From NCBI GenBank assembly GCA_027487555.1, contig JAIYDI010000019.1, positions 124,001 to 188,000 on the forward strand: a stretch of 64,000 bases of DNA, read 5' to 3'. The stretch is from Hyphomicrobiales bacterium. GTDB lineage: Bacteria > Pseudomonadota > Alphaproteobacteria > Rhizobiales > Devosiaceae. Below, piece by piece: positions 1 to 64,000 of the stretch (positions are counted from its first letter, which is position 1; every line of letters starts with the position of its first letter). The position numbers and the translations under genes are program-made. The notes beneath the pieces are model-generated. The model saw nothing but the letters and a program-made list of their open reading frames with translations. It made no database searches and was not told where the DNA came from.

Positions 1-1421
1 CCGCTTTGTCGAAAGCCCGAGATGCCCATCTCCGGCCCACCGGTGCCCGCGCCATTGATCCACGTCCGTCCGGCCCGCACCGCGCGTATGGTCTGGACTG
101 CCTTGCCCAGATCATTGGTCCAGACATTCGCAGATAGTCCGTAGTTGGTGTCATTGGCCAGCCTTGTCGCCTCTTCCGGCGTATCGAAGGTTTGCACTGC
201 AAGAACCGGCCCGAAGATTTCATCCCGGGTCACCGACATATGGGCTGCTGCCTCGGAAAATATGGTCGGGGCGAAGTAGTTACCAGAATTGCTCAGTCGC
301 CGCCCCCCCACGACCAGCCCGGCGCCGTCGCGGATGCCTTCGGTGACATAGCGCTCGACCTTCTCCATATGCGGCCGGTGGATCATCGCACCGATCTTGG
401 TACGGGGATCCAGAGGGTCCCCCACCGTCACGTTGCTGGCGATATGCACCAGCCGCTCCAGCATGGCGTCTTTGACCTCACGCTGCACGATCATCCGGCT
501 ATTCGAGATACAGGCCTGTCCTTGACCGCCAAAAATCGACCGGGCAATGGTGTCGGCTGCGGCTTCAAGGTTTGCATCTGCAAAGACAATGGCAGGGCCC
601 TTGCCGCCGAGTTCCAGCCCCACGCGCTTGATGCGGGCTGCCGCCAGTCCGCCAACAATCTGCCCCACGCGGAAGGACCCGGTGAAGTTGATCATGTCAC
701 ACGCCGGATGCTCGGCAAAGAGTTGACCGACCGGGTTGCCATACCCGGTCACAACGTTGATCACTCCGTCTGGGATTCCAGCTTCACGCGCCAGTTCTGC
801 CATGCGGATAGTCGAGCCTGACGTGAACTCGCTCGGCTTGACCACAACACAGCATCCCGCACCGAGCGCCCATGGCACACGCTCGGACCCAATCAGGAGC
901 GGGAAATTCCAAGGGGTGACGATGCCAACCACGCCGATGGGCTGGCGCAGCATCAGGCCCAGGGCACCGGGGCCGAAATCGTTGTGGCTTTCGCCCTCCA
1001 GCCCGCGGGCATGGCCCGCTGCATATGACCAAAGCTCGGCCGAGTAGTTCATCTCTCCCCGCGCCTGCTCAAGCGTCTTGCCGACCTCGAGACACTCGAT
1101 CAATGCCAACTCCTCGCGGTGGGCGTGGATCAGTTCGCCCAGCCGCGCAATACGTCCAGCGCGGTCAGCCCCACTCATTCGGGGCCAGTGCCCCTCGTCA
1201 AAGGCGCGGCGGGCCGCAAGTATGGCCCGTTCGCTATCCTTCGCGCTGCCGTTCGGGATCTCGGACACGATCACGCCCTCATAGGCCGGGCTTTCGCGCC
1301 TCAGAGTTTCACCGCTGGCGGCATCGACGCTTTGCCCATTGATCAGCATCTGGAACCGCATTGGAGCGGCAAAACGCGGATCGGCTTTACGTGGCTCAAT
1401 GAAAGGCGCAAGTTTGTTCAT
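1..1421 (-). CDS. NAD(P)-dependent aldehyde dehydrogenase (C-terminus beyond window edge)
   Basis: About 473 codons of an aldehyde dehydrogenase superfamily protein are visible; the C-terminus lies left of the window. The start is the ATG at 1421, one base after the thuA-like stop, which fits translational coupling. Visible residues are the Rossmann-side motif TPWNFPL with Asn at residue 172, VVKPSE with Lys195, the general base Glu270 in ELGGKGP and the catalytic Cys304 in GQGQACISNSR, so the enzyme should be active. Such enzymes oxidise aldehydes to acids with NAD(P)+ in the cytoplasm. It is the last visible gene of the leftward operon lacI-hydroxyacid dehydrogenase-thuA-like. I infer that it oxidises a sugar-derived aldehyde; the substrate cannot be read from sequence. 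Confidence 0.93.
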   Translation of the reverse strand, partial: MNKLAPFIEPRKADPRFAAPMRFQMLINGQSVDAASGETLRRESPAYEGVIVSEIPNGSAKDSERAILAARRAFDEGHWPRMSGADRAGRIARLGELIHAHREELALIECLEVGKTLEQARGEMNYSAELWSYAAGHARGLEGESHNDFGPGALGLMLRQPIGVVGIVTPWNFPLLIGSERVPWALGAGCCVVVKPSEFTSGSTIRMAELAREAGIPDGVINVVTGYGNPVGQLFAEHPACDMINFTGSFRVGQIVGGLAAARIKRVGLELGGKGPAIVFADANLEAAADTIARSIFGGQGQACISNSRMIVQREVKDAMLERLVHIASNVTVGDPLDPRTKIGAMIHRPHMEKVERYVTEGIRDGAGLVVGGRRLSNSGNYFAPTIFSEAAAHMSVTRDEIFGPVLAVQTFDTPEEATRLANDTNYGLSANVWTNDLGKAVQTIRAVRAGRTWINGAGTGGPEMGISGFRQS

Positions 1422-1422
1422 G

Positions 1423-2082
1423 TCAGTGGTCCTGTGCACTGTCCCGTGCAGCCCAGTTCAGGCCACGGCGAAGCATCAGCCGCGCCTGGGGGTGGGAGAG
1501 TTCCTCGGGCGCGTGGCCCAATGCGGTGTAGAAGATGCGCCCCCCGCCGAAATGGCGCTTGACCACGACGGGCATCGTAACGCCTCGCACGGCTGGGTCG
1601 TGTTCGCCCGAAAAGCTGGTGGTGGCCAGGACTTCGACCGAGGGGTCATAGAGCAGGTAGTATTGTTCGGACTGGTAGTCGAAATCCTCGATTCCCTGCA
1701 TCAGGGGGTCATGAGGTCGCGTCACTGTCACCCTATACTTGGCGCCCATATCGCCGGGATGGGCAACCCAGTGCAAACCGCACAGGTAGTGGAATCGCAC
1801 CGCTCCGTGAAAAGACGCCGCAAGACCACCATGGTAGCCTGCCAGGCCAGTCCCGGCGCGTACGGCGAGGGTGAGGCTGTCGACTAGCGCGGGGTCGATG
1901 TGGTCATTGGTGATGACCGGTACCACAAGGTCATAGGTGGCAGCCTCGGCCAATGCTGCATAATCAGGAGTTAGGGTGATGGCGAAGCTGTCTTCCGCCA
2001 GCATCGCAGCCACGATATTGGCACCTTCCTCGGGCCTGTGTCCGGCCCAACCACCCCACAGGATTAACGCGCGGCGTGTCAT
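1423..2082 (-). CDS. ThuA-like domain protein
   Basis: This 219-residue protein has the ThuA/class I glutamine-amidotransferase-like fold. The N-terminal strand MTRRALILWGGW is followed by a helix with HRPEEG, and the nucleophile-elbow-like segment GLAGYHGGLA lies around residues 110-120. ThuA in Sinorhizobium works with the Gfo/Idh/MocA enzyme ThuB to make 3-keto derivatives of trehalose and other disaccharides. I chose the start at 2082 rather than the longer frame opening at 2127, because 2082 lies two bases past the stop of the preceding gene (2084) and the 15 extra residues are not family-like. The gene is in the leftward operon, while a ThuB-like protein is coded in the divergent one, so the two halves of a thu-type pair sit in opposite operons. 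Assignment to the fold is firm; the reaction is inferred. Confidence 0.85.
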   Translation of the reverse strand: MTRRALILWGGWAGHRPEEGANIVAAMLAEDSFAITLTPDYAALAEAATYDLVVPVITNDHIDPALVDSLTLAVRAGTGLAGYHGGLAASFHGAVRFHYLCGLHWVAHPGDMGAKYRVTVTRPHDPLMQGIEDFDYQSEQYYLLYDPSVEVLATTSFSGEHDPAVRGVTMPVVVKRHFGGGRIFYTALGHAPEELSHPQARLMLRRGLNWAARDSAQDH

Positions 2083-2083
2083 C

Positions 2084-3112
2084 TCATGCCTGCAAATGCA
2101 AAGTGGCGGCGGTGACCTGATGTGCAAGTGGGACGCCCTTCAGAAACCGTTCGACCTCGGCTACAGCCATCTCGCCCAAACGTTCGCGCTCTCGCCCGAT
2201 CGCCCCCGCGATATGGGGGGTCAACAGCACATTGGGTAAATCGTAAAGCGGCGAGGTGGCCGGCAGCACCTCGGGTTCTGTCACATCAATGACCGCCGAG
2301 ATCCGGCCTGATACCAGTTCGCGCGTCAGGGCCGCTTGATCGACGAGACTGCCACGCGCGGTGTTTATCAGCGTGCTGCCATCACGCAACATCGTCAGCC
2401 GCCGCTCATCAATCATGTGGCGGGTCGAGTCGAGTGCGGGCGCATGCAGCGACAGCACGTCGACGCGGCCAAGCAGGTCATCCAGCGGCAGGTTGAGCAG
2501 GCCCAACGCTTCGGCATCTGCTTCGGATAGATAGGGGTCATGCACCAGAACCGACAGATCGAAAGGCCGCAGCAACTCGATCACCCGCCGACCGATACGC
2601 GAGAGGCCGACGATCCCCACGGTCTTGCGCCAGTTGCCCACTGGCCTGTCGGTCAGCTGTTCGGCATGCGTCTGGTCGCGGTTGCTCCGGTACATTTCGC
2701 GAAAACCAAACACGTGCTTGTTGGCAAAAAGCATGGCTGCAAGGGTGAATTCAGCGACGGGAATGGCATTGGCGGCGGCGGCATTGGTCACGACGATGCC
2801 TGCGTCGAACACCTCCGGCGCGATGAAGGATTTCACAGTTCCTGCGGCATGGGCGATGAGCCGCAGGTTCGGCGCGCGGGCGAGAACGGCCTTGTCAATG
2901 CGCGGACAGCCCCACCCCGTAACCAGCACCGTGATTTCCGACAGGATCGCCCCGGCCGGGTCACCCTCGAACCCTTGCAGTGGCTCGGTGACCGGCACGT
3001 CGCAGATGCTCTCGAGGCGGCGTAGATGTTCTGCCACAAACACGTCGCGCGCCAGCGCTGGGCGATAGGCAAACGCCAATTTCGGGCGCGGCGCGGGCGT
3101 GACTGCAGCCAT
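2084..3112 (-). CDS. D-isomer-specific 2-hydroxyacid dehydrogenase
   Basis: This 342-residue NAD(P)-dependent dehydrogenase is of the phosphoglycerate dehydrogenase/formate dehydrogenase-like class. The cofactor motif is VGIVGLSRIGRRV. Catalytic-site signatures are NTARGSLVD (Arg), DVTEPEVLP (Glu) and LLTPHIAG (His). The family interconverts 2-hydroxyacids and 2-ketoacids. It is the second gene of the leftward operon, 84 bases after the LacI-family gene and two bases before the thuA-like gene. With ThuA and an aldehyde dehydrogenase next door, it probably handles an oxidised sugar or aldonate-type intermediate. No truncation is seen. Confidence 0.9.
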   Translation of the reverse strand: MAAVTPAPRPKLAFAYRPALARDVFVAEHLRRLESICDVPVTEPLQGFEGDPAGAILSEITVLVTGWGCPRIDKAVLARAPNLRLIAHAAGTVKSFIAPEVFDAGIVVTNAAAANAIPVAEFTLAAMLFANKHVFGFREMYRSNRDQTHAEQLTDRPVGNWRKTVGIVGLSRIGRRVIELLRPFDLSVLVHDPYLSEADAEALGLLNLPLDDLLGRVDVLSLHAPALDSTRHMIDERRLTMLRDGSTLINTARGSLVDQAALTRELVSGRISAVIDVTEPEVLPATSPLYDLPNVLLTPHIAGAIGRERERLGEMAVAEVERFLKGVPLAHQVTAATLHLQA

Positions 3113-3196
3113 GAGCCTGTCTCCGTTTCACAATGCAATCCTTGGTTTCGGTATTGCACGCACATCGCAAAACGGCAAGGCCAAAGAGAAAATTTG

Positions 3197-4207
3197 CTAT
3201 ATCAATGCAAATTGCGCAATTGTTCCGCCAGCCACAGCTGTGACACCGCATTCCGCCTGAACTGTCCCGGTGTCGGGGTCGGCGAGGCGGCGCAGCATCA
3301 TTGCAATGGCCTGCGCACCAATGGCCTGACAATCTACCCGAACCGTCGTGAGGCGTGGCGACATCATCGAAGCCGCTGGCAGATCGTCAAAACCGACGAC
3401 GGAAATATCTTGCGGCACCCGAAACCCTTCGGCCTCCAAAGCGTGGATCAAACGGATCGCCGCCAAGTCATGAACGCAATAAACACCAGTCCAATCAGTA
3501 AGTTGGGCCTTTCTCTGCCGCACTATGTCCAGCATGTATGTCTCACCGGCATCGGGCGCGTCCACGACGATGCCCTGGGTGCCCACCGTGGCTGCGATTG
3601 CGGACTGAAAGCCAAGATGACGCTGGAACGTGGTCGGACGAAGATGGTCGCGAACATGCAGAAGCGACCGATGGCCCGCCTCGATCAACATTTTGGTCGC
3701 CAAGGCGCCGCCATAGAAATTGTTCGGCCCAACACAGTCAAACCGCATCTCGGGATCAAACGTGTTGACCAGCACCACGGTTTTCTGCGCGACCAACCAC
3801 GATGCGATATCGGGTGAAGGGTCGATCCCCACCAACATCGTGCCAGAAGCTGCCGCCTCCTCGGCATCCCGGTCAAAACGACTAGGGTCAAGGATCCGGT
3901 CCTGTATCAGCCGAATCTCCAGTATCAGGCCGGCCCTTGCTGCAGCGGTGTTTAGCCCCTCCACTATGGCGCTATAGAAGGGGACCAACCCGCCTGTCAC
4001 TGCGTTGCCGGTGACATAGGCCCGAATGACCTTTGCCGCCTGCCCGGCATCACCCCGTCCGCGGTAGCCAAGCTCTTGCGCTATCTTGGAAATCTTTACT
4101 CTGACATCCTCACTGATGCCAGGCTGGTTCGATAGGGCGCGCGAGACCGTGCTGACAGAAACTCCTGCGGCGCGGGCCACATCCGTTTGATTTGCGCTGC
4201 GATCCAT
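3197..4207 (-). CDS. LacI-family transcriptional repressor
   Basis: This 336-residue regulator has an N-terminal helix-turn-helix (TDVARAAGVSVSTVSRALS, about residues 8-26) followed by a periplasmic-binding-protein-like sugar-sensing domain ending near VVGFDDLPAA. The start at 4207 (MDRSANQT) is preceded by AGAAGG at a normal distance; the frame is open further upstream to 4258, but that extension is not family-like. It is the first gene of the leftward operon and is divergent from the ABC transporter operon. It probably represses both operons through the palindromes between them and responds to a sugar or keto-sugar. The inducer is unknown. Confidence 0.92.
   Translation of the reverse strand: MDRSANQTDVARAAGVSVSTVSRALSNQPGISEDVRVKISKIAQELGYRGRGDAGQAAKVIRAYVTGNAVTGGLVPFYSAIVEGLNTAAARAGLILEIRLIQDRILDPSRFDRDAEEAAASGTMLVGIDPSPDIASWLVAQKTVVLVNTFDPEMRFDCVGPNNFYGGALATKMLIEAGHRSLLHVRDHLRPTTFQRHLGFQSAIAATVGTQGIVVDAPDAGETYMLDIVRQRKAQLTDWTGVYCVHDLAAIRLIHALEAEGFRVPQDISVVGFDDLPAASMMSPRLTTVRVDCQAIGAQAIAMMLRRLADPDTGTVQAECGVTAVAGGTIAQFALI
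3210..3221. promoter_or_regulatory. Palindromic operator-like site in the 3' end of the LacI-family gene
   Basis: AATTGCGCAATT is a perfect 12-bp palindrome. It overlaps a half-match to the CGCAAATTGCG sites found between the two operons. It lies in the last codons of the repressor gene, just upstream of the 84-base gap before the 2-hydroxyacid dehydrogenase. It may be an auxiliary operator for looping or for an internal leftward promoter. Binding is inferred. Confidence 0.45.
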
Positions 4208-4296
4208 CAGGCAACCTTCTTTCGATCCAAAGCGCTGTCCAAGGCCGTTAGCGCCCAATGAGCGACACTCTCATTTTTCAGCAACGTGCGCAAATG

Positions 4297-4326
4297 TTAC
4301 GCAAATTGCGTAATCCGCAAATTGCG
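4297..4326. promoter_or_regulatory. Tandem LacI-type operators between divergent operons
   Basis: Two inverted repeats share the core CGCAA-A-TTGCG: TTACGCAAATTGCGTAA (4297-4313, centre 4305) and CGCAAATTGCG (4316-4326, centre 4321). The centres are 16 bases apart. A weak half site GCGCAAATG lies at 4288-4296, and AATTGCG recurs at 4340-4346. TTGACT at 4329-4334 is a reasonable -35 for the rightward operon, with a poor -10 candidate (TGAATG) 17 bases on. The remainder of 4208-4506 contains no gene. A-tract/CG-centred palindromes of this kind are typical for LacI-family proteins, so this is the most likely operator of the adjacent repressor. Confidence 0.7.
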
Positions 4327-4506
4327 CGTTGACTCGGAAAATTGCGTGTGCTGAATGGTGACTGTCCGGCTGCGGACATGTCTCGGCCCCGGCAGGAAGC
4401 GTCTGGGCTGGAGCGTGAACGAGTGCACCGGCCATGCGGCACTGCGCTGAGCAACGGATACGTGCCGGCTGCGAATGCCGGGATCGCTTAAGGGAGGACC
4501 ACCAGA

Positions 4507-5838
4507 ATGGCAGAGAACAAGAGTACGTCGGCGGTGACGTTCGGCTTCGGCCGGCGTGATTTCCTGCGTGGGGCAGCCGCGACGGCGACTTTGCCCATCA
4601 TCGCAGGTCTACCGAAGATGGCCATGGCAGATGAAGCGGTGGAACTGCTGGTCTGGGCCTGGACCCCGGATACAGCGGCGCAGGCCGAGATGTTCATGAG
4701 GAAGTTCCCGAACATCAAGGTCAAGATCGAGAACCAGGGCGGCGGCAAGCCGCACTACGACAAGCTGCGCAACGCCATTCAGGCGGGTTCGGGCCTGCCG
4801 GACGTGGCGCAAATGGAGTTCAACTCGATTCCAAGCTTCCGTGCCTTGCAGTCGCTGGCTGATATGGGGCCTTACGGTGCCAACGAGGTGAAGGACAAGT
4901 TCATCGACTGGACCTGGGCCGCAGGCAGTGACGGTGATGCGGTCTATTCGATTCCGTGGGATTCCGGCCCGATGGCGTCGATCTACCGCGACGACATCTA
5001 TTCGGCCAACGGCCTGGTCCCGGCCAAGACATGGGACGAGTTCGCGGATAGTGCGATGAAACTGGCCAAGGACAAGCCCGGGACCTACCTGACCAACTTC
5101 GTCGGGGCCTCGGATGCTGGTTGGCTGGGAAGCCAGCTGTGGCAGATCGGTGCAAGGCCATTCCACGTGAACGGCGCAGAGATCCACATCGAGATCAACA
5201 GCCAGAAAGCCAAGGATCTGCTCAACTACTGGCAAAAGCTGATCGACGCAAAGGCGGTGGACACCACCCCGGGCTGGACCACGGAGTGGTTCGCCGGAAT
5301 GGACGAAGGCAGGTATGCGACCTGGATCGCTGCGGCCTGGAGCCCAATTGTCATGCAGCAGTCCATGAAGAAGAGCTTCGGTCTGTGGCGCGCTGCCCCG
5401 ATGCCGGTCTGGGAAGCGGGCAAGAAAGTTACCTCGAACTGGGGCGGATCGACCTTCTCTGCCTTTACCACCTCGCAGCATCTGGCCGAGGCGACGCAGT
5501 TTGCCGTGTTCATGGGATCAGACCTGGAGGCTGCGAAGCTGTGGAACACCAAGCAGTTCCTCTTCCCGGTTCTTAAGGAACTCGCGACGGATACCGAACT
5601 CATGGGGCATCCCTTTGAGTTCTACGGCAACCAGCCGGTGAATCAGGTCTTTGCGGAATCTCTTGGCCAGGTGGACCCGACTTTCGAGTTCGCGCCCTTC
5701 CAGGACTATGCCGACCAGATCCTGACCGACGCCTTGGCCAAAGCCATTGGTGGCGAGGGAACCATGGCTGGCGCGCTGGATGGCGTGCAGGACGCGGTGG
5801 TCGCCTATGCCAAGGATCAGGGCTTCACGGTGATCTGA
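4507..5838 (+). CDS. ABC transporter sugar-binding protein (family 1), Tat-exported
   Basis: This 443-residue periplasmic solute-binding protein is of the MalE/ThuE/UgpB type. The N-terminus carries a twin-arginine signal (RRDFLRG at residues 16-22, then a hydrophobic stretch and an AMA cleavage site), so it is exported folded through Tat. A strong Shine-Dalgarno (AGGGAGGA) precedes the start. It opens the rightward operon and is followed by two permeases and an ATPase. Family 1 proteins usually bind oligosaccharides or disaccharides; the GH9 gene at the operon end suggests a beta-glucan or similar oligosaccharide, which is inference. Confidence 0.93.
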   Translation: MAENKSTSAVTFGFGRRDFLRGAAATATLPIIAGLPKMAMADEAVELLVWAWTPDTAAQAEMFMRKFPNIKVKIENQGGGKPHYDKLRNAIQAGSGLPDVAQMEFNSIPSFRALQSLADMGPYGANEVKDKFIDWTWAAGSDGDAVYSIPWDSGPMASIYRDDIYSANGLVPAKTWDEFADSAMKLAKDKPGTYLTNFVGASDAGWLGSQLWQIGARPFHVNGAEIHIEINSQKAKDLLNYWQKLIDAKAVDTTPGWTTEWFAGMDEGRYATWIAAAWSPIVMQQSMKKSFGLWRAAPMPVWEAGKKVTSNWGGSTFSAFTTSQHLAEATQFAVFMGSDLEAAKLWNTKQFLFPVLKELATDTELMGHPFEFYGNQPVNQVFAESLGQVDPTFEFAPFQDYADQILTDALAKAIGGEGTMAGALDGVQDAVVAYAKDQGFTVI

Positions 5839-5845
5839 TCTAGAA

Positions 5846-5871
5846 CGGGCGCCCTTCGTCAAGGGCGCCCG
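5846..5871 (+). terminator. Perfect hairpin between binding-protein and permease genes
   Basis: CGGGCGCCCTT pairs perfectly with AAGGGCGCCCG (11-bp stem, CGTC loop), eight bases after the binding-protein stop. There is no T-run. In sugar ABC operons such hairpins commonly protect the binding-protein mRNA or cause partial termination, giving more binding protein than permease. The role here is inferred from position. Confidence 0.7.
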
Positions 5872-5900
5872 AAATCCTCGCATCATCAAGGAACGCAGAG

Positions 5901-6812
5901 ATGACGGAAAGGCAACTCAAGACGAGACCGCGCAATCGCGTCATCGTAAACAAGAAGATTGCCCCTTACCTGTTCCTTGCGCCTTTCGCACTGCTGTTCG
6001 TGGCCTTCCTCATAGTCCCGCTGATCTACGCCGCGGACATCAGTCTATACAAAAAGGCGATGGTCGGCGGCGTGAAATTCGTCGGTGCCGACAACTACAT
6101 CAAGGCCTTTGCTGACCCGAAGTTCTGGGAAGGTATTGGGGTGCTGTTCAAATTCGCTTTCCTGCAGATCCCAATCATGATCGGCACGGCGCTGCTCTTC
6201 GCGCTCATCCTGGACAGTGGCGTCCTCTGGGCTAAAGCTTTCTTCCGCATTAGCTTTTTCATTCCCTATGCAGTGCCCGCCGTCATCGCAACCCTGATCT
6301 GGAGCTACCTCTACGGCCCCGCCTATGGCCCGATAGGTCAGACTGCCCGGCTGCTGGGCTTCGAAGCTCCAGACTTCGTCAGTCAGGAATGGATCCTCGG
6401 GTCAATCGTCAACATCGCCCAATGGCAGTTCATGGGGTACAACATGATCATCTACTTTGCGGCGCTTCAGGCCATCCCTGGTGATCTCGAGGAAGCCTCG
6501 GTTGTAGACGGTGCCAGCGCCTTTACCTTCGCCACGCGCATCAAGCTCCCAATGATCGTGCCGACCATTATCGTGACAGTTGTGTTTTCGATAATTGGTT
6601 CGTTGCAGCTCTTCACTGAGCCATTTCTTATCCAGAACATGGCCAGATCTGTCATCAACAGCAACTTTACGCCGAATATATACGCCTACAATCTGACATT
6701 TGTTGCTCAACAACCGAACTATGCGGCCGCGATTTCTTTCCTGCTCGGCGGAGTGATCGCCGTTGTGTCGTATGTATTCATGTTGGCGACAAACCAGAGG
6801 ATCGACCGATGA
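5901..6812 (+). CDS. ABC sugar transporter permease, MalF-type
   Basis: This 303-residue inner-membrane protein has six predicted transmembrane segments, the first at about residues 20-45. The binding-protein-dependent permease motif (EAA loop) is visible as EEASVVDGASAFTFATRIKL around residues 200-220, which contacts the ATPase. It would form a heterodimer with the next gene product. It sits 62 bases after the binding-protein gene, past a hairpin, and overlaps the next permease gene by four bases (ATGA). Substrate specificity cannot be read. Confidence 0.92.
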   Translation: MTERQLKTRPRNRVIVNKKIAPYLFLAPFALLFVAFLIVPLIYAADISLYKKAMVGGVKFVGADNYIKAFADPKFWEGIGVLFKFAFLQIPIMIGTALLFALILDSGVLWAKAFFRISFFIPYAVPAVIATLIWSYLYGPAYGPIGQTARLLGFEAPDFVSQEWILGSIVNIAQWQFMGYNMIIYFAALQAIPGDLEEASVVDGASAFTFATRIKLPMIVPTIIVTVVFSIIGSLQLFTEPFLIQNMARSVINSNFTPNIYAYNLTFVAQQPNYAAAISFLLGGVIAVVSYVFMLATNQRIDR

Positions 6813-7690
6813 GCATCGTCGGCAAAAATGCCTCATCGGCAAAGTTCCGACGCAATCGCTGGCTCTTGACGGGTCTGTTGAGCCTGTACTTCATCTATAC
6901 CTTTATGCCGCTGTTCTATGTGATTACGGCGGCGACGAAGTCGAACCAGGATCTGTTCTCGACGTTCGGGCTCTGGTTCGCCGAGGATTTCAGTCTGTGG
7001 GAGAATCTGGCGACCCTGTTCACCATCCAGGACGGCATCTTCCTGAAGTGGATGGCCAACACCGCCTATTATTCAAGCGTCTCGGCCGTTGGCGCCGCGC
7101 TATTCTCCACCTTGGCGGGATATGCCTTTGCCAAATACAGGTTCTTCGGCAAGAAACTGATGTTTGCGCTGGTCCTGGGCGCGGTGATGATCCCCCAGAC
7201 CGCGCTCGTCATACCGATGTTTCTTATGCTGTCTAGCATGGGGCTGACCAATACGTCACTGGCCGTCATTCTGCCCTCACTGGTGTTCCCGCCCGGTGTT
7301 TTCCTCATGTGGGCCTATATCGACGACGCCATTTCAAATGAGTTGATCGAAGCAGGCCGCATGGACGGTGCAGGTGAGGTCCACATCTTCTCCTCCATCG
7401 CCTTCCGCATGCTGATGCCTGGCTTCGCCACCGTGCTGATCCTCGCCTTCGTCGCCAGCTGGAACAACTATTTCCTGCCGCTGGTGATGCTGAACAAGCC
7501 CGACATGTTCCCGATTACGGTTGGCCTGGCGCAGCTTTACTCAACGGCAATTTCCGGCACAGGCGGGGTCCTCTTGTTCACCGTAGTGATGACCGGGGCT
7601 TTGGTGTCGATTGTGCCGGTGATCGCGGCCTTCCTCATCATGCAAAGGTTCTGGCAAGGCGGCCTCGGAGCCGGCGGGGTGAAGGCATGA
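6809..7690 (+). CDS. ABC sugar transporter permease, MalG-type
   Basis: This 293-residue permease has an N-terminal transmembrane helix (about residues 18-40) and five more. The EAA-loop signature IEAGRMDGAGEVHIFSSIAF lies near residues 185-205. It starts inside the stop of the preceding permease gene (ATGA overlap), implying translational coupling and a heterodimeric pore. The ATPase gene follows after 39 bases. The length is normal for the MalG/ThuG family. Confidence 0.92.
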   Translation: MSIVGKNASSAKFRRNRWLLTGLLSLYFIYTFMPLFYVITAATKSNQDLFSTFGLWFAEDFSLWENLATLFTIQDGIFLKWMANTAYYSSVSAVGAALFSTLAGYAFAKYRFFGKKLMFALVLGAVMIPQTALVIPMFLMLSSMGLTNTSLAVILPSLVFPPGVFLMWAYIDDAISNELIEAGRMDGAGEVHIFSSIAFRMLMPGFATVLILAFVASWNNYFLPLVMLNKPDMFPITVGLAQLYSTAISGTGGVLLFTVVMTGALVSIVPVIAAFLIMQRFWQGGLGAGGVKA

Positions 7691-7729
7691 TGCGAGCGAA
7701 CCGCAATGAAGTGCAGGGGGTGATGTGAA

Positions 7730-8788
7730 ATGGCGGCGATAGAACTGAGGAACGTCAGGAAGGCCTTCGGTACGGTCGAGGTGATTGGCAACGTCAATCT
7801 TTCCATCGAAGACGGAGCTTTTGTTATCTTCGTTGGCCCCTCGGGCAGCGGCAAGTCGACTTTGCTCAGACTTGTGGCCGGACTGGAGGATGCAACGGCG
7901 GGGCAAATCCTGATCGATGGGACGGATGTCACCCAATTGGGCCCTGCCGAACGGCAGCTGTCCATGGTGTTCCAGTCCTATGCGCTGTACCCCACCAAGA
8001 CCGTCCGGCAGAACATGAGCTTCGGTCTGGAGGTGGCCCGCCTTCCCAAGGCCGACATCAGGACGAGGGTCGACGCGGTCGCCGACATCCTCAAGATAGG
8101 CGAGTACTTGGACCGCAAGCCACGCGCGCTGTCGGGCGGGCAGCGCCAGCGGGTTGCCATTGGCCGCGCCATCGTCCGCGAACCCGTGGCATTCCTGTTC
8201 GACGAACCTCTTTCGAACCTCGACGCCGCCCTAAGGGTAGAGATGCGGATAGAGATTGCCAAGCTGCATCAACGGCTTGGAGCCACGATGATCTATGTTA
8301 CCCATGATCAGGTCGAAGCGATGACGCTGGCCGATCGGATCGTGGTGCTGGACAGGGGCTCCATCCAGCAGGTCGGCACTCCGATGGAACTGTATCAACG
8401 CCCCGCCAATCTCTTCGTGGCGCAATTCATCGGCTCGCCGAAAATGAACGTGCTGGCAGTGCGTCCTGACGGGTCGGCTCTGGTCTTTGCCGATGGCCGC
8501 CGCGCCGACCTAGGCGTTTCGTTTCCGCCGAGACTCGCACATGTCGGCTTTCGTCCAGAGGAGGTCCAGCTTCTATCGATTGGGCAGGGTCATTTGCAGG
8601 GCAAGGTGGAAGTGGTTGAGCGACTTGGCTCTGACACATTTGCCCATGTTGGTTTGGGGGAACTTGGCATCATCACTGCGCGCATGCCCGGCAATGTCCT
8701 GAGCATATCTCCAGGCCAACCGGTCGGTCTCGGTCTGTCGGGGAACCAGCTTCACCAGTTCTCCAGGGACGGCAGCCGGCTGTCCTAG
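7730..8788 (+). CDS. ABC sugar transporter ATPase, MalK/UgpC-type
   Basis: This 352-residue ATPase has Walker A GPSGSGKST (about residues 36-44), signature LSGGQRQRVAIGRA, Walker B FLFDEPLSNLD and H-loop THDQ, followed by a C-terminal TOBE/MalK-type regulatory barrel. It energises the two permeases coded just upstream. The Q-loop region reads YALYPTKTV where many homologues have YPHMTV; this is a mild deviation at the permease contact. The start is ATG 7730 with GGGGGTGA upstream. Confidence 0.94.
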   Translation: MAAIELRNVRKAFGTVEVIGNVNLSIEDGAFVIFVGPSGSGKSTLLRLVAGLEDATAGQILIDGTDVTQLGPAERQLSMVFQSYALYPTKTVRQNMSFGLEVARLPKADIRTRVDAVADILKIGEYLDRKPRALSGGQRQRVAIGRAIVREPVAFLFDEPLSNLDAALRVEMRIEIAKLHQRLGATMIYVTHDQVEAMTLADRIVVLDRGSIQQVGTPMELYQRPANLFVAQFIGSPKMNVLAVRPDGSALVFADGRRADLGVSFPPRLAHVGFRPEEVQLLSIGQGHLQGKVEVVERLGSDTFAHVGLGELGIITARMPGNVLSISPGQPVGLGLSGNQLHQFSRDGSRLS

Positions 8789-8842
8789 CCCTCAATCCGC
8801 TCCGACCGCTCTGCACGCGATGGATCAATAAAGGAACAGACG

Positions 8843-9994
8843 ATGGCAACCAGGACACTCGGAATAATCATGCATGGCATCACCGGCCGCATGGGGTACA
8901 ACCAGCACCTTGTGCGATCGATCTGCGCGATCCGGGATCAAGGCGGAGTTGCTCTGCCCAACGGCGACCGGTTCATTCCCGACCCGATCCTGGTGGGCCG
9001 AAATGCCGATAAAGTCGAGGCGGTGGCGCGAAAGCACGGCATCGCGCGCACCACGACCGACATGGCCGCAGCTTTGGCCAATCCTGCCGATACGATATTC
9101 TTCGATGGTGGCTCCACGCAGATGCGTGCAGGATTCCTGGCGGATGCGATACGGGCTGGCAAACATGTGTATTGCGAAAAGCCGATTGCGGAAACGGTCG
9201 ACGATGCGCTGGCCGTGGTGCGTTTGGCGGCCCGCCAAGGGGTGAAAACCGGGGTAGTGCAGGACAAGCTCCACCTGCCCGGCTTGCGGAAGATCCGAAT
9301 GCTGCGTGACGCGGGGTTCTTCGGCAAGATCCTCTCGGTGCGTGGCGAGTTCGGCTATTGGGTGTTCGAGGGCGACTGGCAGCCAGCGCAGCGCCCGTCA
9401 TGGAACTACCGAAAGGCCGACGGCGGCGGCATCATCCTCGATATGCTGTGCCACTGGCGATATGTGCTGGACGACCTTTTCGGCAAGGTGCAGGCGGTCA
9501 GTTGCCTTGGGGCGACCCATATCCCACGACGGCTGGACGAAATGGGTCGTCCCTACACCGCCGATGCGGACGACGCCGCGTATGCCACATTTGAGCTTGA
9601 GGGCGGCGTCATCGCCCAGATCAACTCCAGTTGGGATGTGCGGGTGCGCCGCGACGATCTGGTGACCTTCCAGGTCGACGGCACCCATGGCTCGGCGGTC
9701 GCTGGCCTGACGAAATGCTGGACCCAGCATCGCGTCAATACCCCGCGGCCGGTGTGGAATCCCGATCAGCCGCAGACCATCGACTTCTTCAAGACCTGGG
9801 ACGAGGTGCCCGACAACCAGGTCTATGACAACGGCTTCAAGGCGCAGTGGGAGGATTTCATCCGCCATGTAGTGGCAGATACGCCTTGGCGTTTTGGTCT
9901 GATGGAGGGGGTCAAGGGCGTGCAACTGGCCGAACTTGGTCTGCAGAGCTGGGCCGAGCGGCGCTGGTTGAATGTGCCGGATCTTGTGGCCTGA
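8843..9994 (+). CDS. Gfo/Idh/MocA-family oxidoreductase (ThuB-like)
   Basis: This 383-residue NAD(P)-dependent oxidoreductase starts with a Rossmann strand and HGITGRMG, carries the family EKP motif (YCEKPIAE, about residue 112-119) and then the alpha/beta substrate domain. AGGAA precedes the ATG. The family oxidises or reduces sugar and polyol hydroxyls; ThuB in Sinorhizobium is a member and makes 3-keto sugars with ThuA. Position right after the transporter, as in thuEFGKAB, supports the same role here. The next gene starts one base after its stop. Confidence 0.9.
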   Translation: MATRTLGIIMHGITGRMGYNQHLVRSICAIRDQGGVALPNGDRFIPDPILVGRNADKVEAVARKHGIARTTTDMAAALANPADTIFFDGGSTQMRAGFLADAIRAGKHVYCEKPIAETVDDALAVVRLAARQGVKTGVVQDKLHLPGLRKIRMLRDAGFFGKILSVRGEFGYWVFEGDWQPAQRPSWNYRKADGGGIILDMLCHWRYVLDDLFGKVQAVSCLGATHIPRRLDEMGRPYTADADDAAYATFELEGGVIAQINSSWDVRVRRDDLVTFQVDGTHGSAVAGLTKCWTQHRVNTPRPVWNPDQPQTIDFFKTWDEVPDNQVYDNGFKAQWEDFIRHVVADTPWRFGLMEGVKGVQLAELGLQSWAERRWLNVPDLVA

Positions 9995-9995
9995 G

Positions 9996-11159
9996 ATGCA
10001 GATCACCCTTCCGAACACGGATCGCTCGTTGAGCACCTATGTTTTGACCGGCACGCCAATTGCCGCCAGCATCAGGAAAGCCGCAGACTTCAACCGTGTT
10101 GCCTTTGCCGCCGCGCATGTTGTTGTCGATCCCCTGGCCAACGCAGATCCTTGGAGCGACACGCCCATCGATTGGGACGCGACGCTCGCCTATCGCCGCT
10201 ATCTTTGGGACCTCGGCTTTGGTGTCGCAGAGGCGATGGATACCGCTCAGCGTGGAAGCGGGCTGGATTGGCCCGCTGCCCAGGACCTTATCCGCCGCGC
10301 CTTGGCAGAGGCGCGCGACCATGACGGAGCGCTGGTTGCTTGCGGGGTCGGCACCGACCACCTGTCCCGTGCGGCGGATGTTGCCATCGACGACATCATC
10401 CGCGCTTACGAAACGCAACTGGAGTTTGTGGAGGGGCAAGGCGGCCGAGTCATCCTGATGGCGAGCCGGGCTCTTGCCGCTGCAGCAAAGGGCCCGGACG
10501 ACTACGTTCGTGTTTATGACCGCATCCTGCGGCAGGCCAAGGCTCCGGTGATACTTCATTGGCTGGGCGAGATGTTCGATCCGGCTCTTGTGGGTTACTG
10601 GGGCAATACCGACCACGTGCAAGCGATGGCGACATGCCTGGACGTAATCAACGCCAATTCAAGCAAGGTCGATGGCATCAAGATTTCCCTGCTGTCTGCT
10701 GACAAAGAAATAGCCATGCGTCGTCGTCTCCTTCCCGGCTTACGCATGTACACCGGCGATGATTTCAACTATGCCGAACTCATCGCCGGTGACTCTTTCG
10801 GGCACTCCGATGCACTGCTGGGAATATTCGACGCAATTGCCCCGGCGGCTTCAGAGGGGCTTGCGCGGCTGGCCAAGGGGGACGAGCCCGGGTTCCACCA
10901 GATCCTTGAACCAACTGTTGCACTTTCACGGCATATCTTCAAAGCACCGACCAGGTTCTACAAGACCGGTGTGGTGTTTCTGGCTTGGCTGAACGGGTTC
11001 CAAAGTCATTTCACAATGCTTGGTGGGCAGCAAAGCGCGCGCTCACTGGTCCATTTCGCAACGCTGTTTCGATTGGCCGATCAGGCACGCTGTCTGCGGG
11101 ATCCCGAACTTGCAACACGTCGCATGTCTCAGCTTCTGTCGGTCGGGGGGCTGGAATGA
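9996..11159 (+). CDS. DUF993 family protein (TIM-barrel, dihydrodipicolinate synthase-like)
   Basis: This 387-residue protein matches my knowledge of DUF993, a family of unknown reaction with a dihydrodipicolinate synthase/aldolase-like barrel. Recognisable stretches are the N-terminal LTGTPIAAS region, the long segment with GVGTDHL, and PVILHWLGEMFDPAL near residue 185. The start at 9996 follows the previous stop by one base; the frame is open from 9972 but those residues are part of the overlap. It ends in an ATGA overlap with the next gene. A class I aldolase-type Schiff-base lysine cannot be assigned with confidence. A retro-aldol or lyase step on a keto-sugar is a reasonable hypothesis. 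Confidence 0.82.
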   Translation: MQITLPNTDRSLSTYVLTGTPIAASIRKAADFNRVAFAAAHVVVDPLANADPWSDTPIDWDATLAYRRYLWDLGFGVAEAMDTAQRGSGLDWPAAQDLIRRALAEARDHDGALVACGVGTDHLSRAADVAIDDIIRAYETQLEFVEGQGGRVILMASRALAAAAKGPDDYVRVYDRILRQAKAPVILHWLGEMFDPALVGYWGNTDHVQAMATCLDVINANSSKVDGIKISLLSADKEIAMRRRLLPGLRMYTGDDFNYAELIAGDSFGHSDALLGIFDAIAPAASEGLARLAKGDEPGFHQILEPTVALSRHIFKAPTRFYKTGVVFLAWLNGFQSHFTMLGGQQSARSLVHFATLFRLADQARCLRDPELATRRMSQLLSVGGLE

Positions 11160-11980
11160 CCTCACCGAACCTTTCCCTCAACCTTGCTACCGTGCGCAGG
11201 CAATACGGCTTTGCCGATGCGGTGGAGGAATGCCTACGCCAGGGCATCTCGGCCATCTCCCCGTGGCGGGATCAAGTGCAGGCGGTGGGTCTTGCCGAGG
11301 CGGCACGTATCGTCCATTCCAACGGCCTGCGCGTCACAGGCCTTTGCCGGGGCGGTATGTTTACCGCGGGCGATGCTGCGGAGCGGCAGGCCGCCATTGA
11401 CGATAATCGACGCGCCCTTGACGAAGCCGCCGAACTGGGGGCCGATTGCCTCGTCTATGTCGTGGGCGGCTTGCCTACAGGCTCGCGCGATCTCGCGGCG
11501 GCGCGCAGCATCGTGGCCGAAGGGCTGGCGGCGATCCTGCCGCATGCCCGCGCCAATGGCGTTCCGATGGCGCTGGAGCCCCTGCACCCGATGTACGCCG
11601 CAGACCGGTCCTGCCTGACAACCCTCTCGTCGGCGCTTGACCTGTGCGCGGAGCTTGGCGCGGGAGCGGGCGTCGCCATCGACGCATACCATGTGTGGTG
11701 GGACCCAGATCTGGAGGCGCAGATTGCCCGTGCCGGGCGCGAGGGGCGGATACTGGCACACCACATCTGCGATTGGCTGGTGCCCACGACCGACCTGCTG
11801 CTGGATCGGGGCATGATGGGCGACGGAGTGATCGACCTGCCCAAGATAAGGCGCTGGATCGAAGCGGCAGGATTCTCCGGCCCGCAAGAGGTCGAGATAT
11901 TCTCCGCCAATACCTGGTGGCAGCGCCCCGGCCCTGAGGTCATAGCCACTTGTATAGATCGGTTCCACTCGGTCTGCTGA
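11156..11980 (+). CDS. Sugar phosphate isomerase/epimerase family protein (IolE-like TIM barrel)
   Basis: This 274-residue xylose-isomerase-like TIM barrel starts at 11156 inside the stop of the DUF993 gene (ATGA). Metal-ligand-bearing segments are visible: MALEPLHP (Glu), AIDAYHVWWDPD (Asp/His), HHICDW (His) and QEVEIFS (Glu) near the C-terminus. These are the usual divalent-metal residues of the AP endonuclease-2/IolE superfamily. Members include epimerases, dehydratases and 3-keto-glycoside eliminases. Which one this is cannot be read from sequence; in this operon a keto-sugar eliminase or epimerase is plausible. Confidence 0.88.
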   Translation: MTSPNLSLNLATVRRQYGFADAVEECLRQGISAISPWRDQVQAVGLAEAARIVHSNGLRVTGLCRGGMFTAGDAAERQAAIDDNRRALDEAAELGADCLVYVVGGLPTGSRDLAAARSIVAEGLAAILPHARANGVPMALEPLHPMYAADRSCLTTLSSALDLCAELGAGAGVAIDAYHVWWDPDLEAQIARAGREGRILAHHICDWLVPTTDLLLDRGMMGDGVIDLPKIRRWIEAAGFSGPQEVEIFSANTWWQRPGPEVIATCIDRFHSVC

Positions 11981-12000
11981 CCCTTTCGAAAGGACTTGTG

Positions 12001-12477
12001 ATGCTGCGCAGCAAGCTACTTCACCCCGAAATCCTTGAAGCGCTGGCGCGCGCCGGGCACAGCTCGAAAATCCTGATAGCCGACGGAAACTATCCATTTT
12101 CGACTCAGCTTGGCCCGAACGCCCGCCATGTTGCCTTGAACCTTATGCCAGGGCTGGTAAGCGCCACGCAGGCGCTGGAGGCTGTTGTCAGCGCTGTGCC
12201 TGTCGAGGATGCAATCATCATGCAGCCAGTCTCCAGCGGTCCTTACGCGCTGAAGGACGATCCTCCGATCTGGGGCGACTTCCGCTCAATTCTGGGTGCA
12301 GCAGGCTATGAGCGGCCGCTCAACAAACTGGAACGCTTTGCCTTCTTCGACGCGGCAAGGGACAACAATGTGGCCTTGACGATCGCCACCGGGGAACAGC
12401 GGCTCTACGCCAATATTCTACTACAAATCGGCGTCGTCTTTCCCAACGAGTTCGCCTCGCACCAAAAGGCCAATTGA
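12001..12477 (+). CDS. RbsD/FucU-family sugar mutarotase
   Basis: This 158-residue protein has the RbsD/FucU hallmarks ILIADGNYPFS near residue 24 and ATGEQRLYANILLQIGVV near the C-terminus. Members interconvert anomers or ring forms of sugars, often as rings of subunits. The start is ATG 12001, with AAGGA nine bases upstream; the longer frame from 11950 overlaps the previous gene and was not used. It is in mid-operon and its stop abuts the next ATG. A mutarotase fits a pathway that releases free sugars or keto-sugars. Confidence 0.88.
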   Translation: MLRSKLLHPEILEALARAGHSSKILIADGNYPFSTQLGPNARHVALNLMPGLVSATQALEAVVSAVPVEDAIIMQPVSSGPYALKDDPPIWGDFRSILGAAGYERPLNKLERFAFFDAARDNNVALTIATGEQRLYANILLQIGVVFPNEFASHQKAN

Positions 12478-13095
12478 ATGACGATACCCACTCTCATCTG
12501 CTGTGACATCGGAGCGCCAAGTCTGTCGGGTACCGCCGCCCAAACCGGTCAATCTGTCTCCATGGAAGCTGCCGGTGTCGATATCTGGGGCAATCGGGAC
12601 GAATTCCACTTCGCCCATCTGCCCGTGTCTGGCGATTTCGACCTATCCGTGCGCGTCGAGGCTTTGGAGATGGCAGACATCTACACCAAAGCCGGTCTGA
12701 TGCTCCGCGCTTCGCTGGAGCCTGGCGCGCCACATGCCATGCTTCTGACCTTCGGCGACAACCGGCCACGCAACAAGAACAACGGCGCACTTGAGTTCCA
12801 GTCGCGGCTTGTCGCGCAAGGCGAATGTGCCGGCATCTATCCGCCACAACCCTTGGCTTCAGAGCCGGCTTTTCCCGCCTCCTTTCCAAACCACTGGCTC
12901 AGGCTGACCCGTCACGGCGACACGCTGACAGGGTCTTTCGGTACTGATGGGCTGGTTTGGCGCACCTTCTGCACCCATACCCAAGCCTTTCCGGGCACCG
13001 CGCTGCTCGGCCTCGCGTCAACCTCGCATAACGAAGCCCGCACTATCCGCGCCAGCTTCCAGAACCTGACCTTTAGCTCGGGAGCCAGCGCATGA
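12478..13095 (+). CDS. DUF1349 concanavalin-like protein
   Basis: This 205-residue protein resembles the DUF1349 family, a beta-sandwich with a lectin/glucanase-like fold. Family-like segments are DIWGNRDEFHF, YTKAGLMLRAS, the RNKNNG area and GLVWR-type strands. No signal peptide is seen, so it appears to be cytoplasmic. The ATG follows the RbsD/FucU stop directly and the end overlaps the SDR start by four bases. The function of DUF1349 is not established; in a sugar operon it could bind or process a glycan. The relation of this family to DUF1080 3-keto-disaccharide hydrolases (also concanavalin-like) is only suggestive. Confidence 0.78.
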   Translation: MTIPTLICCDIGAPSLSGTAAQTGQSVSMEAAGVDIWGNRDEFHFAHLPVSGDFDLSVRVEALEMADIYTKAGLMLRASLEPGAPHAMLLTFGDNRPRNKNNGALEFQSRLVAQGECAGIYPPQPLASEPAFPASFPNHWLRLTRHGDTLTGSFGTDGLVWRTFCTHTQAFPGTALLGLASTSHNEARTIRASFQNLTFSSGASA

Positions 13096-13820
13096 CATCG
13101 CTTCATGGAAAATGGTCCTTCGTCACGGGCGCCAGCCGCGGTGTCGGCGCGCATCTGGCGGCTGGGCTGGCGGAATTGGGCAGCAACCTTGTACTGCACA
13201 GCCGCGATCTAGCCCATACGGCCGAACTTGCAAGTCAACTGCGTTCCCTGGGCGTTGAGGTCGTGACCGTTGCGGCAGAACTATCAGACGCTGCGCAGAT
13301 CGAGCCGCTTCTGGACAGGGTACAGGCGGCCGCCCATATCGATATCCTCTACAACAACGCCGCCATTCAGGTGCCAAAGCAAACTGCAAACTGGCAAACG
13401 TCAGTGGAGGATCTGCGCCGCAGCCTCGAGGTCAACCTCATCAGCCTGATCCGCATTTGTGACCGTCTGGCACCACCGATGCTCGCGCGCGGCTGGGGCC
13501 GGATCATCAACCTGACCTCGGGCATAGTAGATCAGCCTGAACAGACCGCCTACGCGGTATCAAAGGCGGGAGTGGACAAGTTTGTCCGCGACTTTGCCCC
13601 GAAACTTCGCGGCACGGGTGTGCAGATGAACCTTCTGGACCCTGGTTGGCTGCGTACTGACCTTGGCGGACCGAACGCGCCCGGCGATCCGGCCTCCGTT
13701 CTGCCTGGTGCTCTGGTGCCTGCGCTTGTGGAACAAGGTGAAAGTGGCCTGTTCTTTCGCGCCCAGGACTATGCCGGCCTTTCACTTGCCGCCGCCCTGC
13801 AAAAGGCCGCCACCCCATGA
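13092..13820 (+). CDS. SDR-family oxidoreductase
   Basis: This 242-residue classical short-chain dehydrogenase has the cofactor motif TGASRGVG near residue 12, NNAAIQV, a catalytic Ser in NLTSGIVD and the active-site YAVSK. It is coupled by ATGA overlaps to both neighbours. Together with the Gfo/Idh/MocA protein and the aldo/keto reductase it gives this operon three different NAD(P)-linked sugar oxidoreductases. The substrate is unknown. Confidence 0.9.
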   Translation: MTSLHGKWSFVTGASRGVGAHLAAGLAELGSNLVLHSRDLAHTAELASQLRSLGVEVVTVAAELSDAAQIEPLLDRVQAAAHIDILYNNAAIQVPKQTANWQTSVEDLRRSLEVNLISLIRICDRLAPPMLARGWGRIINLTSGIVDQPEQTAYAVSKAGVDKFVRDFAPKLRGTGVQMNLLDPGWLRTDLGGPNAPGDPASVLPGALVPALVEQGESGLFFRAQDYAGLSLAAALQKAATP

Positions 13821-14758
13821 TTCCCGTCTCCTCGCCGAAGACCCGCCCCCTGATGCCGCGCCCACAGATCGCCCGGAATGGTCCGGTACTTTCCCGCATG
13901 GCCTATGGCACTTGGCGGATGTTGGACGATGCGCCCTCTGCACAAGACATCAATCGCCGCTTGCATCTTTGCCTTGACCTAGGGGTAACGACCATCGACG
14001 GCGCGGAAATCTATGGTGGGTATGCTCAGGAGGCGGCGCTGGGGGCCGCAATGGCGCTCACTCCGGGCCTTCGCGACAAGCTGGAACTTGTCACGAAGTC
14101 CGGCATCTACATTCCGCACACGACTGCTCCAGGCCGACGTGTGGCACATTATGATGCAACCGCTAAGCGCTTGACCGAATGCGTCGACGCCGCCCTCAAG
14201 CGCCTTGGCACCGACCGGATTGAGGTGTTCTTGGTCCACCGACCGGACTGGTTGACCTCCATCGACGACACTGCCAATGGCCTGAACGCGCTGGTTAAAT
14301 CAGGCAAGATCAGGTCGGCGGGCGTATCGAACTATTCGCCCAGCCAGTATGCCGCACTGAACAGTTGCATGGAGAGCCCTCTGGTCACGAACCAGGTTGA
14401 ATTCAGTCTCCTGCATATGGACCCCATCTTCGATGGTACCTTCGATCAGCTGCAAACCGAGCGCGTTCGGCCGATGGCCTGGAGCCCGCTGGCCGGTGGC
14501 AGCCTTTTTGATAGGAACAATCCCGCGGCGCTAAGACTGGCCAAGGAGGCCGCCCTGATTTCCCCCAAATACGGGGACGCCAGCTTCGAACAACTGGCCT
14601 ATGCCTGGGTCATGGCACATCCGTGCCAGCCAATGCCCGTGATCGGTACGAACCGGCAGGAACGAATTCAAGGCGCTGTTGAAGCGATGGCGATCACCTT
14701 GGACCGCGAGGACTGGTTTGGGCTTTGGGTGGCAGCCAAAGGCCACGGCGTTCCTTGA
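13817..14758 (+). CDS. Aldo/keto reductase (YdhF-like)
   Basis: This 313-residue TIM-barrel reductase shows the tetrad context: Asp and Tyr in DGAEIYGGY, Lys in LVTKSG and His in FLVHRPDWL. The C-terminal half contains the NADPH-binding MPVIGTNRQERI segment. It overlaps the SDR gene by four bases. YdhF-type enzymes reduce aldehydes or keto groups with NADPH. In this operon it could reduce a keto-sugar product. The GH9 gene begins 50 bases downstream. Confidence 0.92.
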   Translation: MIPVSSPKTRPLMPRPQIARNGPVLSRMAYGTWRMLDDAPSAQDINRRLHLCLDLGVTTIDGAEIYGGYAQEAALGAAMALTPGLRDKLELVTKSGIYIPHTTAPGRRVAHYDATAKRLTECVDAALKRLGTDRIEVFLVHRPDWLTSIDDTANGLNALVKSGKIRSAGVSNYSPSQYAALNSCMESPLVTNQVEFSLLHMDPIFDGTFDQLQTERVRPMAWSPLAGGSLFDRNNPAALRLAKEAALISPKYGDASFEQLAYAWVMAHPCQPMPVIGTNRQERIQGAVEAMAITLDREDWFGLWVAAKGHGVP

Positions 14759-14808
14759 GTGCCGGTCTGCAGGAGCCTGTTCTGAAAACCTTTCCCGCCG
14801 GAGACAAG

Positions 14809-17076
14809 ATGCGTCAATCCTTGCCGTTCGCCTTCTTGATGTTGGCCTGCGCAACGGCCCAGGCCTCGACTGTGCAATTGGTCCAGAACGGCGGGTTCGA
14901 GTCTGATCAGATCCTCTGGTGGGCGACGTCCAATCTGCAGATCGTGATTGACCGCGGAAAGCTCTGTGCGGCGGTCCCCGCTGGAACGGCAAACCCTTGG
15001 GACGCCATGATTGGCATCAATGATTTGCCGCTCTTGAAGGACCAAAGCTATACTTTCGGGTTTGGCTATCAGGGCGATCCGGAAGGGCCAGTGCGCGCTT
15101 TGGTCCAGAAACAATCGGCGCCATTCTCGCTCTATGTCGAGACGAAGCACATTGCCGGCAAAGGGCAGAAGATCGTCGCGACTACATTTGTTGCGGATGT
15201 TGATCAGCCCAATGCGCAAATCGCCTTCCAGCTTGGCGGGTCAAGCACGCCTTGGCGGGTCTGCTTCGACAACGTCTCGCTACGCGGTCCCGGTACACAA
15301 AGTGCCAGCCTCGAGCGTCAAGAGACCTCACCCCGCATCAGGGTCAATCAGTTGGGCTATCTGCCAGATGGGCCGAAGCGGTCAACCCTGGTGACGAGCG
15401 CCAAGGCACCGCTGGAGTTCACGGTCTTGGACAGTTTGGGAACGCCGGTGCATTCGGGAAAAAGTGAGCCAAGGGGGGTCGACCCCTCGGCCGGTACGGC
15501 GGTACATGTGATCGACTTTTCCGCCTTCGAGGGATCGGGCGACGGCTTCACCGTCAAGGTGGATGGCGAAACGAGCTGGCCGTTCGCGATAGACAGCAGG
15601 CTCTATGCCCCTTTGCGCGGTGACGCATTGTCATTCTTCTATCCAATGCGCTCCGGCATCGCGATTGATGAGAGCGTGGCGGGACAGGGCTACGGACGGC
15701 TCGCCGGGCACATCAGCAGGCCGGGGGGTGGAGACACAAACCAGGGCGATTTGGACGTGCCGTGCCAACCCGCCGTGGTCAGCACGGCCATCTATGGCGT
15801 ACCATGGACCTGCTCCTACACTCTGGACGTGACTGGTGGGTGGTATGACGCTGGCGACCACGGCAAGTATGTCGTGAATGGTGGTATAGCGGTCGCGCAG
15901 ATCATGGCTGCCTTTGAGCGTCAGGTGAAACTGAAACGAGACGGCCTCGGCGACGGGAGTCTCTCCATTCCAGAGTCAGGAAACAACGTCCCTGACGTTC
16001 TTGACGAAGCACGTTGGGAACTTGAGTGGATGTTGAAAATGATAGTTCCGGCCGGCGATCCATACGCTGGAATGGTGCATCACAAGGTGCACGACAACAA
16101 GTGGACTGGCATTCCGCTTCTGCCCCATGACGACGGCATGATCCGCGAACTGCATAGGCCCTCAACTGCGGCAACGCTCAACTTGGCGGCTGCGTCAGCT
16201 CAAGGGGCGCGGCTTTTTCGGCCTTACGATCGGGACTTCGCTGACCAACTGCTCAGCTCGGCGAAGTCGGCCTATCAGGCGGCGAAAGCCAATCCAGCGC
16301 TCTACTCCCCTGCCTCTGACGGCAACTCGGGTGGTGGCGCCTATGATGATATTGACGTCAGCGATGAGTTCTTCTGGGCTGCAGCGGAGCTTTTCATCAC
16401 CACACAAGAACCGTTGTACCTGGAGGACCTCAAGGCATCCCACCATTGGTCAGCGGCAGCTATTGGGCGAGGGGGATTCGGCTGGCGTGACGTTGGCGGC
16501 TTTGCTTGGCTCGAACTCGCGGTCAATTCCGACAAACTCTCCACGCAGTACGCCCAAAAAATTGTGGGTACCGTTCTGGCAGGGGCGGACATGCTGTTGG
16601 CTCTGCAGGCGGCAGAGCCATTCGGACACAGCTATTCGCCCCTGAATGGCAAGTACGAGTGGGGTTCAAATTCTTCTGTGCTCAACAATGCAATTGTCCT
16701 TGCTACGGCATTCGACCTTTCAGGAGATCTCAAGTATCGGTCGGGGGCACTGGAAGCGATGGACTACATTCTGGGCCGCAATGCGCTGAACCTGTCCTAC
16801 ATTACCGGATATGGCACTCGCTTCTCGCATAGACAGCATTCCCGCTGGTTTGCCAAAGCCGCAGATCCTGATTTTCCAGAGCCTCCCAAGGGTGCTCTGG
16901 CAGGTGGCGCCAACTCGTCGATCCAGGATCCAGTGGCGCAGGGGCTGTTCGGCGCCGCCGGCTGTGCCGCCCAATTGTGCTATGTCGACGACATCGGTGC
17001 CTGGTCCCTCAATGAGATCGCGATAAACTGGAACGCCGCACTTGGTCAGATGTCGTCGTGGCTGGCCGATCAGTGA
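14809..17076 (+). CDS. Secreted glycoside hydrolase family 9 enzyme with N-terminal CBM-like and Ig-like domains
   Basis: This 755-residue exported enzyme starts at ATG 14809 with GGAG upstream; the frame is open further back into the AKR gene but the signal peptide (MRQSLPFAFLMLACATAQAS) fixes the start. Residues about 22-165 look like a CBM4/9-type jelly-roll (NGGFESD opening), then a CelD_N Ig-like domain (RVNQLGYLPDGPK, about residues 183-270), then the GH9 catalytic domain. The catalytic Asp motif WYDAGDHGK is at 345-353 and the acid Glu is in NEIAINW at 735-741. GH9 enzymes cleave beta-1,4-glucans and some remove terminal sugars from cello-oligosaccharides. It is the last gene of the operon, so extracellular or periplasmic beta-glucan cleavage would feed the transporter. 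Confidence 0.93.
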   Translation: MRQSLPFAFLMLACATAQASTVQLVQNGGFESDQILWWATSNLQIVIDRGKLCAAVPAGTANPWDAMIGINDLPLLKDQSYTFGFGYQGDPEGPVRALVQKQSAPFSLYVETKHIAGKGQKIVATTFVADVDQPNAQIAFQLGGSSTPWRVCFDNVSLRGPGTQSASLERQETSPRIRVNQLGYLPDGPKRSTLVTSAKAPLEFTVLDSLGTPVHSGKSEPRGVDPSAGTAVHVIDFSAFEGSGDGFTVKVDGETSWPFAIDSRLYAPLRGDALSFFYPMRSGIAIDESVAGQGYGRLAGHISRPGGGDTNQGDLDVPCQPAVVSTAIYGVPWTCSYTLDVTGGWYDAGDHGKYVVNGGIAVAQIMAAFERQVKLKRDGLGDGSLSIPESGNNVPDVLDEARWELEWMLKMIVPAGDPYAGMVHHKVHDNKWTGIPLLPHDDGMIRELHRPSTAATLNLAAASAQGARLFRPYDRDFADQLLSSAKSAYQAAKANPALYSPASDGNSGGGAYDDIDVSDEFFWAAAELFITTQEPLYLEDLKASHHWSAAAIGRGGFGWRDVGGFAWLELAVNSDKLSTQYAQKIVGTVLAGADMLLALQAAEPFGHSYSPLNGKYEWGSNSSVLNNAIVLATAFDLSGDLKYRSGALEAMDYILGRNALNLSYITGYGTRFSHRQHSRWFAKAADPDFPEPPKGALAGGANSSIQDPVAQGLFGAAGCAAQLCYVDDIGAWSLNEIAINWNAALGQMSSWLADQ

Positions 17077-17091
17077 TGCTGTCGTGACCAG

Positions 17092-17229
17092 CTAAGCGTA
17101 AGTGAGGTCAATGCCATCCGATACGTGCACCGGCTTTTCGCCCGGATGCACGCGCTCGGCGCCCTGCGGAACGAAATCGATCATGATGGTGCCGCCGAGA
17201 CCGGCACCCAGAACGACGACGTGAGCCAT
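17092..17229 (-). pseudogene. Fossil of a sulfide:quinone oxidoreductase N-terminus (45 codons)
   Basis: The short frame opens with MAHVVVLGAGLGG, the FAD-binding start typical of sulfide:quinone oxidoreductases, with a GGAG ribosome site just upstream. After residue 16 it jumps to a segment resembling a later SQR region (QGAERVHPGEKPVHVSDG) and then stops at DLTYA, where SQR would continue towards YLVIATGP. An internal stretch of roughly 50-60 residues and the whole C-terminus are missing. It follows the SulP gene by 20 bases, the usual SQR place in BigR operons, and ends 15 bases from the GH9 stop. A coding role for the 45-residue peptide is unlikely. Confidence 0.72.
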
Positions 17230-17249
17230 TTGCTGCTCCATGTCACACC

Positions 17250-19037
17250 TCATCGGACAGCCGGCGGTGTGTTCTTGATCTCGGTCACTTCACGCAGAGG
17301 CCGACCGGCATCGGTGGGAGCGGCCAGGCGACGTTCAGCAATGGCGAGCATGGCCTGATGCTGGCTGAGGTGGATCTGACCGCTCAGATGGGCCAGGAAC
17401 TCGGTGCCTGTCAGTCGATCCATGACCGGCCCCTTGACCTCCGAAAGGTGTAGGCGAATGTTGAGATCGCTCAGGCGCTCATGGATGGCCTCGAGACTTT
17501 CGAGCGCAGACATGTCGATGGCGTTGACCGCCGAGCACATCAGAACGACGTCGGTCAGGCCCGGATTGGCGGCGACCTGATTGATCACGAGGTCTTCGAG
17601 ATAGCGCGCATTGGCAAAGTACAGGCTCTCGTCGATGCGGATGGAGTGGACACAGGGGACGGTATCGACCTTGTGGCGCTTGACGTTGCGATAGTGCTCG
17701 GTCCCGGGGACCAGGCCGACCACGGCGGCGTGCGGACGCGAGGAGCGGTAAAGGAACACGAGGATTGAAGCGCCTACACCAAGCGAGATGCCGATCTCGA
17801 CTCCGAGCAGCAGAGTGCCGACCAGAGTGATCGCGACGGCCGCGAAATCGGCTTTTGAATAGGCCCATGCGCGCTTGAGCATGGAAAAATCAACCAGCGT
17901 GAGCACGGCGATGACGATGGTGGCCGCCAGGGTCGCCTTGGGCAGGATGGCGAGGAACGGGGTCAGCAGCAGCGTGGCGCCGGCAATGCCGATGGCGGTA
18001 AAGGCGCCTGCTGCGGGGGTCGCCGCGCCGGCATCGAAATTGACCACCGAGCGGGCAAAGCCGCCGGTCACCGGATAGCCACCCCCGATCGCGGCGGCGA
18101 TGTTGGAAGCGCCCAGTCCGATGAGTTCCTGGTTGGGCGTGATGCGCTCGCGCCGCTTGGCGGCCAGGGTCTGCGCCACCGAGATCGATTCGACAAAACC
18201 CACGATCGAGATGATCAGCGCGGGCAGGGCCAACTGCTGGATGATCGCGACATCGAAACTGGGGAGCGACAGCATGGGCAGGCCCTGCGGCACCTGTCCC
18301 ACCAGCGCCACACCCTTGGACCCCAGGTCCATCAGCGCCGACCAGGCCATGGTGAGGAACACCACCAGCACCGGTCCGGCGCGCACGATGACGGTGGCGA
18401 GGCCCTTGGGGACGTTGAAGCGCTTGAGCCAGTTCTTGAGATCAAGCCGGATCCAGAGCAGCAAGGCCAGCGCCACGCCACCGACGGCAGCGGTATCAAG
18501 ATTGATCTCGCCGATATGCTCGATGATCGACCCGATCAGCTGCGGCAGCGCATGGCCTTCGGTCTTGATGCCGAGCAGGCCACCCACCTGGCTGGTGGCA
18601 ATGATCAGGCCCGAGGCGGTGATGAACCCCGAGATCACCGGGTGGGACAGGAAGTTGGCGATAAAGCCGAGGCGCAGCATGCCCATCAGCACGAGCATGA
18701 CACCCGACAGCAGCGCGAGCATGATGGCGGCGCTGGCGTAATCGATCGTGCCCTGCGTGGCGACGCGGCCCACTGCGGTGGCGGTCATCAGCGAGACCAC
18801 CGCCACCGGGCCGACGGCCAAAGCCGAGGAGGTGCCAAAGACCGCATAGGCAACCAGCGGCAGCACCGAGGCATATAGACCCACCTCCGGTGGCAACCCC
18901 GCCAGCAGCGCATAGGCGAGCGATTGCGGGATCAGCATGATGGTCACGATGACCGCTGCGACAAGGTCGCTGGTAAACGTCTGCCGGTTATAGCGCCGGC
19001 CCCAGTCGAGGATCGGGAAGTAGGTCTTGATGCTCAT
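17250..19037 (-). CDS. SulP-family inorganic anion transporter with STAS domain
   Basis: This 595-residue inner-membrane protein begins with the SulP opening FPILDWGRRYNRQT, has 12 or so hydrophobic segments and a C-terminal STAS domain (about residues 460-575) with NAIDMSALESLE. SulP proteins carry sulfate, bicarbonate or related anions. It belongs to the leftward sulfide-response operon after the DUF442 gene (15-base gap). Here it could export or import sulfate or sulfite generated by persulfide oxidation. Transported ion is not shown by sequence. Confidence 0.93.
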   Translation of the reverse strand: MSIKTYFPILDWGRRYNRQTFTSDLVAAVIVTIMLIPQSLAYALLAGLPPEVGLYASVLPLVAYAVFGTSSALAVGPVAVVSLMTATAVGRVATQGTIDYASAAIMLALLSGVMLVLMGMLRLGFIANFLSHPVISGFITASGLIIATSQVGGLLGIKTEGHALPQLIGSIIEHIGEINLDTAAVGGVALALLLWIRLDLKNWLKRFNVPKGLATVIVRAGPVLVVFLTMAWSALMDLGSKGVALVGQVPQGLPMLSLPSFDVAIIQQLALPALIISIVGFVESISVAQTLAAKRRERITPNQELIGLGASNIAAAIGGGYPVTGGFARSVVNFDAGAATPAAGAFTAIGIAGATLLLTPFLAILPKATLAATIVIAVLTLVDFSMLKRAWAYSKADFAAVAITLVGTLLLGVEIGISLGVGASILVFLYRSSRPHAAVVGLVPGTEHYRNVKRHKVDTVPCVHSIRIDESLYFANARYLEDLVINQVAANPGLTDVVLMCSAVNAIDMSALESLEAIHERLSDLNIRLHLSEVKGPVMDRLTGTEFLAHLSGQIHLSQHQAMLAIAERRLAAPTDAGRPLREVTEIKNTPPAVR

Positions 19038-19052
19038 TGGTGCGGGCTACCT

Positions 19053-19379
19053 TCAGTGGCTCAGCGTGGCATAGAGGCTGCCGGCGCGGGCGCCGGAGCG
19101 GCAGTAGCCGAGCATGGGCTTGGGCATGGTCTCCCAGGCGTCGTGGAAGCGGATTACCTGGCTTTCGCCGAGCATGCCCGAGACCGGGATATGGGTGATC
19201 GCGAGGCCGAGTTTTTCGGCGGCCCGCGCCACCTCGGCGAAGCTGGGCTGGCCCGGCTCCTCGTTATCGGGGCGAGCGCAGACGATCGACTTGTAGCCGG
19301 CATCGGCGACCGCCTGCATCTGCTCGGGGGTGATCTGGCCGGTGACGGCGAAGCTGTCGGCGACTTTGCGGAGGTTCAT
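19053..19379 (-). CDS. TIGR01244/DUF442-family sulfurtransferase-phosphatase-like protein (Blh N-domain type)
   Basis: This 108-residue protein has the DUF442 opening LRKVADSFAVTGQI and the P-loop-like active site GYCRSGARA near residues 85-93, with the Cys as nucleophile. In Blh proteins this domain is fused to a persulfide dioxygenase; here it is a separate gene next to one. It probably acts as a rhodanese-like sulfurtransferase on persulfides. The start at 19379 (MNLRK) is family-consistent; the open frame further upstream is not. Confidence 0.9.
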   Translation of the reverse strand: MNLRKVADSFAVTGQITPEQMQAVADAGYKSIVCARPDNEEPGQPSFAEVARAAEKLGLAITHIPVSGMLGESQVIRFHDAWETMPKPMLGYCRSGARAGSLYATLSH

Positions 19380-19474
19380 GATGTGGGCCTTTTCTGCACT
19401 GCGCTTGGAAACCTGGAAACTGCACCTCCCCGCCATGGGGGACGGGGAGGCACGGGCACCGACCGGAGGGTGGT

Positions 19475-20368
19475 CTAGAGCCCGTTGACGGGAACCTTGA
19501 GGAAGGTCTTGCCGCTCTCGTCCTTGGGCGGCAGCTGGCCGGCTCGCATGTTGACCTGCAGCGATGGAATGATCAGCCGAGGCATGGCGAGCGTGGCATC
19601 GCGCGCCTCGCGCATGTTGACGAAGGTGTCCTCGTCAGTACCGCGACCGACGTGGATGTTGTGGTCGATCTCGTCGCCCACTGTTGTCTCCCACTGGATG
19701 TCGCGGCCGTTCGGGCCGTAATCGTGGCACATGAACAGCCGGGTTTCGCGCGGCAGGGACAGCACGCGCTGGATCGATTGATAGAGCGTGCGCGCATCGC
19801 CGCCGGGGAAGTCGGCGCGCGCCGAGCCGCCATCGGGCATGAACAGCGTGTCGCCCACGAAGGCGGCATCGCCCATCACATGGGTCATGCAGGCCGGGGT
19901 ATGGCCAGGAGTATGCATCACATAGGCAGTCAGCCCGCCGATCTGGTAGCTGTCCCCGTCCTTGAACAGCCGGTCGAACTGGCTGCCGTCGCGCTGGAAC
20001 TCGGTCCCCTCGTTGAAGATCTTGCCGAACGTGTCCTGCACGATGGTGATGTTCTCGCCGATCCCCAGCTTGCCCCCCAGCTTGGACTGGATATAGGGCG
20101 CCGCCGACAGGTGGTCGGCATGCACATGGGTCTCGATCAGCCATTCGAGCTTGAGCTGGTGCTCTTCGATATGGCGGATGATGGCGTCGGCGCCGTCATA
20201 GGTGATGCGGCCGGCGGCATAGTCGATGTCCATGACCGAGTCGATCACCGCGCAGGCATTGGAGTCGGGATCCTTGACGACATAGCTGATGGTGTTGGTC
20301 GGCGCGTCGAAAAAGGCGGTGACTTCCGGCGTGATACTGAGGTCGGTGGTGAAGGGAACGGGGATCAC
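19475..20368 (-). CDS. Metallo-beta-lactamase-fold hydrolase, persulfide-dioxygenase (ETHE1/Blh)-like
   Basis: This 297-residue protein has the metal motif ETHVHADHLSAA, then TPGHTPACMTHVM and LFMCHDYGPNGRD, matching the ETHE1/Blh persulfide dioxygenase branch of the MBL fold. I chose the GTG at 20368, eight bases after AGGAG; longer frames upstream are not family-like. The enzyme would oxidise glutathione persulfide to sulfite. It sits mid-operon, between the DUF442 gene and the YeeE-like genes. Confidence 0.9.
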   Translation of the reverse strand: MIPVPFTTDLSITPEVTAFFDAPTNTISYVVKDPDSNACAVIDSVMDIDYAAGRITYDGADAIIRHIEEHQLKLEWLIETHVHADHLSAAPYIQSKLGGKLGIGENITIVQDTFGKIFNEGTEFQRDGSQFDRLFKDGDSYQIGGLTAYVMHTPGHTPACMTHVMGDAAFVGDTLFMPDGGSARADFPGGDARTLYQSIQRVLSLPRETRLFMCHDYGPNGRDIQWETTVGDEIDHNIHVGRGTDEDTFVNMREARDATLAMPRLIIPSLQVNMRAGQLPPKDESGKTFLKVPVNGL

Positions 20369-20390
20369 AGCGATGCTCCTTTTGTGGGGT

Positions 20391-20831
20391 TCAGGCTGAT
20401 TGCGTGGTGCGCTGTACGAGCGCGAAACGAACGGTGCGGGCAGCGAATATGCCGGCCAGCATGGCGCCGACGAAAACCCAGGCTGAGACTTCCCCCAGTC
20501 CGAGGGCCGGAATGGCGCCGCCCGGGCAGAAGCCGGAAATCCCCCAGCCAATGCCGAAGACGGCCGAGCCGGCGATCAGCGGCAGGTCGAGCTTTCGGTT
20601 GGTCGGCACGTGGAAACTGGCTTCGCAGATCGGCTTTGGCCGTTTGAGGACGACGCGATAGCCGATGGCCGTGACCAGGAGGGCAGCGCCCATTACCAGG
20701 GCGAGGGACGCATCCCAGGTGCCGGCGACGTCGAAGAAGTTGAGCACCTTGGCCGGATTGGCCATGCCCGAAATGGCGATGCCTGTGCCGAAGACGAGCC
20801 CGATCAGGGCGGCAAGGATGGTGCGCTGCAT
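20391..20831 (-). CDS. DUF6691/YeeE-YedE-like half transporter
   Basis: This 146-residue membrane protein has four hydrophobic segments and the family signature GIGWGISGFCPGGAIPALG, including the Cys that in YeeE-type transporters handles thiosulfate or sulfur species. It starts at 20831, sharing one base with the stop of its partner gene (TGATG). The two products likely pair to form one transporter. It belongs to the sulfide-response operon. Confidence 0.9.
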   Translation of the reverse strand: MQRTILAALIGLVFGTGIAISGMANPAKVLNFFDVAGTWDASLALVMGAALLVTAIGYRVVLKRPKPICEASFHVPTNRKLDLPLIAGSAVFGIGWGISGFCPGGAIPALGLGEVSAWVFVGAMLAGIFAARTVRFALVQRTTQSA

Positions 20832-21259
20832 CAAATGCCCCCCAGCATGTGACGGACGACGAACACCGTGGCGATGGCCGTGCTCATGAAGGTCACGGTG
20901 GCTGCGATCGAGCGCGGCGACAGGCGCGCGATGCCGCAGACGCCGTGGCCCGAGGTGCAGCCCGAACCGAAATAGACGCCGACGCCGACGATCAGTCCGC
21001 CGACCACGATCCAGGGCAACGGGACCGGGCTCGAATAGGCAATCACATGGTCGGAAAAGCCCAGGATGAGCATCGGGGCGAGGATGGCGCCCGCGAGGAA
21101 GGCGGCGCGCCAGGCCCAATCCGCCGAGACGGGCGGCAAGAGGCTGGTGAGGATGCCTGTCATGCCGGCAATCCGGCCATGAAACGCCATCAGCAGAACG
21201 GCTGAAAGGCCGATCAATGCGCCGCCAGCAAGAGACAGAAGAGGGGTGAATTCAGTCAT
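20831..21259 (-). CDS. YeeE/YedE-family half transporter
   Basis: This 142-residue membrane protein has the motif [18 protein letters not shown] with two conserved Cys, typical for YeeE/YedE thiosulfate or sulfur-compound transporters, and MLGG near the end. It starts inside the stop of the DUF2892 gene (ATGA) and is coupled to its partner downstream. Sulfur-compound transport across the inner membrane is the expected role. Confidence 0.9.
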
Positions 21260-21477
21260 GAACTAGAAACCTTACGGGTAGAGAGGCCGACGATGGCGTA
21301 AAGCGGGCAGAAGCGGACCGGCACGGTGACGATCAGCACGGCGCCGAGGACGATCGAGGCCCAGAGCCACAGGGCTTGGTGAACAGGGGGCAGGCACGAT
21401 GGCAATGGCAGCAGAACCAGCACAGCCCCGATGACGAAGCGGGCAACTCGGTCAGGTGTGCCGACATTGATTCTCAT
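21256..21477 (-). CDS. DUF2892 (YgaP-like transmembrane domain) protein
   Basis: This 73-residue inner-membrane protein has the family opening NVGTPDRVARFVIGAVL and the ending RFCPLYAIVGLST with its conserved Cys. DUF2892 domains are often fused to or coded beside rhodanese and sulfide-detoxification proteins. It is the first gene of the leftward operon, directly downstream of the BigR-type operator. Confidence 0.9.
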   Translation of the reverse strand: MRINVGTPDRVARFVIGAVLVLLPLPSCLPPVHQALWLWASIVLGAVLIVTVPVRFCPLYAIVGLSTRKVSSS

Positions 21478-21530
21478 GGCGGTTTGCAGCTTCAGGGAAA
21501 TCAGAGGATGAGTATGTTACGCATGACCGT

Positions 21531-21550
21531 ATATAAGAATATTCTAATAT
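21531..21550. promoter_or_regulatory. BigR-type operator between divergent genes
   Basis: ATATAAGAATATTCTAATAT is an inverted repeat around the perfect core AGAATATTCT, with four matching outer bases on each side and one mismatched pair. AT-rich palindromes of this kind are bound by BigR/SqrR-type ArsR repressors. It overlaps the first possible start codon of the regulator (21549), which would let the protein block its own transcription as well as the divergent operon. Confidence 0.7.
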
Positions 21551-21854
21551 GATCAAGATGGAAGTCGACAAGATGGAGGCCAACGCCGAACAGGCCACGC
21601 GTCTGCTCACGGCTATAGCCAATCCCAAGCGGTTGCTGATCCTGTGCAATCTGCTGGAGCGCGAGATGAATGTGACCGAACTGGGCGAGAGAGTGGCGCT
21701 GGGGCAGTCGCCGCTGTCGCAACACCTCTCCAAGCTGCGGGCCTGGGACTTAGTGAAAACGCGGCGCGATGGGCAGCAGGTCCGCTACAGCATCGCTTCG
21801 GACGCCGTGAAGCAGGTGCTGACAACCCTTTACGGAATCTATTGTGCCGACTGA
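21549..21854 (+). CDS. bigR: ArsR-family sulfide/persulfide-responsive repressor, BigR/SqrR-like
   Basis: This protein of up to 101 residues has a winged helix (VALGQSPLSQHLSKLR as the recognition region) and Cys33 in LILCNLL and Cys99 in IYC, the spacing of the redox Cys pair of BigR/SqrR that forms a tetrasulfide bridge on exposure to persulfide. No metal-binding ArsR box is evident. The first ATG (21549) lies in the operator palindrome and has no good ribosome site, so the ATG at 21558 or 21573 may be the true start. It is divergent from the sulfur operon. Confidence 0.9.
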   Translation: MIKMEVDKMEANAEQATRLLTAIANPKRLLILCNLLEREMNVTELGERVALGQSPLSQHLSKLRAWDLVKTRRDGQQVRYSIASDAVKQVLTTLYGIYCAD

Positions 21855-22016
21855 TGGACATGGGCGTGACGATCACAGCAGGCTGTTGCTCCCTCCACCG
21901 GTCTATCCGGACTGGCCGTCAGGCTGGCGTTCGTGGGCATCGTGCCTTGCCGCTGTACTGGCAAGACGGCGCGCCGCTGCGGGCGAGACCTAGGCGCCTT
22001 CACGTTGATCAAAGGA

Positions 22017-22372
22017 ATGGGCATCAAAAAGAGCAGTAGTGATCACCGGTCCTATTGGGACAGCGTCCTTTGCCGCCAAGAACGAAGCCGAGGTCAGCTG
22101 GCTTGAGCCAAGCCCGGATCTGTCACTCCCGCATTTGCGCGAGGCGGTCTTGCAAACAGATATGACGGTTGTCGACGTCGGCGGCAGCGCGCTGGCTGGT
22201 GGACGCACTGGTGGGCCCCCAGGTCGCCGAAATAGCCGTGCTGGACCTGTCAGAAGCTGCGCTCCGCACCGCGCAAGCCCAACTGACTGCTGCCAGCGCT
22301 GTCAGTTGGATCGCAGCGGACGTGATGACTTGGGTTCCCGACCGGCGCCATGACCCGCGATCACTGACCTAG
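22017..22372 (+). pseudogene. Frameshifted, truncated class I SAM-dependent methyltransferase
   Basis: Three frames join into one recognisable N-terminus: SSSDHRSYWDSV from ATG 22017, then after a one-base shift near 22070 FAAKNEAEVSWLEPSPDLSL and DMTVVDVGG (the SAM motif I), then after a second shift near 22190 WLVDALVGPQVAEIAVLDLS and IAADVMTWVPDRR. It stops where the methyltransferase should continue, three bases before the IS21 element. The gene is dead. The 160 bases between bigR and 22017 contain no gene I recognise, although the same frame remains open and could hold a further remnant. Confidence 0.75.
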
Positions 22373-22487
22373 TCTGTGTTTCGGCGTGCAAGTTTGACCC
22401 CGTGAGGCTGGGGATCGGCGTGCAAAATTGACCCCCTGACCGTCGCGGTCAGACTGCCCGTTCTGGAAGCGGACGGGCGGGTGGGGG

Positions 22488-24032
22488 ATGAAGGGCGTGG
22501 ATACGATTGCGCGGATACGGCGCGAGTTCTTCGTGCGGGGCAGAACGATCAAGGAGATCGTGCGGGACCTGCATGTGTCGCGGAACACGGTGCGCAAGGT
22601 GCTGCGTTCGGGGGCGACCGAGTTCAGCCATGAACGCGAGGTGCAGCCCCGGCCCAAGCTTGGAGCCTGGACCGGCGAGCTCGAGCGGATACTGACCGCT
22701 AACGAGACCAAGGCCGCGCGTGAGCGTCTGACTCTGATCCAGGTGTTCGAGGAGCTTCGGGGGCTCGGCTACGAGGGTGGCTACGACGCGGTCCGGCGCA
22801 ATGCACGGAGCTGGCGGCGGGATCGGTCGGCCTCGGTGTCAGCAGCGTTCGTGCCGCTGAGCTTTGCGCCGGGGGAGGCTTACCAGTTCGACTGGAGCCA
22901 CGAGGTGGTGCTGGTCAACGGGGTGACGGTGACCATCAAGGTCGCTCACATGCGACTCTGCCACAGCCGCATGCTGTTCGTGCGGGCCAATCCGCGCGAG
23001 ACCCAGGAGATGGTGTTCGACGCCCACGACCGGGCCTTCGCCTTCTTCAAGGGCACCTGCACGCGCGGCTTCTACGACAGTGAGGCAGGAGAGCAATCGA
23101 TCCAGTGAATCGATTGCATGCCGAACAAGACCGCGGTCTAGACCATCTTCGTGGGCAAGGAGCGGGCCTACAACCGGCGGTTCCTGCAGATGTGCGGGCA
23201 CTATCTGGTCGACCCTGTCGCCTGCACGCCGGCATCGGGCTGGGAGAAGGGGCAGGTCGAGAACCAGGTCGGGCTGGTGCGGGAGCGCTTCTTCACGCCC
23301 CGCCTGCGTGTGACCAGCTATGAGGAGCTCAATGCCCTGCTGCTGGACAAGGCGGTGGCCTATGCCCGAGCGCATCGCCATCCTGAGTTCCGCGACCAGA
23401 CCATCTGGGAGGCCTTCGAGGCCGAGCGCGGCAGTCTGGTGCCCTATGCCGGCCGGTTCGACGGCTTCCATGCGGTGACGGCCTCGGTCTCCAAGACGTG
23501 CCTCGTCCGCTTCGACAACAACAAGTACTCGGTGATGGCCAGTGCCGTGGGACGCCCGGTCGAGATCCGCGCCTATGCCGATCGCATCGAACTCCGCCAG
23601 GATGGCAGGATGGTCGGAGAGCATCCACGCAACTTCGGCCGCGACCAGACCGTGTACGACCCTTGGCATTATGTGCCGGTGCTGGCTCGCAAGCCGGGTG
23701 CGCTGCGCAATGGCGCGCCCTTCAAGGACTGGGTGCTGCCCGCCGGCATCGCCCGCGTCAGGCGCAAGCTTGCCGGAGTCGATGACGGCGACCGGCAGAT
23801 GGTGAGCATCCTGGGCGCCGTGCTGCATGACGGACTGTCCGCCGTGGAGGCGGCCTGCAGCCAGGCGATGCACGAGGGGGTCTGCTCGGCCGACGTGATC
23901 CTCAACATCCTGTCCCGGCAGCGCGAACCCACGGCGCCGCTGACCATCATGACCACACCGCCGAGCTTGCGGCTGCGCCGGGAGCCGCTGGTCGATTGTG
24001 CCCGCTATGACAGCCTGAGGAGGGCAATGTAA
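22488..24032 (+). pseudogene. istA: istA transposase, interrupted
   Basis: The N-terminal part (22488-23108) has the helix-turn-helix TIKEIVRDLHVSRNTVRKVL and the first rve acidic residue context (QFDWSHE). The C-terminal part (from about 23124) resumes with VGKERAYNRRFLQ and the Glu-bearing GWEKGQVENQVG. Between them an in-frame block of 45 bases (about 23079-23123) has been inserted after RGFYD, containing a TGA, and the next codons NKTAV run into TAG at 23139-23141 where homologues have Glu. The element therefore cannot make full-length transposase without readthrough. Confidence 0.85.
23093..23117. repeat. Hairpin-bearing 45-base insertion inside istA
   Basis: GCAATCGAT (23093-23101) and ATCGATTGC (23109-23117) form a perfect 9-bp stem with a 7-base loop. 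The hairpin is inside the 45-base block at about 23079-23123 that is absent from the usual IstA reading frame. Its origin is unknown; a small palindromic mobile repeat is possible. Confidence 0.7.
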
Positions 24033-24760
24033 TGGAACGCTCCGAGATCCTGACCACCATGGGCGAACTCAAGCTCTACGGCATGAAGAGCGCCTATGAC
24101 GAGATCATCGCCAAGGCGGTCAAACGCCAGCACGATCCCCAACGCGTCGTCGCCGACCTGCTGACATCCGAGATCGCCGAGAAGCAGGCCCGTTCGATCA
24201 AGTACCAGATGACCATCGCCAAGCTGCCGCTGGCCAAGGACATCGACGACTTCACCTTCGCCGAGACCGGCATCAATGAGACGCTGGTGCACGATCTGGC
24301 CGATGGCAACTTCCTGGCGCACGAGCGCAACGTCGTGCTGATCGGCGGCACCGGAACCGGCAAGACCCACCTGGCCATCGCCATTGCCCGAGCCGCCATC
24401 CGCAATGGCGCTCGCGGACGGTTCTTCAACGTCGTCGATCTGGTCAACAAGCTCGAGGCCGAGACCCGCAACGGCAAGCAGGGACGCATGGCTGATTATA
24501 TGAGCCGGCTCGACTTCGTCGTGCTCGATGAACTGGGCTATCTGCCCTTCGCGCAATCGGGAGGCCAGTTGCTGTTCCACCTGATCAGCCGCCTCTACGA
24601 GCAGACCTCGGTGATCGTCACCACCAACCTGGCGTTCGGAGAATGGCCATCGGTCTTCGGCGACGCCAAGATGACCACCGCGCTGCTGGACCGGTTCACC
24701 CCCCACTGCGACATCGTCGAGACCGGCGACGAGAGCTGGCGCTTCAAGAACCGCATCTGA
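24032..24760 (+). CDS. istB: IstB helper ATPase of IS21
   Basis: This 242-residue AAA+ ATPase has Walker [12 protein letters not shown] (about residues 107-117), Walker [12 protein letters not shown] and the [12 protein letters not shown] sensor area. IstB assists the IstA transposase in target capture. It overlaps the istA stop by one base and appears intact, unlike istA. Downstream 24761-24889 holds only the IS right end. Confidence 0.94.
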
Positions 24761-25069
24761 CCGCCACCCGCCGATCCGGCGCGGCGCCGCAACCCGGACC
24801 AGCTTCGCCGCGCCCGATCAGCTCATCATCGCTGTGAGGGGGTCAATATTGGACGCCGAAAAGGGGTCAATGTTCCGGACCGATTGACACGGCGATGTTC
24901 CGGCGCGACGGCATGGCCGCACCCAGTTGGAATGAAGATGGTTCAGTTCCGTTGGACCAATAGAGAACACCCGCACCGACTACTCCCGCTCAATCTGGCG
25001 GTGATTTTGGCGGTTACAAAAATCAATTTCTAAATTTACATATAAAAATCAAACGCTTCAGAAGAAGCA

Positions 25070-25159
25070 TGGCGGAGAGAAAGGGATTCGAACCCTTGAG
25101 ACGGTTCCCCGCCTACACACTTTCCAGGCGTGCGCCTTCGACCACTCGGCCATCTCTCC
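25070..25159 (-). tRNA. tRNA-Ser (anticodon GGA)
   Basis: Read on the minus strand the 90-base gene has a 7-bp acceptor stem (GGAGAGA/TCTCTCC), a D-arm with GAGTGGTCGAAGG, the anticodon loop CTGGAAA (anticodon GGA at 25125-25123), a long variable arm typical of serine tRNAs, GGTTCGAATCC in the T-arm and an encoded CCA at 25072-25070. Its 3' end faces an AT-rich stretch (about 25000-25062) and the IS21 element. The 267 bases upstream (25160-25426) show no further feature beyond the expected promoter. Confidence 0.97.
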
Positions 25160-25426
25160 GCACTGGTGCCGGGCACCATGGCCATTCCAACCCAACGGGC
25201 TGTTTCGCGGCTCCTGGAAGCCGCATCGCAGGCGGGCGCAATATACTCAGCAATCGCGCCGGAGCAAGCCCGAAGCACGCCAGCTGCGAGATTTCTCGCT
25301 TGCCTCAGCCACGGGAGAATCCGTGCCGGCTTTGCAGCTCTCACGGCCAGTGTCTTGCCATGTCGCGGGCGACCGTGGCAGAAGAGCCGCGCGGCCAGGC
25401 GGGCCGCATTCCGGATACCTCAGGCA

Positions 25427-25750
25427 ATGCGGCTGATCCTCAGGGTAGCGGGTACCTGGCTTCTAGGCCTCGCCTTCGTCTTGCTGATCATAGACGGCAC
25501 CAAATCGCTTGGCGCCAACGCGCTGGTGATCAGTTCCTTGCGAGATGCCTGGTCCTGGCTCAACGCCGAGAGCCTTGCCGCGACGCAGGAATTCCTGACA
25601 TCGCGATTCTTTGGCGCTCTGCTTGAGACTGCACTTTCGACGCTCCTGACCTTTCCGAGTTGGGCAGTCCTTGCCGTCCCTGGTCTCTTGCTCGCCTGGG
25701 CAGGGCGCAGCCGCCGCGTTCGCCTCTTTGTGAGGCACGACCAGATCTAG
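25427..25750 (+). CDS. Small two-helix membrane protein, unknown function
   Basis: This 107-residue protein starts at ATG 25427 ([12 protein letters not shown]). It has two strong hydrophobic segments, about residues 5-20 and 72-92, and a basic C-terminal tail. Similar short membrane proteins occur widely in Hyphomicrobiales, sometimes named PetM-like by automatic annotation, without evidence for such a role. The frame is open upstream to 25130 but that part overlaps the tRNA and was not used. It is convergent with and overlaps by four bases the next gene. Confidence 0.65.
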
Positions 25751-27528
25751 CTGCGGCTCAGATCGATGCGATAGGCCTTGAGGTCCGTGTTGGCCATCGG
25801 AAGGGGAACCAGCCATGGCGGCAGGGTATCGCCGGCATAAAGCCTGACGAAGGCATCAGCGGCCGCGTCCGGCTGACCGGTAAGCTCCGGCATGCCCGGA
25901 CAGACAACCAGCAGGCCCAGCCCACGCCGCGCCGCGATGTCCCTGGCGTCAGCGATGGGCGCGTTGAAGAACCTGAACGTGTCGAGGACGCCATCGCCGT
26001 TGCGGTGGTATGGCGCGCCCACCACGGCGTGCGCAGTGAACGCGAGAATATGCGACCCCAGATCAACCGGCGCCATGACGTTCTGCGCCTCGAGTTGCGC
26101 CAGCGGCGCGTAGCTTGAGGGCAGTCGGCAGCCCGAAAGACCGGCCTGAAGTTCCCCTGCGCTGGCCTTGTCCCCGCCCGGGAGCGCCAGCGCCACGAGG
26201 GCGCCTGCGAGGCCGACCAGGAGCCCGGCGGATCCGAACCAGGCGCCGGTGACGAGCGCAAGATTTCCGGCCGACTTGCGGGCGATGAACCGGGCACGGA
26301 GTTCGGCAATCAGGAGTGCAGCGCCTGGGATGGCGAGGCTTGTCGCCAGCCGCGCCCCGCGGACCTGAAGCGCCATCACCGCGATGGCTGTCACGAGGAA
26401 CAGCCCATAAACCAGGAGCCGGGTCTGCTGGTCGCGGTTGGCAGTCCGCAAACCGAGAGCGAGAGCGACCCCTGCGAGCAGCGGCGCGGACACGACGCCC
26501 ACAACATAGGGCATGTCGGTGCTCAACGACGTCCAGATCGGCTTGGCTTCGTCGATACGGTCGATCCAGCGGGCAATGAGCCAAGGATCGAGACTCGCAT
26601 AGGGGGCCCGGAAGCAGGCCGGCGCTATGGCATGGAGTACTGCCAGAGTCAGGGCACCGGCAACGCCGCCAGCGATCAGTCGCGCCCACGCCGATGAAAG
26701 CCGCAGCGTGGAAAGCGCCAGCAGCAAGCCGCCCGCGACCAGCGCCCCGAGGGCAAATGGCAGTGCGATCTCGTCGCAATAGGCAATGAACCACTTCTGA
26801 GGCGGCTGGTGTTGGAAGAACAGCACGAGAGACGTCATACCGAAGGAGAGCCCGAAGCGGCGAAGGGCAGGGGCCGTTTCCGGGCGCAACACCCATGCGA
26901 GGCCAAACGCCAGGGTCGTGGCCGCAATGGCCGGCACGGCCTCGACACCGATGGCGAGGGCCAGCCCCGCCGCGATGCCGGCTGCGATCGCCCAGCGCGG
27001 TCTTTGCATGGCCAGGGACGCCGAGAGCAGCATGACCAGCCCAAGCAGGATTTGCACCGAGTGGTGGTCGATACGACCGGGGGCGAACTCGGTCATTGAA
27101 ATGAGCGAGAGGGCCGGCAGCGCAAGGCCGGGCAACTCGCCCTCCGGGCCAGCCAGCAAGATACTGACTCGCGCGGTAAGCCAGAGCAACAGCCCGAGCA
27201 GCAGCAACGGCCAAGCGTAGAGCATGACCAGCTCTGCCTGTGCACCGAATATCGGCCGCAGCACAACAAGCAGCGCCGACAGCGGAGCATCGACCAGCCG
27301 CGACCAGTGGAGTTCAGCGCCGAAAGGCACGTTCAGCCGGTGCTGCACGTGGTCGTACCAGGCTTGCCCTGCAAGCAGGTCGCGCACCCCGACGAGCCGC
27401 ATGGCATCGTCCGTGTCGTTGATCAGCGGGGCGCTCGTGTTGCTGAGTGCCCGGAACAGATAGGCCCCGGCCGCCAAGGCATAGAACAGCACGAAATGCT
27501 GCCAGGCTACAGTCGGGGTCTTGGCCAT
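25747..27528 (-). CDS. Polytopic membrane protein, GT-C glycosyltransferase/Stt3-like
   Basis: This 593-residue protein has roughly 12 transmembrane segments. The first luminal loop carries NDTDDAMRLVGVRDLL with an Asp-x-Asp-Asp cluster, and a second conserved segment reads APGRIDHHSVQ; both resemble catalytic-loop features of GT-C enzymes such as Stt3/PglB. It could transfer a lipid-linked sugar on the periplasmic side, but no partner glycan genes are adjacent. The start at 27528 is the natural ATG ahead of the first hydrophobic helix. Confidence 0.65.
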   Translation of the reverse strand: MAKTPTVAWQHFVLFYALAAGAYLFRALSNTSAPLINDTDDAMRLVGVRDLLAGQAWYDHVQHRLNVPFGAELHWSRLVDAPLSALLVVLRPIFGAQAELVMLYAWPLLLLGLLLWLTARVSILLAGPEGELPGLALPALSLISMTEFAPGRIDHHSVQILLGLVMLLSASLAMQRPRWAIAAGIAAGLALAIGVEAVPAIAATTLAFGLAWVLRPETAPALRRFGLSFGMTSLVLFFQHQPPQKWFIAYCDEIALPFALGALVAGGLLLALSTLRLSSAWARLIAGGVAGALTLAVLHAIAPACFRAPYASLDPWLIARWIDRIDEAKPIWTSLSTDMPYVVGVVSAPLLAGVALALGLRTANRDQQTRLLVYGLFLVTAIAVMALQVRGARLATSLAIPGAALLIAELRARFIARKSAGNLALVTGAWFGSAGLLVGLAGALVALALPGGDKASAGELQAGLSGCRLPSSYAPLAQLEAQNVMAPVDLGSHILAFTAHAVVGAPYHRNGDGVLDTFRFFNAPIADARDIAARRGLGLLVVCPGMPELTGQPDAAADAFVRLYAGDTLPPWLVPLPMANTDLKAYRIDLSRS

Positions 27529-27593
27529 CTGAATGCTGCTCCAGTCGGCAATGTGACTAGCGCAGCGAGCTTAAGGGCGGATAAAGGCGCGTC

Positions 27594-27647
27594 GCGCCCG
27601 CCAGGGTTCAGGGCGGCCCGTGGGCCGCCCTGAACCCTGGCGGGCGC
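27594..27647. terminator. 26-bp perfect inverted repeat after the peroxiredoxin gene
   Basis: GC-rich arms at 27594-27619 and 27622-27647 are perfect reverse complements around a 2-base centre (GT). It begins six bases past the peroxiredoxin stop on the minus strand. There is no T-run, so it may act as a strong hairpin terminator, an mRNA stabiliser or a mobile palindromic repeat. Confidence 0.75.
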
Positions 27648-27653
27648 AGGCGA

Positions 27654-28289
27654 TCAGGCGCGTGGCTGCGGCACGAGGCGCAGGTAGGGCTTCAGCGTCT
27701 TCCAGCCCTCGGGATACTTCGCTTTGGCCTGCTCGTCGGACACCGCAGTGACGATGATGACATCTTCGCCATTCTTCCAGTTCACCGGGGTCGCCACCTG
27801 GTGCTTGGCGGTCAACTGCAGGCTGTCGATGACGCGCAGGATTTCGTCGAAGTTGCGCCCCGTCGAGGCGGGATACTCGATCTTGAGCTTGACCTTCTTG
27901 TCCGGCCCGATGACGAACACCGAGCGCACCGTGAGCGAATTGTCCGCGTTGGGGTGGATCATGTCATACTTGCGCGCCACCTCGCCGGTTTCGTCGGCGA
28001 TCAGCGGGAAGTTGAGCGCGGTACCCTGCGTTTCGGCGATGTCCTTGGCCCAGCCGGCATGATCCTTGAGCTTGTCGACGGACAGGCCGAGAACCGTCAC
28101 GCCGCGCTTGTCGAACTCGGGCTTCAGCTTGGCGGTGTAACCGAGCTCGGTGGTGCAGACCGGGGTGAAATTCTTCGGATGGGAAAACAGGACCGCCCAT
28201 TTGCCGTCGATGTAGTCGTGGAAATGGATGTGGCCTTCAGTGGTCTCGGCCTCGAAATCCGGGGCGATGTCGCCGATCAGGATAGCCAT
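27654..28289 (-). CDS. 1-Cys peroxiredoxin (Prx6/AhpC-TSA family)
   Basis: This 211-residue cytoplasmic peroxidase has the catalytic motif FTPVCTTELG with Cys45, an N-terminal IGDIAPDFEAETTEG, and a Prx6-type C-terminal domain. It reduces peroxides. The start at 28289 has GAGGAG a few bases upstream; the frame opens earlier (28445) but without family resemblance. No obvious OxyR site is seen. Confidence 0.95.
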   Translation of the reverse strand: MAILIGDIAPDFEAETTEGHIHFHDYIDGKWAVLFSHPKNFTPVCTTELGYTAKLKPEFDKRGVTVLGLSVDKLKDHAGWAKDIAETQGTALNFPLIADETGEVARKYDMIHPNADNSLTVRSVFVIGPDKKVKLKIEYPASTGRNFDEILRVIDSLQLTAKHQVATPVNWKNGEDVIIVTAVSDEQAKAKYPEGWKTLKPYLRLVPQPRA

Positions 28290-28462
28290 GCTGCACTCCT
28301 CAAGTTGTCCTGGCCCGGTGCCCGCATGGGCCCAGGCCATCCGACTGCAATATCGACCCTCCCACCGCCCTTTGCGACGGCAGCAGGCGAAAATTCTTTG
28401 TCTTTTCGGCAGTTGCCCTGCGAGCCGGTTTTCCGCCACGCCCAAGTGACGGAAAACCTGTG

Positions 28463-28660
28463 TTACCCGTGCAGCAGCGTGACGTTGAGCGCCAGGACCA
28501 GCGCCATCGGACTCAGCGCGACGACGAGGGCGCGGGCCTGGTTGAGGCGCGCGACACGGGCTATGAGGAAGAACGCGACGATGAGGATCACCGAGGCAAG
28601 GCGCATGGAGGCTTCGGCATTCAACGTCTGAAAGATCATCTCGGTCACGGCACCCTCCAT
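28463..28660 (-). CDS. Small membrane protein, unknown function
   Basis: This 65-residue frame has two hydrophobic helices separated by a basic turn (ARVARLNQARA). The start is uncertain: ATG at 28660, or a GTG at about 28648 which is preceded by GGAGGG. I do not recognise the family. The codon pattern looks coding and no better frame overlaps it. Confidence 0.45.
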   Translation of the reverse strand: MEGAVTEMIFQTLNAEASMRLASVILIVAFFLIARVARLNQARALVVALSPMALVLALNVTLLHG

Positions 28661-28740
28661 ACTGAGCACCGTGGCATGCACCTCGAATGCTTGCCCCGGG
28701 CTTCAGGCCCGGAGCAGGATTTTACTCAAAAGCACATGCT

Positions 28741-29259
28741 TCACATGCTGCCGGCCGTGGCCGGGGCACCCTTGGTCCAGGTCACGGTGGTACCGTTCAG
28801 CGGCACGACCGACAGTGACATCTTGCCCGAGCCCAGCTGCAGTTCACGTGCATGGGCAAGGTAGACAAGGGCATTGCTGTCCGCGTCATAGATGCGGCTC
28901 ACCCGAAGGCTCTTCCAGATCAGCGAGCGTGACTGCTTGAAGATCTCTTCGCCACCCTTGTTCATGTTGATGTCGCCGACGGTGATCGGACCGTTGGCCG
29001 TACAGTCCACGGCGGAATAGGACGGATCCTCGAACCAGTTGCCCTGCTGCAGGCGGTCGATGAGCGAACGGTTGAAATAGGCCACGTGGCAGACCACGCC
29101 CTTCACGTCCGGGTCCGCGACGGCCTCGACCGAAATGTCGTTACCGGTCCAGTCGACGCCGACGCTGCCGACATTCTTGCTCTGGTTGTTATTGCCGCAG
29201 GCGGCGAGCGTGCCGGCAAGGACGATGGCGAGACCGGCATAGGCGAGGCGCTTCAGCAT
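28741..29259 (-). CDS. creA: CreA-family lipoprotein
   Basis: This 172-residue protein has a lipoprotein signal (MLKRLAYAGLAIVLAGTLAAC, lipobox LAAC) and the CreA signatures DISVEAVADPDVKGVVCHV and NWFEDPS. CreA is a conserved periplasmic protein of unknown reaction; most homologues lack a clear lipobox, so membrane anchoring here is worth noting. The start at 29259 is fixed by the signal peptide. It is followed, on the same strand, by the small membrane gene. Confidence 0.9.
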   Translation of the reverse strand: MLKRLAYAGLAIVLAGTLAACGNNNQSKNVGSVGVDWTGNDISVEAVADPDVKGVVCHVAYFNRSLIDRLQQGNWFEDPSYSAVDCTANGPITVGDINMNKGGEEIFKQSRSLIWKSLRVSRIYDADSNALVYLAHARELQLGSGKMSLSVVPLNGTTVTWTKGAPATAGSM

Positions 29260-29464
29260 GGGACGAACCTTTGCGAACCACGAGTGAAAGACGGGCAGTG
29301 ATGTGGGCCTAAACACAAGGCCGGCAAGTCGGGCAGAGCGCTATTTCGCGCTATGGAGGCCTTGAATCGGCGCGGTCGCTGCCGTTTTTGGTCCGTTCCG
29401 GCAACCTGTGCGAGACCAGACCCTTCGAAAGACGGAGGCTGAACGCTGAGGCCGCTCAATCAGG

Positions 29465-29788
29465 TCAATCCTCGAACGACGAAGGCGCTTTTTCGTTCCT
29501 GGAATTGTGTTGGTCGATATGGCCGAGATCTCTGTCCGGGTCTATGCGGTCGCGCACGATCTGCTTGAGCGTCTTTACATCGGGGAAGCCGCCGTCACGC
29601 TTGCGCTCCCAGATCAGCTCCCCATCGATGCGGATTTCGAAGATCCCGCCGGAGCCGGGCAAGAGGGCGACGGAGCCGAGCTCGAGGCTGAAGGTCGAGA
29701 GCAGTTCCTGAGCCATCCACGCCGAACGCAGCAGCCAGTTGCATTGCGTGCAATAGGCGATACTGACGCCGGGCTTGGGCACGATCAT
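29465..29788 (-). CDS. SelT/SelW/SelH-like thioredoxin-fold protein (Cys form)
   Basis: This 107-residue protein starts with a beta strand and the redox motif YCTQCNW (Cys13 and Cys16); in selenoprotein W the second or first position is selenocysteine. The Rdx-family ending GGIFEIRIDGELIWERK is clear. It overlaps the following cNMP-binding gene by four bases (its ATG lies in that gene's stop), so the two are co-translated. A redox role is likely; partner unknown. Confidence 0.9.
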   Translation of the reverse strand: MIVPKPGVSIAYCTQCNWLLRSAWMAQELLSTFSLELGSVALLPGSGGIFEIRIDGELIWERKRDGGFPDVKTLKQIVRDRIDPDRDLGHIDQHNSRNEKAPSSFED

Positions 29789-30216
29789 ACCTGAGGGTCC
29801 GTCCAGGAGCGGAAAAGATTGCCGGGAAGCACCATGACTTCGTCTTCGCCGGCCACCTGCTCGCGGAGCTTGACCAGTTGCGCGGTGGTGGAATTGATCC
29901 GTTGGGCGAGCAGCCGCGCGATCTGCATGAGCCAGTTGGGATGCGCCTCGAGCACGGCAAGCGCATCGGTGATGACGAAGACCTGTACGTCGGTGACTGT
30001 GGTCACCGTCGCGGAATGCGGCTGGCCCAGCAGCACGGACATTTCGCCGAAAATGGCCCCTGACTGGCGAATGGACGCCACAAAGCGGCCATCGCGCTTG
30101 ACCTCGACTTCGCCCGACTTGAGAACGAACAAGGTGCCACCCGTTCCGCCCTGCTCGATGAGGTCCGTGCCGGCAGGGTAAAAGTCGAAGGTCAACCAGC
30201 TTTCGTCTTCGGCCAT
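29785..30216 (-). CDS. Stand-alone cyclic-nucleotide-binding-domain protein
   Basis: This 143-residue protein is essentially one cNMP-binding jelly-roll: GGTGGTLFVLKSGEVEVKRDG, then the phosphate-binding cassette area FGEMSVLLGQPHSATV with Glu, followed by a helical tail. There is no DNA-binding helix-turn-helix, unlike CRP. It is upstream of, and translationally coupled to, the SelW-like gene. A paralogue lies at 32989-33459. It may sense cAMP or another ligand and act through protein contact. Confidence 0.88.
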   Translation of the reverse strand: MAEDESWLTFDFYPAGTDLIEQGGTGGTLFVLKSGEVEVKRDGRFVASIRQSGAIFGEMSVLLGQPHSATVTTVTDVQVFVITDALAVLEAHPNWLMQIARLLAQRINSTTAQLVKLREQVAGEDEVMVLPGNLFRSWTDPQV

Positions 30217-30401
30217 TTCATCCTCCTCGGGGGGCGGACTGCTCTATAGCACGCTTTGGGTGGCCCGGGGATGCCCCTAGGCGTCTTGGCGCTGTGTCGA
30301 CGAAGCGGTACGACCGCCCGGCGCCGCCAGCCACCCGCTGGTGGGCGCTGTGAGCAACCCCCACGTCCCTGGTCACATGCCGGGACCGACAGGAGCCAGG
30401 A

Positions 30402-30848
30402 TTGAATACGCCCGTACTCGGCCGCGAGGCCACGATTCCCCCGTCTCCGGATCAGGCGATCCTCGATCGCGTGCCCAATCCGCATCCCGATACGAACTAC
30501 CTGATCCGCTTCACGGTGCCGGAATTCACCGCGCTTTGCCCGATGACCGGCCAGCCGGATTTCGCCCATCTCGTCATCGACTATGTCGCCGACCGGTGGA
30601 TGGTGGAGAGCAAGGCGCTGAAGCTCTACATGTTCAGCTTCCGCAACCACGGCGCCTTCCACGAGGCGACGACCGTCGGGATCGGCAAGAAGCTCGTGGA
30701 GGTGCTGGCGCCGCGCTGGCTCAGGATCGGCGGCTATTGGTACCCGCGCGGCGGCATCCCCATCGATTGCTTCTGGCAGACGGGCGCTCCGCCCGCCGAC
30801 TTGTGGCTGCCCGACCAGGGGGTGCCGAGCTATCGCGGTCGTGGCTGA
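30402..30848 (+). CDS. queF: NADPH-dependent 7-cyano-7-deazaguanine reductase
   Basis: This 148-residue enzyme of the short (type I) QueF form reduces preQ0 to preQ1 in queuosine synthesis. The catalytic Cys46 and Asp53 lie in [14 protein letters not shown] and the signature [20 protein letters not shown] follows (Glu69; quoted area about residues 69-88). The start is TTG 30402, with AGGAG nine bases upstream; there is no in-frame ATG that keeps the N-terminus. I see no preQ1 riboswitch in the 185-base gap before it. Confidence 0.95.
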
Positions 30849-30974
30849 AGCCCCTCCGTGCGGCGTGGGGTTTGCTTTGGCGTCGGGGTCTGGTCGCTTG
30901 GCTGGCCGCTGCGCGGCCGCGCTTGAACCGGGCGAAGGTTCCACTATGGTCCGCGCCGAACAAGGACGCCCGAT

Positions 30975-31943
30975 GTGACCGAAATGACCAGGACGCCACG
31001 GTTCCAGGCGCTCGATATCGCCCGCGGCGTCGCGCTGCTGGCCATGGCGGTCTTCCACATCGGCTGGGACCTCTACTATTTCGGCGTCAGCCAGATCGAT
31101 GTCACGACGCATCCGGGCTGGGTGGTCTTCCAGAGGGTGATTCTCTCGAGCTTTCTGCTGCTCGTGGGCATGGGCCTCGTGATCGCCACTGAAAATGGCG
31201 TGCGCTGGGCGCGCTTTTGGCGGCGCGAAGCGATGTTGGTGGCGGCCGCGCTGGCGGTGACGGCCGGCACCTGGTGGCTGTTCCCGGACTATTTCGTGTT
31301 CTTCGGTGTGCTCCATGCCATCGCGCTCTTCTCGCTCATGGCGCTGGTCGTGCGGAACCTGCCCGGGCCAGCGCTGATGGCCCTGGGTGGCGCCTGGGTG
31401 GGTGTGTCCTTGCTGTGGTCGGATCCGGCCTTCACCGAGCGTTCCCTCGCCTGGATCGGCTTCTGGCCGGTATCGCCGCCGACTGCCGACGTGGTGCCGA
31501 TCTTCCCCTGGTTCGGCGTGGTGGTGCTTGGCATGGGCACGCTGAAGCTGCTGCGTGGCCTTGAGCCGGCAAAGCGCCTGCTCGCAGCCGAGAGCCCGGA
31601 ACCCGCGTTGCGCGGCCTCGCCTTTATCGGTCGGCACAGTCTCGCGTTCTATCTCATCCACCAGCCGGTGATCCTCGCCGTGCTCTATGGGCTGGTGCAG
31701 ATCGAGGCGATGGGCGTGGCGACCACCCCCGAGGATATCGCGTTCCGCTTCACGCAGAGTTGTGAGGCGACCTGCCTCGCCGCGGGCTCTGCGGCGGAGC
31801 AATGCACCAGCTTCTGCGGTTGTGCATTGGACCAGATCCGCCAGGGCGGCAACTGGGGGCTCGCTGAGGCAAACAATCCGGACGAGGCCCAGCGCGCGCA
31901 GCTCGGCCAGATTGCCGGCCTGTGCCGGGCCATGACGAACTGA
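30975..31943 (+). CDS. DUF1624 (heparan-alpha-glucosaminide N-acetyltransferase-like) membrane protein
   Basis: This 322-residue inner-membrane protein has the DUF1624 opening RFQALDIARGVALLAMAVFH with the family's conserved helices to about residue 235. GTG 30975 has AAGGA at the right distance; ATG 30984 is the alternative. The family is predicted to be acyltransferases. After the last helix there is a soluble tail rich in Cys (CEATC, CTSFCGC, LCRAM), about residues 255-320, which seems lineage specific. Its substrate is unknown. Confidence 0.87.
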   Translation: MTEMTRTPRFQALDIARGVALLAMAVFHIGWDLYYFGVSQIDVTTHPGWVVFQRVILSSFLLLVGMGLVIATENGVRWARFWRREAMLVAAALAVTAGTWWLFPDYFVFFGVLHAIALFSLMALVVRNLPGPALMALGGAWVGVSLLWSDPAFTERSLAWIGFWPVSPPTADVVPIFPWFGVVVLGMGTLKLLRGLEPAKRLLAAESPEPALRGLAFIGRHSLAFYLIHQPVILAVLYGLVQIEAMGVATTPEDIAFRFTQSCEATCLAAGSAAEQCTSFCGCALDQIRQGGNWGLAEANNPDEAQRAQLGQIAGLCRAMTN

Positions 31944-32099
31944 GTGCGGGGCTCTGCCGCCTTGCCCTTCAGCGGCACCCACCAATGCCGACCGGGGATG
32001 CCGGTCTCCGACTTTCTCTCCATTGTCTCGATGTGGCCGGCCAGTGCTATACGCATGGTCGAGGCGATGGGTGATGCTCATCGAAGGAGGACTTGAACC

Positions 32100-32954
32100 A
32101 TGCAGGTAGTGATTACCGGCGCCGCGGGCAATCTCGGCACCAAGCTCAGGCAGCATCTCGAAACGGCCGACTGGGTTGAAAAGATCGTGGGCATCGATGT
32201 CGTGCCCTTCACCCCCGGTCCGAAGACCGAGGCGGTGGTGGCCGACCTGACCAAGGCCGATGACGAGCGCTGGGTGCGCCATGTGCGGGCCGCGGATGGA
32301 ATCGTGAATTATGCCTCGGCCAACCCGGCGCCCACCTCGAGCTGGGCGGAATCGGCGCTCTCCTTCGACATGACGGCCAACCTTCTGGAACAGGCGGGTG
32401 GCGCCAGGCCCTGCCGCTTCGTGTTTGCCTCGTCCAACCATGCCATGGGCGGATATCGGGACGAAGACGTATCGCCCGGCACGATCGGCATGACGACCCC
32501 GCAGAAAAGCGGCACCCGCTATTTCGACGGCCAGATCTATCGCTGGGGCGCCGCCTATGGCGCGACCAAGATGCTCGGCGAACGCGTCTCGATCGCGCGG
32601 GCCAAGGCAACCGGTGGCCGGATTACCGCGGTAGCCACCCGCATCGGCTGGTGCCAGGGCGGCGATAACCTGCCGGCGACGCTGAGCCCCGGTGGTGGCG
32701 GCAGCCGCGGCGAGACCAACCCCGACGAGATTGCCCGCAACCTCAAATGGTATCGCAGCATGTGGCTCTCGAACCGCGACCACGCACACCTGATGGAAAG
32801 GGCGCTCCGTGCCGATGCCGCGACCTGGCCAGGCCCCGCCATCGTCATTTCCGGCATGTCGAACAACAAGGAGATGCCGTGGAACATTGCCGAAGCGGCC
32901 GAGTGGATCGGCTACCACCCGCTCGACAATGTCTGGGACCATCTGAGCCCCTGA
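32100..32954 (+). CDS. Extended SDR: NAD(P)-dependent epimerase/dehydratase-like (uronate-dehydrogenase-like)
   Basis: This 284-residue protein has the cofactor motif TGAAGNLGTKL at the N-terminus, SSNHAMGGY and the active-site pair YGATK. The arrangement resembles uronate dehydrogenases (SSNHV/T-x-G, Tyr-x3-Lys). The ATG has GAAGGAGGA upstream. No uronate pathway genes are adjacent, so the substrate remains open. Confidence 0.85.
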   Translation: MQVVITGAAGNLGTKLRQHLETADWVEKIVGIDVVPFTPGPKTEAVVADLTKADDERWVRHVRAADGIVNYASANPAPTSSWAESALSFDMTANLLEQAGGARPCRFVFASSNHAMGGYRDEDVSPGTIGMTTPQKSGTRYFDGQIYRWGAAYGATKMLGERVSIARAKATGGRITAVATRIGWCQGGDNLPATLSPGGGGSRGETNPDEIARNLKWYRSMWLSNRDHAHLMERALRADAATWPGPAIVISGMSNNKEMPWNIAEAAEWIGYHPLDNVWDHLSP

Positions 32955-32988
32955 GGCCGGCGGGGGCTGCGGCGGCCGCTGCCGCCCC

Positions 32989-33459
32989 CTATTCGTGGTC
33001 GGCCCAGCTACCCTTGCCCCTTTTTGGCGTCATGGAAATGGCACCGAGGATTCGCGTCATCAGCGCCTGCTGCTTGTCGGCGCCTTGCGACGCCGTGCGC
33101 AATTCGACAAGCAGCGCCGATGTGGCATCGAGCCGGGCGCAGGCGAGGGTGGCGATATGGAGCGCCAGCGCCGGATAGGAGGCGAGGGCCGTGCGCGCGT
33201 CGGACACGACCCGGACCGCCACCGGTGTCCGGGCGACGACATTGGCCGAATGCGGAATATCGAGCAGGGCCGCCATTTCGCCGATGATGGCGCCGCGTTC
33301 CTCCAGTGTGGCGAGTTCGACCCCGTCGCGCGTGACGGTGAGCGTGCCGGACTCAAGCAGGTAGAGCTGACCCGACCGGGTACCCGCCGTGGTGAGATAG
33401 GTTCCGGGAAGCAGTTTTTCCTGCGGCAGGCCAGAAAGCAGATCATCGAGCGCGGACAT
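32989..33459 (-). CDS. Second stand-alone cyclic-nucleotide-binding-domain protein
   Basis: This 156-residue protein has a cNMP-binding fold (GQLYLLESGTLTVTRDG, then IIGEMAALLDIPHSANV) and a helical C-terminus with no helix-turn-helix. It is a paralogue of the protein coded at 29785-30216. The start at 33459 (MSALDDLLSG) is taken because upstream residues are not family-like. It is convergent with the epimerase gene and divergent from the alcohol dehydrogenase gene. Confidence 0.85.
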   Translation of the reverse strand: MSALDDLLSGLPQEKLLPGTYLTTAGTRSGQLYLLESGTLTVTRDGVELATLEERGAIIGEMAALLDIPHSANVVARTPVAVRVVSDARTALASYPALALHIATLACARLDATSALLVELRTASQGADKQQALMTRILGAISMTPKRGKGSWADHE

Positions 33460-33701
33460 GGGCGATATCACAGGGGTTGCGGAAGTGGCAGGTGCAGACA
33501 GGCGGCAAGCGATGAGCATGGAGCGCATCCGCACCCGACGCAAGCGGCGACCCATGCGCTGTATACATCGCCAAATGTCGGAATTTGCATGCGCCACCTG
33601 CCTGTGCAAAGTCTCTGCGTGGGGTCACGCCGGGCTATCCCAAATCGTCCCGCCAGTGGCCCCATCCGCACAATACGCCCATTCAAAGCCGCGAGGATAA
33701 G

Positions 33702-34763
33702 ATGATCTCCGCCAAGGCCTACGCCGCCGCCACCGCCCGTGCCCCGCTTGCTCCCGTGTCGATTGCCCGGCGCGACCCGGCAGCGGACGAGGTGCTGATC
33801 GACATCCACTATTGCGGCATCTGCCACACCGACCTGCATTGTGCCCGCGACGAGTGGGGTGGTCAGCCCTTCCCCTGCATTCCCGGCCACGAGGTGGCGG
33901 GCGTGGTGCGCGCCGTGGGCAGCGCGGTGACGAAATACCAGGTCGGCGACCGGGTGGGCGTCGGCTGCATGGTCGATAGCTGCGGTACCTGCCCGGCCTG
34001 CTTGGCGGGGATCGAGCAGCATTGCGAGACCGGCACGGTGTGGACCTATGGCGCGCAAAGCGCCTATCGCCCGGGCGACCCGGGCACTGGCCACACACTG
34101 GGTGGCTATTCCTCGGCGATGACGGTGAAGGAGAACTTCGTCGTCAGGATCCCAGACAGCCTGCCGCTCGACCGCGCCGCGCCGATGCTGTGCGCCGGCA
34201 TCACCACCTATTCGCCGCTCAGGCGCTATGGCGCCGGCCCCGGCAAGCGCGTCGGCGTCATCGGGCTCGGTGGCCTTGGGCATATGGCGGTGAAGATCGC
34301 CCATGCCATGGGCGCCGAAGTCACCGTGATCACCACGTCGCCCGGCAAGGCCGCCGACGCCAGGGCGCTCGGCGCCGACAAGGTGCTCGTCTCCACCGAC
34401 AAGGCGCACATGCGCGAGGGCGCCGCGAGCCTCGATGTCATCATCGATACCGTCTCGGCAGAGCACGATATCGATATGTATATGCAACTCCTCCGCCTCG
34501 AAGGTGCGCTGGTGCTGGTCGGCCTGCCGCCCGAAAAGCTGAAGGTCACGGCCTTCACCCTTACCGGCGCCCGGCGCGTCTTCACCGGCTCCAATATCGG
34601 CGGCATTGGCGAAACCCAGGAGATGCTGGATTTCTGCGCCGCCCATGGCGTCATGGCGGATATCGAGATGATCCCCGCCACCGGGATCAACGCCGCCTAT
34701 GACCGGTTGTCGGCGGGCGATGTGAAGTACCGCTTCGTGATTGATTCGAAGACCCTGGGTTGA
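33702..34763 (+). CDS. Zinc-dependent NADP alcohol dehydrogenase (YahK/cinnamyl-alcohol type)
   Basis: This 353-residue medium-chain dehydrogenase has catalytic zinc residues in CGICHTDLH (Cys41) and IPGHE (His63), a structural zinc set CGTCPACLAGIEQHC, and the Rossmann motif GVIGLGGLGHMAV. It reduces aldehydes to alcohols with NADPH. The ATG at 33702 has GAGGA upstream. YahK-like enzymes act on a broad set of aldehydes. It is the last normal gene before the non-coding stretch that precedes the DUF262/HEPN unit. Confidence 0.94.
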   Translation: MISAKAYAAATARAPLAPVSIARRDPAADEVLIDIHYCGICHTDLHCARDEWGGQPFPCIPGHEVAGVVRAVGSAVTKYQVGDRVGVGCMVDSCGTCPACLAGIEQHCETGTVWTYGAQSAYRPGDPGTGHTLGGYSSAMTVKENFVVRIPDSLPLDRAAPMLCAGITTYSPLRRYGAGPGKRVGVIGLGGLGHMAVKIAHAMGAEVTVITTSPGKAADARALGADKVLVSTDKAHMREGAASLDVIIDTVSAEHDIDMYMQLLRLEGALVLVGLPPEKLKVTAFTLTGARRVFTGSNIGGIGETQEMLDFCAAHGVMADIEMIPATGINAAYDRLSAGDVKYRFVIDSKTLG

Positions 34764-34772
34764 GGGTGCGCG

Positions 34773-34809
34773 GGCAATCGGCAGTCGGCAATCGGCAGTC
34801 GGCAATCGG
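34773..34809. repeat. Tandem repeat, 14-base unit x 2.6
   Basis: GGCAATCGGCAGTC occurs at 34773-34786 and 34787-34800, then GGCAATCGG at 34801-34809. It begins nine bases after the alcohol dehydrogenase stop. No function is evident; slippage could vary the copy number. Confidence 0.85.
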
Positions 34810-34917
34810 AAGGAAGAATGCCCGATTGGTGCGAGTTGGTGGGCGTGCCGAAACGCCCGCCGGCTGAGCGCCTCGGGATGCTGCGGTGCCTTCCTGTCGA
34901 GGGAGGCGGTGAAAGCG

Positions 34918-34984
34918 GGCCGGCGAGGCGATTGCCCCGACGCGGTTAGTCCGCAAGTGTAAAGAGGCTTTCGCCTCGCCGGCC
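34918..34984. repeat. 14-bp perfect inverted repeat with 39-base loop
   Basis: GGCCGGCGAGGCGA (34918-34931) is the exact reverse complement of TCGCCTCGCCGGCC (34971-34984). Inside the loop GAGGC-TTTC-GCCTC offers an alternative hairpin, and CCGGGGTTTTT follows at about 34988. It could fold as an RNA or mark an element boundary. Confidence 0.6.
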
Positions 34985-35439
34985 GACCGGGGTTTTTGGC
35001 CTGACTAACGCCCAAACATCCGACGCATCGGACTGCCGCGCCCCAGAGGAGACTGCTCTCCCATGAGGACGCATTGGCAGCGGGGCCCTTTTCGGGCGCC
35101 ATGCTGGTCGATAGCGGCCCGAAAGGGGACGACTCCCCCTCCGCCCGATCTCCCCCCGCCGAACCGTTCGTCGCGACCCCGCTTTCCGCACGAGGAGATG
35201 AGGGGGACTATACGGCAGGTTTTGCAGGCGGGGATAAGTTTGGGGTACTTAGTCCTGCGGCTCGCCCAAGGCCTGCGTCTCTTGCCGATAGCGTTCTGCG
35301 ACGTCTAGAGGCGAGCAAACACGTCACCGCGGGACCCGCACGTCCGCTTCTGACCCGAAGGGGACGTTGCGACTGCATTGTCTCGCTGGAAATGTCCAGG
35401 TCGTTGTTGTTATCCTTGCCCACTGAAGAGGGGCGGTAG

Positions 35440-36624
35440 ATGGCATTTGCACCGACAGAAGAAAAGATTTGGGAGAAGCTTCCCAAGGAGAAGGCTCCAG
35501 CGGTCACTGATAAGGAGATCAACGAACGCTACGCGAAAGGCGAAGGCAGGATCGTCATCGAGACTAACCGGGAAAAACTTCCCGGTTTCGTCGCTTCGCT
35601 CAAGACCGCAAACTACATGGATCTCAGACCCTTCTACCAGCGTCGCCCGCGCTGGTCGGCCGCGAAACAAAGCCTGCTGATCGAGTCCTTCATCATGAAT
35701 ATCCCGGTCCCGCCGGTGTTCCTCTACGAGCGAGAATACAACTCGTACGAGGTAATGGACGGACAGCAGCGCATCACGGCTCTCCGTGACTTCTACGATG
35801 GCAAGTTCGAGTTGGAGGGACTGAAGCAGTGGCCGGAAATCAACGGCCGCACCTATCAGACCCTCCCGGAAAATATCCATGCTGGGTTAGATCGCCGCTC
35901 GCTCACCTCCATCGTCCTCCTGAAGGAATCCACGTCTGACGAAGATGCTGCATCCAGCCTTCGGGAAACGGTATTTGAGCGACTGAACACGGGCGGCGTT
36001 GAGCTCACTAGGCAAGAGCTCCGCAATGCCCTCTATCGCGGCAAAATGAACAACCTAGTTGATCGCCTTTCTCGAAATGCAGCCTTCCGCAAGGCGTGGG
36101 GCATACCGTTGTACGTCGAGAATGAAATCGAGGTGACGAAAGGGCTGCTCGACATCCCGATGTTCGCCAAGATGGAAGACGTAGAGTTGGTTCTGCGCTT
36201 CTTCGCCTTGCGTCACGCCGACAACTTCCGCGGAGGCATGCAGGGCTTCCTCGACCTCTACATGCGGAAGGCACTAGCCTTCGATGACGCTGACCTCGCA
36301 GTTCTGGAGAAGGAGTTCAATGACACGCTTGCCTTGGTTGTCGCCGTCTACGGCGACCTGACTTTCAAGCCATATGACAAGGAGATCGATCAGTGGGCGG
36401 CCGGCGCCCAGAAGGCGTTCTACGATGCCGTGATGGTGGGCATGTCAGCGTTTCTTGGCCAGCAACAGCAGGTGGTCGACAAGAAGCAGTCGGTCGTCAC
36501 GGCAACCATCCAGATGTTCAAGGACCAGGACGATGGTACCTTCACCGGACGCGGCAATACGAAGGAAGACGTTCTGACCAGGATACGACTGTTCAAGGAG
36601 ATGATCGCCGGAGCTATCGCCTGA
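35440..36624 (+). CDS. DUF262 domain protein (ParB/Srx-like NTPase-type module)
   Basis: This 394-residue protein matches DUF262: RPFYQRRPRW (63-72), the signature EVMDGQQRITAL with DGQQR at 107-111, and FERLNTGGVELTRQELR around 184-200. The DGQQR motif is the ParB/sulfiredoxin-like nucleotide-binding site; in GmrS it powers a fused or partnered nuclease. No DUF1524 HNH domain follows here. It shares one base with the next gene (TGATG). Codon and base composition are poorer in GC than neighbouring genes. It is probably the regulatory or NTP-sensing half of a two-gene conflict system. Confidence 0.9.
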   Translation: MAFAPTEEKIWEKLPKEKAPAVTDKEINERYAKGEGRIVIETNREKLPGFVASLKTANYMDLRPFYQRRPRWSAAKQSLLIESFIMNIPVPPVFLYEREYNSYEVMDGQQRITALRDFYDGKFELEGLKQWPEINGRTYQTLPENIHAGLDRRSLTSIVLLKESTSDEDAASSLRETVFERLNTGGVELTRQELRNALYRGKMNNLVDRLSRNAAFRKAWGIPLYVENEIEVTKGLLDIPMFAKMEDVELVLRFFALRHADNFRGGMQGFLDLYMRKALAFDDADLAVLEKEFNDTLALVVAVYGDLTFKPYDKEIDQWAAGAQKAFYDAVMVGMSAFLGQQQQVVDKKQSVVTATIQMFKDQDDGTFTGRGNTKEDVLTRIRLFKEMIAGAIA

Positions 36625-37655
36625 TGCACACCGCTCTCCTTGACCGAAGCCTCGAGGCGTTTGCCGCCGTTCGCAAGCATGTATCGTTTTCGGCGAACCT
36701 TCGAGATCAGGTCGCGCAGCCATCCTTTGGATGCAAAGCCGAGGGTGAGAAATGTTTCGACATCAGCGCCATCTTGGGTGAAGCAGCAGATGCGACCAGT
36801 TGGCGAGTTATTGATCACTGCGCCGCGATCACCCGAACGTATGCGCTCTTCGAGTCTTTCGTCCTCCAACTACTACGCGAATATCTCCTCTTCCTGTCGG
36901 GCGCGTACACGCTGACGGCTCTGGGTCCAGAATTCAAGGCTAAGTACACGCGCGGTCTTGGGCAGATCATGCTCGACCAAGACAAGCAGCGCTACAGCTA
37001 CATCGATATCACTAAGCTAATTGCCGGTGCAAACGAGGCATTAACGGATGGCGCCGGCTACCAGATCCAGCCAGAGGCCCTGTTGCGCAATGAGCAGAAC
37101 CTGCGGATGACCGAATTGCACCGCCTCTTCAGTCAATGCGGGCTAACCAACGTCGAGGCCTGGGTGACGTCGCACTCCGTCGTGGCAGATTTTTTCAAGG
37201 ATCAATCGCGACTTTCGGAAACGGCAGAAAGCGAGCTGCGCCAGATCGTTGATTACAGGAATGCGGCCGCCCACGGCGACGTCGACGAAGTGCTTGGGGT
37301 TGAGGTGTTGGTTGAGTTTACCGAATTCATGGAGGCTCTGTGTCTGAGCATCGTTGATTTCATTCAGTACGACACATTACGGCGAGCGAAGGAACTAGGA
37401 AGAGCTACCGTGGTCGGCCACATCTCGGAGAGGTACCACGATGACATCATCGTCGCAAAAATCACTAATGCCACCCTCGCCGTCGGAGACTCGCTCTACG
37501 TCTTCGGTAAAGGGCTCACGATGACGGCCGAGGTGAGGAGCATTCAGCTCGACGACGTAGACGTCGCGGCGGCGACGGTTGTTGACGAAACCGAAGTCGG
37601 TCTTCGCATTGGGGTCCGTGCGAAAGTCGGATGCGAACTCCTCAGGCTCAACTGA
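36624..37655 (+). CDS. HEPN-type RNase candidate with EF-Tu domain-2-like C-terminal barrel
   Basis: This 343-residue protein is mainly helical to residue 255 and contains the HEPN active-site motif RNAAAH (Arg212 to His217, Rx4H) in VDYRNAAAHGDV. It resembles the MAE_28990/MAE_18760 (RiboL-PSP-HEPN) nucleases I know from defence contexts. Residues about 260-341 look like a beta-barrel of the EF-Tu domain-2 type: VGHISERYHDDIIVAKI, LAVGDSLYVFGKG, VRSIQLDDVDV and TEVGLRIGVRAKVG. The start overlaps the DUF262 stop, so the pair is translationally coupled. A sample from inside it (36961-37020) has 29 G/C of 60, against 39 of 60 at 38461-38520. I infer an RNA-cleaving effector controlled by the DUF262 partner, possibly aimed at tRNA or ribosome. 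Confidence 0.75.
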   Translation: MHTALLDRSLEAFAAVRKHVSFSANLRDQVAQPSFGCKAEGEKCFDISAILGEAADATSWRVIDHCAAITRTYALFESFVLQLLREYLLFLSGAYTLTALGPEFKAKYTRGLGQIMLDQDKQRYSYIDITKLIAGANEALTDGAGYQIQPEALLRNEQNLRMTELHRLFSQCGLTNVEAWVTSHSVVADFFKDQSRLSETAESELRQIVDYRNAAAHGDVDEVLGVEVLVEFTEFMEALCLSIVDFIQYDTLRRAKELGRATVVGHISERYHDDIIVAKITNATLAVGDSLYVFGKGLTMTAEVRSIQLDDVDVAAATVVDETEVGLRIGVRAKVGCELLRLN

Positions 37656-37825
37656 GAAATCACTCCGATGGTGCCTTTTCGAACCTGTGGCCTTCGATTG
37701 GCGCAAAGAATACCGATGTCCGTCTCTAGCGCAAAGCGGACCTCGATTGAATATTTTGAGACAGCCGCAGCCTTTCCGACCACCATCATTCAGAGCTACC
37801 ATCCGCCCCATACAAGGGGGCGCCG

Positions 37826-38737
37826 ATGGGCCATGCCGTTTTCATCCATCGTGCGGATTCGATCTATGACGATAGCCCGGCGGTGCAGTACCAGTTCCCG
37901 CGGCAATATCTCGGCCGCGCGCAGCAGGCGGTTGGCGACTGGATCGTCTACTACGAGCCAACCAAGGTGGCCCTCTCACGCGGGTATTTCGCCACGGCGA
38001 AGGTGCGGCAGATCATACCCGACCCCAAGGCCAGCGGCATGTATCTGGCGCTGATCGAGCCGGACTCGTTCCTCGAATTTGCCAATGCCGTGCCCTTCAA
38101 GGCCGAGGATGGGCTGATCGAGCGGGGCCTCGTCAATGCCGATGGCAAGGTTTCGGGCTGGGCGCAGGCCGCGGTGCGGCAGCTTGCGGGCAGCGACTTC
38201 AAGCGCATCATCGAGCGCGGGCTGGCCGATGATCAGCCGATCCTGCCGCGGGTCGACGAGATTGCGGCGCCGCAGCTGCCCTATCTCGAGGCCGACGATG
38301 AACAGGTGCCGTTCGAATATGAAGTCGAGCGGGTGCGAACTGAAATGCTCACCTCCCGGATCGTGCGGGACCGGGTGTTCCGAAAACTCGTGCTCCGGGC
38401 CTATGACGCGCGCTGCGCGGTGACGGGCATCAAGCTGATCAATGGCGGCGGCCGGGCGGAGGTGGATGCGGCCCATATCCGCCCCGTCGAGTTTGGCGGG
38501 CCCGATATCGTCAACAACGGCATGGCCCTGTCGGGCACGGCGCACTGGATGTTCGATCGCGGCCTGATCGGCATCGCCGATGACCTGAGCATTGTCGTAT
38601 CGCGCCACGTGAACGACCGCGACAGTGTCGACGCGCTGATCAACCGCACGGGCAAGCTGATCGGCCCTGGCGATCCGCGCGGCCGCCCGCACCCTGTGTT
38701 CCTCGCCTGGCACAGAGAGAACTGCTTCAAGCAGTGA
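37826..38737 (+). CDS. HNH endonuclease family protein
   Basis: This 303-residue protein has a C-terminal HNH nuclease: Cys in DARCAVTG, AAHIRPVEFGGPD (His), NNGMAL (Asn) and HWMFDRGL (His), about residues 195-255. The N-terminal 150 residues look like a modified-base or PUA/ASCH-like reader but I cannot assign them. Composition is GC-rich like the chromosome, unlike the two genes before it, and homologues are common in this order without the DUF262 pair, so it may be a native neighbour rather than part of the module. There are 170 bases between it and the HEPN gene. Confidence 0.85.
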   Translation: MGHAVFIHRADSIYDDSPAVQYQFPRQYLGRAQQAVGDWIVYYEPTKVALSRGYFATAKVRQIIPDPKASGMYLALIEPDSFLEFANAVPFKAEDGLIERGLVNADGKVSGWAQAAVRQLAGSDFKRIIERGLADDQPILPRVDEIAAPQLPYLEADDEQVPFEYEVERVRTEMLTSRIVRDRVFRKLVLRAYDARCAVTGIKLINGGGRAEVDAAHIRPVEFGGPDIVNNGMALSGTAHWMFDRGLIGIADDLSIVVSRHVNDRDSVDALINRTGKLIGPGDPRGRPHPVFLAWHRENCFKQ

Positions 38738-38858
38738 AGGGGTCTCGATGGACGATGCAGGCAGCGCGCCCATTTCCCACCCCATCCCCCCGATCCGTGC
38801 TAGCCTCCACCACTTGCGCGCATTTCGCGTGCTCGTCTGACAAAGATCGGACATTTTC

Positions 38859-39206
38859 ATGCAATTCCCCACTTGGTTGAAGCCGGGCCTCACGGGCGCG
38901 GCGGTCGGGGCTATCGTGCTTGCGGTATTGGGCTTCGGCTGGGGCGGCTGGGTCACTGGCGGCACAGCCAAGGATATCGCGGCCAAGGCCTCGACGGCCG
39001 CCGTCGCCGTGGCGCTGACGCCCTATTGCGTGCAACTCGCTGCCGCCGACCCGGCCACCGCCAAGATGACCGAGTTCAAGACCGTGTCGACCTACCTGCG
39101 CAAGGGCCTCGTCGAGAAGGCCGGCTGGGCAACGCCACTCGGGGCCGAAAAGCCGAATTCCGACCTGGCACAGGCCTGCCAGCTGAAGCTCGGCGAGACG
39201 ATGTAA
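38859..39206 (+). CDS. Conserved hypothetical membrane-anchored protein
   Basis: This 115-residue protein has one N-terminal transmembrane helix (about residues 12-32, GAAVGAIVLAVLGFGWGGWV) and a soluble Ala-rich domain with two Cys (PYCVQLA and AQACQLK). Similar proteins are common in Hyphomicrobiales and have no known function. It is convergent with lepA. No partner is obvious. Confidence 0.75.
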   Translation: MQFPTWLKPGLTGAAVGAIVLAVLGFGWGGWVTGGTAKDIAAKASTAAVAVALTPYCVQLAAADPATAKMTEFKTVSTYLRKGLVEKAGWATPLGAEKPNSDLAQACQLKLGETM

Positions 39207-39359
39207 CCTCTGCTGCACCCCAGCAGTCGGCCTCCCTCCGCGCATGGCGCTCCCGGTTCCTGACCGGGAGATCGCACCCGGGTGCCCGGTGCTGCGCACC
39301 GACGCGGGCGAGGTCGCGTGAACGCCCTTCGCGCATAGCGCTCCGGGTTCCCTCGTTCA

Positions 39360-39405
39360 AATCGCGCCACCGGCGCGATTCGACGGCACGTAAACACGTG
39401 CCGTC
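39360..39405 (-). terminator. Two tandem hairpins after lepA
   Basis: On the minus strand past the lepA stop lie GACGGCACGT-AAAC-ACGTGCCGTC (39382-39405, 10-bp stem) and AATCGCGCC-ACC-GGCGCGATT (39360-39379 area, 9-bp stem). They sit between convergent genes and probably terminate transcription from lepA, though a T-run is absent. Confidence 0.6.
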
Positions 39406-39411
39406 ACTCGG

Positions 39412-41217
<1,806 letters not shown>

Positions 41218-41419
41218 ACGAATACTCTTCGCGCGCGACGCGCAGGGGTTATGCCGCTGATAGCAGAGGTGACCGACCCCGCAAAGGTGGTTTACCGCAG
41301 GTAAACAGCCGCATGTGCCCCAGAACTGCGCGCTTCCCCCCGGAGCGAGGGCAAATCCCGCCCGCACCGCGGCGCCGGGGCCGGATGGACCGCCCCCGGC
41401 TCTTTCCGTGCGCAACTGC

Positions 41420-41761
41420 TCAGGGCGTAAGGCAGTAGAAGCCCCGGCCGGCGCCGCCGCCATTGTCGGTGACCGTGCAGCGCGGATAGGCATCGGAGGG
41501 ATACTTGTAGATCCAGTATTCAGTGCCGAACATCCTGTAGACGCAGACCAGCGCCTGCCGGCTGCCGATCTGGCTGATGCGCAGATCGCGCGGGCGGGAC
41601 GACTGGTTGGTGGCGATCCAGTCCGATCCGCCATTATGCGCCACGGTGCCGGTGGCCTCGCTGGGGCAGGTATGCCACTCGTGCGGCGCGGCCAGCGCCG
41701 TGACCGTGGTGGCGGGAACAAGGCTCACCGACAGCGCGGCGAGAGCAAGAAGGCGACGCAT
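41420..41761 (-). CDS. Secreted hypothetical protein with Cys pairs
   Basis: This 113-residue protein has a signal peptide ([20 protein letters not shown], cleavage after ALA near residue 24). The mature part is small, with four Cys (HTCPSE, LVCVYR, RCTVTD, FYCLTP) that could form two disulfides, and ends in a Gly-rich turn. I do not recognise the family. It stands alone between lepA and small genes. Confidence 0.7.
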
Positions 41762-41879
41762 GGGAACTCTCCTGTCCTGGGACGCCTCTGGTGGGCGGCC
41801 TGTTGGGACGCACAATGCCAAGGCGCCGCTGAACAGCGACTGAACAGCGCCTGCAGAATCTGCAAGCGATATCAGATGG

Positions 41880-42026
41880 TTAACGCTTCATTTCCTCGCG
41901 TGCCGGGTGCCAGGTCGGCATGTCCCACCACTCGCGCATCGAGAGGTGGTCGAACGGATCGCGGCGCAGGTTTTCGGTGCGGGGACGGGGCGCCCGCTTG
42001 GGGCGGGAGGGGAACATCGGGATCAT
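41880..42026 (-). CDS. Small conserved basic protein (48 residues)
   Basis: The frame from ATG 42026 encodes 48 residues: a basic, Pro-rich N-terminus (FPSRPKRAPRPR) followed by a motif-like DHLSMREWWDMPTWHPAREE. The Trp-rich second half looks conserved in character and I believe it recurs in related genomes, but this needs a search. It has no signal peptide. A weak GAGA precedes the start. Confidence 0.5.
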   Translation of the reverse strand: MIPMFPSRPKRAPRPRTENLRRDPFDHLSMREWWDMPTWHPAREEMKR

Positions 42027-42197
42027 TGTCTGTCTCGCAATTGGGGTGGAGGTCATGGCGCGGCAATAGCGCCGTTGCCGTGAACCCATGATGAACCCCA
42101 CACCCACCTGACCTATGGTCAACGGGTGCGGCATGGCGGGCATTTGACAGGACGCCGCCCATGGGCAAGCTTTGCTGAAACACCAGAGAGGTTGTGC

Positions 42198-42707
42198 GTG
42201 ACACCGCCCAAGAGGAAACCCTTCTTCGACGATTCCACCGGAAACGGCGCCGAATTGACGCATCCCCACACGGGGGCCGAGATGCGCTGGCTGCTGCGCC
42301 GGCTAGCCGCGGCCGTCGAGATGGATCCGCGCTGGCACACCGACAACGAGGGTCAGGTGGCGGAACGGGTCACGCTGTCAATTCTGGAGAATGCGCCGGA
42401 ACTGCTGCGCATTGCCTTCGCCTCGGGCACCCTGGCGGGCGTGCTCACAGCGCGCCCGCACCCTGAAAGCGGCTATGTCGAACTCGTCGCCGAGCGCGAC
42501 GGCGAGGTGCTGTTTCACGCTTTCATCGACCACCCTTGGGAAGAATACGGACTCTATCCGCCCGGCGATGCGACGCCGGAGCACGAGGAGGGACCGGGCC
42601 GCATGGGCAAGCGCCTGACATGGGTATCGCTCTCGACCCAGGCTTGGCCGCAACTCGACCCGCTCTCTTATGGCGGCAGGTTCAACCTGATCGTCGACGA
42701 CCGCTAG
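42198..42707 (+). CDS. Conserved hypothetical protein
   Basis: This 169-residue cytoplasmic protein begins at GTG 42198, seven bases after AGAGAGG; an open frame extends upstream to 42126 without a better start. It contains THPHTGAEMRWLLRRLA near residue 21 and YGLYPPGDATPEHEEGPGRM near residue 118. I do not recognise a family or catalytic site. Confidence 0.65.
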   Translation: MTPPKRKPFFDDSTGNGAELTHPHTGAEMRWLLRRLAAAVEMDPRWHTDNEGQVAERVTLSILENAPELLRIAFASGTLAGVLTARPHPESGYVELVAERDGEVLFHAFIDHPWEEYGLYPPGDATPEHEEGPGRMGKRLTWVSLSTQAWPQLDPLSYGGRFNLIVDDR

Positions 42708-42721
42708 AGCGCCTCGCCCGC

Positions 42722-42865
42722 TCAGCACCCCCCGTCGCAACCCGGGTGGCTGACGGGCAGGTCGGCATAGTCACGCGCAGAAAAGTGCGCGAGGGGGTCG
42801 GGCGGGCACTCGCTGGCTGCAAGGGCACGGAGCCAGCGCTTCAGTATGGCGATCAACATGGACAT
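42722..42865 (-). CDS. Small conserved hypothetical protein (47 residues)
   Basis: The frame from ATG 42865 encodes 47 residues with MLIAILKRWLRALAAS, an amphipathic helix, followed by DPLAHFSARDYADLPVSH and a Cys-terminated tail (GCDGGC). It is divergent from the LysR-family gene. The longer open frame to 42943 is ignored. Function unknown. Confidence 0.4.
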   Translation of the reverse strand: MSMLIAILKRWLRALAASECPPDPLAHFSARDYADLPVSHPGCDGGC

Positions 42866-42945
42866 TTTCTCTGCTCCACTCAGGTCTGTCTTGCCTGGAT
42901 GCGCCAGACAGCGGCGGGCTGCAATCGACAAGAGCGCGGCCAAGG

Positions 42946-42960
42946 TATAGAAAAACTATA
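42946..42960. promoter_or_regulatory. Palindrome overlapping a LysR-family start codon
   Basis: TATAG-AAAAA-CTATA is a perfect 5-bp inverted repeat whose last A is the first base of the ATG at 42960. The T-N11-A layout fits LysR-type sites. Binding at this place would block transcription or initiation of the gene itself. Confidence 0.45.
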
Positions 42961-43862
42961 TGGCTTCACTCTTTCCCATTCCGCTCAACGCTATCCGCGC
43001 TATCGAGATCGTGGCGCGGCGGGGCGCGCTGGCTCCGGCCGCCGAGGAGCTGGGTGTGACGCCGGGCGCGGTGAGTCAGCACCTGCGGCGGGCGGAAGAG
43101 CGGCTGGGTATCGAGCTGTTCGAGCGTTCGCCACAAGGGCTCAAGCCCACCGAGGCGCTGCGGGCGGCACTGCCGCACCTGACGCAAGGCTTCGAAACCT
43201 TGCGCGAGGCGGTGGCCGGGCTCGCCCCGCGCGAGGACAATGTGCTCAACCTGACCGTGGGCGCGGTGTTTGCCTCGCGCTGGCTGGTGTGGCGGCTCGG
43301 GCGTTTCACTGCGCGCCACCCCGAAATCGAGATCCGCCTCGTGGTGACGGCGCGTATGCTGGACTTTCGGTCGGGCGATATCGATTGCGGCATCCGCTTC
43401 GGGGCCGGGCCCTGGGCCGGGCTCACAGCGGAGCGGATCGGCGGCCAGCACTATCGACCCGTGGCGTCACCCGCGCTGGCGGCGCGGCTCGCGAGCCCTC
43501 GGGATTTTGCGTCGGTGCCCGTCATCCACGACACGACCACCATGCTCTCCTGGGCCGAGTGGTTCGCGGCCATGGGACAGGCTATGCCCGATCTCTCGGG
43601 CCCGAGCCTCAACGATCCGGCGCTTGCCTTCGATGCCGCGATATCGGGGCAGGGCGCGCTGCTGACCGTGGACATGATGGCGGCCGATGCCGTGCGCGAC
43701 GGCAGGCTCGTCTGGCCCTTCGCCGAGCGGGTGGAGACGGGCCTCGGCTATTGGCTGGTGCGGCCCGAAGGTCGGCGCATGCCGACCACGCTCCGGGCAT
43801 TCCGCGATTGGCTGCTCGACGAGGCGAGCCACGCCAGCAACGGGCGCGACAAGGTCGATTGA
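42960..43862 (+). CDS. LysR-family transcriptional regulator (GcvA-like)
   Basis: This 300-residue regulator has the N-terminal helix-turn-helix (APAAEELGVTPGAVSQHLRR, about residues 24-43) and a type 2 periplasmic-binding-like effector domain. The opening LFPIPLNAIRAIEIVAR is GcvA-like. No ribosome site is well placed before 42960, and a palindrome overlaps the start, so the message may be leaderless or the start slightly further in. Its targets and effector are unknown. Confidence 0.9.
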   Translation: MASLFPIPLNAIRAIEIVARRGALAPAAEELGVTPGAVSQHLRRAEERLGIELFERSPQGLKPTEALRAALPHLTQGFETLREAVAGLAPREDNVLNLTVGAVFASRWLVWRLGRFTARHPEIEIRLVVTARMLDFRSGDIDCGIRFGAGPWAGLTAERIGGQHYRPVASPALAARLASPRDFASVPVIHDTTTMLSWAEWFAAMGQAMPDLSGPSLNDPALAFDAAISGQGALLTVDMMAADAVRDGRLVWPFAERVETGLGYWLVRPEGRRMPTTLRAFRDWLLDEASHASNGRDKVD

Positions 43863-43891
43863 CGTCTGGCCAGGGCTTGTCGGTCGTGTGT

Positions 43892-43910
43892 CCATTGGAT
43901 AATCGAATGG
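43892..43910. promoter_or_regulatory. Possible LysR-type site upstream of second regulator
   Basis: CCATT at 43892-43896 and AATGG at 43906-43910 form an inverted repeat with a 9-base spacer, 52 bases before the next LysR-family start. It may be the autoregulatory site of that gene. Evidence is positional only. Confidence 0.3.
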
Positions 43911-43961
43911 CAGGGCCCCGGCACTGGGCCTTTCTGCCCTCAGCATCAACCGGACCAATCG

Positions 43962-44870
43962 ATGGACCTGGACCAGATCCGCACTTTCGACCGCATCGCG
44001 CAGGACCTGAGCTTCACCAAGGCGGCGGCGAAGCTCAACGTCACGCAGGCGACGGTCTCGATGCGGATGCGGGCCCTGGAAGAGCTGCTGGGCGTGCCAT
44101 TGTTCCAGCGTGGCCGCAATATCCAGCTGACCGACCAGGGCATGACCTTCCTGCCCTATGCGCGGCGTATTCTTGCCGCGGCGCAGGAAGCAAAGGAAGC
44201 GCTGCGGCGGGTCGAGCGCGGGCGGGTGTCGATCGGCTCGCTCCGCAGCCTTGTGACGCCGCTGATCACCGAGGCGCTGGTGCGGTTTCAGGAAAAGCAC
44301 CCGGCCGTCGATGTGGTGATCAAGGAGGGCCGGCAGGGCCAGATCGCCACCATGCTGCATGAACGCGACATCGAACTGGGCATCATCTGCTGGCCCAATC
44401 TCGACCCGCTCGTGAGTGACCTCGAGCCGCTGCTGGTGATGCGCGAGCGTGTGCCATTCATCGTCTCGCCGGCGGTGGCCAGGGAACTGGGGCCAACCCC
44501 GAAGATCGAGGATGTGCTGAGGCGCGTGCCGCGGCTGATTTCGATCAACTGGTGGCAGGTCTATCCCGATGCGGCGATCGCGCTGTTCCGGCGGGCGCCG
44601 GTATCGGTGGAGCTGCCGACCGGACCGGCGCGGCGGCTGGCGATCAAGGGCGAGGGCGTCGGCTTCTTCGTCGCCTCGGCGGTCAAGGCCGATATCGCCG
44701 AAGGGCGCCTCGCGGAGATCACGCCTGTCGATGTCGAGCCCGTGCATCGCGACATCGCCATGGTGGTGCGCAATCCGCTGGCGCTCGAGCGGGATATGCT
44801 GCGCGATTTCGCCCTCGAGATCGCTGCCGAGTGCCGGCTCAATGGGCGGATCTCGGATTCGAGATTGTAG
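43962..44870 (+). CDS. LysR-family transcriptional regulator
   Basis: This 302-residue regulator has MDLDQIRTFDRIAQDLSFT, then the helix-turn-helix KAAAKLNVTQATVSMRMRAL and an effector-binding domain. It is co-directional with the previous LysR gene but 99 bases away with its own candidate site, so it is probably a separate unit. The two proteins are different in sequence, not a recent duplication. Target genes are not evident. Confidence 0.91.
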   Translation: MDLDQIRTFDRIAQDLSFTKAAAKLNVTQATVSMRMRALEELLGVPLFQRGRNIQLTDQGMTFLPYARRILAAAQEAKEALRRVERGRVSIGSLRSLVTPLITEALVRFQEKHPAVDVVIKEGRQGQIATMLHERDIELGIICWPNLDPLVSDLEPLLVMRERVPFIVSPAVARELGPTPKIEDVLRRVPRLISINWWQVYPDAAIALFRRAPVSVELPTGPARRLAIKGEGVGFFVASAVKADIAEGRLAEITPVDVEPVHRDIAMVVRNPLALERDMLRDFALEIAAECRLNGRISDSRL

Positions 44871-44880
44871 GGCGGCTGAG

Positions 44881-44932
44881 GTCGCAGTCGGGCCCACTCC
44901 CATAAACGGGAGAGGGAAGAACTGACTGCGAC
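44881..44932. terminator. Palindromic intergenic repeat, copy 1, between convergent genes
   Basis: GTCGCAGTC (44881-44889) pairs with GACTGCGAC (44924-44932); an inner stem CTCCC/GGGAG lies inside. It fills the gap between the LysR (end 44870) and LytTR (end 44938) genes and probably terminates both. Related copies lie at 50547-50591 and 51716-51950. Confidence 0.75.
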
Positions 44933-44937
44933 ACCCC

Positions 44938-45753
44938 CTATGCCAGCCCCGCGCTCCGGGCCGCTTCGAGGTATGTGCGGCTGATCGGTAGCCGGCGGCC
45001 ATCGGGCAGCTCGACCATCGGCTTGCCGTCGGCCTTGAGCGTGCGCTTGACCGCGCCGAGGGCCACCCAGTGCGAACGGTGGATCTGGAGGCCGTTCTCG
45101 CCCGCGGTTTCCCGGATGGCGTCGGAGAGGCGCATCAGCACCAGATGGGTACCGCGCTCGGTCCAGACCTCGACATAGTGATCGGACACGACCAGCGCCC
45201 AAAGCTGGCCGCGCAGCGGCAGCGGCAGGCGCTCGAGAATGGCGGGGGGCGCGGGCGACGAGCCGACCACAGTCCCGGGCGACGGGGCATTCTGCACCGG
45301 GCGGAGGCTCGCGCTGATGATTTCGGCGACGGCCGCGATGCCGATCGAGGCAAGCGTGACATCGATATACAGGGTCAAGGGCGCGATCGCATCCTGCCAG
45401 TTCGCGCCGAACGCGATGAGATTGAGCGCGAGCACGACGAGGGTGATGGGTACGCCGGTAATGGTGCCAAAGACCAGCACCCTCAGCCAGATGCGCCGGA
45501 TGGACAGCCCGAACAGGTGCAGCACCACGCGGCTCGTCGCGAAGCCGACGAAATAGGTGAGCCCGGCGACGGCCAACCAATAGGCGAGCCGCTGCGCGAG
45601 CGGCAGGATGCTGGATGTGTCGAACGGCCCGGCTATGCCAAGCAGCAGCCCGACAATGGTGACGCTGGCGAGGAGGCGCGGATTGGTAAAATGCGCGCGT
45701 ATTTCACGCAGCGCGAGTTGCAGGCGGCTCCAGTCCACGAAGTTCATCGGCAA
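44938..45753 (-). CDS. LytTR DNA-binding membrane protein
   Basis: This 271-residue protein has four hydrophobic helices (about residues 28-150) and a C-terminal LytTR DNA-binding domain (about 170-268) with LPLPLRGQLWALVVSDHYVE (opening), HRSHWVAL and the RRLPISRTYLEAA ending. Membrane-anchored LytTR proteins are regulators that often control a neighbour gene. The DUF2306 gene is divergent at 82 bases and is a candidate target. ATG at 45747 (MNFVDW) is an alternative start. Confidence 0.87.
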   Translation of the reverse strand: MPMNFVDWSRLQLALREIRAHFTNPRLLASVTIVGLLLGIAGPFDTSSILPLAQRLAYWLAVAGLTYFVGFATSRVVLHLFGLSIRRIWLRVLVFGTITGVPITLVVLALNLIAFGANWQDAIAPLTLYIDVTLASIGIAAVAEIISASLRPVQNAPSPGTVVGSSPAPPAILERLPLPLRGQLWALVVSDHYVEVWTERGTHLVLMRLSDAIRETAGENGLQIHRSHWVALGAVKRTLKADGKPMVELPDGRRLPISRTYLEAARSAGLA

Positions 45754-45834
45754 GAGGCGTATCCGGCGTTGCGGGGGCGCGGCGGCCCGACCAAGAGCGA
45801 TGGCAATGTTCTACCTCAGTGAAGGAAAACTGCC

Positions 45835-46368
45835 ATGCCGTTCTCGCTGTCGCCATCCCTGCATCCGCTGCTTGAGGCGTCCTTCGCCATCCAGATCCAT
45901 GCCGTCTCCGCCATCCTCGCCATGGTCCTGGGCGCCGTGGTGCTGTTTCGGCAAAAGGGCACCCACCTCCATAAGCTCATGGGGCGCGTCTGGGTCGTGC
46001 TCATGCTCATCGTCGCGACCTCGTCGATCTTCATCAACGAGATCCGTCTGATCGGGCCCTTCAGCCCCATCCATATCTTCACCGTCATCACCTATGTGTC
46101 GCTGGCGCAGGCGATCGTGGCCATCAGGCGTGGCAATGTGGTGGCGCATCGCGCGGGCATGCAGACGCTGTATTTCCTCGCGCTGATGATCACCGGCGCC
46201 TTCACGCTGCTGCCCGGCCGGCGCATGCACGCCGTCCTGTTCGGGGCGGAAAGCGGCTGGGGCCCCGCCATTGTCGCGATCAGCCTATCTCTGGGCATCT
46301 CGCTCGCGATATACATCCGTCTGATGCGGAAGGCGCCAGCCAAAAGGGTGCCGAGCGCGCAAGGATGA
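45835..46368 (+). CDS. DUF2306 membrane protein
   Basis: This 177-residue protein has four to five transmembrane helices and the DUF2306 His features HKLMGRVWV and VAHRAGMQTLYF. Its function is unknown; conserved His suggests haem or metal contact. It is divergent from the LytTR regulator and overlaps the next gene by four bases (ATGA), unless that gene starts at 46380. Confidence 0.85.
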   Translation: MPFSLSPSLHPLLEASFAIQIHAVSAILAMVLGAVVLFRQKGTHLHKLMGRVWVVLMLIVATSSIFINEIRLIGPFSPIHIFTVITYVSLAQAIVAIRRGNVVAHRAGMQTLYFLALMITGAFTLLPGRRMHAVLFGAESGWGPAIVAISLSLGISLAIYIRLMRKAPAKRVPSAQG

Positions 46369-47690
46369 TAGGGCCCGGGATGACGCCGAACGAGCTGCTC
46401 GAACGCTTCTATGAAATGTGTATGGCGTCGCAGTTCTGGTCGGTGGACCAACTGCGGGCCTATCAGGCGACGCAGCTCGAGCAATTGCTGCGCCATGCGC
46501 GCGCCACAACGCCCTACTACGAGAAGCGGCTGAGGCCGGTCTTCCGGCCTGACGGCAAGGTCGACCTGCGGAACTTCCACCTCATACCCATCGTGCCGCG
46601 CGCCGACATGGTCGCCCACCGCGATGCCATGCAGGCGCGCGAACTGCCGCCCGGCCACGGGCCGACGGGGACGATCTCCACCTCAGGATCGACCGGGCTC
46701 GCCATCACGGTGACGACCAACGGGCTGTGCCGAATTGCCAATGATGCGACGCGGTTTCGGATGCAGGGGTGGCAGAAAGTCGACTGGGCGCGCGTCGTGC
46801 TCGACCGCATGGGACCCGGTGGCGCCGAGGCGATCGCGGCCCCACCGCAGGAACTCGGCACCTGGGGTGCGCCATGGCTGCAGCGGAGTGCAACCGGGCG
46901 CATGTATCAGGTGAGCCGCTACCTCGACACTGGGCCACTCTTGGATTGGTTCGAGAGGCTCGGCGCCTCCTATCTCGTATCGGGGCCGAACATGGCGCAT
47001 GTCATTGCCCTCGATGCTGCCCGCATTGGCCGAAAGACTCCCATCGACACCGTTCTGGCACAGGGCAATGTCGTGCACGACGCTGATCGCCACGCGGTCG
47101 CCGACCAGTTCGGCGCCCGCATCGTCGAGGTCTACAGTTCCAAGGAGGGCGGACACATGGCGCATCTGTGCCCCGAGGGACGCCTCCACGTGAACATGGA
47201 GACAGTGCTGGTCGAAGTGCTCGATGCGGATAATCGCCCATGCGAGCCGGGCAAGACCGGCCGGGTCGTCATCACACCCTTCTACCAGACTGGGCAGCCG
47301 CTGATCCGCTACGAACAGGGCGATTGGGCGTCATGGGGCGGCCCTTGTCCCTGTGGGCGGCACTCAATGGTGCTGGAGAAAGTCAGCGGTCGATCGGTGC
47401 CCATTTTCACCCACCCCGTGGAACGGGCCAACGCGCACCTGATGCCGGAGCAGACCACCGAATTGCTTGGCGCGAGCTACTGGCAATTGGCTCAGGTCGG
47501 CGCTCTCGACTATGAAATGCGCTATGTGCGTAAGGACGGCGCGGTTGCGCCCGACACTGCCCTGATCACGGCCATGTTCAACACGACCTATTTTGCCGAT
47601 GCGCGGCTCGCTTTCCGGGAGATGGACCGCATACCGCTGACGGCGGGTGGCAAGCTGGTGGAGTATGTCAACGAATACAAAAAGGGCTGA
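46365..47690 (+). CDS. Phenylacetate-CoA ligase-like AMP-binding protein (PaaK family)
   Basis: This 441-residue protein has the adenylation motif TISTSGSTGLAITV around residues 104-117, then YSSKEGGHMAHLCPEGRLH, and a zinc-type GGPCPCGRHS segment typical of PaaK-like proteins. Such enzymes activate carboxylic acids as acyl-AMP and then CoA or other acceptors. The start could be 46365 or ATG 46380. No phenylacetate pathway genes are nearby, so it may act on polysaccharide or lipid precursors. Confidence 0.82.
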   Translation: MIGPGMTPNELLERFYEMCMASQFWSVDQLRAYQATQLEQLLRHARATTPYYEKRLRPVFRPDGKVDLRNFHLIPIVPRADMVAHRDAMQARELPPGHGPTGTISTSGSTGLAITVTTNGLCRIANDATRFRMQGWQKVDWARVVLDRMGPGGAEAIAAPPQELGTWGAPWLQRSATGRMYQVSRYLDTGPLLDWFERLGASYLVSGPNMAHVIALDAARIGRKTPIDTVLAQGNVVHDADRHAVADQFGARIVEVYSSKEGGHMAHLCPEGRLHVNMETVLVEVLDADNRPCEPGKTGRVVITPFYQTGQPLIRYEQGDWASWGGPCPCGRHSMVLEKVSGRSVPIFTHPVERANAHLMPEQTTELLGASYWQLAQVGALDYEMRYVRKDGAVAPDTALITAMFNTTYFADARLAFREMDRIPLTAGGKLVEYVNEYKKG

Positions 47691-47732
47691 GCACAAGGCC
47701 CAGCCCCTTCTGTATTGTCGTATCGAGAACGC

Positions 47733-48626
47733 TTAGGAGCGCGGATCGTAACCGCAGGCGCTTTCCGGGTCGTACTTGCGCAGGATTTCCCCAACCTGGC
47801 AGTTGCCCGCGCCGTCGAACAGATTGAACACTTTCGGCTGCGGATCGTCTTGGCGGTGACGGTCGATGAGGCTCTTGTCCGGATCGCCGAAATAGCCCTT
47901 GAGGCCTACCATTATGCTCTGGCTGTCGTTGTCGAACGCCTTGAACTCGGCGGTAATCGACAGCGGCAGGCCAAGCCCGGTGAACTGGTATTCGGTCGAC
48001 AGGTCAAACGCATTGTCGCCGAGGATCGACTGCACACCCAAGCTCACGCGCCAGTCGTCGGTCACGTAATAGGCCACGTTGACGAAGCCGAAGAACCCGG
48101 TCTCGTCCAGCGGGTCGAAGTCATTGTCGTAGCTCGCCCAGCCAAGCCAGGTCTCGAGGCTGACGCGGTCGAGATAAAGCTCGGCTTCCGGGCCGACCGC
48201 TGCAAGCGAGGCGCCGTCGGTTGCGACATAGCCCGCTGCAGCGCCAAACAGATAGCTCGCCGGGTCACGGGTGAAAAGGTGCAACATACCGCCGCCAAAC
48301 GTCTGGTCGCCGATCTTGCCGAAGCCCACGTCGCCCTGGATGCCGAACGCGTCGCCGATTGGCGCCGAGAGCGATCCGCCGATGCGGTAGCTCGCCACAC
48401 TGTCCTCACCCGAGAACAGCGCGCCGGTATAGTCGTCACCAAAGTTAACGGCCCCGCCCCAGAGTTCGATCTTGCCGTTGAGCCCCGAAACAGCCGGCAG
48501 CGTCAGACCGGCATCAACTTCTGCCATCGGCTCGGGCGTAAGGATGAGGTCGGCTGCCTGTACGGCCGTGGAGAGGCTGAGCGCTGCTGCCAGTACGGCG
48601 AGGCGGCTCAAATGGATTCGGTTCAT
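47733..48626 (-). CDS. Exported beta-strand-rich protein, outer-membrane-like
   Basis: This 297-residue protein has a signal peptide (MNRIHLSRLAVLAAALSLST, cleavage near VQA-AD). The mature part alternates Gly/aromatic strands (YRIGGSLSAPIGDAFGIQGD, FFGFVNVAYYVTDDW), typical for small outer-membrane barrels. The last 30 residues contain NCQVGEILRKYDPESACGYD with a possible disulfide. It is not a recognised porin family. The start at 48626 is fixed by the signal peptide. Confidence 0.75.
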   Translation of the reverse strand: MNRIHLSRLAVLAAALSLSTAVQAADLILTPEPMAEVDAGLTLPAVSGLNGKIELWGGAVNFGDDYTGALFSGEDSVASYRIGGSLSAPIGDAFGIQGDVGFGKIGDQTFGGGMLHLFTRDPASYLFGAAAGYVATDGASLAAVGPEAELYLDRVSLETWLGWASYDNDFDPLDETGFFGFVNVAYYVTDDWRVSLGVQSILGDNAFDLSTEYQFTGLGLPLSITAEFKAFDNDSQSIMVGLKGYFGDPDKSLIDRHRQDDPQPKVFNLFDGAGNCQVGEILRKYDPESACGYDPRS

Positions 48627-48913
48627 GGTCGCATTCCCGCAGAAGTTCGACCACGAATAATGCAAACCGTTTCCCGAGCCGCAAGGGATGTTGCTGGAAT
48701 TGTGGCCGTCTCCCACATGTTGCGTCAGAACAGTGACCAGAATGACGCAGTTTTTGGCCGGCGCCATCGCGACAGTCCGCCTGCGGCGGAGCGCCTTGCA
48801 CTTGGGGAAAGCGAACTGCGTGGCAGCTCTGGGGCGCCACCCCGAATCTTGCAGGCCCGCCGCTACCTTATGCTCGAGAGTTTCGCTAAAGCTCTTCGGC
48901 GACGGAGGACGGC
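48627..48913. other. Divergent intergenic region, no gene seen
   Basis: The 287 bases between the barrel-like protein and the GMC oxidoreductase contain no supported gene. They should hold two divergent promoters; GGAGG precedes the GMC start. No clear operator palindrome was found. Confidence 0.5.
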
Positions 48914-50539
48914 ATGGCGACGACAGATTTCGATTTCATCATCGTGGGCGGCGGCTCGGCCGCCTCGGTGGCCGCGATGCGGCTCGTGAAGGAATTCGGC
49001 TTCACCGTGCTGATGATCGAGCGCGGGCCCAGGCGCACGAGCCCGATCATGTCCATGCCGGCGGGCTACATGAAATTCCTCGCCCGCGACACCTATCTCG
49101 AAATGCACGCGACCGTGGCGCAGCCGCAGCTCGATGGGCGCGGGCCCATCGTGCCGGTGGCGAAGGCGCTGGGCGGCGGCAGCGCGGTGAACGCCATGGT
49201 CTATATGCGCGGCCAGCGCGAGGATTACGACGGCTGGGCGGCAGAGCTCGGCAACGAGGGCGACTGGAGCTACGAGGATATGCTCGGGCACTTCAAGGGG
49301 CTCGAGGCCAACCAGCGCTTCAACAACCACTATCACGGCATTTCGGGCGGGCTGAAAGTCTCCGAGCCTGGGCAGATCTGCGACACGACCGAGGATTTCC
49401 TCCGCGCGGCACAGGGGCTGGGGCACGCCTATAACCCCGATTTCAATGGCGAGCGGCAGAACGGCGTGGGCATCATGCAGCACACCTATGCCCGCTGGGG
49501 CCGCTTTACCCGGCGCTCGGATGCGAAGCGCGCCTTTCTCGATCCGCTCCGGCACGAGCACAGGCTCACCATCGTGACCGATGCGCGGGTCGACCGCATA
49601 TTGATCGAGAGCGGCCGCGCCGTCGGCGTGCGCTATATGAGCTTCGATGAGCCGCACGAGGTGCGCGCCACGCGCGAAGTGCTGGTGGGCGCGGGCACCT
49701 ACAACACCGCCAAGCTGCTGATGCTCTCGGGGCTTGGGCCCGCCGACCACCTGCGTGATTTCCAGATTCCGGTGGTGGCCGACCTGCCGGTGGGCTCCGA
49801 ACTGCAGGACCATCACGAAGTGCCGGTGATCGCGACCAGCAAGGGCCGCTCAGGCTATTTCGGCCAGGATCGCGGCTGGCGCATGGTGGCGAACGGGTTG
49901 CAATATATGCTGTTCAACTCGGGGCCGGTGACGACGACGGGCATCGAATCCTGCCTGTTCTACGACCCGGATGGCGGCAGCCGCCCGACCATCCAGCTCT
50001 ATTGCGCCCCGATCGTATACCAGGACCGCGACGTGCAGAAGGCCGAGCCGACCTGGGGCGTGACCTTCACCTCGTGCCTGTTGCGCCCCAGGGCGCGCGG
50101 CACGGTCCGGCTGCGCTCGTCGGACCCGGCTGCGCAACCGCTGGTCAACTGCAACTTCTTCGGCCATCCGGACGATCTGCGCCTGACGCTCAAATCCATG
50201 CGGCATGCGCGCGAATTGCTGCGCACCGAGCCGTTCCTGTCGAAGATTCGCGAGGAGATCCTGCCGGGTCCGGGGGTGGACGACGACGAGGGCCTCGCAA
50301 AGTTCGCGCGCGAAACGGTGAAGACCAATTATCACCCGGTGGGCACCGCCAAGATGGGCCGCGCCAATGATGCGACCGCAGTGGTGGATGCGCGGCTCAA
50401 GGTGCGCGGTGTCGAGGGGCTGCGGGTGATCGACTGCGCGATCATGCCCGCGATCCCTTCGGGCAATACCAATGCGCCGGCCATGGCAGTGGGGTCGAAG
50501 GCTGCGAGCCTGATCGCCGCGGATTACGAGCGGGCTTGA
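48914..50539 (+). CDS. GMC-family FAD oxidoreductase (choline/alcohol dehydrogenase type)
   Basis: This 541-residue flavoprotein has the FAD motif FIIVGGGSAASVAA at the N-terminus, the GMC signature ALGGGSAVNAMVYMRG and the C-terminal active site TNYHPVGTAKMG (His) plus NTNAPAMAVGSKAA. It oxidises primary alcohols to aldehydes; substrates range from choline to glucose and aryl alcohols. GGAGG precedes the ATG. It is convergent with mbfA across a palindromic repeat. Substrate unknown. Confidence 0.93.
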   Translation: MATTDFDFIIVGGGSAASVAAMRLVKEFGFTVLMIERGPRRTSPIMSMPAGYMKFLARDTYLEMHATVAQPQLDGRGPIVPVAKALGGGSAVNAMVYMRGQREDYDGWAAELGNEGDWSYEDMLGHFKGLEANQRFNNHYHGISGGLKVSEPGQICDTTEDFLRAAQGLGHAYNPDFNGERQNGVGIMQHTYARWGRFTRRSDAKRAFLDPLRHEHRLTIVTDARVDRILIESGRAVGVRYMSFDEPHEVRATREVLVGAGTYNTAKLLMLSGLGPADHLRDFQIPVVADLPVGSELQDHHEVPVIATSKGRSGYFGQDRGWRMVANGLQYMLFNSGPVTTTGIESCLFYDPDGGSRPTIQLYCAPIVYQDRDVQKAEPTWGVTFTSCLLRPRARGTVRLRSSDPAAQPLVNCNFFGHPDDLRLTLKSMRHARELLRTEPFLSKIREEILPGPGVDDDEGLAKFARETVKTNYHPVGTAKMGRANDATAVVDARLKVRGVEGLRVIDCAIMPAIPSGNTNAPAMAVGSKAASLIAADYERA

Positions 50540-50546
50540 GAGTGTG

Positions 50547-50591
50547 CAGTCGGGCTTCCCTCTCCCGCAAGCAGGAGAGGGACGCCGACTG
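50547..50591. terminator. Palindromic intergenic repeat, copy 2, between convergent genes
   Basis: CAGTCGG (50547-50553) pairs with CCGACTG (50585-50591), and CCCTCTCC (50558-50565) pairs with GGAGAGGG (50574-50581) around an 8-base loop. It lies eight bases after the GMC stop and before the mbfA stop, and is a close relative of copy 1 (44881-44932). Confidence 0.75.
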
Positions 50592-50623
50592 AGAGAAGTG
50601 CGCCCAAATGATCGTTGGGCAAG

Positions 50624-51607
50624 TCACGCGCTGCCGATCAAGATACCCGCGGCAAACACCAATGCGCCGCCCAGCACCACCTGAAGCACGGCGCGCCAGA
50701 ACGGCGTCGACATGTAGCGCTGCTGGATGAAGGCGATGGCCCAGAGTTCGACGACAACGACGATTCCGGCGACAATGGTTGCGGTCCAGAAGTCGGCGAT
50801 CAGGTAAGGCATCGCATGCCCCAGCCCACCCACCGTCGTCATGATGCCGGCGGCGAAGCCGCGCTTCACCGGGGAGCCGCGACCGGTGAGCTTGCCATCG
50901 TCGGAGGCGGCTTCGGTAAAGCCCATCGAGATGCCGGCGCCCACCGCAGCCGCGAGGCCGACAAGGAAGGTCTGCCAGGTATCGCCGGTGGCAAAGGCCG
51001 CCGCGAACACCGGCGCCAGCGTCGACACCGAGCCATCCATCAGCCCGGCAAGGCCCGGCTGCACATAGGTGAGGACGAACTGGCGATGTTCCTCGCTCTT
51101 TTCGGCCGAGCGCTCGTCGGGCCCGAGGGACTCGGTTTCGAGCCGGTCTGCGGTGGAGGCGTGGCGGCGCTCGTCATTGGCGAGGTCGCCGAGCAGCTTG
51201 CGGATGACGACATCGGACGTCTGCGCAATGGCGGCCTGGTAGAAGGCGCGGGCGCTTTCCTCCATCTCCCAGGCGAGCTGCCGCACCTGCTCGAGCGACA
51301 TCGTCTCCATCAGCCAGATTGGCTTGCGGCTCAGAAATCCGCGCACATCCTCGCGCTTGATCGGTACGAGACGAGGCCCGAAGCGCTCGATATACAGGTC
51401 GAGCAGCTTGCGGCGGTGGCCGTCCTCCTCCGCCGCCATGCCCTCGAAGACCTTGGCGGAGGCCGGATATTTGTCGGCGAGCCGCGCTGCGATCTCGAAA
51501 TAGATGCCGCCATCCTCCTCCTCGGCCGCAATGGCGAGAGAGAGGATTTCGCGTTCGTTCAGCGAGACGAACTCGCGTCGGTGCGGATTGAGGAGACGCT
51601 GCAGCAT
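50624..51607 (-). CDS. mbfA: Membrane-bound ferritin-like protein MbfA (erythrin-VIT1 fusion)
   Basis: This 327-residue protein combines an N-terminal ferritin-like four-helix domain (Glu/His ligands in AAEEEDGGIYF, GMAAEEDGHRRK, EMEESARAFYQ and NDERRHA, to about residue 155) with a C-terminal VIT1/Ccc1-type membrane domain. MbfA exports iron and protects against iron and peroxide stress in Agrobacterium and Bradyrhizobium. The 51626-51642 palindrome just upstream is an exact Irr-type iron control element, matching the known regulation. Confidence 0.93.
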   Translation of the reverse strand: MLQRLLNPHRREFVSLNEREILSLAIAAEEEDGGIYFEIAARLADKYPASAKVFEGMAAEEDGHRRKLLDLYIERFGPRLVPIKREDVRGFLSRKPIWLMETMSLEQVRQLAWEMEESARAFYQAAIAQTSDVVIRKLLGDLANDERRHASTADRLETESLGPDERSAEKSEEHRQFVLTYVQPGLAGLMDGSVSTLAPVFAAAFATGDTWQTFLVGLAAAVGAGISMGFTEAASDDGKLTGRGSPVKRGFAAGIMTTVGGLGHAMPYLIADFWTATIVAGIVVVVELWAIAFIQQRYMSTPFWRAVLQVVLGGALVFAAGILIGSA

Positions 51608-51625
51608 GAAACGCTCACGGTCTAG

Positions 51626-51642
51626 TTTAGAAGCTTTCTAAA
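51626..51642 (-). promoter_or_regulatory. Iron control element (Irr box) of mbfA
   Basis: TTTAGAA-GCT-TTCTAAA is a perfect 7-bp inverted repeat with a 3-base spacer, the ICE consensus recognised by Irr in rhizobia as I recall it. It ends 19 bases before the mbfA start, so Irr binding would repress when iron is low. Confidence 0.85.
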
Positions 51643-51715
51643 GAACGACGGGCAGCGATGCAAGGATCAGCGTGTGGTGGGGGTGTCGGAAGTGGGGGTG
51701 GGAAGGGGCGGAAAG

Positions 51716-51950
51716 GTCGCAGTCGGGACTCCCTCTCCCGCCTGCGAGGGAGGGTCCGGCGTAGCCGGGGGTGGGGGGTGCCGCTTGAGCTAAGCTCCTG
51801 AACCGGCTGAGCGATTCAGCGCAAGGTGCCCCCTCACCCGCCCTGCGGGCACCTTCATCGCCTTCGATCGCTCCACCGGAGCGCCCGATCGCTGCGCGAC
51901 CGGCTCGAAGTCCCGCACGAGGGAGTGGGAATCCTGACTGCACGGCCTAC
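51716..51950. repeat. Palindromic intergenic repeat, copy 3 (extended form)
   Basis: GTCGCAGTCGGGACTCCCTC at 51716-51735 resembles copies 1 and 2, and a matching opposite arm (GAGGGAGTGGGAATCCTGAC) lies at about 51920-51939, some 185 bases on. Between them sit further inverted pieces (CCGGCGTAGCCGG; CACCTTGCGC-type arms). The stretch between mbfA and the ligase-like gene has no coding frame and looks like a composite repeat. Confidence 0.6.
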
Positions 51951-51953
51951 GAC

Positions 51954-53243
51954 CTACGCGGCGGGCGCCACTTGCTCCGGGTCTCGGCAATAGTTCAGCA
52001 GCATCGCCGTCATCACCACATAGAGCGTGTTGTGCAGCGGGAAGCTGAGCATCGTGTCGGGCAGGCCCAGCACGAAATAGCTGATGGCGAGCAGCGCACC
52101 GCCATAGACCCGGGTGCGGTACTGGCTGTCGCGCGGGCTCGTGAGGCAGGAGACCACCGGCAGGGCGAGCAGCAGCACATAGACAGCAAGCCCGAAGCCA
52201 CCCGACGCGACGCCGAAATTCAGTGCGTCGTTGTGGAGGTGCGGCAATTGCGCATGCACGAGGTCACTGGGCGCCAGATAGGGCGTGATGGAACTCATCA
52301 GCCGCCCCCAGCCATGCCCGAACAGCGGCGCATCGAGGAAGGCCGCGAACCCGGCGTGATAGAGAATGAAGCGGATGGCGGTACCGAGATCGGCCGGGTC
52401 GTCGCCCGAGGCGAGGCGGCCGAGGATTTCGAACAGGGTGGAGGAGCGCAGACCCGCCACATCCGTCACATAGCCCATGAGCGCGAAGCCAGCCAGAAGG
52501 CCGATGCTCACCAGCGCCGCGAAGCGCTTGCGTTTGACCAGCAGCAGTGCCGCGACGAAGAGCAGCACGCCGAAGGCGATGAGCGCCGCGCGCGAGCCCG
52601 AGGCGAAGATGACCGCGAGCGCCAGCACCGGCCCGATGAAATACACGAAGCGCTGGTAGCCGTCCGCAGCCACGGCGCCGATCATGGCGAAGAACCCGAT
52701 GATGAGCGCCGTGTTGGAAAGCCGGATCGGGTCGGTGAAGAAGCTGCCGAGTCCGGCGCGGGGCAACTGCTCGACATAGGTGAACCAGAGCGAGAGCAAC
52801 AGCGCGCCAGCCGCGCCCGCCAGCGCGAAATCGGCGATCTTGCGGCTGTTGCGCTTGTGGGCGGCCCGCCCGAACATCAGCGCGAGCGGCGCGTAGAGCA
52901 GCATCGACGCGAAGTTGAGCGTCTGTAGCAGGTCGGACGGTTGCCGCGCCGTGACCAGCGCCGGCACGAAGAGCAGGCAGAAGCTGGTGAAGAATAGCTT
53001 CGCCGGCAGGTCGAAGGGTATGGCGGTACGATCACGCCGGACGAGGAACAGCGCCGCGACAGCCAGCATCAGCAGCTGCAGCACATAGGTGGTGAAATAG
53101 CCCAGCATGGCGCTGAGCCCAATCGCCACCACAAGGATGGCGCGCCGCAGGAGCGTTTCCTGCGGCAGGGCGATCTGCGGATTGCCCGCGCGGCGTGGCA
53201 CCTGCTCGTCGTTCGGAGCCTCTGTCTCGCGGGAGAAATTCAT
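51954..53243 (-). CDS. O-antigen ligase/polymerase-like membrane protein
   Basis: This 429-residue inner-membrane protein has about 11 hydrophobic helices and a large periplasmic loop with APLFGHGWGRLMSS and LPHLHNDALNFG, the Wzy_C/WaaL signature with its conserved His and Arg. WaaL-type proteins join polysaccharide to lipid A-core; others polymerise O-units. I start at 53243 (MNFSRETE); the frame extends to 53315. No polysaccharide cluster surrounds it. Confidence 0.83.
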   Translation of the reverse strand: MNFSRETEAPNDEQVPRRAGNPQIALPQETLLRRAILVVAIGLSAMLGYFTTYVLQLLMLAVAALFLVRRDRTAIPFDLPAKLFFTSFCLLFVPALVTARQPSDLLQTLNFASMLLYAPLALMFGRAAHKRNSRKIADFALAGAAGALLLSLWFTYVEQLPRAGLGSFFTDPIRLSNTALIIGFFAMIGAVAADGYQRFVYFIGPVLALAVIFASGSRAALIAFGVLLFVAALLLVKRKRFAALVSIGLLAGFALMGYVTDVAGLRSSTLFEILGRLASGDDPADLGTAIRFILYHAGFAAFLDAPLFGHGWGRLMSSITPYLAPSDLVHAQLPHLHNDALNFGVASGGFGLAVYVLLLALPVVSCLTSPRDSQYRTRVYGGALLAISYFVLGLPDTMLSFPLHNTLYVVMTAMLLNYCRDPEQVAPAA

Positions 53244-53352
53244 TCCGTGTGCTTCCAGGAAAAGTGGCCACGGTCTTCCGGTTCGGAAGCGCGACACCAT
53301 TGGATTGTGGATCATTCCATCGGTTCGAATGAGCCGTGGAGTGATCCAGCCC

Positions 53353-55761
53353 TCAGGCGCGCAATACGCCCCCCGTCGCCTTTGTAACAGCCGCGATGAC
53401 GGAAGCCGAGATCTTCTCGATCTCCTCGTCGGTGAGCGTCTTGTCGGTCGGCTGCAGCGTCACCGCGAGGCCGAGCGATTTCTTACCCTCGGGCACGCCC
53501 TTGCCTTCGAACACGTCGAACACCGACACATCGCTGATCAGTCCCTTGTCGGCATTCTTCGCGGCCTTCAGCAAATTGGCGGCGGGCACGGCGCGGTCGA
53601 CAAGGAAGGCGAAATCGCGCGAGACCGGCATCAGGTCCGCAAGCTTCAGCAGCGGCTTGGTGCGCGTGGTTTTCTTGCGCGGCTCGGGGATGGCGTCGAG
53701 ATCGAGCTCGAAGGCCGCGACCGGACCCGTGAGATTATACTGCGCGGCCAAGCTCGGGTGCACCTCGCCGAACCAGCCGATGATCAGTTTCGGTCCGAGC
53801 TGGATGCGCCCGCCCCGGCCCGGATGGCTCCACGAAGCAGGCTCGGCAACGAGTTGCAGCTTGTCGATATCGTGCCCCATCGCGTCGAGCAGCGCGGCGA
53901 TATCGGCCTTTGCGTCGAACACCGAGACCTTTCCCGCACCCTGCTGCCAGTGCCGCGCCGTGCCGAAGCGCAGGCCCGACGCATAGGTGTGCTGCCCATC
54001 GGGCGCAATCGACAGGAACACCTGGCCGACTTCGAAGATCTTGAGGTCTGAAAAGCCGCGATTGGCGTTGCGCTCCGCGGCGGCGAGCAGGCCGGGCAGC
54101 AGCGAGGGCCGCATGTCGGTCAGTTCCGACGCGATCGGGTTGGCAAGCTTCAGTTCCGGCTTGCCGCCGCCGAAGCGCTCGGCCTCCGGCGCAGAAATGA
54201 AGCTCCACGTCACCGCCTCGTCGAGGCCACGGGCCGCGAGCGTACGACGTGAGATGCGACGGCGGTTCTGCAGCACCGTCAGCATGCGGGGGGCGACATG
54301 GGCCAGCCGAACGAGTGGCTCCTTCGGCACATTGTCGACACCCACCATGCGCATCACTTCCTCGGCGAGGTCGGCCTTCATGGTGACGTCCGGCCGCCAG
54401 GAGGGCACCTTCACCTGCCGCACCTCGCCCGTGCCTTCGACCACGAAGCCGAGGCGGGTGAGGATCGCGACGATTTCGTCGGGCGCCGGGTCAAGTCCGG
54501 TGAGGCGGCGCACTTCGCCGAGCGGGAACTCGACCACCGTGTTGGGGAACACGTCTTCGCCCGAAATCACCGGCTCAAGCGCTTCGCCGCCGCAGAGTTC
54601 GAGCACCAGCCGCGTCGCGAGTTCGAGGCCCGGCTCGGTCAGCGCCGGGTCCACCGAGCGCTCCAGCCGATAGCGCGCGTCGGATACGATGCCGGTCTTG
54701 CGGCCGGTCTGCGCGATGAGATCCGGGTCCCAGCTGGCGCATTCCATCAGCACATTCGTGGTGTCGTCGGTGCAGCCGGACCGAATTCCGCCCATCACGC
54801 CACCGAGGCAGAGCGGTCCGAGATCGTCGGCGATCACGGTCATCGACGCATCGAGCGCATAGATCTTGTTGTCGAGCGCGTCGAAGCTCTCCCCCGGCTT
54901 CGCGTTGCGCAACACCGGCTGCCCGACGATCTTGTCCGCGTCATAGGCGTGCAGCGGCCGGCCCCAGCCGAGCGACACGAGGTTGGTGATATCCACCACG
55001 GTGTTGATGGGCCTGAGGCCCACGGCCTTCAGCCGTTGCTGCAGCCATTCGGGCGACGGGCCGTTCTTGATGCCGCGGAACACCCGGCCGGCAAACTTGC
55101 GGATGGCCTTGGGCTCACCTTCGGCAAACTGATGCGGCAGCGCCGCAATCGGGCTTGGCCCCTGCGACGGCACCTTCGACATGTCGGTCGGCTTCAGCGT
55201 GCCCACGCCATAGGCGGCAAGGTCGCGCGCCACGCCATAGACACCTGTGGCGTCGCCGCGATTGGGGGTGATCGAGATATCGATCACCGAGCCGCCGAGC
55301 CTGGCGTAATCGACATAGGAGGCGCCGATTGGCGCGTCCGCCGGCAACTCGATGATGCCGTCATGGTCATTGCTCAGTTCGAGTTCGGCCGCCGAGCACA
55401 GCATGCCGTTCGACGGCGCGCCGCGAATGACGACCCCGGCCTTGAGCGTGAAATCCTTGCCCGGGATATAGGTGTCGGGGAACGCGAACACCGATTTGAG
55501 GCCCGTGCGGGCGTTCGGCGCGCCGCAGACCACGTCGATCAGGCTGCCGGTGCCGGCATCGACCTTGCAGATATGCAAATGGTCGGAATTCGGGTGGTCC
55601 GACGCCTCGACGATCTGCGCGACGACGAAGGGCCTGAGCTTTTCGGCCGGGTCGACAATCTCCTCGACCTCGAGGCCGATGGCCGTCAGCGCAACCCCGA
55701 TCTCGTCGGCAGTGGCATTGGTCTCGAGATGTTCCTTGAGCCAGTCGAGGGTGAATTTCAT
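53353..55761 (-). CDS. pheT: Phenylalanine-tRNA ligase beta subunit
   Basis: This 802-residue subunit starts MKFTLDWLKEHLET, has the N-terminal tRNA-binding OB domain (SDHPNSDHLHICKVDAG), the B3/B4 editing domain, B5, the catalytic-like core and a C-terminal FDX-ACB anticodon domain (LADLMPVSRDFAFLV). With PheS it forms the alpha2-beta2 synthetase. An ASCH gene intervenes between it and pheS. Confidence 0.97.
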   Translation of the reverse strand: MKFTLDWLKEHLETNATADEIGVALTAIGLEVEEIVDPAEKLRPFVVAQIVEASDHPNSDHLHICKVDAGTGSLIDVVCGAPNARTGLKSVFAFPDTYIPGKDFTLKAGVVIRGAPSNGMLCSAAELELSNDHDGIIELPADAPIGASYVDYARLGGSVIDISITPNRGDATGVYGVARDLAAYGVGTLKPTDMSKVPSQGPSPIAALPHQFAEGEPKAIRKFAGRVFRGIKNGPSPEWLQQRLKAVGLRPINTVVDITNLVSLGWGRPLHAYDADKIVGQPVLRNAKPGESFDALDNKIYALDASMTVIADDLGPLCLGGVMGGIRSGCTDDTTNVLMECASWDPDLIAQTGRKTGIVSDARYRLERSVDPALTEPGLELATRLVLELCGGEALEPVISGEDVFPNTVVEFPLGEVRRLTGLDPAPDEIVAILTRLGFVVEGTGEVRQVKVPSWRPDVTMKADLAEEVMRMVGVDNVPKEPLVRLAHVAPRMLTVLQNRRRISRRTLAARGLDEAVTWSFISAPEAERFGGGKPELKLANPIASELTDMRPSLLPGLLAAAERNANRGFSDLKIFEVGQVFLSIAPDGQHTYASGLRFGTARHWQQGAGKVSVFDAKADIAALLDAMGHDIDKLQLVAEPASWSHPGRGGRIQLGPKLIIGWFGEVHPSLAAQYNLTGPVAAFELDLDAIPEPRKKTTRTKPLLKLADLMPVSRDFAFLVDRAVPAANLLKAAKNADKGLISDVSVFDVFEGKGVPEGKKSLGLAVTLQPTDKTLTDEEIEKISASVIAAVTKATGGVLRA

Positions 55762-55819
55762 CGGGAAACTCGCTGTTCGAATTCGAAAGTGCCGCAAAGG
55801 GCGGACAGGGTTTGGGTGC

Positions 55820-56224
55820 TCATCTGGGCAGCGCCTCGATCAGCCGGAAGCGCTCGCAGACGAGTTCGAGGTCTTCCGACCAGCCGCCATTGCGCTCGAA
55901 ATAGTCGATATGGCCGGCGCGCCAGTCGCGGAAATCGCCCTCGCCTTCGGCAAGCGCGAAAGCCTCGGGAACATCGCGGAAAAGGTGCCGGGTCACTTCG
56001 ACGGTCTCGATCACCGCCGCAGGGCGACCCGCGCCATCGAGCACGACGTCTCGACGCCCAACCACCGGCATGGCTTCCTTGCCCGCCCCGTAGTCGCGCG
56101 CCGCCCCACAGGTGGCCGTCTTGGTCCCCGCAAGCACCAGCGCCAGCAAGCGATCGGCCAGCTCCGGGCTGTCACCAAATGCGAAGGTCGTCGCGTTCGC
56201 GTATGGCGCGGAGAGCTGCGCCAT
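55820..56224 (-). CDS. ASCH-domain protein inserted between pheS and pheT
   Basis: This 134-residue protein matches the ASCH domain (PUA-like RNA or nucleotide-binding barrel): LALVLAGTKTATCGAARDYG near residue 32 and AALPR end. The start at 56224 overlaps the pheS stop (TGATG), so it is translated with pheS. ASCH proteins are thought to bind or cleave modified RNA or nucleosides; YqfB hydrolyses N4-acetylcytidine. Position in the phe operon hints at tRNA-linked work, which is inference. Confidence 0.85.
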   Translation of the reverse strand: MAQLSAPYANATTFAFGDSPELADRLLALVLAGTKTATCGAARDYGAGKEAMPVVGRRDVVLDGAGRPAAVIETVEVTRHLFRDVPEAFALAEGEGDFRDWRAGHIDYFERNGGWSEDLELVCERFRLIEALPR

Positions 56225-57354
56225 CAGCTCGAAAGCCCCCCGAACAGCGTCGGCAGGTCGAGCGGGCGGAAGCCGTAATGGTCGAGCCAGCGCTTGTCGG
56301 CGTCGAAAAAGGCGCGCAGGTCGTTCATGCCATATTTCAGCATGGCGATGCGGTCGATGCCCATGCCCCAGGCGAAGCCCTGGTACACATCCGGGTCTAG
56401 GCCGCAATTCCTGAGCACATTCGGGTGCACCATGCCGCAGCCCAGAATTTCGAGCCAGTCATTGCCCTCGCCGATCTTCACCTCGCCGCCCGAGCGGTCG
56501 CACTGCACGTCCACTTCCATCGAGGGCTCGGTGAAGGGGAAGAAGCTAGGGCGGAAGCGCAGCGTGACGTTGTCGACTTCGAAGAACGCCTTGAGGAATT
56601 CCTCCAGCACCCAGCGCAGCTGCCCGATATGGCTCGACTTGTCGATGACGAGGCCCTCGACCTGATGGAACATCGGGGTATGGGTCTGGTCGCTGTCGTG
56701 CCGATAGGTACGGCCCGGCATCACCACGCGGATCGGCGGATCCATCGCGGGCGTCAGGTAGGGCGCGCCGGGCTTCTCGTTGGTCTTGAGCATGGTGCGG
56801 ACCTGCACCGGCGAGGTGTGGGTCCTGAGCACGCGCTTCACCCCGTCGGGCGAGGGCGCCATGAAGAACGTGTCGTGCATTTCGCGCGCCGGGTGCCCCT
56901 CGGGGAAGTTGAGCGCGGTGAAATTGTACCAGTCCGTCTCGATATCGGGCCCTTCGGCGATCGAGAAGCCCATGTCCGAGAAGATCGCGGTGATCTCGTC
57001 GATCACCTGGCTGATCGGGTGGATACGGCCTTCGGCCGTCGGCACCGCGGCGATCGGCAGCGTGACATCGACACGCTCGGCTTCGAGCCGGGCCGTGAGC
57101 GCCGCCTCGGCGAGGGTCGCGGCTTTCGCTTCGATCAGCGCGGTGACCTCGGTCTTCAGCCCGTTGATCGCGGCGCCGGCCGCCTTGCGCTCGTCGGCGG
57201 GCAGGACGCCCAGCGTCGAAAGCAGCGCCGAGACCGAGCCCTTCTTGCCGAGGGCCGCAACGCGGACGGCTTCGATGGCGGCTTCGTCCTGTGCGCTATC
57301 CGTCGCGGCGGCGATCTCTGAGCGGAGCTGGGCTATCTGGGCGTCGAGGGACAT
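56224..57354 (-). CDS. pheS: Phenylalanine-tRNA ligase alpha subunit
   Basis: This subunit of 376 residues (380 if started at 57366) has the coiled-coil N-terminus, then the class II motifs: [14 protein letters not shown], motif 2 area [20 protein letters not shown] and motif 3 [14 protein letters not shown]. It catalyses Phe attachment to tRNA. It lies downstream of rplT, past a terminator and a set of repeats. Confidence 0.97.
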
Positions 57355-57402
57355 GGTTCTATCCATTTGTCGTCATTGCTTCTTTACTACCATTCCCGCC
57401 GT

Positions 57403-57566
57403 GTCATCCCGGCGAAGGCCGAGGAGACTTCCCCCTGTCATCCCGGCGAAGGCCGGGGCTTACCCACCGCGTCATCCCGGCGAAGGCCGGGATCCATCCT
57501 GAGATTGACCCGACATCACCGAGCGGGAGGCATTTCAGGCTGGGCCCCGGCCTGCGCCGGGGTGAC
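57403..57566. repeat. Three direct copies and one inverted copy of a GTCATCCCGGCGAAGGCC repeat
   Basis: GTCATCCCGGCGAAGGCC occurs at 57403-57420, 57437-57454 and 57471-57488, spaced 34 bases apart. A related inverted copy (CCCCGGCCTGCGCCGGGGTGAC) is at about 57545-57566. It is the ubiquitous dispersed repeat of alphaproteobacteria. It fills most of the gap between pheS and rplT; no leader peptide was found there. Confidence 0.85.
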
Positions 57567-57592
57567 ATCGTGGTTGTGGCAGTGTCGCGGCA

Positions 57593-57641
57593 GAAAAACA
57601 AAAGCCCCGCGCCATCCCGGATCACCGGGGTGGCGCAAGGC
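57593..57641 (-). terminator. Rho-independent terminator after rplT
   Basis: On the minus strand GCCTTGCGCCACCCCGG (57641-57625) pairs, with two mismatched positions, with CCGGGATGGCGCGGGGC (57620-57604) around TGAT, and is followed by TTTTGTTTTT. This is the clearest intrinsic terminator in the window. It suggests pheS-pheT may need its own promoter or readthrough. Confidence 0.92.
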
Positions 57642-57670
57642 TCGAATTTGGCCTCGTGAAAGGCGGACGC

Positions 57671-58072
57671 TTAGGCGTTGATGCGCTCGTGGGTCGTGGT
57701 CTCGAGCTCGCCGAGATACGCCAGAGCCTGCTTCGCCTTGGTCACCAGCACGGCGAACGCTGCGGGCTCGGTGATCGCGAGATCAGAGAGCACCTTGCGG
57801 TCAACCGCGATGTCGGCCTTCAGGAGGCCGTCGATAAATCGGCCATAGGTCAGCCCATGCTCACGCACGGCGGCATTTATGCGCTGGATCCACAGGGCGC
57901 GGAAATTGCGCTTCTTGGCGCGACGATCGCGGTACGCATACTGGCCGGCCTTGTCGACGGCGGCCTTGGCGGTGCGGATGGTATTCTTGCGACGGCCGTA
58001 AAAGCCGGAAGCGGCCTTCAGAACCTTCTTGTGACGGGCGTGGGCGGTAACGCCTCTTTTGACGCGGGACAT
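57671..58072 (-). CDS. rplT: Ribosomal protein L20
   Basis: This 133-residue protein has the L20 opening [34 protein letters not shown] and [20 protein letters not shown]. It binds 23S rRNA early in assembly. It follows rpmI by 13 bases and is before the terminator at 57593-57641. The C-terminal extension ([19 protein letters not shown]) is usual in this class. Confidence 0.98.
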
Positions 58073-58085
58073 CTATCGGCGCTCC

Positions 58086-58286
58086 TTAACGGTTATACGG
58101 CATGTACCACTTGACCAGACTTTCATCGCCCTTCTTGAGGATCTTGGTCCCCCGATGCGAGCGAATGTAGTCGGCGTCGTGGCTCAGAAGCCGGTGCCGC
58201 TTGCCCGCGACGCCAGCCTTTACACGGCCGGACGCGGTCATCTTGAAGCGCTTCTTGGCGCCCGATTTGGTCTTCATTTTTGGCAT
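58086..58286 (-). CDS. rpmI: Ribosomal protein L35
   Basis: This 66-residue protein begins MPKMKTKSGAKKRFKMTASG and has the family ending GDESLVKWYMPYN. The start at 58286 follows GGACCATGCAAA; the frame open to 58346 is not part of the protein. infC is not adjacent: upstream is a 213-base gap and then a divergent gene. Confidence 0.97.
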   Translation of the reverse strand: MPKMKTKSGAKKRFKMTASGRVKAGVAGKRHRLLSHDADYIRSHRGTKILKKGDESLVKWYMPYNR

Positions 58287-58500
58287 TTTGCATGGTCCTG
58301 TTAGGGTGGCTCCCGAGAGAGCCTGCATTGAGGATCGCCACGGCATGCCTTTCGGCCGGGCGGTCCCGTTCAGTGGCGCGCTCCTTACGACGAATGCCGC
58401 GCCCGCGCAAGGGGCGATGGGTCAGGCGTCATGATCGCGTTACATCTGTCTGCAAACAAACCCACCGGCGTCGGATTTTGGCGCATTTCAGGGGTTCATA

Positions 58501-59235
58501 ATGACTCAGGGTTTTGCGCATCGCCGCGTTTTCGGTCAACCTTCCAGCCAAGCCAAGGCCTACCTGCGTGCGGCGATCTGGGCCACGGCGCTCGGTCTGT
58601 TGGTGGCGATGCCAAAACCTGTCGATGCCGAGGACCTCAGTGCATCCGACAAGGCCATCAATGCCGAGGTCAAGCTCGGCGACGCGACGGGCAAGGCACC
58701 GACCGAATGGCTCGGCCCCAAGCCCCACTTCGTCATGGTTGGTGCCTATAGGGATTTCACCTTCGATATCGCCGTTCCCGACCTTGCCGCCGCGACGGAT
58801 TTCGCGCTTGAGGCAAAGCGGGAATACCGCCCGCTGGAGGGTGGCAAGCTCGCCTATATCGACTTCGAGGTCGCCGTTGCACTCACCACCAACGGCATCG
58901 AACGTGAGTTCGAGTTCGAATTCGAGAATGCCGACTTCTCCACCCATGCCCGGCCCATGACCTTCGCCTTGAAGGATGCAGAGTTCCCCGAGGGGGCCTT
59001 CTCCAACCTCGAACTGCAGATCGAGTGGGAATGGGTGGAAAAGTCGGTGATCGTGAACGAGGAGCAGTTGATCACTGACGGTGCGCTGACGGTTGCGCTC
59101 GAAGAGGGCTCGCCCAGTGCGGACGGCACCGTACCGAACGGGTTGATCGGCGGTTTCGTGACCGGGACTTTCGAAGGCAAGCCGATCGCGATCTCCTTCA
59201 CCGCCCCGGTTACCGAGGCCGAGATTGATGATTGA
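58501..59235 (+). CDS. Secreted protein of unknown function, partner of phytase
   Basis: This 244-residue protein has an N-terminal export signal (hydrophobic IWATALGLLVAMPKPVDAED area, about residues 26-44). The mature part is acidic and beta-rich with long EREFEFEFENADF-type stretches near residue 140. I recognise no domain. It overlaps the phytase start by eight bases, so the two are co-translated and may act together in the periplasm. Confidence 0.72.
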   Translation: MTQGFAHRRVFGQPSSQAKAYLRAAIWATALGLLVAMPKPVDAEDLSASDKAINAEVKLGDATGKAPTEWLGPKPHFVMVGAYRDFTFDIAVPDLAAATDFALEAKREYRPLEGGKLAYIDFEVAVALTTNGIEREFEFEFENADFSTHARPMTFALKDAEFPEGAFSNLELQIEWEWVEKSVIVNEEQLITDGALTVALEEGSPSADGTVPNGLIGGFVTGTFEGKPIAISFTAPVTEAEIDD

Positions 59236-60304
59236 TCCGCGCTGCCTTGCCTGGGTAGCCGCCGGTATCCTCGTGAGCTGCGTTGCTGTGCAGGCGCAGG
59301 ATCCGGTCATGGGCAGCGTCACGGCAGTCCGGGAAACCGAGCCGGTCGATGTCGATCCCGACGATCCTGCCATCTGGGTCAACCCCGCCGATCCGCTGCA
59401 AAGCCGCGTGATCGGCACGGACAAGGATTTTGGCCTCGTGGTCTTCGACCTCGCTGGCAAGACGCTGCAGAAACTACCCGACGGTCGCCTCAACAATGTC
59501 GATCTGCGCACCGTCGTTCTCGGTGGCGAAGAGGTGACCCTGATTGCGGCCAGCAAGCGCGAGGACAACACCATCGTCTTCTACACCATGGCTGCCGATG
59601 GCAGCGTGGCGCATGCCCCGACCTTTGCCTATCCCGGTGCGCCGACACAGGTTGATGACGATATCTATGGCATCGGCTTCTACAAGGATCTCGCTGGCAG
59701 CCTGTCCGTGATCGCCAGTTTCAAGACCGGCGATGTCGTGCAGTGGGAAATCGGCGGCACACCCGCCGCAATGGAGCTTCGTTTCGCCCGGCAATGGAAG
59801 CTTCCGAGCCAGCCCGAAGGCGTTGCCGCGGACGATGGGCTTGGCCTGCTCTATGTGGGTGAAGAAGACGGCGGTATCTGGCGCTTCGATGCCAACCCGC
59901 GTGCCGGAACCGACGGCACGCTGGTCGACAAGGTCGGATCCGCCTGCCTGCCGGTCGATGATGTCGAGGGGATCGGCGTAGTGTCCACCGGCCCGGAGTC
60001 CGGATGGCTCGTGGTGTCGGCGCAGGGGGTCAACCGCTACGCGCTCTATCCTCGCAAGCCCGATGCCGACGGGCGGCAGCCCTGCATTGGCAGCTTCGGC
60101 ATCGAGACCGGTGCCACCGATCCGGTGGGTGAAACGGATGGCCTCGACGTCACATCGGCCGCTCTCGGACCGGACTTCCCGGCGGGTCTGATGGTCGTGC
60201 AGGACGACCGCAACGAAGGCTTCAGCCGAAACTTCAAATATGTGTCCTGGGCGGACGTCGTGCGGGCACTCGGCCTCGATCAGACACCATTGCCCACAAA
60301 CTGA
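59228..60304 (+). CDS. Beta-propeller (3-)phytase, exported
   Basis: This 358-residue protein has a signal peptide (WVAAGILVSCVAVQAQD) and the propeller phytase features DVDPDDPAIWVNPADP, GTDKDFGLVVFDL, DDVEGIGVV, ETDGLDVT and VVQDDRNEG, with acidic residues that bind calcium and substrate. It would release phosphate from phytate in the periplasm or outside. I use ATG 59228; a TTG is one codon earlier. Its last 25 bases overlap the convergent MarR gene. Confidence 0.9.
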   Translation: MIDPRCLAWVAAGILVSCVAVQAQDPVMGSVTAVRETEPVDVDPDDPAIWVNPADPLQSRVIGTDKDFGLVVFDLAGKTLQKLPDGRLNNVDLRTVVLGGEEVTLIAASKREDNTIVFYTMAADGSVAHAPTFAYPGAPTQVDDDIYGIGFYKDLAGSLSVIASFKTGDVVQWEIGGTPAAMELRFARQWKLPSQPEGVAADDGLGLLYVGEEDGGIWRFDANPRAGTDGTLVDKVGSACLPVDDVEGIGVVSTGPESGWLVVSAQGVNRYALYPRKPDADGRQPCIGSFGIETGATDPVGETDGLDVTSAALGPDFPAGLMVVQDDRNEGFSRNFKYVSWADVVRALGLDQTPLPTN

Positions 60305-60786
60305 ACGTCTGCCTCGCCAGCGACCTCTGGCACGTGCTCCGCCGCGCGCGGCAACCCCGATGGGCGGTTGGCAGCGCTCCCCGCGCTGAGTTGCTGCAGC
60401 TGGTCGAGCAGTTGCGCAGTCTCGGTGCGCGTCATCCCCGACAGGAAGGCGCGCTCCGCGGCTGCGATGGCGACATGCGCGCGCGGCAGGATTTCGCGGC
60501 TCCTGTCACTCAGATAGAGCCCCTGCGCGCGGCCCTTGAGCGTGCTCCGGCCGATCCAGCCGGCCTCGTCGAGCCCGGCCAGTGTGCGTGCCACGCCCGG
60601 CTGCTCGAGATCGAGCCTGAGTGCAAGCTCCGCCTGGGTCATCCCCTCGCACAGCGCGATTTCGGCTATGGCGCTGAACTGCGCGGGCAACAGCCCCAGC
60701 GGCTGGAGCGCATCGCGCTGCAGGACACTGAGGTGGCGGTGCAGCTGCCCGGCCAGATGAAACAGGCCCTGCTTGTGATCCAACAT
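60280..60786 (-). CDS. MarR-family transcriptional regulator
   Basis: This 168-residue regulator has a winged helix: MTQAELALRLDLEQPGVARTLAGLDEAGWI, then the wing RAQGLYLSDRSREI. MarR proteins usually sense small aromatic or oxidising ligands. It is convergent with the phytase gene and overlaps it by 25 bases on the opposite strand, and is itself 58 bases past the nucleotidyltransferase gene. Target unknown. Confidence 0.87.
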   Translation of the reverse strand: MLDHKQGLFHLAGQLHRHLSVLQRDALQPLGLLPAQFSAIAEIALCEGMTQAELALRLDLEQPGVARTLAGLDEAGWIGRSTLKGRAQGLYLSDRSREILPRAHVAIAAAERAFLSGMTRTETAQLLDQLQQLSAGSAANRPSGLPRAAEHVPEVAGEADVQFVGNGV

Positions 60787-60844
60787 GATCGTTCCCCCTC
60801 CGGACCGACGAGGGAATGGTAGCAGGCTCTGCTTTAACTATCGC

Positions 60845-61624
60845 TTAACCGACGATCTCGGACCAGGGCTTTCCGCGGCGCGAGGTGGTCGCCGCTTCGG
60901 CGATCTTGCGCTTTTCCGCCATGGTGAGTTCGGCGGAGATGATGTTGTTGGCATTCGAGGGATCGAGCATGCCGCGGGCCGGGAACAGCGTTTCGAGATA
61001 GCCGAGCACGGCCCAGACATTGTCGGCCAGCGTGCCGTACGGCCGACGGCGGAGCGCGGCATAGGTGGCGAGTTCGAGATAGAAGGAGGGGAAATCAAGT
61101 CCGTTCTGGTCGCGCCAGAGCTTCAGGAGCCGGATTTCCTCTCGCCGACCACTTTCGAGCGCGTCGAGCACATGGTGGGTGAGGTTCGTCTTCAGCCCCG
61201 CTCGGGTCCGGGCCGAATAGATCTCGTGGATATCCGACGCCATGGATTCGCGCTTGGCAGGCAGCAGATCGACCGGGATACCGCCCAGCACGACCGAGAG
61301 TGTCACATTGCGCACCACAGGCTCGAACCCTTCGCGCACCAATGCGGCATGGAGGGAGAAGAACACCTCATGCGCGGTAAAGGGTGTGCGCGGGCTGAGC
61401 GACAGCACGAAGTCGATGCCGATGCCGGACTGGTTGGCGAGGCCCTTCTCGAAGGCGCCCGCCGGGTAGATTTCCAGCAGGTGGCGGCCACCCCAGCCAG
61501 AAACAATCCGCTCTACCTCGGATTCGAGCAAACGAAAGCTCGACTGCGCGCTATCATCGACCGCTTCGCGGGCGAGGATGTCGCGCAGGTAATCGTCTGG
61601 CGATGGATCGTCTACCAAAAACAT
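60845..61624 (-). CDS. OAS-like nucleotidyltransferase with altered active site
   Basis: This 259-residue protein has the polymerase-beta/OAS-like NTase fold: YPAGAFEKGLANQSGIGIDF (the G-S and metal region, about residues 52-71), the third acidic strand GGIPVDLLPAKR and the OAS-type helical segment LKLWRDQNGLDFPSFYLELA. Where the family has Asp-x-Asp, this protein has Gly-Ile-Asp, and the usual GS is GA, so metal binding may be weakened. No CBASS effector gene lies nearby. It could be a CD-NTase-like orphan or a tRNA-type transferase relative. Confidence 0.78.
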   Translation of the reverse strand: MFLVDDPSPDDYLRDILAREAVDDSAQSSFRLLESEVERIVSGWGGRHLLEIYPAGAFEKGLANQSGIGIDFVLSLSPRTPFTAHEVFFSLHAALVREGFEPVVRNVTLSVVLGGIPVDLLPAKRESMASDIHEIYSARTRAGLKTNLTHHVLDALESGRREEIRLLKLWRDQNGLDFPSFYLELATYAALRRRPYGTLADNVWAVLGYLETLFPARGMLDPSNANNIISAELTMAEKRKIAEAATTSRRGKPWSEIVG

Positions 61625-61803
61625 AGCGCCGGTTTTGGAACTCGCGTTCCACTGCTGTCCGTCGCCGCAACGGCCATTGGTTAGGGCGCAATTTCGCGCG
61701 CCGCAAGATGTTTTTTGTTAATGCAGACGAGGACTTCCTGCGTTGCATGCTTAACGGGCGCGCCTCTCGGCTGCCCGTCCACATGTCTCGATAACGATTG
61801 CGC

Positions 61804-64000
61804 TCAGGCAGCGCGGCGGCCGGCTTCGTAGGCGCCCTCGGCCTCGCCATCCACCTGGAATACCGCGACGAGCCGGTCGAGTTCGGCGGCCTGCGCCTCG
61901 GTCTGCTCGATGGTGGCGTTGGTTTCCTCCACCAGCGCGGCATTGTGCTGGGTGGTTTCTTCCATGCTGACCATGGCCGACCGCACATCCTCGATCGCCG
62001 CCGCCTGCGCGCGGGTCGCTTCGGAAATCGCGCTCAACTGCTGGGTATTGTCGCGCACGGCGGAGAGGATGACGGCGAGCTTCCTCGCCGCATCCTCGAC
62101 GAGGCGCGAGCCGCCCAGCACTTCCGATTCGCTTTCGGCGATCAGCGCCTTGACGTCAGACGAGGCTTCGGCGGCCGACTGCGCCAGGCGCCGCACTTCG
62201 ACTGCCACCACCGCGAAGCCCTTGCCCGCCTCGCCCGCCCGTGCCGCTTCCACCGAGGCGTTGAGCGCGAGCAGATTGGTCTGGAAGGCGATGTCGTCGA
62301 TCATGCCGATGATGTTGGAAATCTTGGCGCTCGACTGCGTGATGCGGTTCATCGCGTCGGTGGCCTTGTGCATCACCTGACCGCCCTCGTCGGCCATCTG
62401 CGAGGCGGTGCGGGCCTTGGCCGCCGCCTCGCTGGCCTTGCTGGAATTGACCTGCACGGCCTGCGCCAGGCGGGCGATGGTGCCGGAGGTCTCGGAAATG
62501 GTCTCGGCCTGCTTCGAGGTACGGGCGCTGAGATCATTGGCGCCCGACAGGATTTCTCCGGTGGCGGAGCGCAGCGCGCTCGACGTGTCGCGCAGCCGCG
62601 TGACGATATCCGCAAAACTGTCGGCAGCGCGATTGGTCGAATCCTGCAGGCGTCCGAACAGGCCCTGGTAGTCGCCCTCGACCCGCACCGACAGATCGCC
62701 TTCGGCCATGCGGTCCAGCACTTCGGCAGTGGCGCTGGCGCCGCCTTCGACGATGGCGAGCACCGAGTTGATGCCGTCGACGAAGCCCTTGAGTTCCGTC
62801 ATCTGCGTGGCGGGTACGCGGGCGGAGAAATCGCCGGCACGGGCGGCTTCCACGGCCTGTGCCACGCCCGTGAGCGTCTGGTCGGCGAGGCGGCGGCGTG
62901 CCGCGTCTTCGGCCTGCGCTGCCTGCCGCTCGGCATCGAGGGCGCGGACGGCCTCGCTGTTCGAGCGGAACACCGCGATGGCCTGCGCCATCTGTCCAAG
63001 CTCATGCTTCTGGGCGCTGGTCGCGGCGTCGAGTTCGATATTGAGTTCGCCATCGGCCAGCCGCTGCATCTTGTTCGCCATGGAGCGCAGGGCACGGGAA
63101 AGCTGGCTGGCGAGCACCAGGGCGATACCGATGCCGACGAGGATGGCGAGCGCACCGAAGGCGCCCATGATGGTGCCGGTCTGCTGGGTCTTTGCCGCGC
63201 CTTCCGAGGCCGCATTGGCCTGCATTTCCTGCAGGCGGAGCGAAAGCTGCGTCATCTCGGCATCGAGATTCTTCGCCTGCAGCGCGATGGTGCTCGTCTC
63301 GATATTGACCTTTTGCAGCACCACGCCGCCGAGATTGTTGGCGATCAGCTTGTAGCCGTTGAGCGCAGTCTTGGCCTGCTGGGCATTGTCCTTGAGGTCT
63401 GCCTGGAACAGCACGATCGACAGTCCGTCGATGCGACCCGAGATGTCCTTGTGCAGGTCCTTGACGACTTTCAGGTCATCCGGGTTTTCGCTGAGAATGT
63501 ACCGCTCCGCCTTGCCGATCATGCTGTGCAGCAACGCCGTGATCTGCGACGCCATCTGCACTGTGCTCATGTCGTTGCTGGAGAAGGCCCCCGCGGTGAG
63601 TGCGTCCATTGCGGTGATTGCCCGCTCGCCGACGCTGCGCAGTTGCCCGGCCGATTCAATCTGCGTCTTGTCGAGGGTAACGAGCTGGTCGAAAGCCTTG
63701 GCGAACTGGTCCGACCCCGTCTTGATCAGGTCGAGCGACTCCGTCGCGCCGGCACGGGTGAAACTCTCGATGAGGGCCGGATCGTCGAGCTTCAGCGCTT
63801 CATGCGCCGCCTTGAACGCGTCGGCAGAAGCCTGGTTCGGGGTGGCGAGATAACGCAGTTCGGCAGCCTTCATGGCTTCAAGCCGCTGCAACAGGCCGTT
63901 GAGCTGTACGGTGTCCTCGCTCGCCGTCTTCAGTGTTCCGACCACGCTGCCAACTTGGCTGAGCCCGGTCAATCCGGCCGCGCACACGATAATGAGCAGC
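61804..64000 (-). CDS. Methyl-accepting chemotaxis protein (N-terminus beyond window edge)
   Basis: About 730 codons of a chemoreceptor are visible. The first helix is cut off by the edge ([12 protein letters not shown] is still hydrophobic). A helical sensor domain to about residue 265 is followed by TM2 ([20 protein letters not shown]), a HAMP domain ([20 protein letters not shown]), a second HAMP-like unit ([19 protein letters not shown]) and the signalling hairpin with [20 protein letters not shown]. The C-terminus lacks a clear CheR/B-docking NWETF pentapeptide. Chemotaxis genes are not adjacent in the window. Confidence 0.93.

Follow-up and report, generated by a model that had tools for sequence, protein, structure and literature searches.

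Proteins of the DUF262 family that carry the DGQQR motif act as NTPase modules controlling a nuclease in GmrSD, BrxU, and SspE (PMC10952713). The system PD-T4-2 is composed of a DUF262 protein and an HEPN protein of Pfam family PF18735 (PMC10952713). Its deletion from the native strain allows T4 to form plaques, and transfer of the system to E. coli K-12 confers protection there as well (Vassallo et al. 2022; PMC9519451). No mechanism for PD-T4-2 was found in the available text of the open-access literature on the system. HEPN domains are regarded for the most part as RNases (PMC3710099, 2013). In the same source, operons with a ParB nuclease gene and DNA methylase genes are described for the HEPN family MAE_28990, and "a novel beta rich domain" is given as the fusion partner of the HEPN family MAE_18760. 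Type III-A CoCoNuTs are multi-gene, McrB/McrC-based systems in which an EF-Tu-like fold is found in CnuH and not on the HEPN protein (PMC11090510). DUF262 and EF-Tu are not mentioned in the available text of a BREX paper (PMC12839542).

A DUF262-HEPN gene pair was analyzed in the draft genome of a member of the Devosiaceae (4.53 Mb, 52 contigs). The window, meaning the whole 64,000-nucleotide stretch analyzed, covers positions 124,001–188,000 of contig JAIYDI010000019.1. A preliminary description had presented the pair as an undescribed system, a claim that does not stand, as PD-T4-2 (DUF262 with HEPN) and MAE_28990 with its ParB operon were already in print. DUF262-HEPN pairs are known, including the experimentally shown anti-phage system PD-T4-2, and the window pair is a barrel-bearing variant of this kind. 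Computation established which domains the proteins contain, that the two genes are almost always paired and are inherited together, that the barrel fold is present, and that the pair is patchily distributed. The pair is read, with moderate confidence, as a horizontally acquired two-gene DUF262-HEPN conflict module encoding a gated RNase, a relative of PD-T4-2 within a barrel-bearing clade.

Domains and motifs of the two proteins

The first gene (35440–36624, + strand) encodes a 394-aa DUF262 protein. It matches GmrSD_N (DUF262) at 89.1 bits (cut-off 33.2, E 5.4e-25) and carries MDGQQR, in agreement with the preliminary description of a DUF262 protein with DGQQR. DGQQR occupies residues 107–111 (35758–35772, + strand). 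D107, G108, Q110, and R111 are invariant across the 49 DUF262 rows of alignment A7, from which 22 of 71 rows were removed by hand and the plasmid rows L004 and L005 are absent. Across 73 DUF262 rows, the motif is spelled MDGQQR in 62, MDGLQR in 4, IDGQQR in 3, and MDGRQR in 2, and the pattern lies elsewhere in 2. PADLOC matches were obtained to NsnA (4.8e-64) and PD-T4-2_A (PDLC04027; 5.4e-32). The structure model has a pLDDT of 87.7, and its PDB matches, led by BrxU (E 6.3e-3) and followed by ParB-like CTPases, are all weak (E 6e-3 or worse). By analogy, the DUF262 protein is likely an NTP-dependent sensor or gate.

The DUF262 stop codon TGA (36622–36624) and the ATG of the HEPN gene (36624–36626) have one A in common. 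The two genes are predicted to be translationally coupled through this TGATG overlap (36622–36626, + strand), as had been proposed. A longer alternative, mechanically called ORF for the HEPN gene runs from 36393. Because M occupies column 1 in 94% of aligned HEPN-barrel relatives, 36624 is likely the true start rather than 36393.

The second gene (36624–37655, + strand) encodes a 343-aa protein that exceeds the cut-offs of two Pfam HEPN families, HEPN_RiboL-PSP (PF18735; 46.4 bits, cut-off 28.4, E 5.6e-12) and HEPN_MAE_28990 (PF18737; 40.4 bits, cut-off 26.8, E 4.8e-10). At E 0.01, PF18735 is matched by 70 and PF18737 by 68 of 71 aligned relatives. The hallmark of HEPN domains is an Rx4-6H motif at the end of a helix. 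RNAAAH (residues 212–217; 37257–37274, + strand) lies at the end of helix 201–216 in the AlphaFold2 model, and R212, N213, and H217 do not vary in alignments A2 (73 rows) and A3 (71 rows). Alignment A2 was drawn from partner ORFs of 320–400 aa, with those outside that range omitted and 72 kept; plasmid rows L004 and L005 are included in A2 and absent from A3. The Rx4H motif is as previously noted, and the refuting case of a motif lying outside a helix did not arise. No HEPN chain was among the 50 PDB matches listed by Foldseek for the HEPN-barrel model; the HEPN assignment accordingly draws on Pfam and on the three invariant residues (R, N, H). The HEPN-barrel profile gave two matches among PDB sequences, each at E 0.8. 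By analogy with other HEPN proteins, the HEPN-barrel protein is likely an RNase effector. The 543-aa partner in a Candidatus Sulfopaludibacter locus is an HEPN-barrel protein with a long extra C-terminal part.

The AlphaFold2 model of the HEPN-barrel protein, made from a 71-sequence alignment, has a mean pLDDT of 92.0 and a pTM of 0.88. Helices extend up to residue 257 and are followed by ten strands in residues 261–342 (37404–37649, + strand), a fold assigned to translation-factor domain 2 from the model and Foldseek. The top PDB match was 4he5, the C-terminal domain of a U32 peptidase (E 3.2e-4, TM 0.78 by target length, rmsd 2.1, 83 columns), followed by EF-Tu, IF2, Pbp11, eIF5B, and EF1A. 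Whole translation factors give high rmsd because alignments extend into their other domains, and small targets are the fair test. In the viral library, the top rows were mainly giant-virus translation GTPases. The barrel is thus modeled as EF-Tu domain-2-like with the U32 domain as its best-scoring solved match, which bears out the proposal that about 80 C-terminal residues resemble that domain. The U32 C-terminal domain and domain 2 of EF-Tu and IF2 are the same small barrel, joined in the window protein to a predicted RNase.

No Pfam match covers the barrel of the window protein at E 0.01. Using hhalign against the LepA of the window, it was aligned to LepA residues 197–242, presumably domain 2 (E 0.008, probability 4.9%). 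Over 73 rows the barrel has a median net charge of 0, and the window copy one of -3, which makes it neutral to acidic and not basic. The barrel fusion had been singled out as the apparently undescribed feature. A search of open-access literature found no paper identifying the barrel. The fusion proved to be usual among the closest relatives of the pair.

Relation to described systems

The pair fits the broad DUF262-HEPN kind, with the HEPN gene directly after the DUF262 gene on the same strand and the TGATG overlap. It resembles PD-T4-2 in having two genes, DUF262 then HEPN, and in the match to PD-T4-2_A, although NsnA scores higher. The window HEPN protein has no match to PD-T4-2_B (PDLC04028, 168 positions) at E up to 1, and none was found in the genome at 0.001. 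Among HEPN-barrel relatives, 1 of 71 matches, at 0.0075. Because the PD-T4-2_B model has 168 positions, its members have no room for a barrel, and the model is narrow, since six short plasmid HEPN partners fail it too.

Likeness to MAE_28990 includes the PF18737 score above cut-off, with PF18735 higher, and the ParB-type operon partner reported for that family. The window pair differs in its adjoining genes, which are alcohol-dehydrogenase-like and HNH genes with no methylase, whereas the related Tabrizicola pair has a methylase. The available text of PMC3710099 describes the beta-rich fusion for MAE_18760 and, for the other family, MAE_28990, the operon with ParB. Two barrel-bearing partners, from Shewanella and Tabrizicola, are named "MAE_28990/MAE_18760 family HEPN-like nuclease" by NCBI.

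The PADLOC system Nsn (NsnA/NsnB) is presumably Menshen. The window DUF262 protein is of the NsnA type, but its partner is an HEPN protein and not the NsnB ATPase seen in locus L007. Menshen was rejected, as neither the HEPN protein nor the HNH protein of the window matches NsnB. GmrSD, BrxU, and SspE resemble the pair in GmrSD_N and DGQQR, with BrxU as the best, weak, PDB match. GmrSD was rejected because a DUF1524/HNH nuclease domain is found in neither protein of the pair (Pfam, E up to 1).

Pairing, distribution, and neighboring genes

A genome scan with the DUF262 alignment returned 482 relatives, and the best 80 were taken as loci. HEPN and barrel lie just downstream of DUF262 in 73 of these best 80. 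The other seven are near a contig edge (L036, L047, L068, L076), have a broken HEPN gene (L026, L088), or have none (L063). Of the 80, 64 match by construction because the HEPN and barrel profiles were built from alignment A3, which holds those 64; the barrel was matched also in 9 of the 80 outside A3 and in L003–L005, with no match in L006 and L008–L015. Searching from the HEPN side, DUF262 was found upstream on the same strand in 38 of 39 loci, the 39th being the second piece of a split gene. The barrel profile matched in 35 of these 39 loci, some of which coincide with the DUF262-side set.

Relatives of the pair are located on conjugative plasmids and IMG/VR contigs. The barrel is present in all six of the IMG/VR loci L105–L110, and a short HEPN without barrel in all eight of L008–L015. 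Eleven plasmid loci comprise three with HEPN and barrel, six with an HEPN protein of 180–261 aa, and two with a DUF3696 ATPase, with an NsnB match in one case. The HEPN-barrel gene of a Nostoc plasmid is split across two frames. The barrel is not a local oddity and is the usual architecture among the closest relatives.

The DUF262 tree was built from 44 hand-picked rows; the distant DUF262 proteins L016–L018 were not used. All 29 barrel-associated rows fall on one side of a single branch (support 96/90), eight other rows are long branches of unsure position, and phyla are intermixed. DUF262 and HEPN distances co-vary over 73 loci (r 0.94), and 1000 shuffles reach at most 0.25. Distance correlations among DUF262, HEPN, and barrel over these loci are 0.94, 0.90, and 0.93 (largest of 1000 shuffles 0.25–0.27), and therefore the parts of the pair are inherited together. 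After allowing for the remaining protein, the tie between DUF262 and barrel distances is 0.19, no stronger than for other segments (0.07–0.43). The HEPN gene is broken in 10 of 76 DUF262-side loci and DUF262 is shortened in 1 of 36 HEPN-side loci, a difference that is not significant (p 0.10) between sets gathered differently. Coverage is <0.9 in 12 of the 76 loci; two of these, L090 and L094, seem intact and did not count as broken. Two HEPN-barrel genes occur in some cyanobacterial genomes (L132 and L138 in G523; G992, G999), scoring ~1e-130 to 1e-150 and ~1e-52 to 1e-56. As each two-copy genome holds one high- and one low-scoring gene, this points to two putative HEPN-barrel sub-families in cyanobacteria.

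The pair has a GC content of 56.1% against 63.2% for the window, which is 2.6 SD low and ranks 2 of 248 same-length windows. The earlier counts of 29/60 at 36961–37020 and 39/60 at 38461–38520 were reproduced. The HEPN protein occurs in 1 of 136 Devosiaceae genomes, its own, and in 0 of 18 other genomes of the genus. It is present in 1 of 385 genomes at class level, by single sequence and by profile alike, and in 3 of 398 at phylum level, one of which matches the HEPN part only. As a lone query, it found nothing beyond its own genome among plasmids, IMG/VR, family, and class; the DUF262 protein was the better query for finding related loci. Among the best 80 of 482, the nearest DUF262 proteins come from Bradyrhizobium and Aurantimonas (74%) and Pelagibius (69%). 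One Nostoc (cyanobacterial) family has a match in 44 of 192 genomes, a few of these being fragments, some with two copies, and some with in-frame stops. Seven congeneric stretches surrounding relatives of the HNH gene show neither DUF262 nor HEPN; one of them, L129, covers only 158 bases on the relevant side. Where the window has the pair, the congeneric stretches L126 and L128 have a CRP-like gene immediately next to HNH. The pair was acquired horizontally here, and the transfer first suggested by low GC is upheld.

An alcohol-dehydrogenase-like gene (33585–34763, + strand), recognized from sequence, lies before the pair and has its closest relatives in the genus at 79% and 76%. This gene may also be a local addition, because none of the other genes tested in this region recurs in the stretches around those congeneric relatives. 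Just behind the pair is an HNH_2 gene (37826–38737, + strand; Pfam and NCBIfam), which scores 103.5 bits against NCBIfam NF045808 (phosphorothioated-DNA-binding restriction endonucleases), under the cut-off of 180. Relatives with 63–70% identity are held by 7 of 18 other genomes of the genus, so the HNH gene has probably been resident here longer than the pair. Two CRP-like (cyclic-nucleotide-binding) genes in the window (29785–30216 and 32989–33609, both - strand) are related and match the same congeneric CRP-like genes adjoining lepA and HNH. No DNA methylase gene lies directly beside the window pair. DNA methylase genes were observed just upstream of DUF262-HEPN pairs on a Tabrizicola plasmid (L005:1192–3318) and a Bradyrhizobium 62B plasmid (L021:432–2081), in line with the MAE_28990 operons (PMC3710099).

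A genome survey for the same pair near other defense genes, suggested in the preliminary description, found such neighbors seldom. In the flanks of the best 80 loci, the commonest PADLOC family occurs in 3 of 132 nearest ORFs (E up to 1e-20), and the commonest Pfam matches are sulfite reductase domains (5 of 132) and signaling domains. These ORFs are mechanical and not gene calls, and 13 of 145 were excluded for length (>700 aa). Fifty other ORFs of the window gave one PADLOC match each to DrmD (1e-38) and mad3 (5.9e-30), which may be ordinary helicase or ATPase genes. A defense-island setting is not supported, as the neighbors of relatives, taken with no matched control, are mostly metabolic or signaling genes. 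The pair is more aptly seen as a mobile module unattached to defense islands.

Proposed function and alternatives

A gated RNase acting on infection is the best reading by analogy, because DUF262 gates nucleases, HEPN proteins are mostly RNases, and PD-T4-2 protects from T4. The DUF262 protein would bind NTPs through DGQQR and keep the HEPN RNase off until a phage or some other intruder gives a signal. Probably as a dimer, the HEPN protein would then cut cellular RNA, and translation and phage growth would stop. A DUF262 gate with an HEPN effector, as originally suggested, is supported as the likeliest architecture. Points against the module reading are the missing match to the PD-T4-2_B model, the few defense neighbors, the neutral to acidic barrel, the barrel-free sister pairs, and the absence of HEPN chains among the listed PDB matches.

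In known proteins, the barrel fold is joined to RNA-modifying enzymes or GTPases and occurs in holders of tRNA or modifiers of RNA. This suggests by analogy that the barrel directs the RNase to translation, and, with less weight, that a fold like that of EF-Tu, IF2, and U32 would take it to tRNA or the ribosome. The preliminary description had further named EF-Tu-binding partners as a possible target. A widespread clade of DUF262-gated HEPN RNases, with the barrel as an aiming part that grips aminoacyl-tRNA ends or the ribosome as in EF-Tu/IF2 and cuts there on infection, is put forward tentatively and is somewhat unlikely. The neutral charge and the barrel-free sister pairs speak against an easy RNA-binding role, and the barrel may serve to dock the RNase on either translation RNA or a partner protein. 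A serious rival, possible though short of an even chance, is a docking or oligomerization domain that holds the HEPN protein to DUF262 or to another copy and relays an NTP-driven switch, leaving the choice of RNA to HEPN. The median net charge of 0 and the co-varying barrel and DUF262 distances (r 0.90) agree with docking, but short HEPN proteins pair with DUF262 without a barrel in 8 of 8 IMG/VR loci and 6 of 11 plasmid loci.

The near-constant pairing, the plasmid-borne relatives, and the scarcity of defense genes beside them would also suit a toxin-antitoxin-like maintenance module, in which the RNase is neutralized by DUF262 and addiction, not phage defense, keeps the pair in place. The excess of broken HEPN genes over shortened DUF262 genes leans the same way without reaching significance (10/76 vs 1/36). 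This reading is unlikely, as DUF262 partners in known systems are NTPase gates and not plain antitoxins (PMC10952713) and PD-T4-2 defends (PMC9519451). Quite unlikely is type IV-like restriction, with DUF262 reading modified DNA and HEPN acting at the same place or on its transcripts. The DUF262 proteins of GmrSD, BrxU, and SspE sense modified DNA (PMC10952713) and the Tabrizicola and Bradyrhizobium 62B pairs have methylase genes beside them, but Pfam found no HNH or other DNase domain in the window pair, which also lacks a directly adjoining methylase gene. Relatives often lie among metabolic genes, as a vertically inherited core housekeeping pair would. That reading is highly improbable and was rejected on the distribution of the pair, with a single occurrence among 136 family genomes, 0 of 18 other genus genomes, 44 of 192 in the Nostoc family, and no sign of it in the seven congeneric stretches; the low GC and the mixed phyla of the DUF262 tree also speak against it.

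The interest lies in the barrel-bearing group and not in the pair itself. Part of a family so far named just "HEPN-like nuclease", which is common in cyanobacteria and occurs here and there in other phyla, can now be treated as a defined module whose aiming part is open to testing. PD-T4-2-like systems gain a sister clade in which one domain can be read. Should the choice of RNA target lie with the barrel, killing and targeting would be pulled apart by a single deletion. If the aiming reading is true, a defense class would be defined by a domain common to translation factors.
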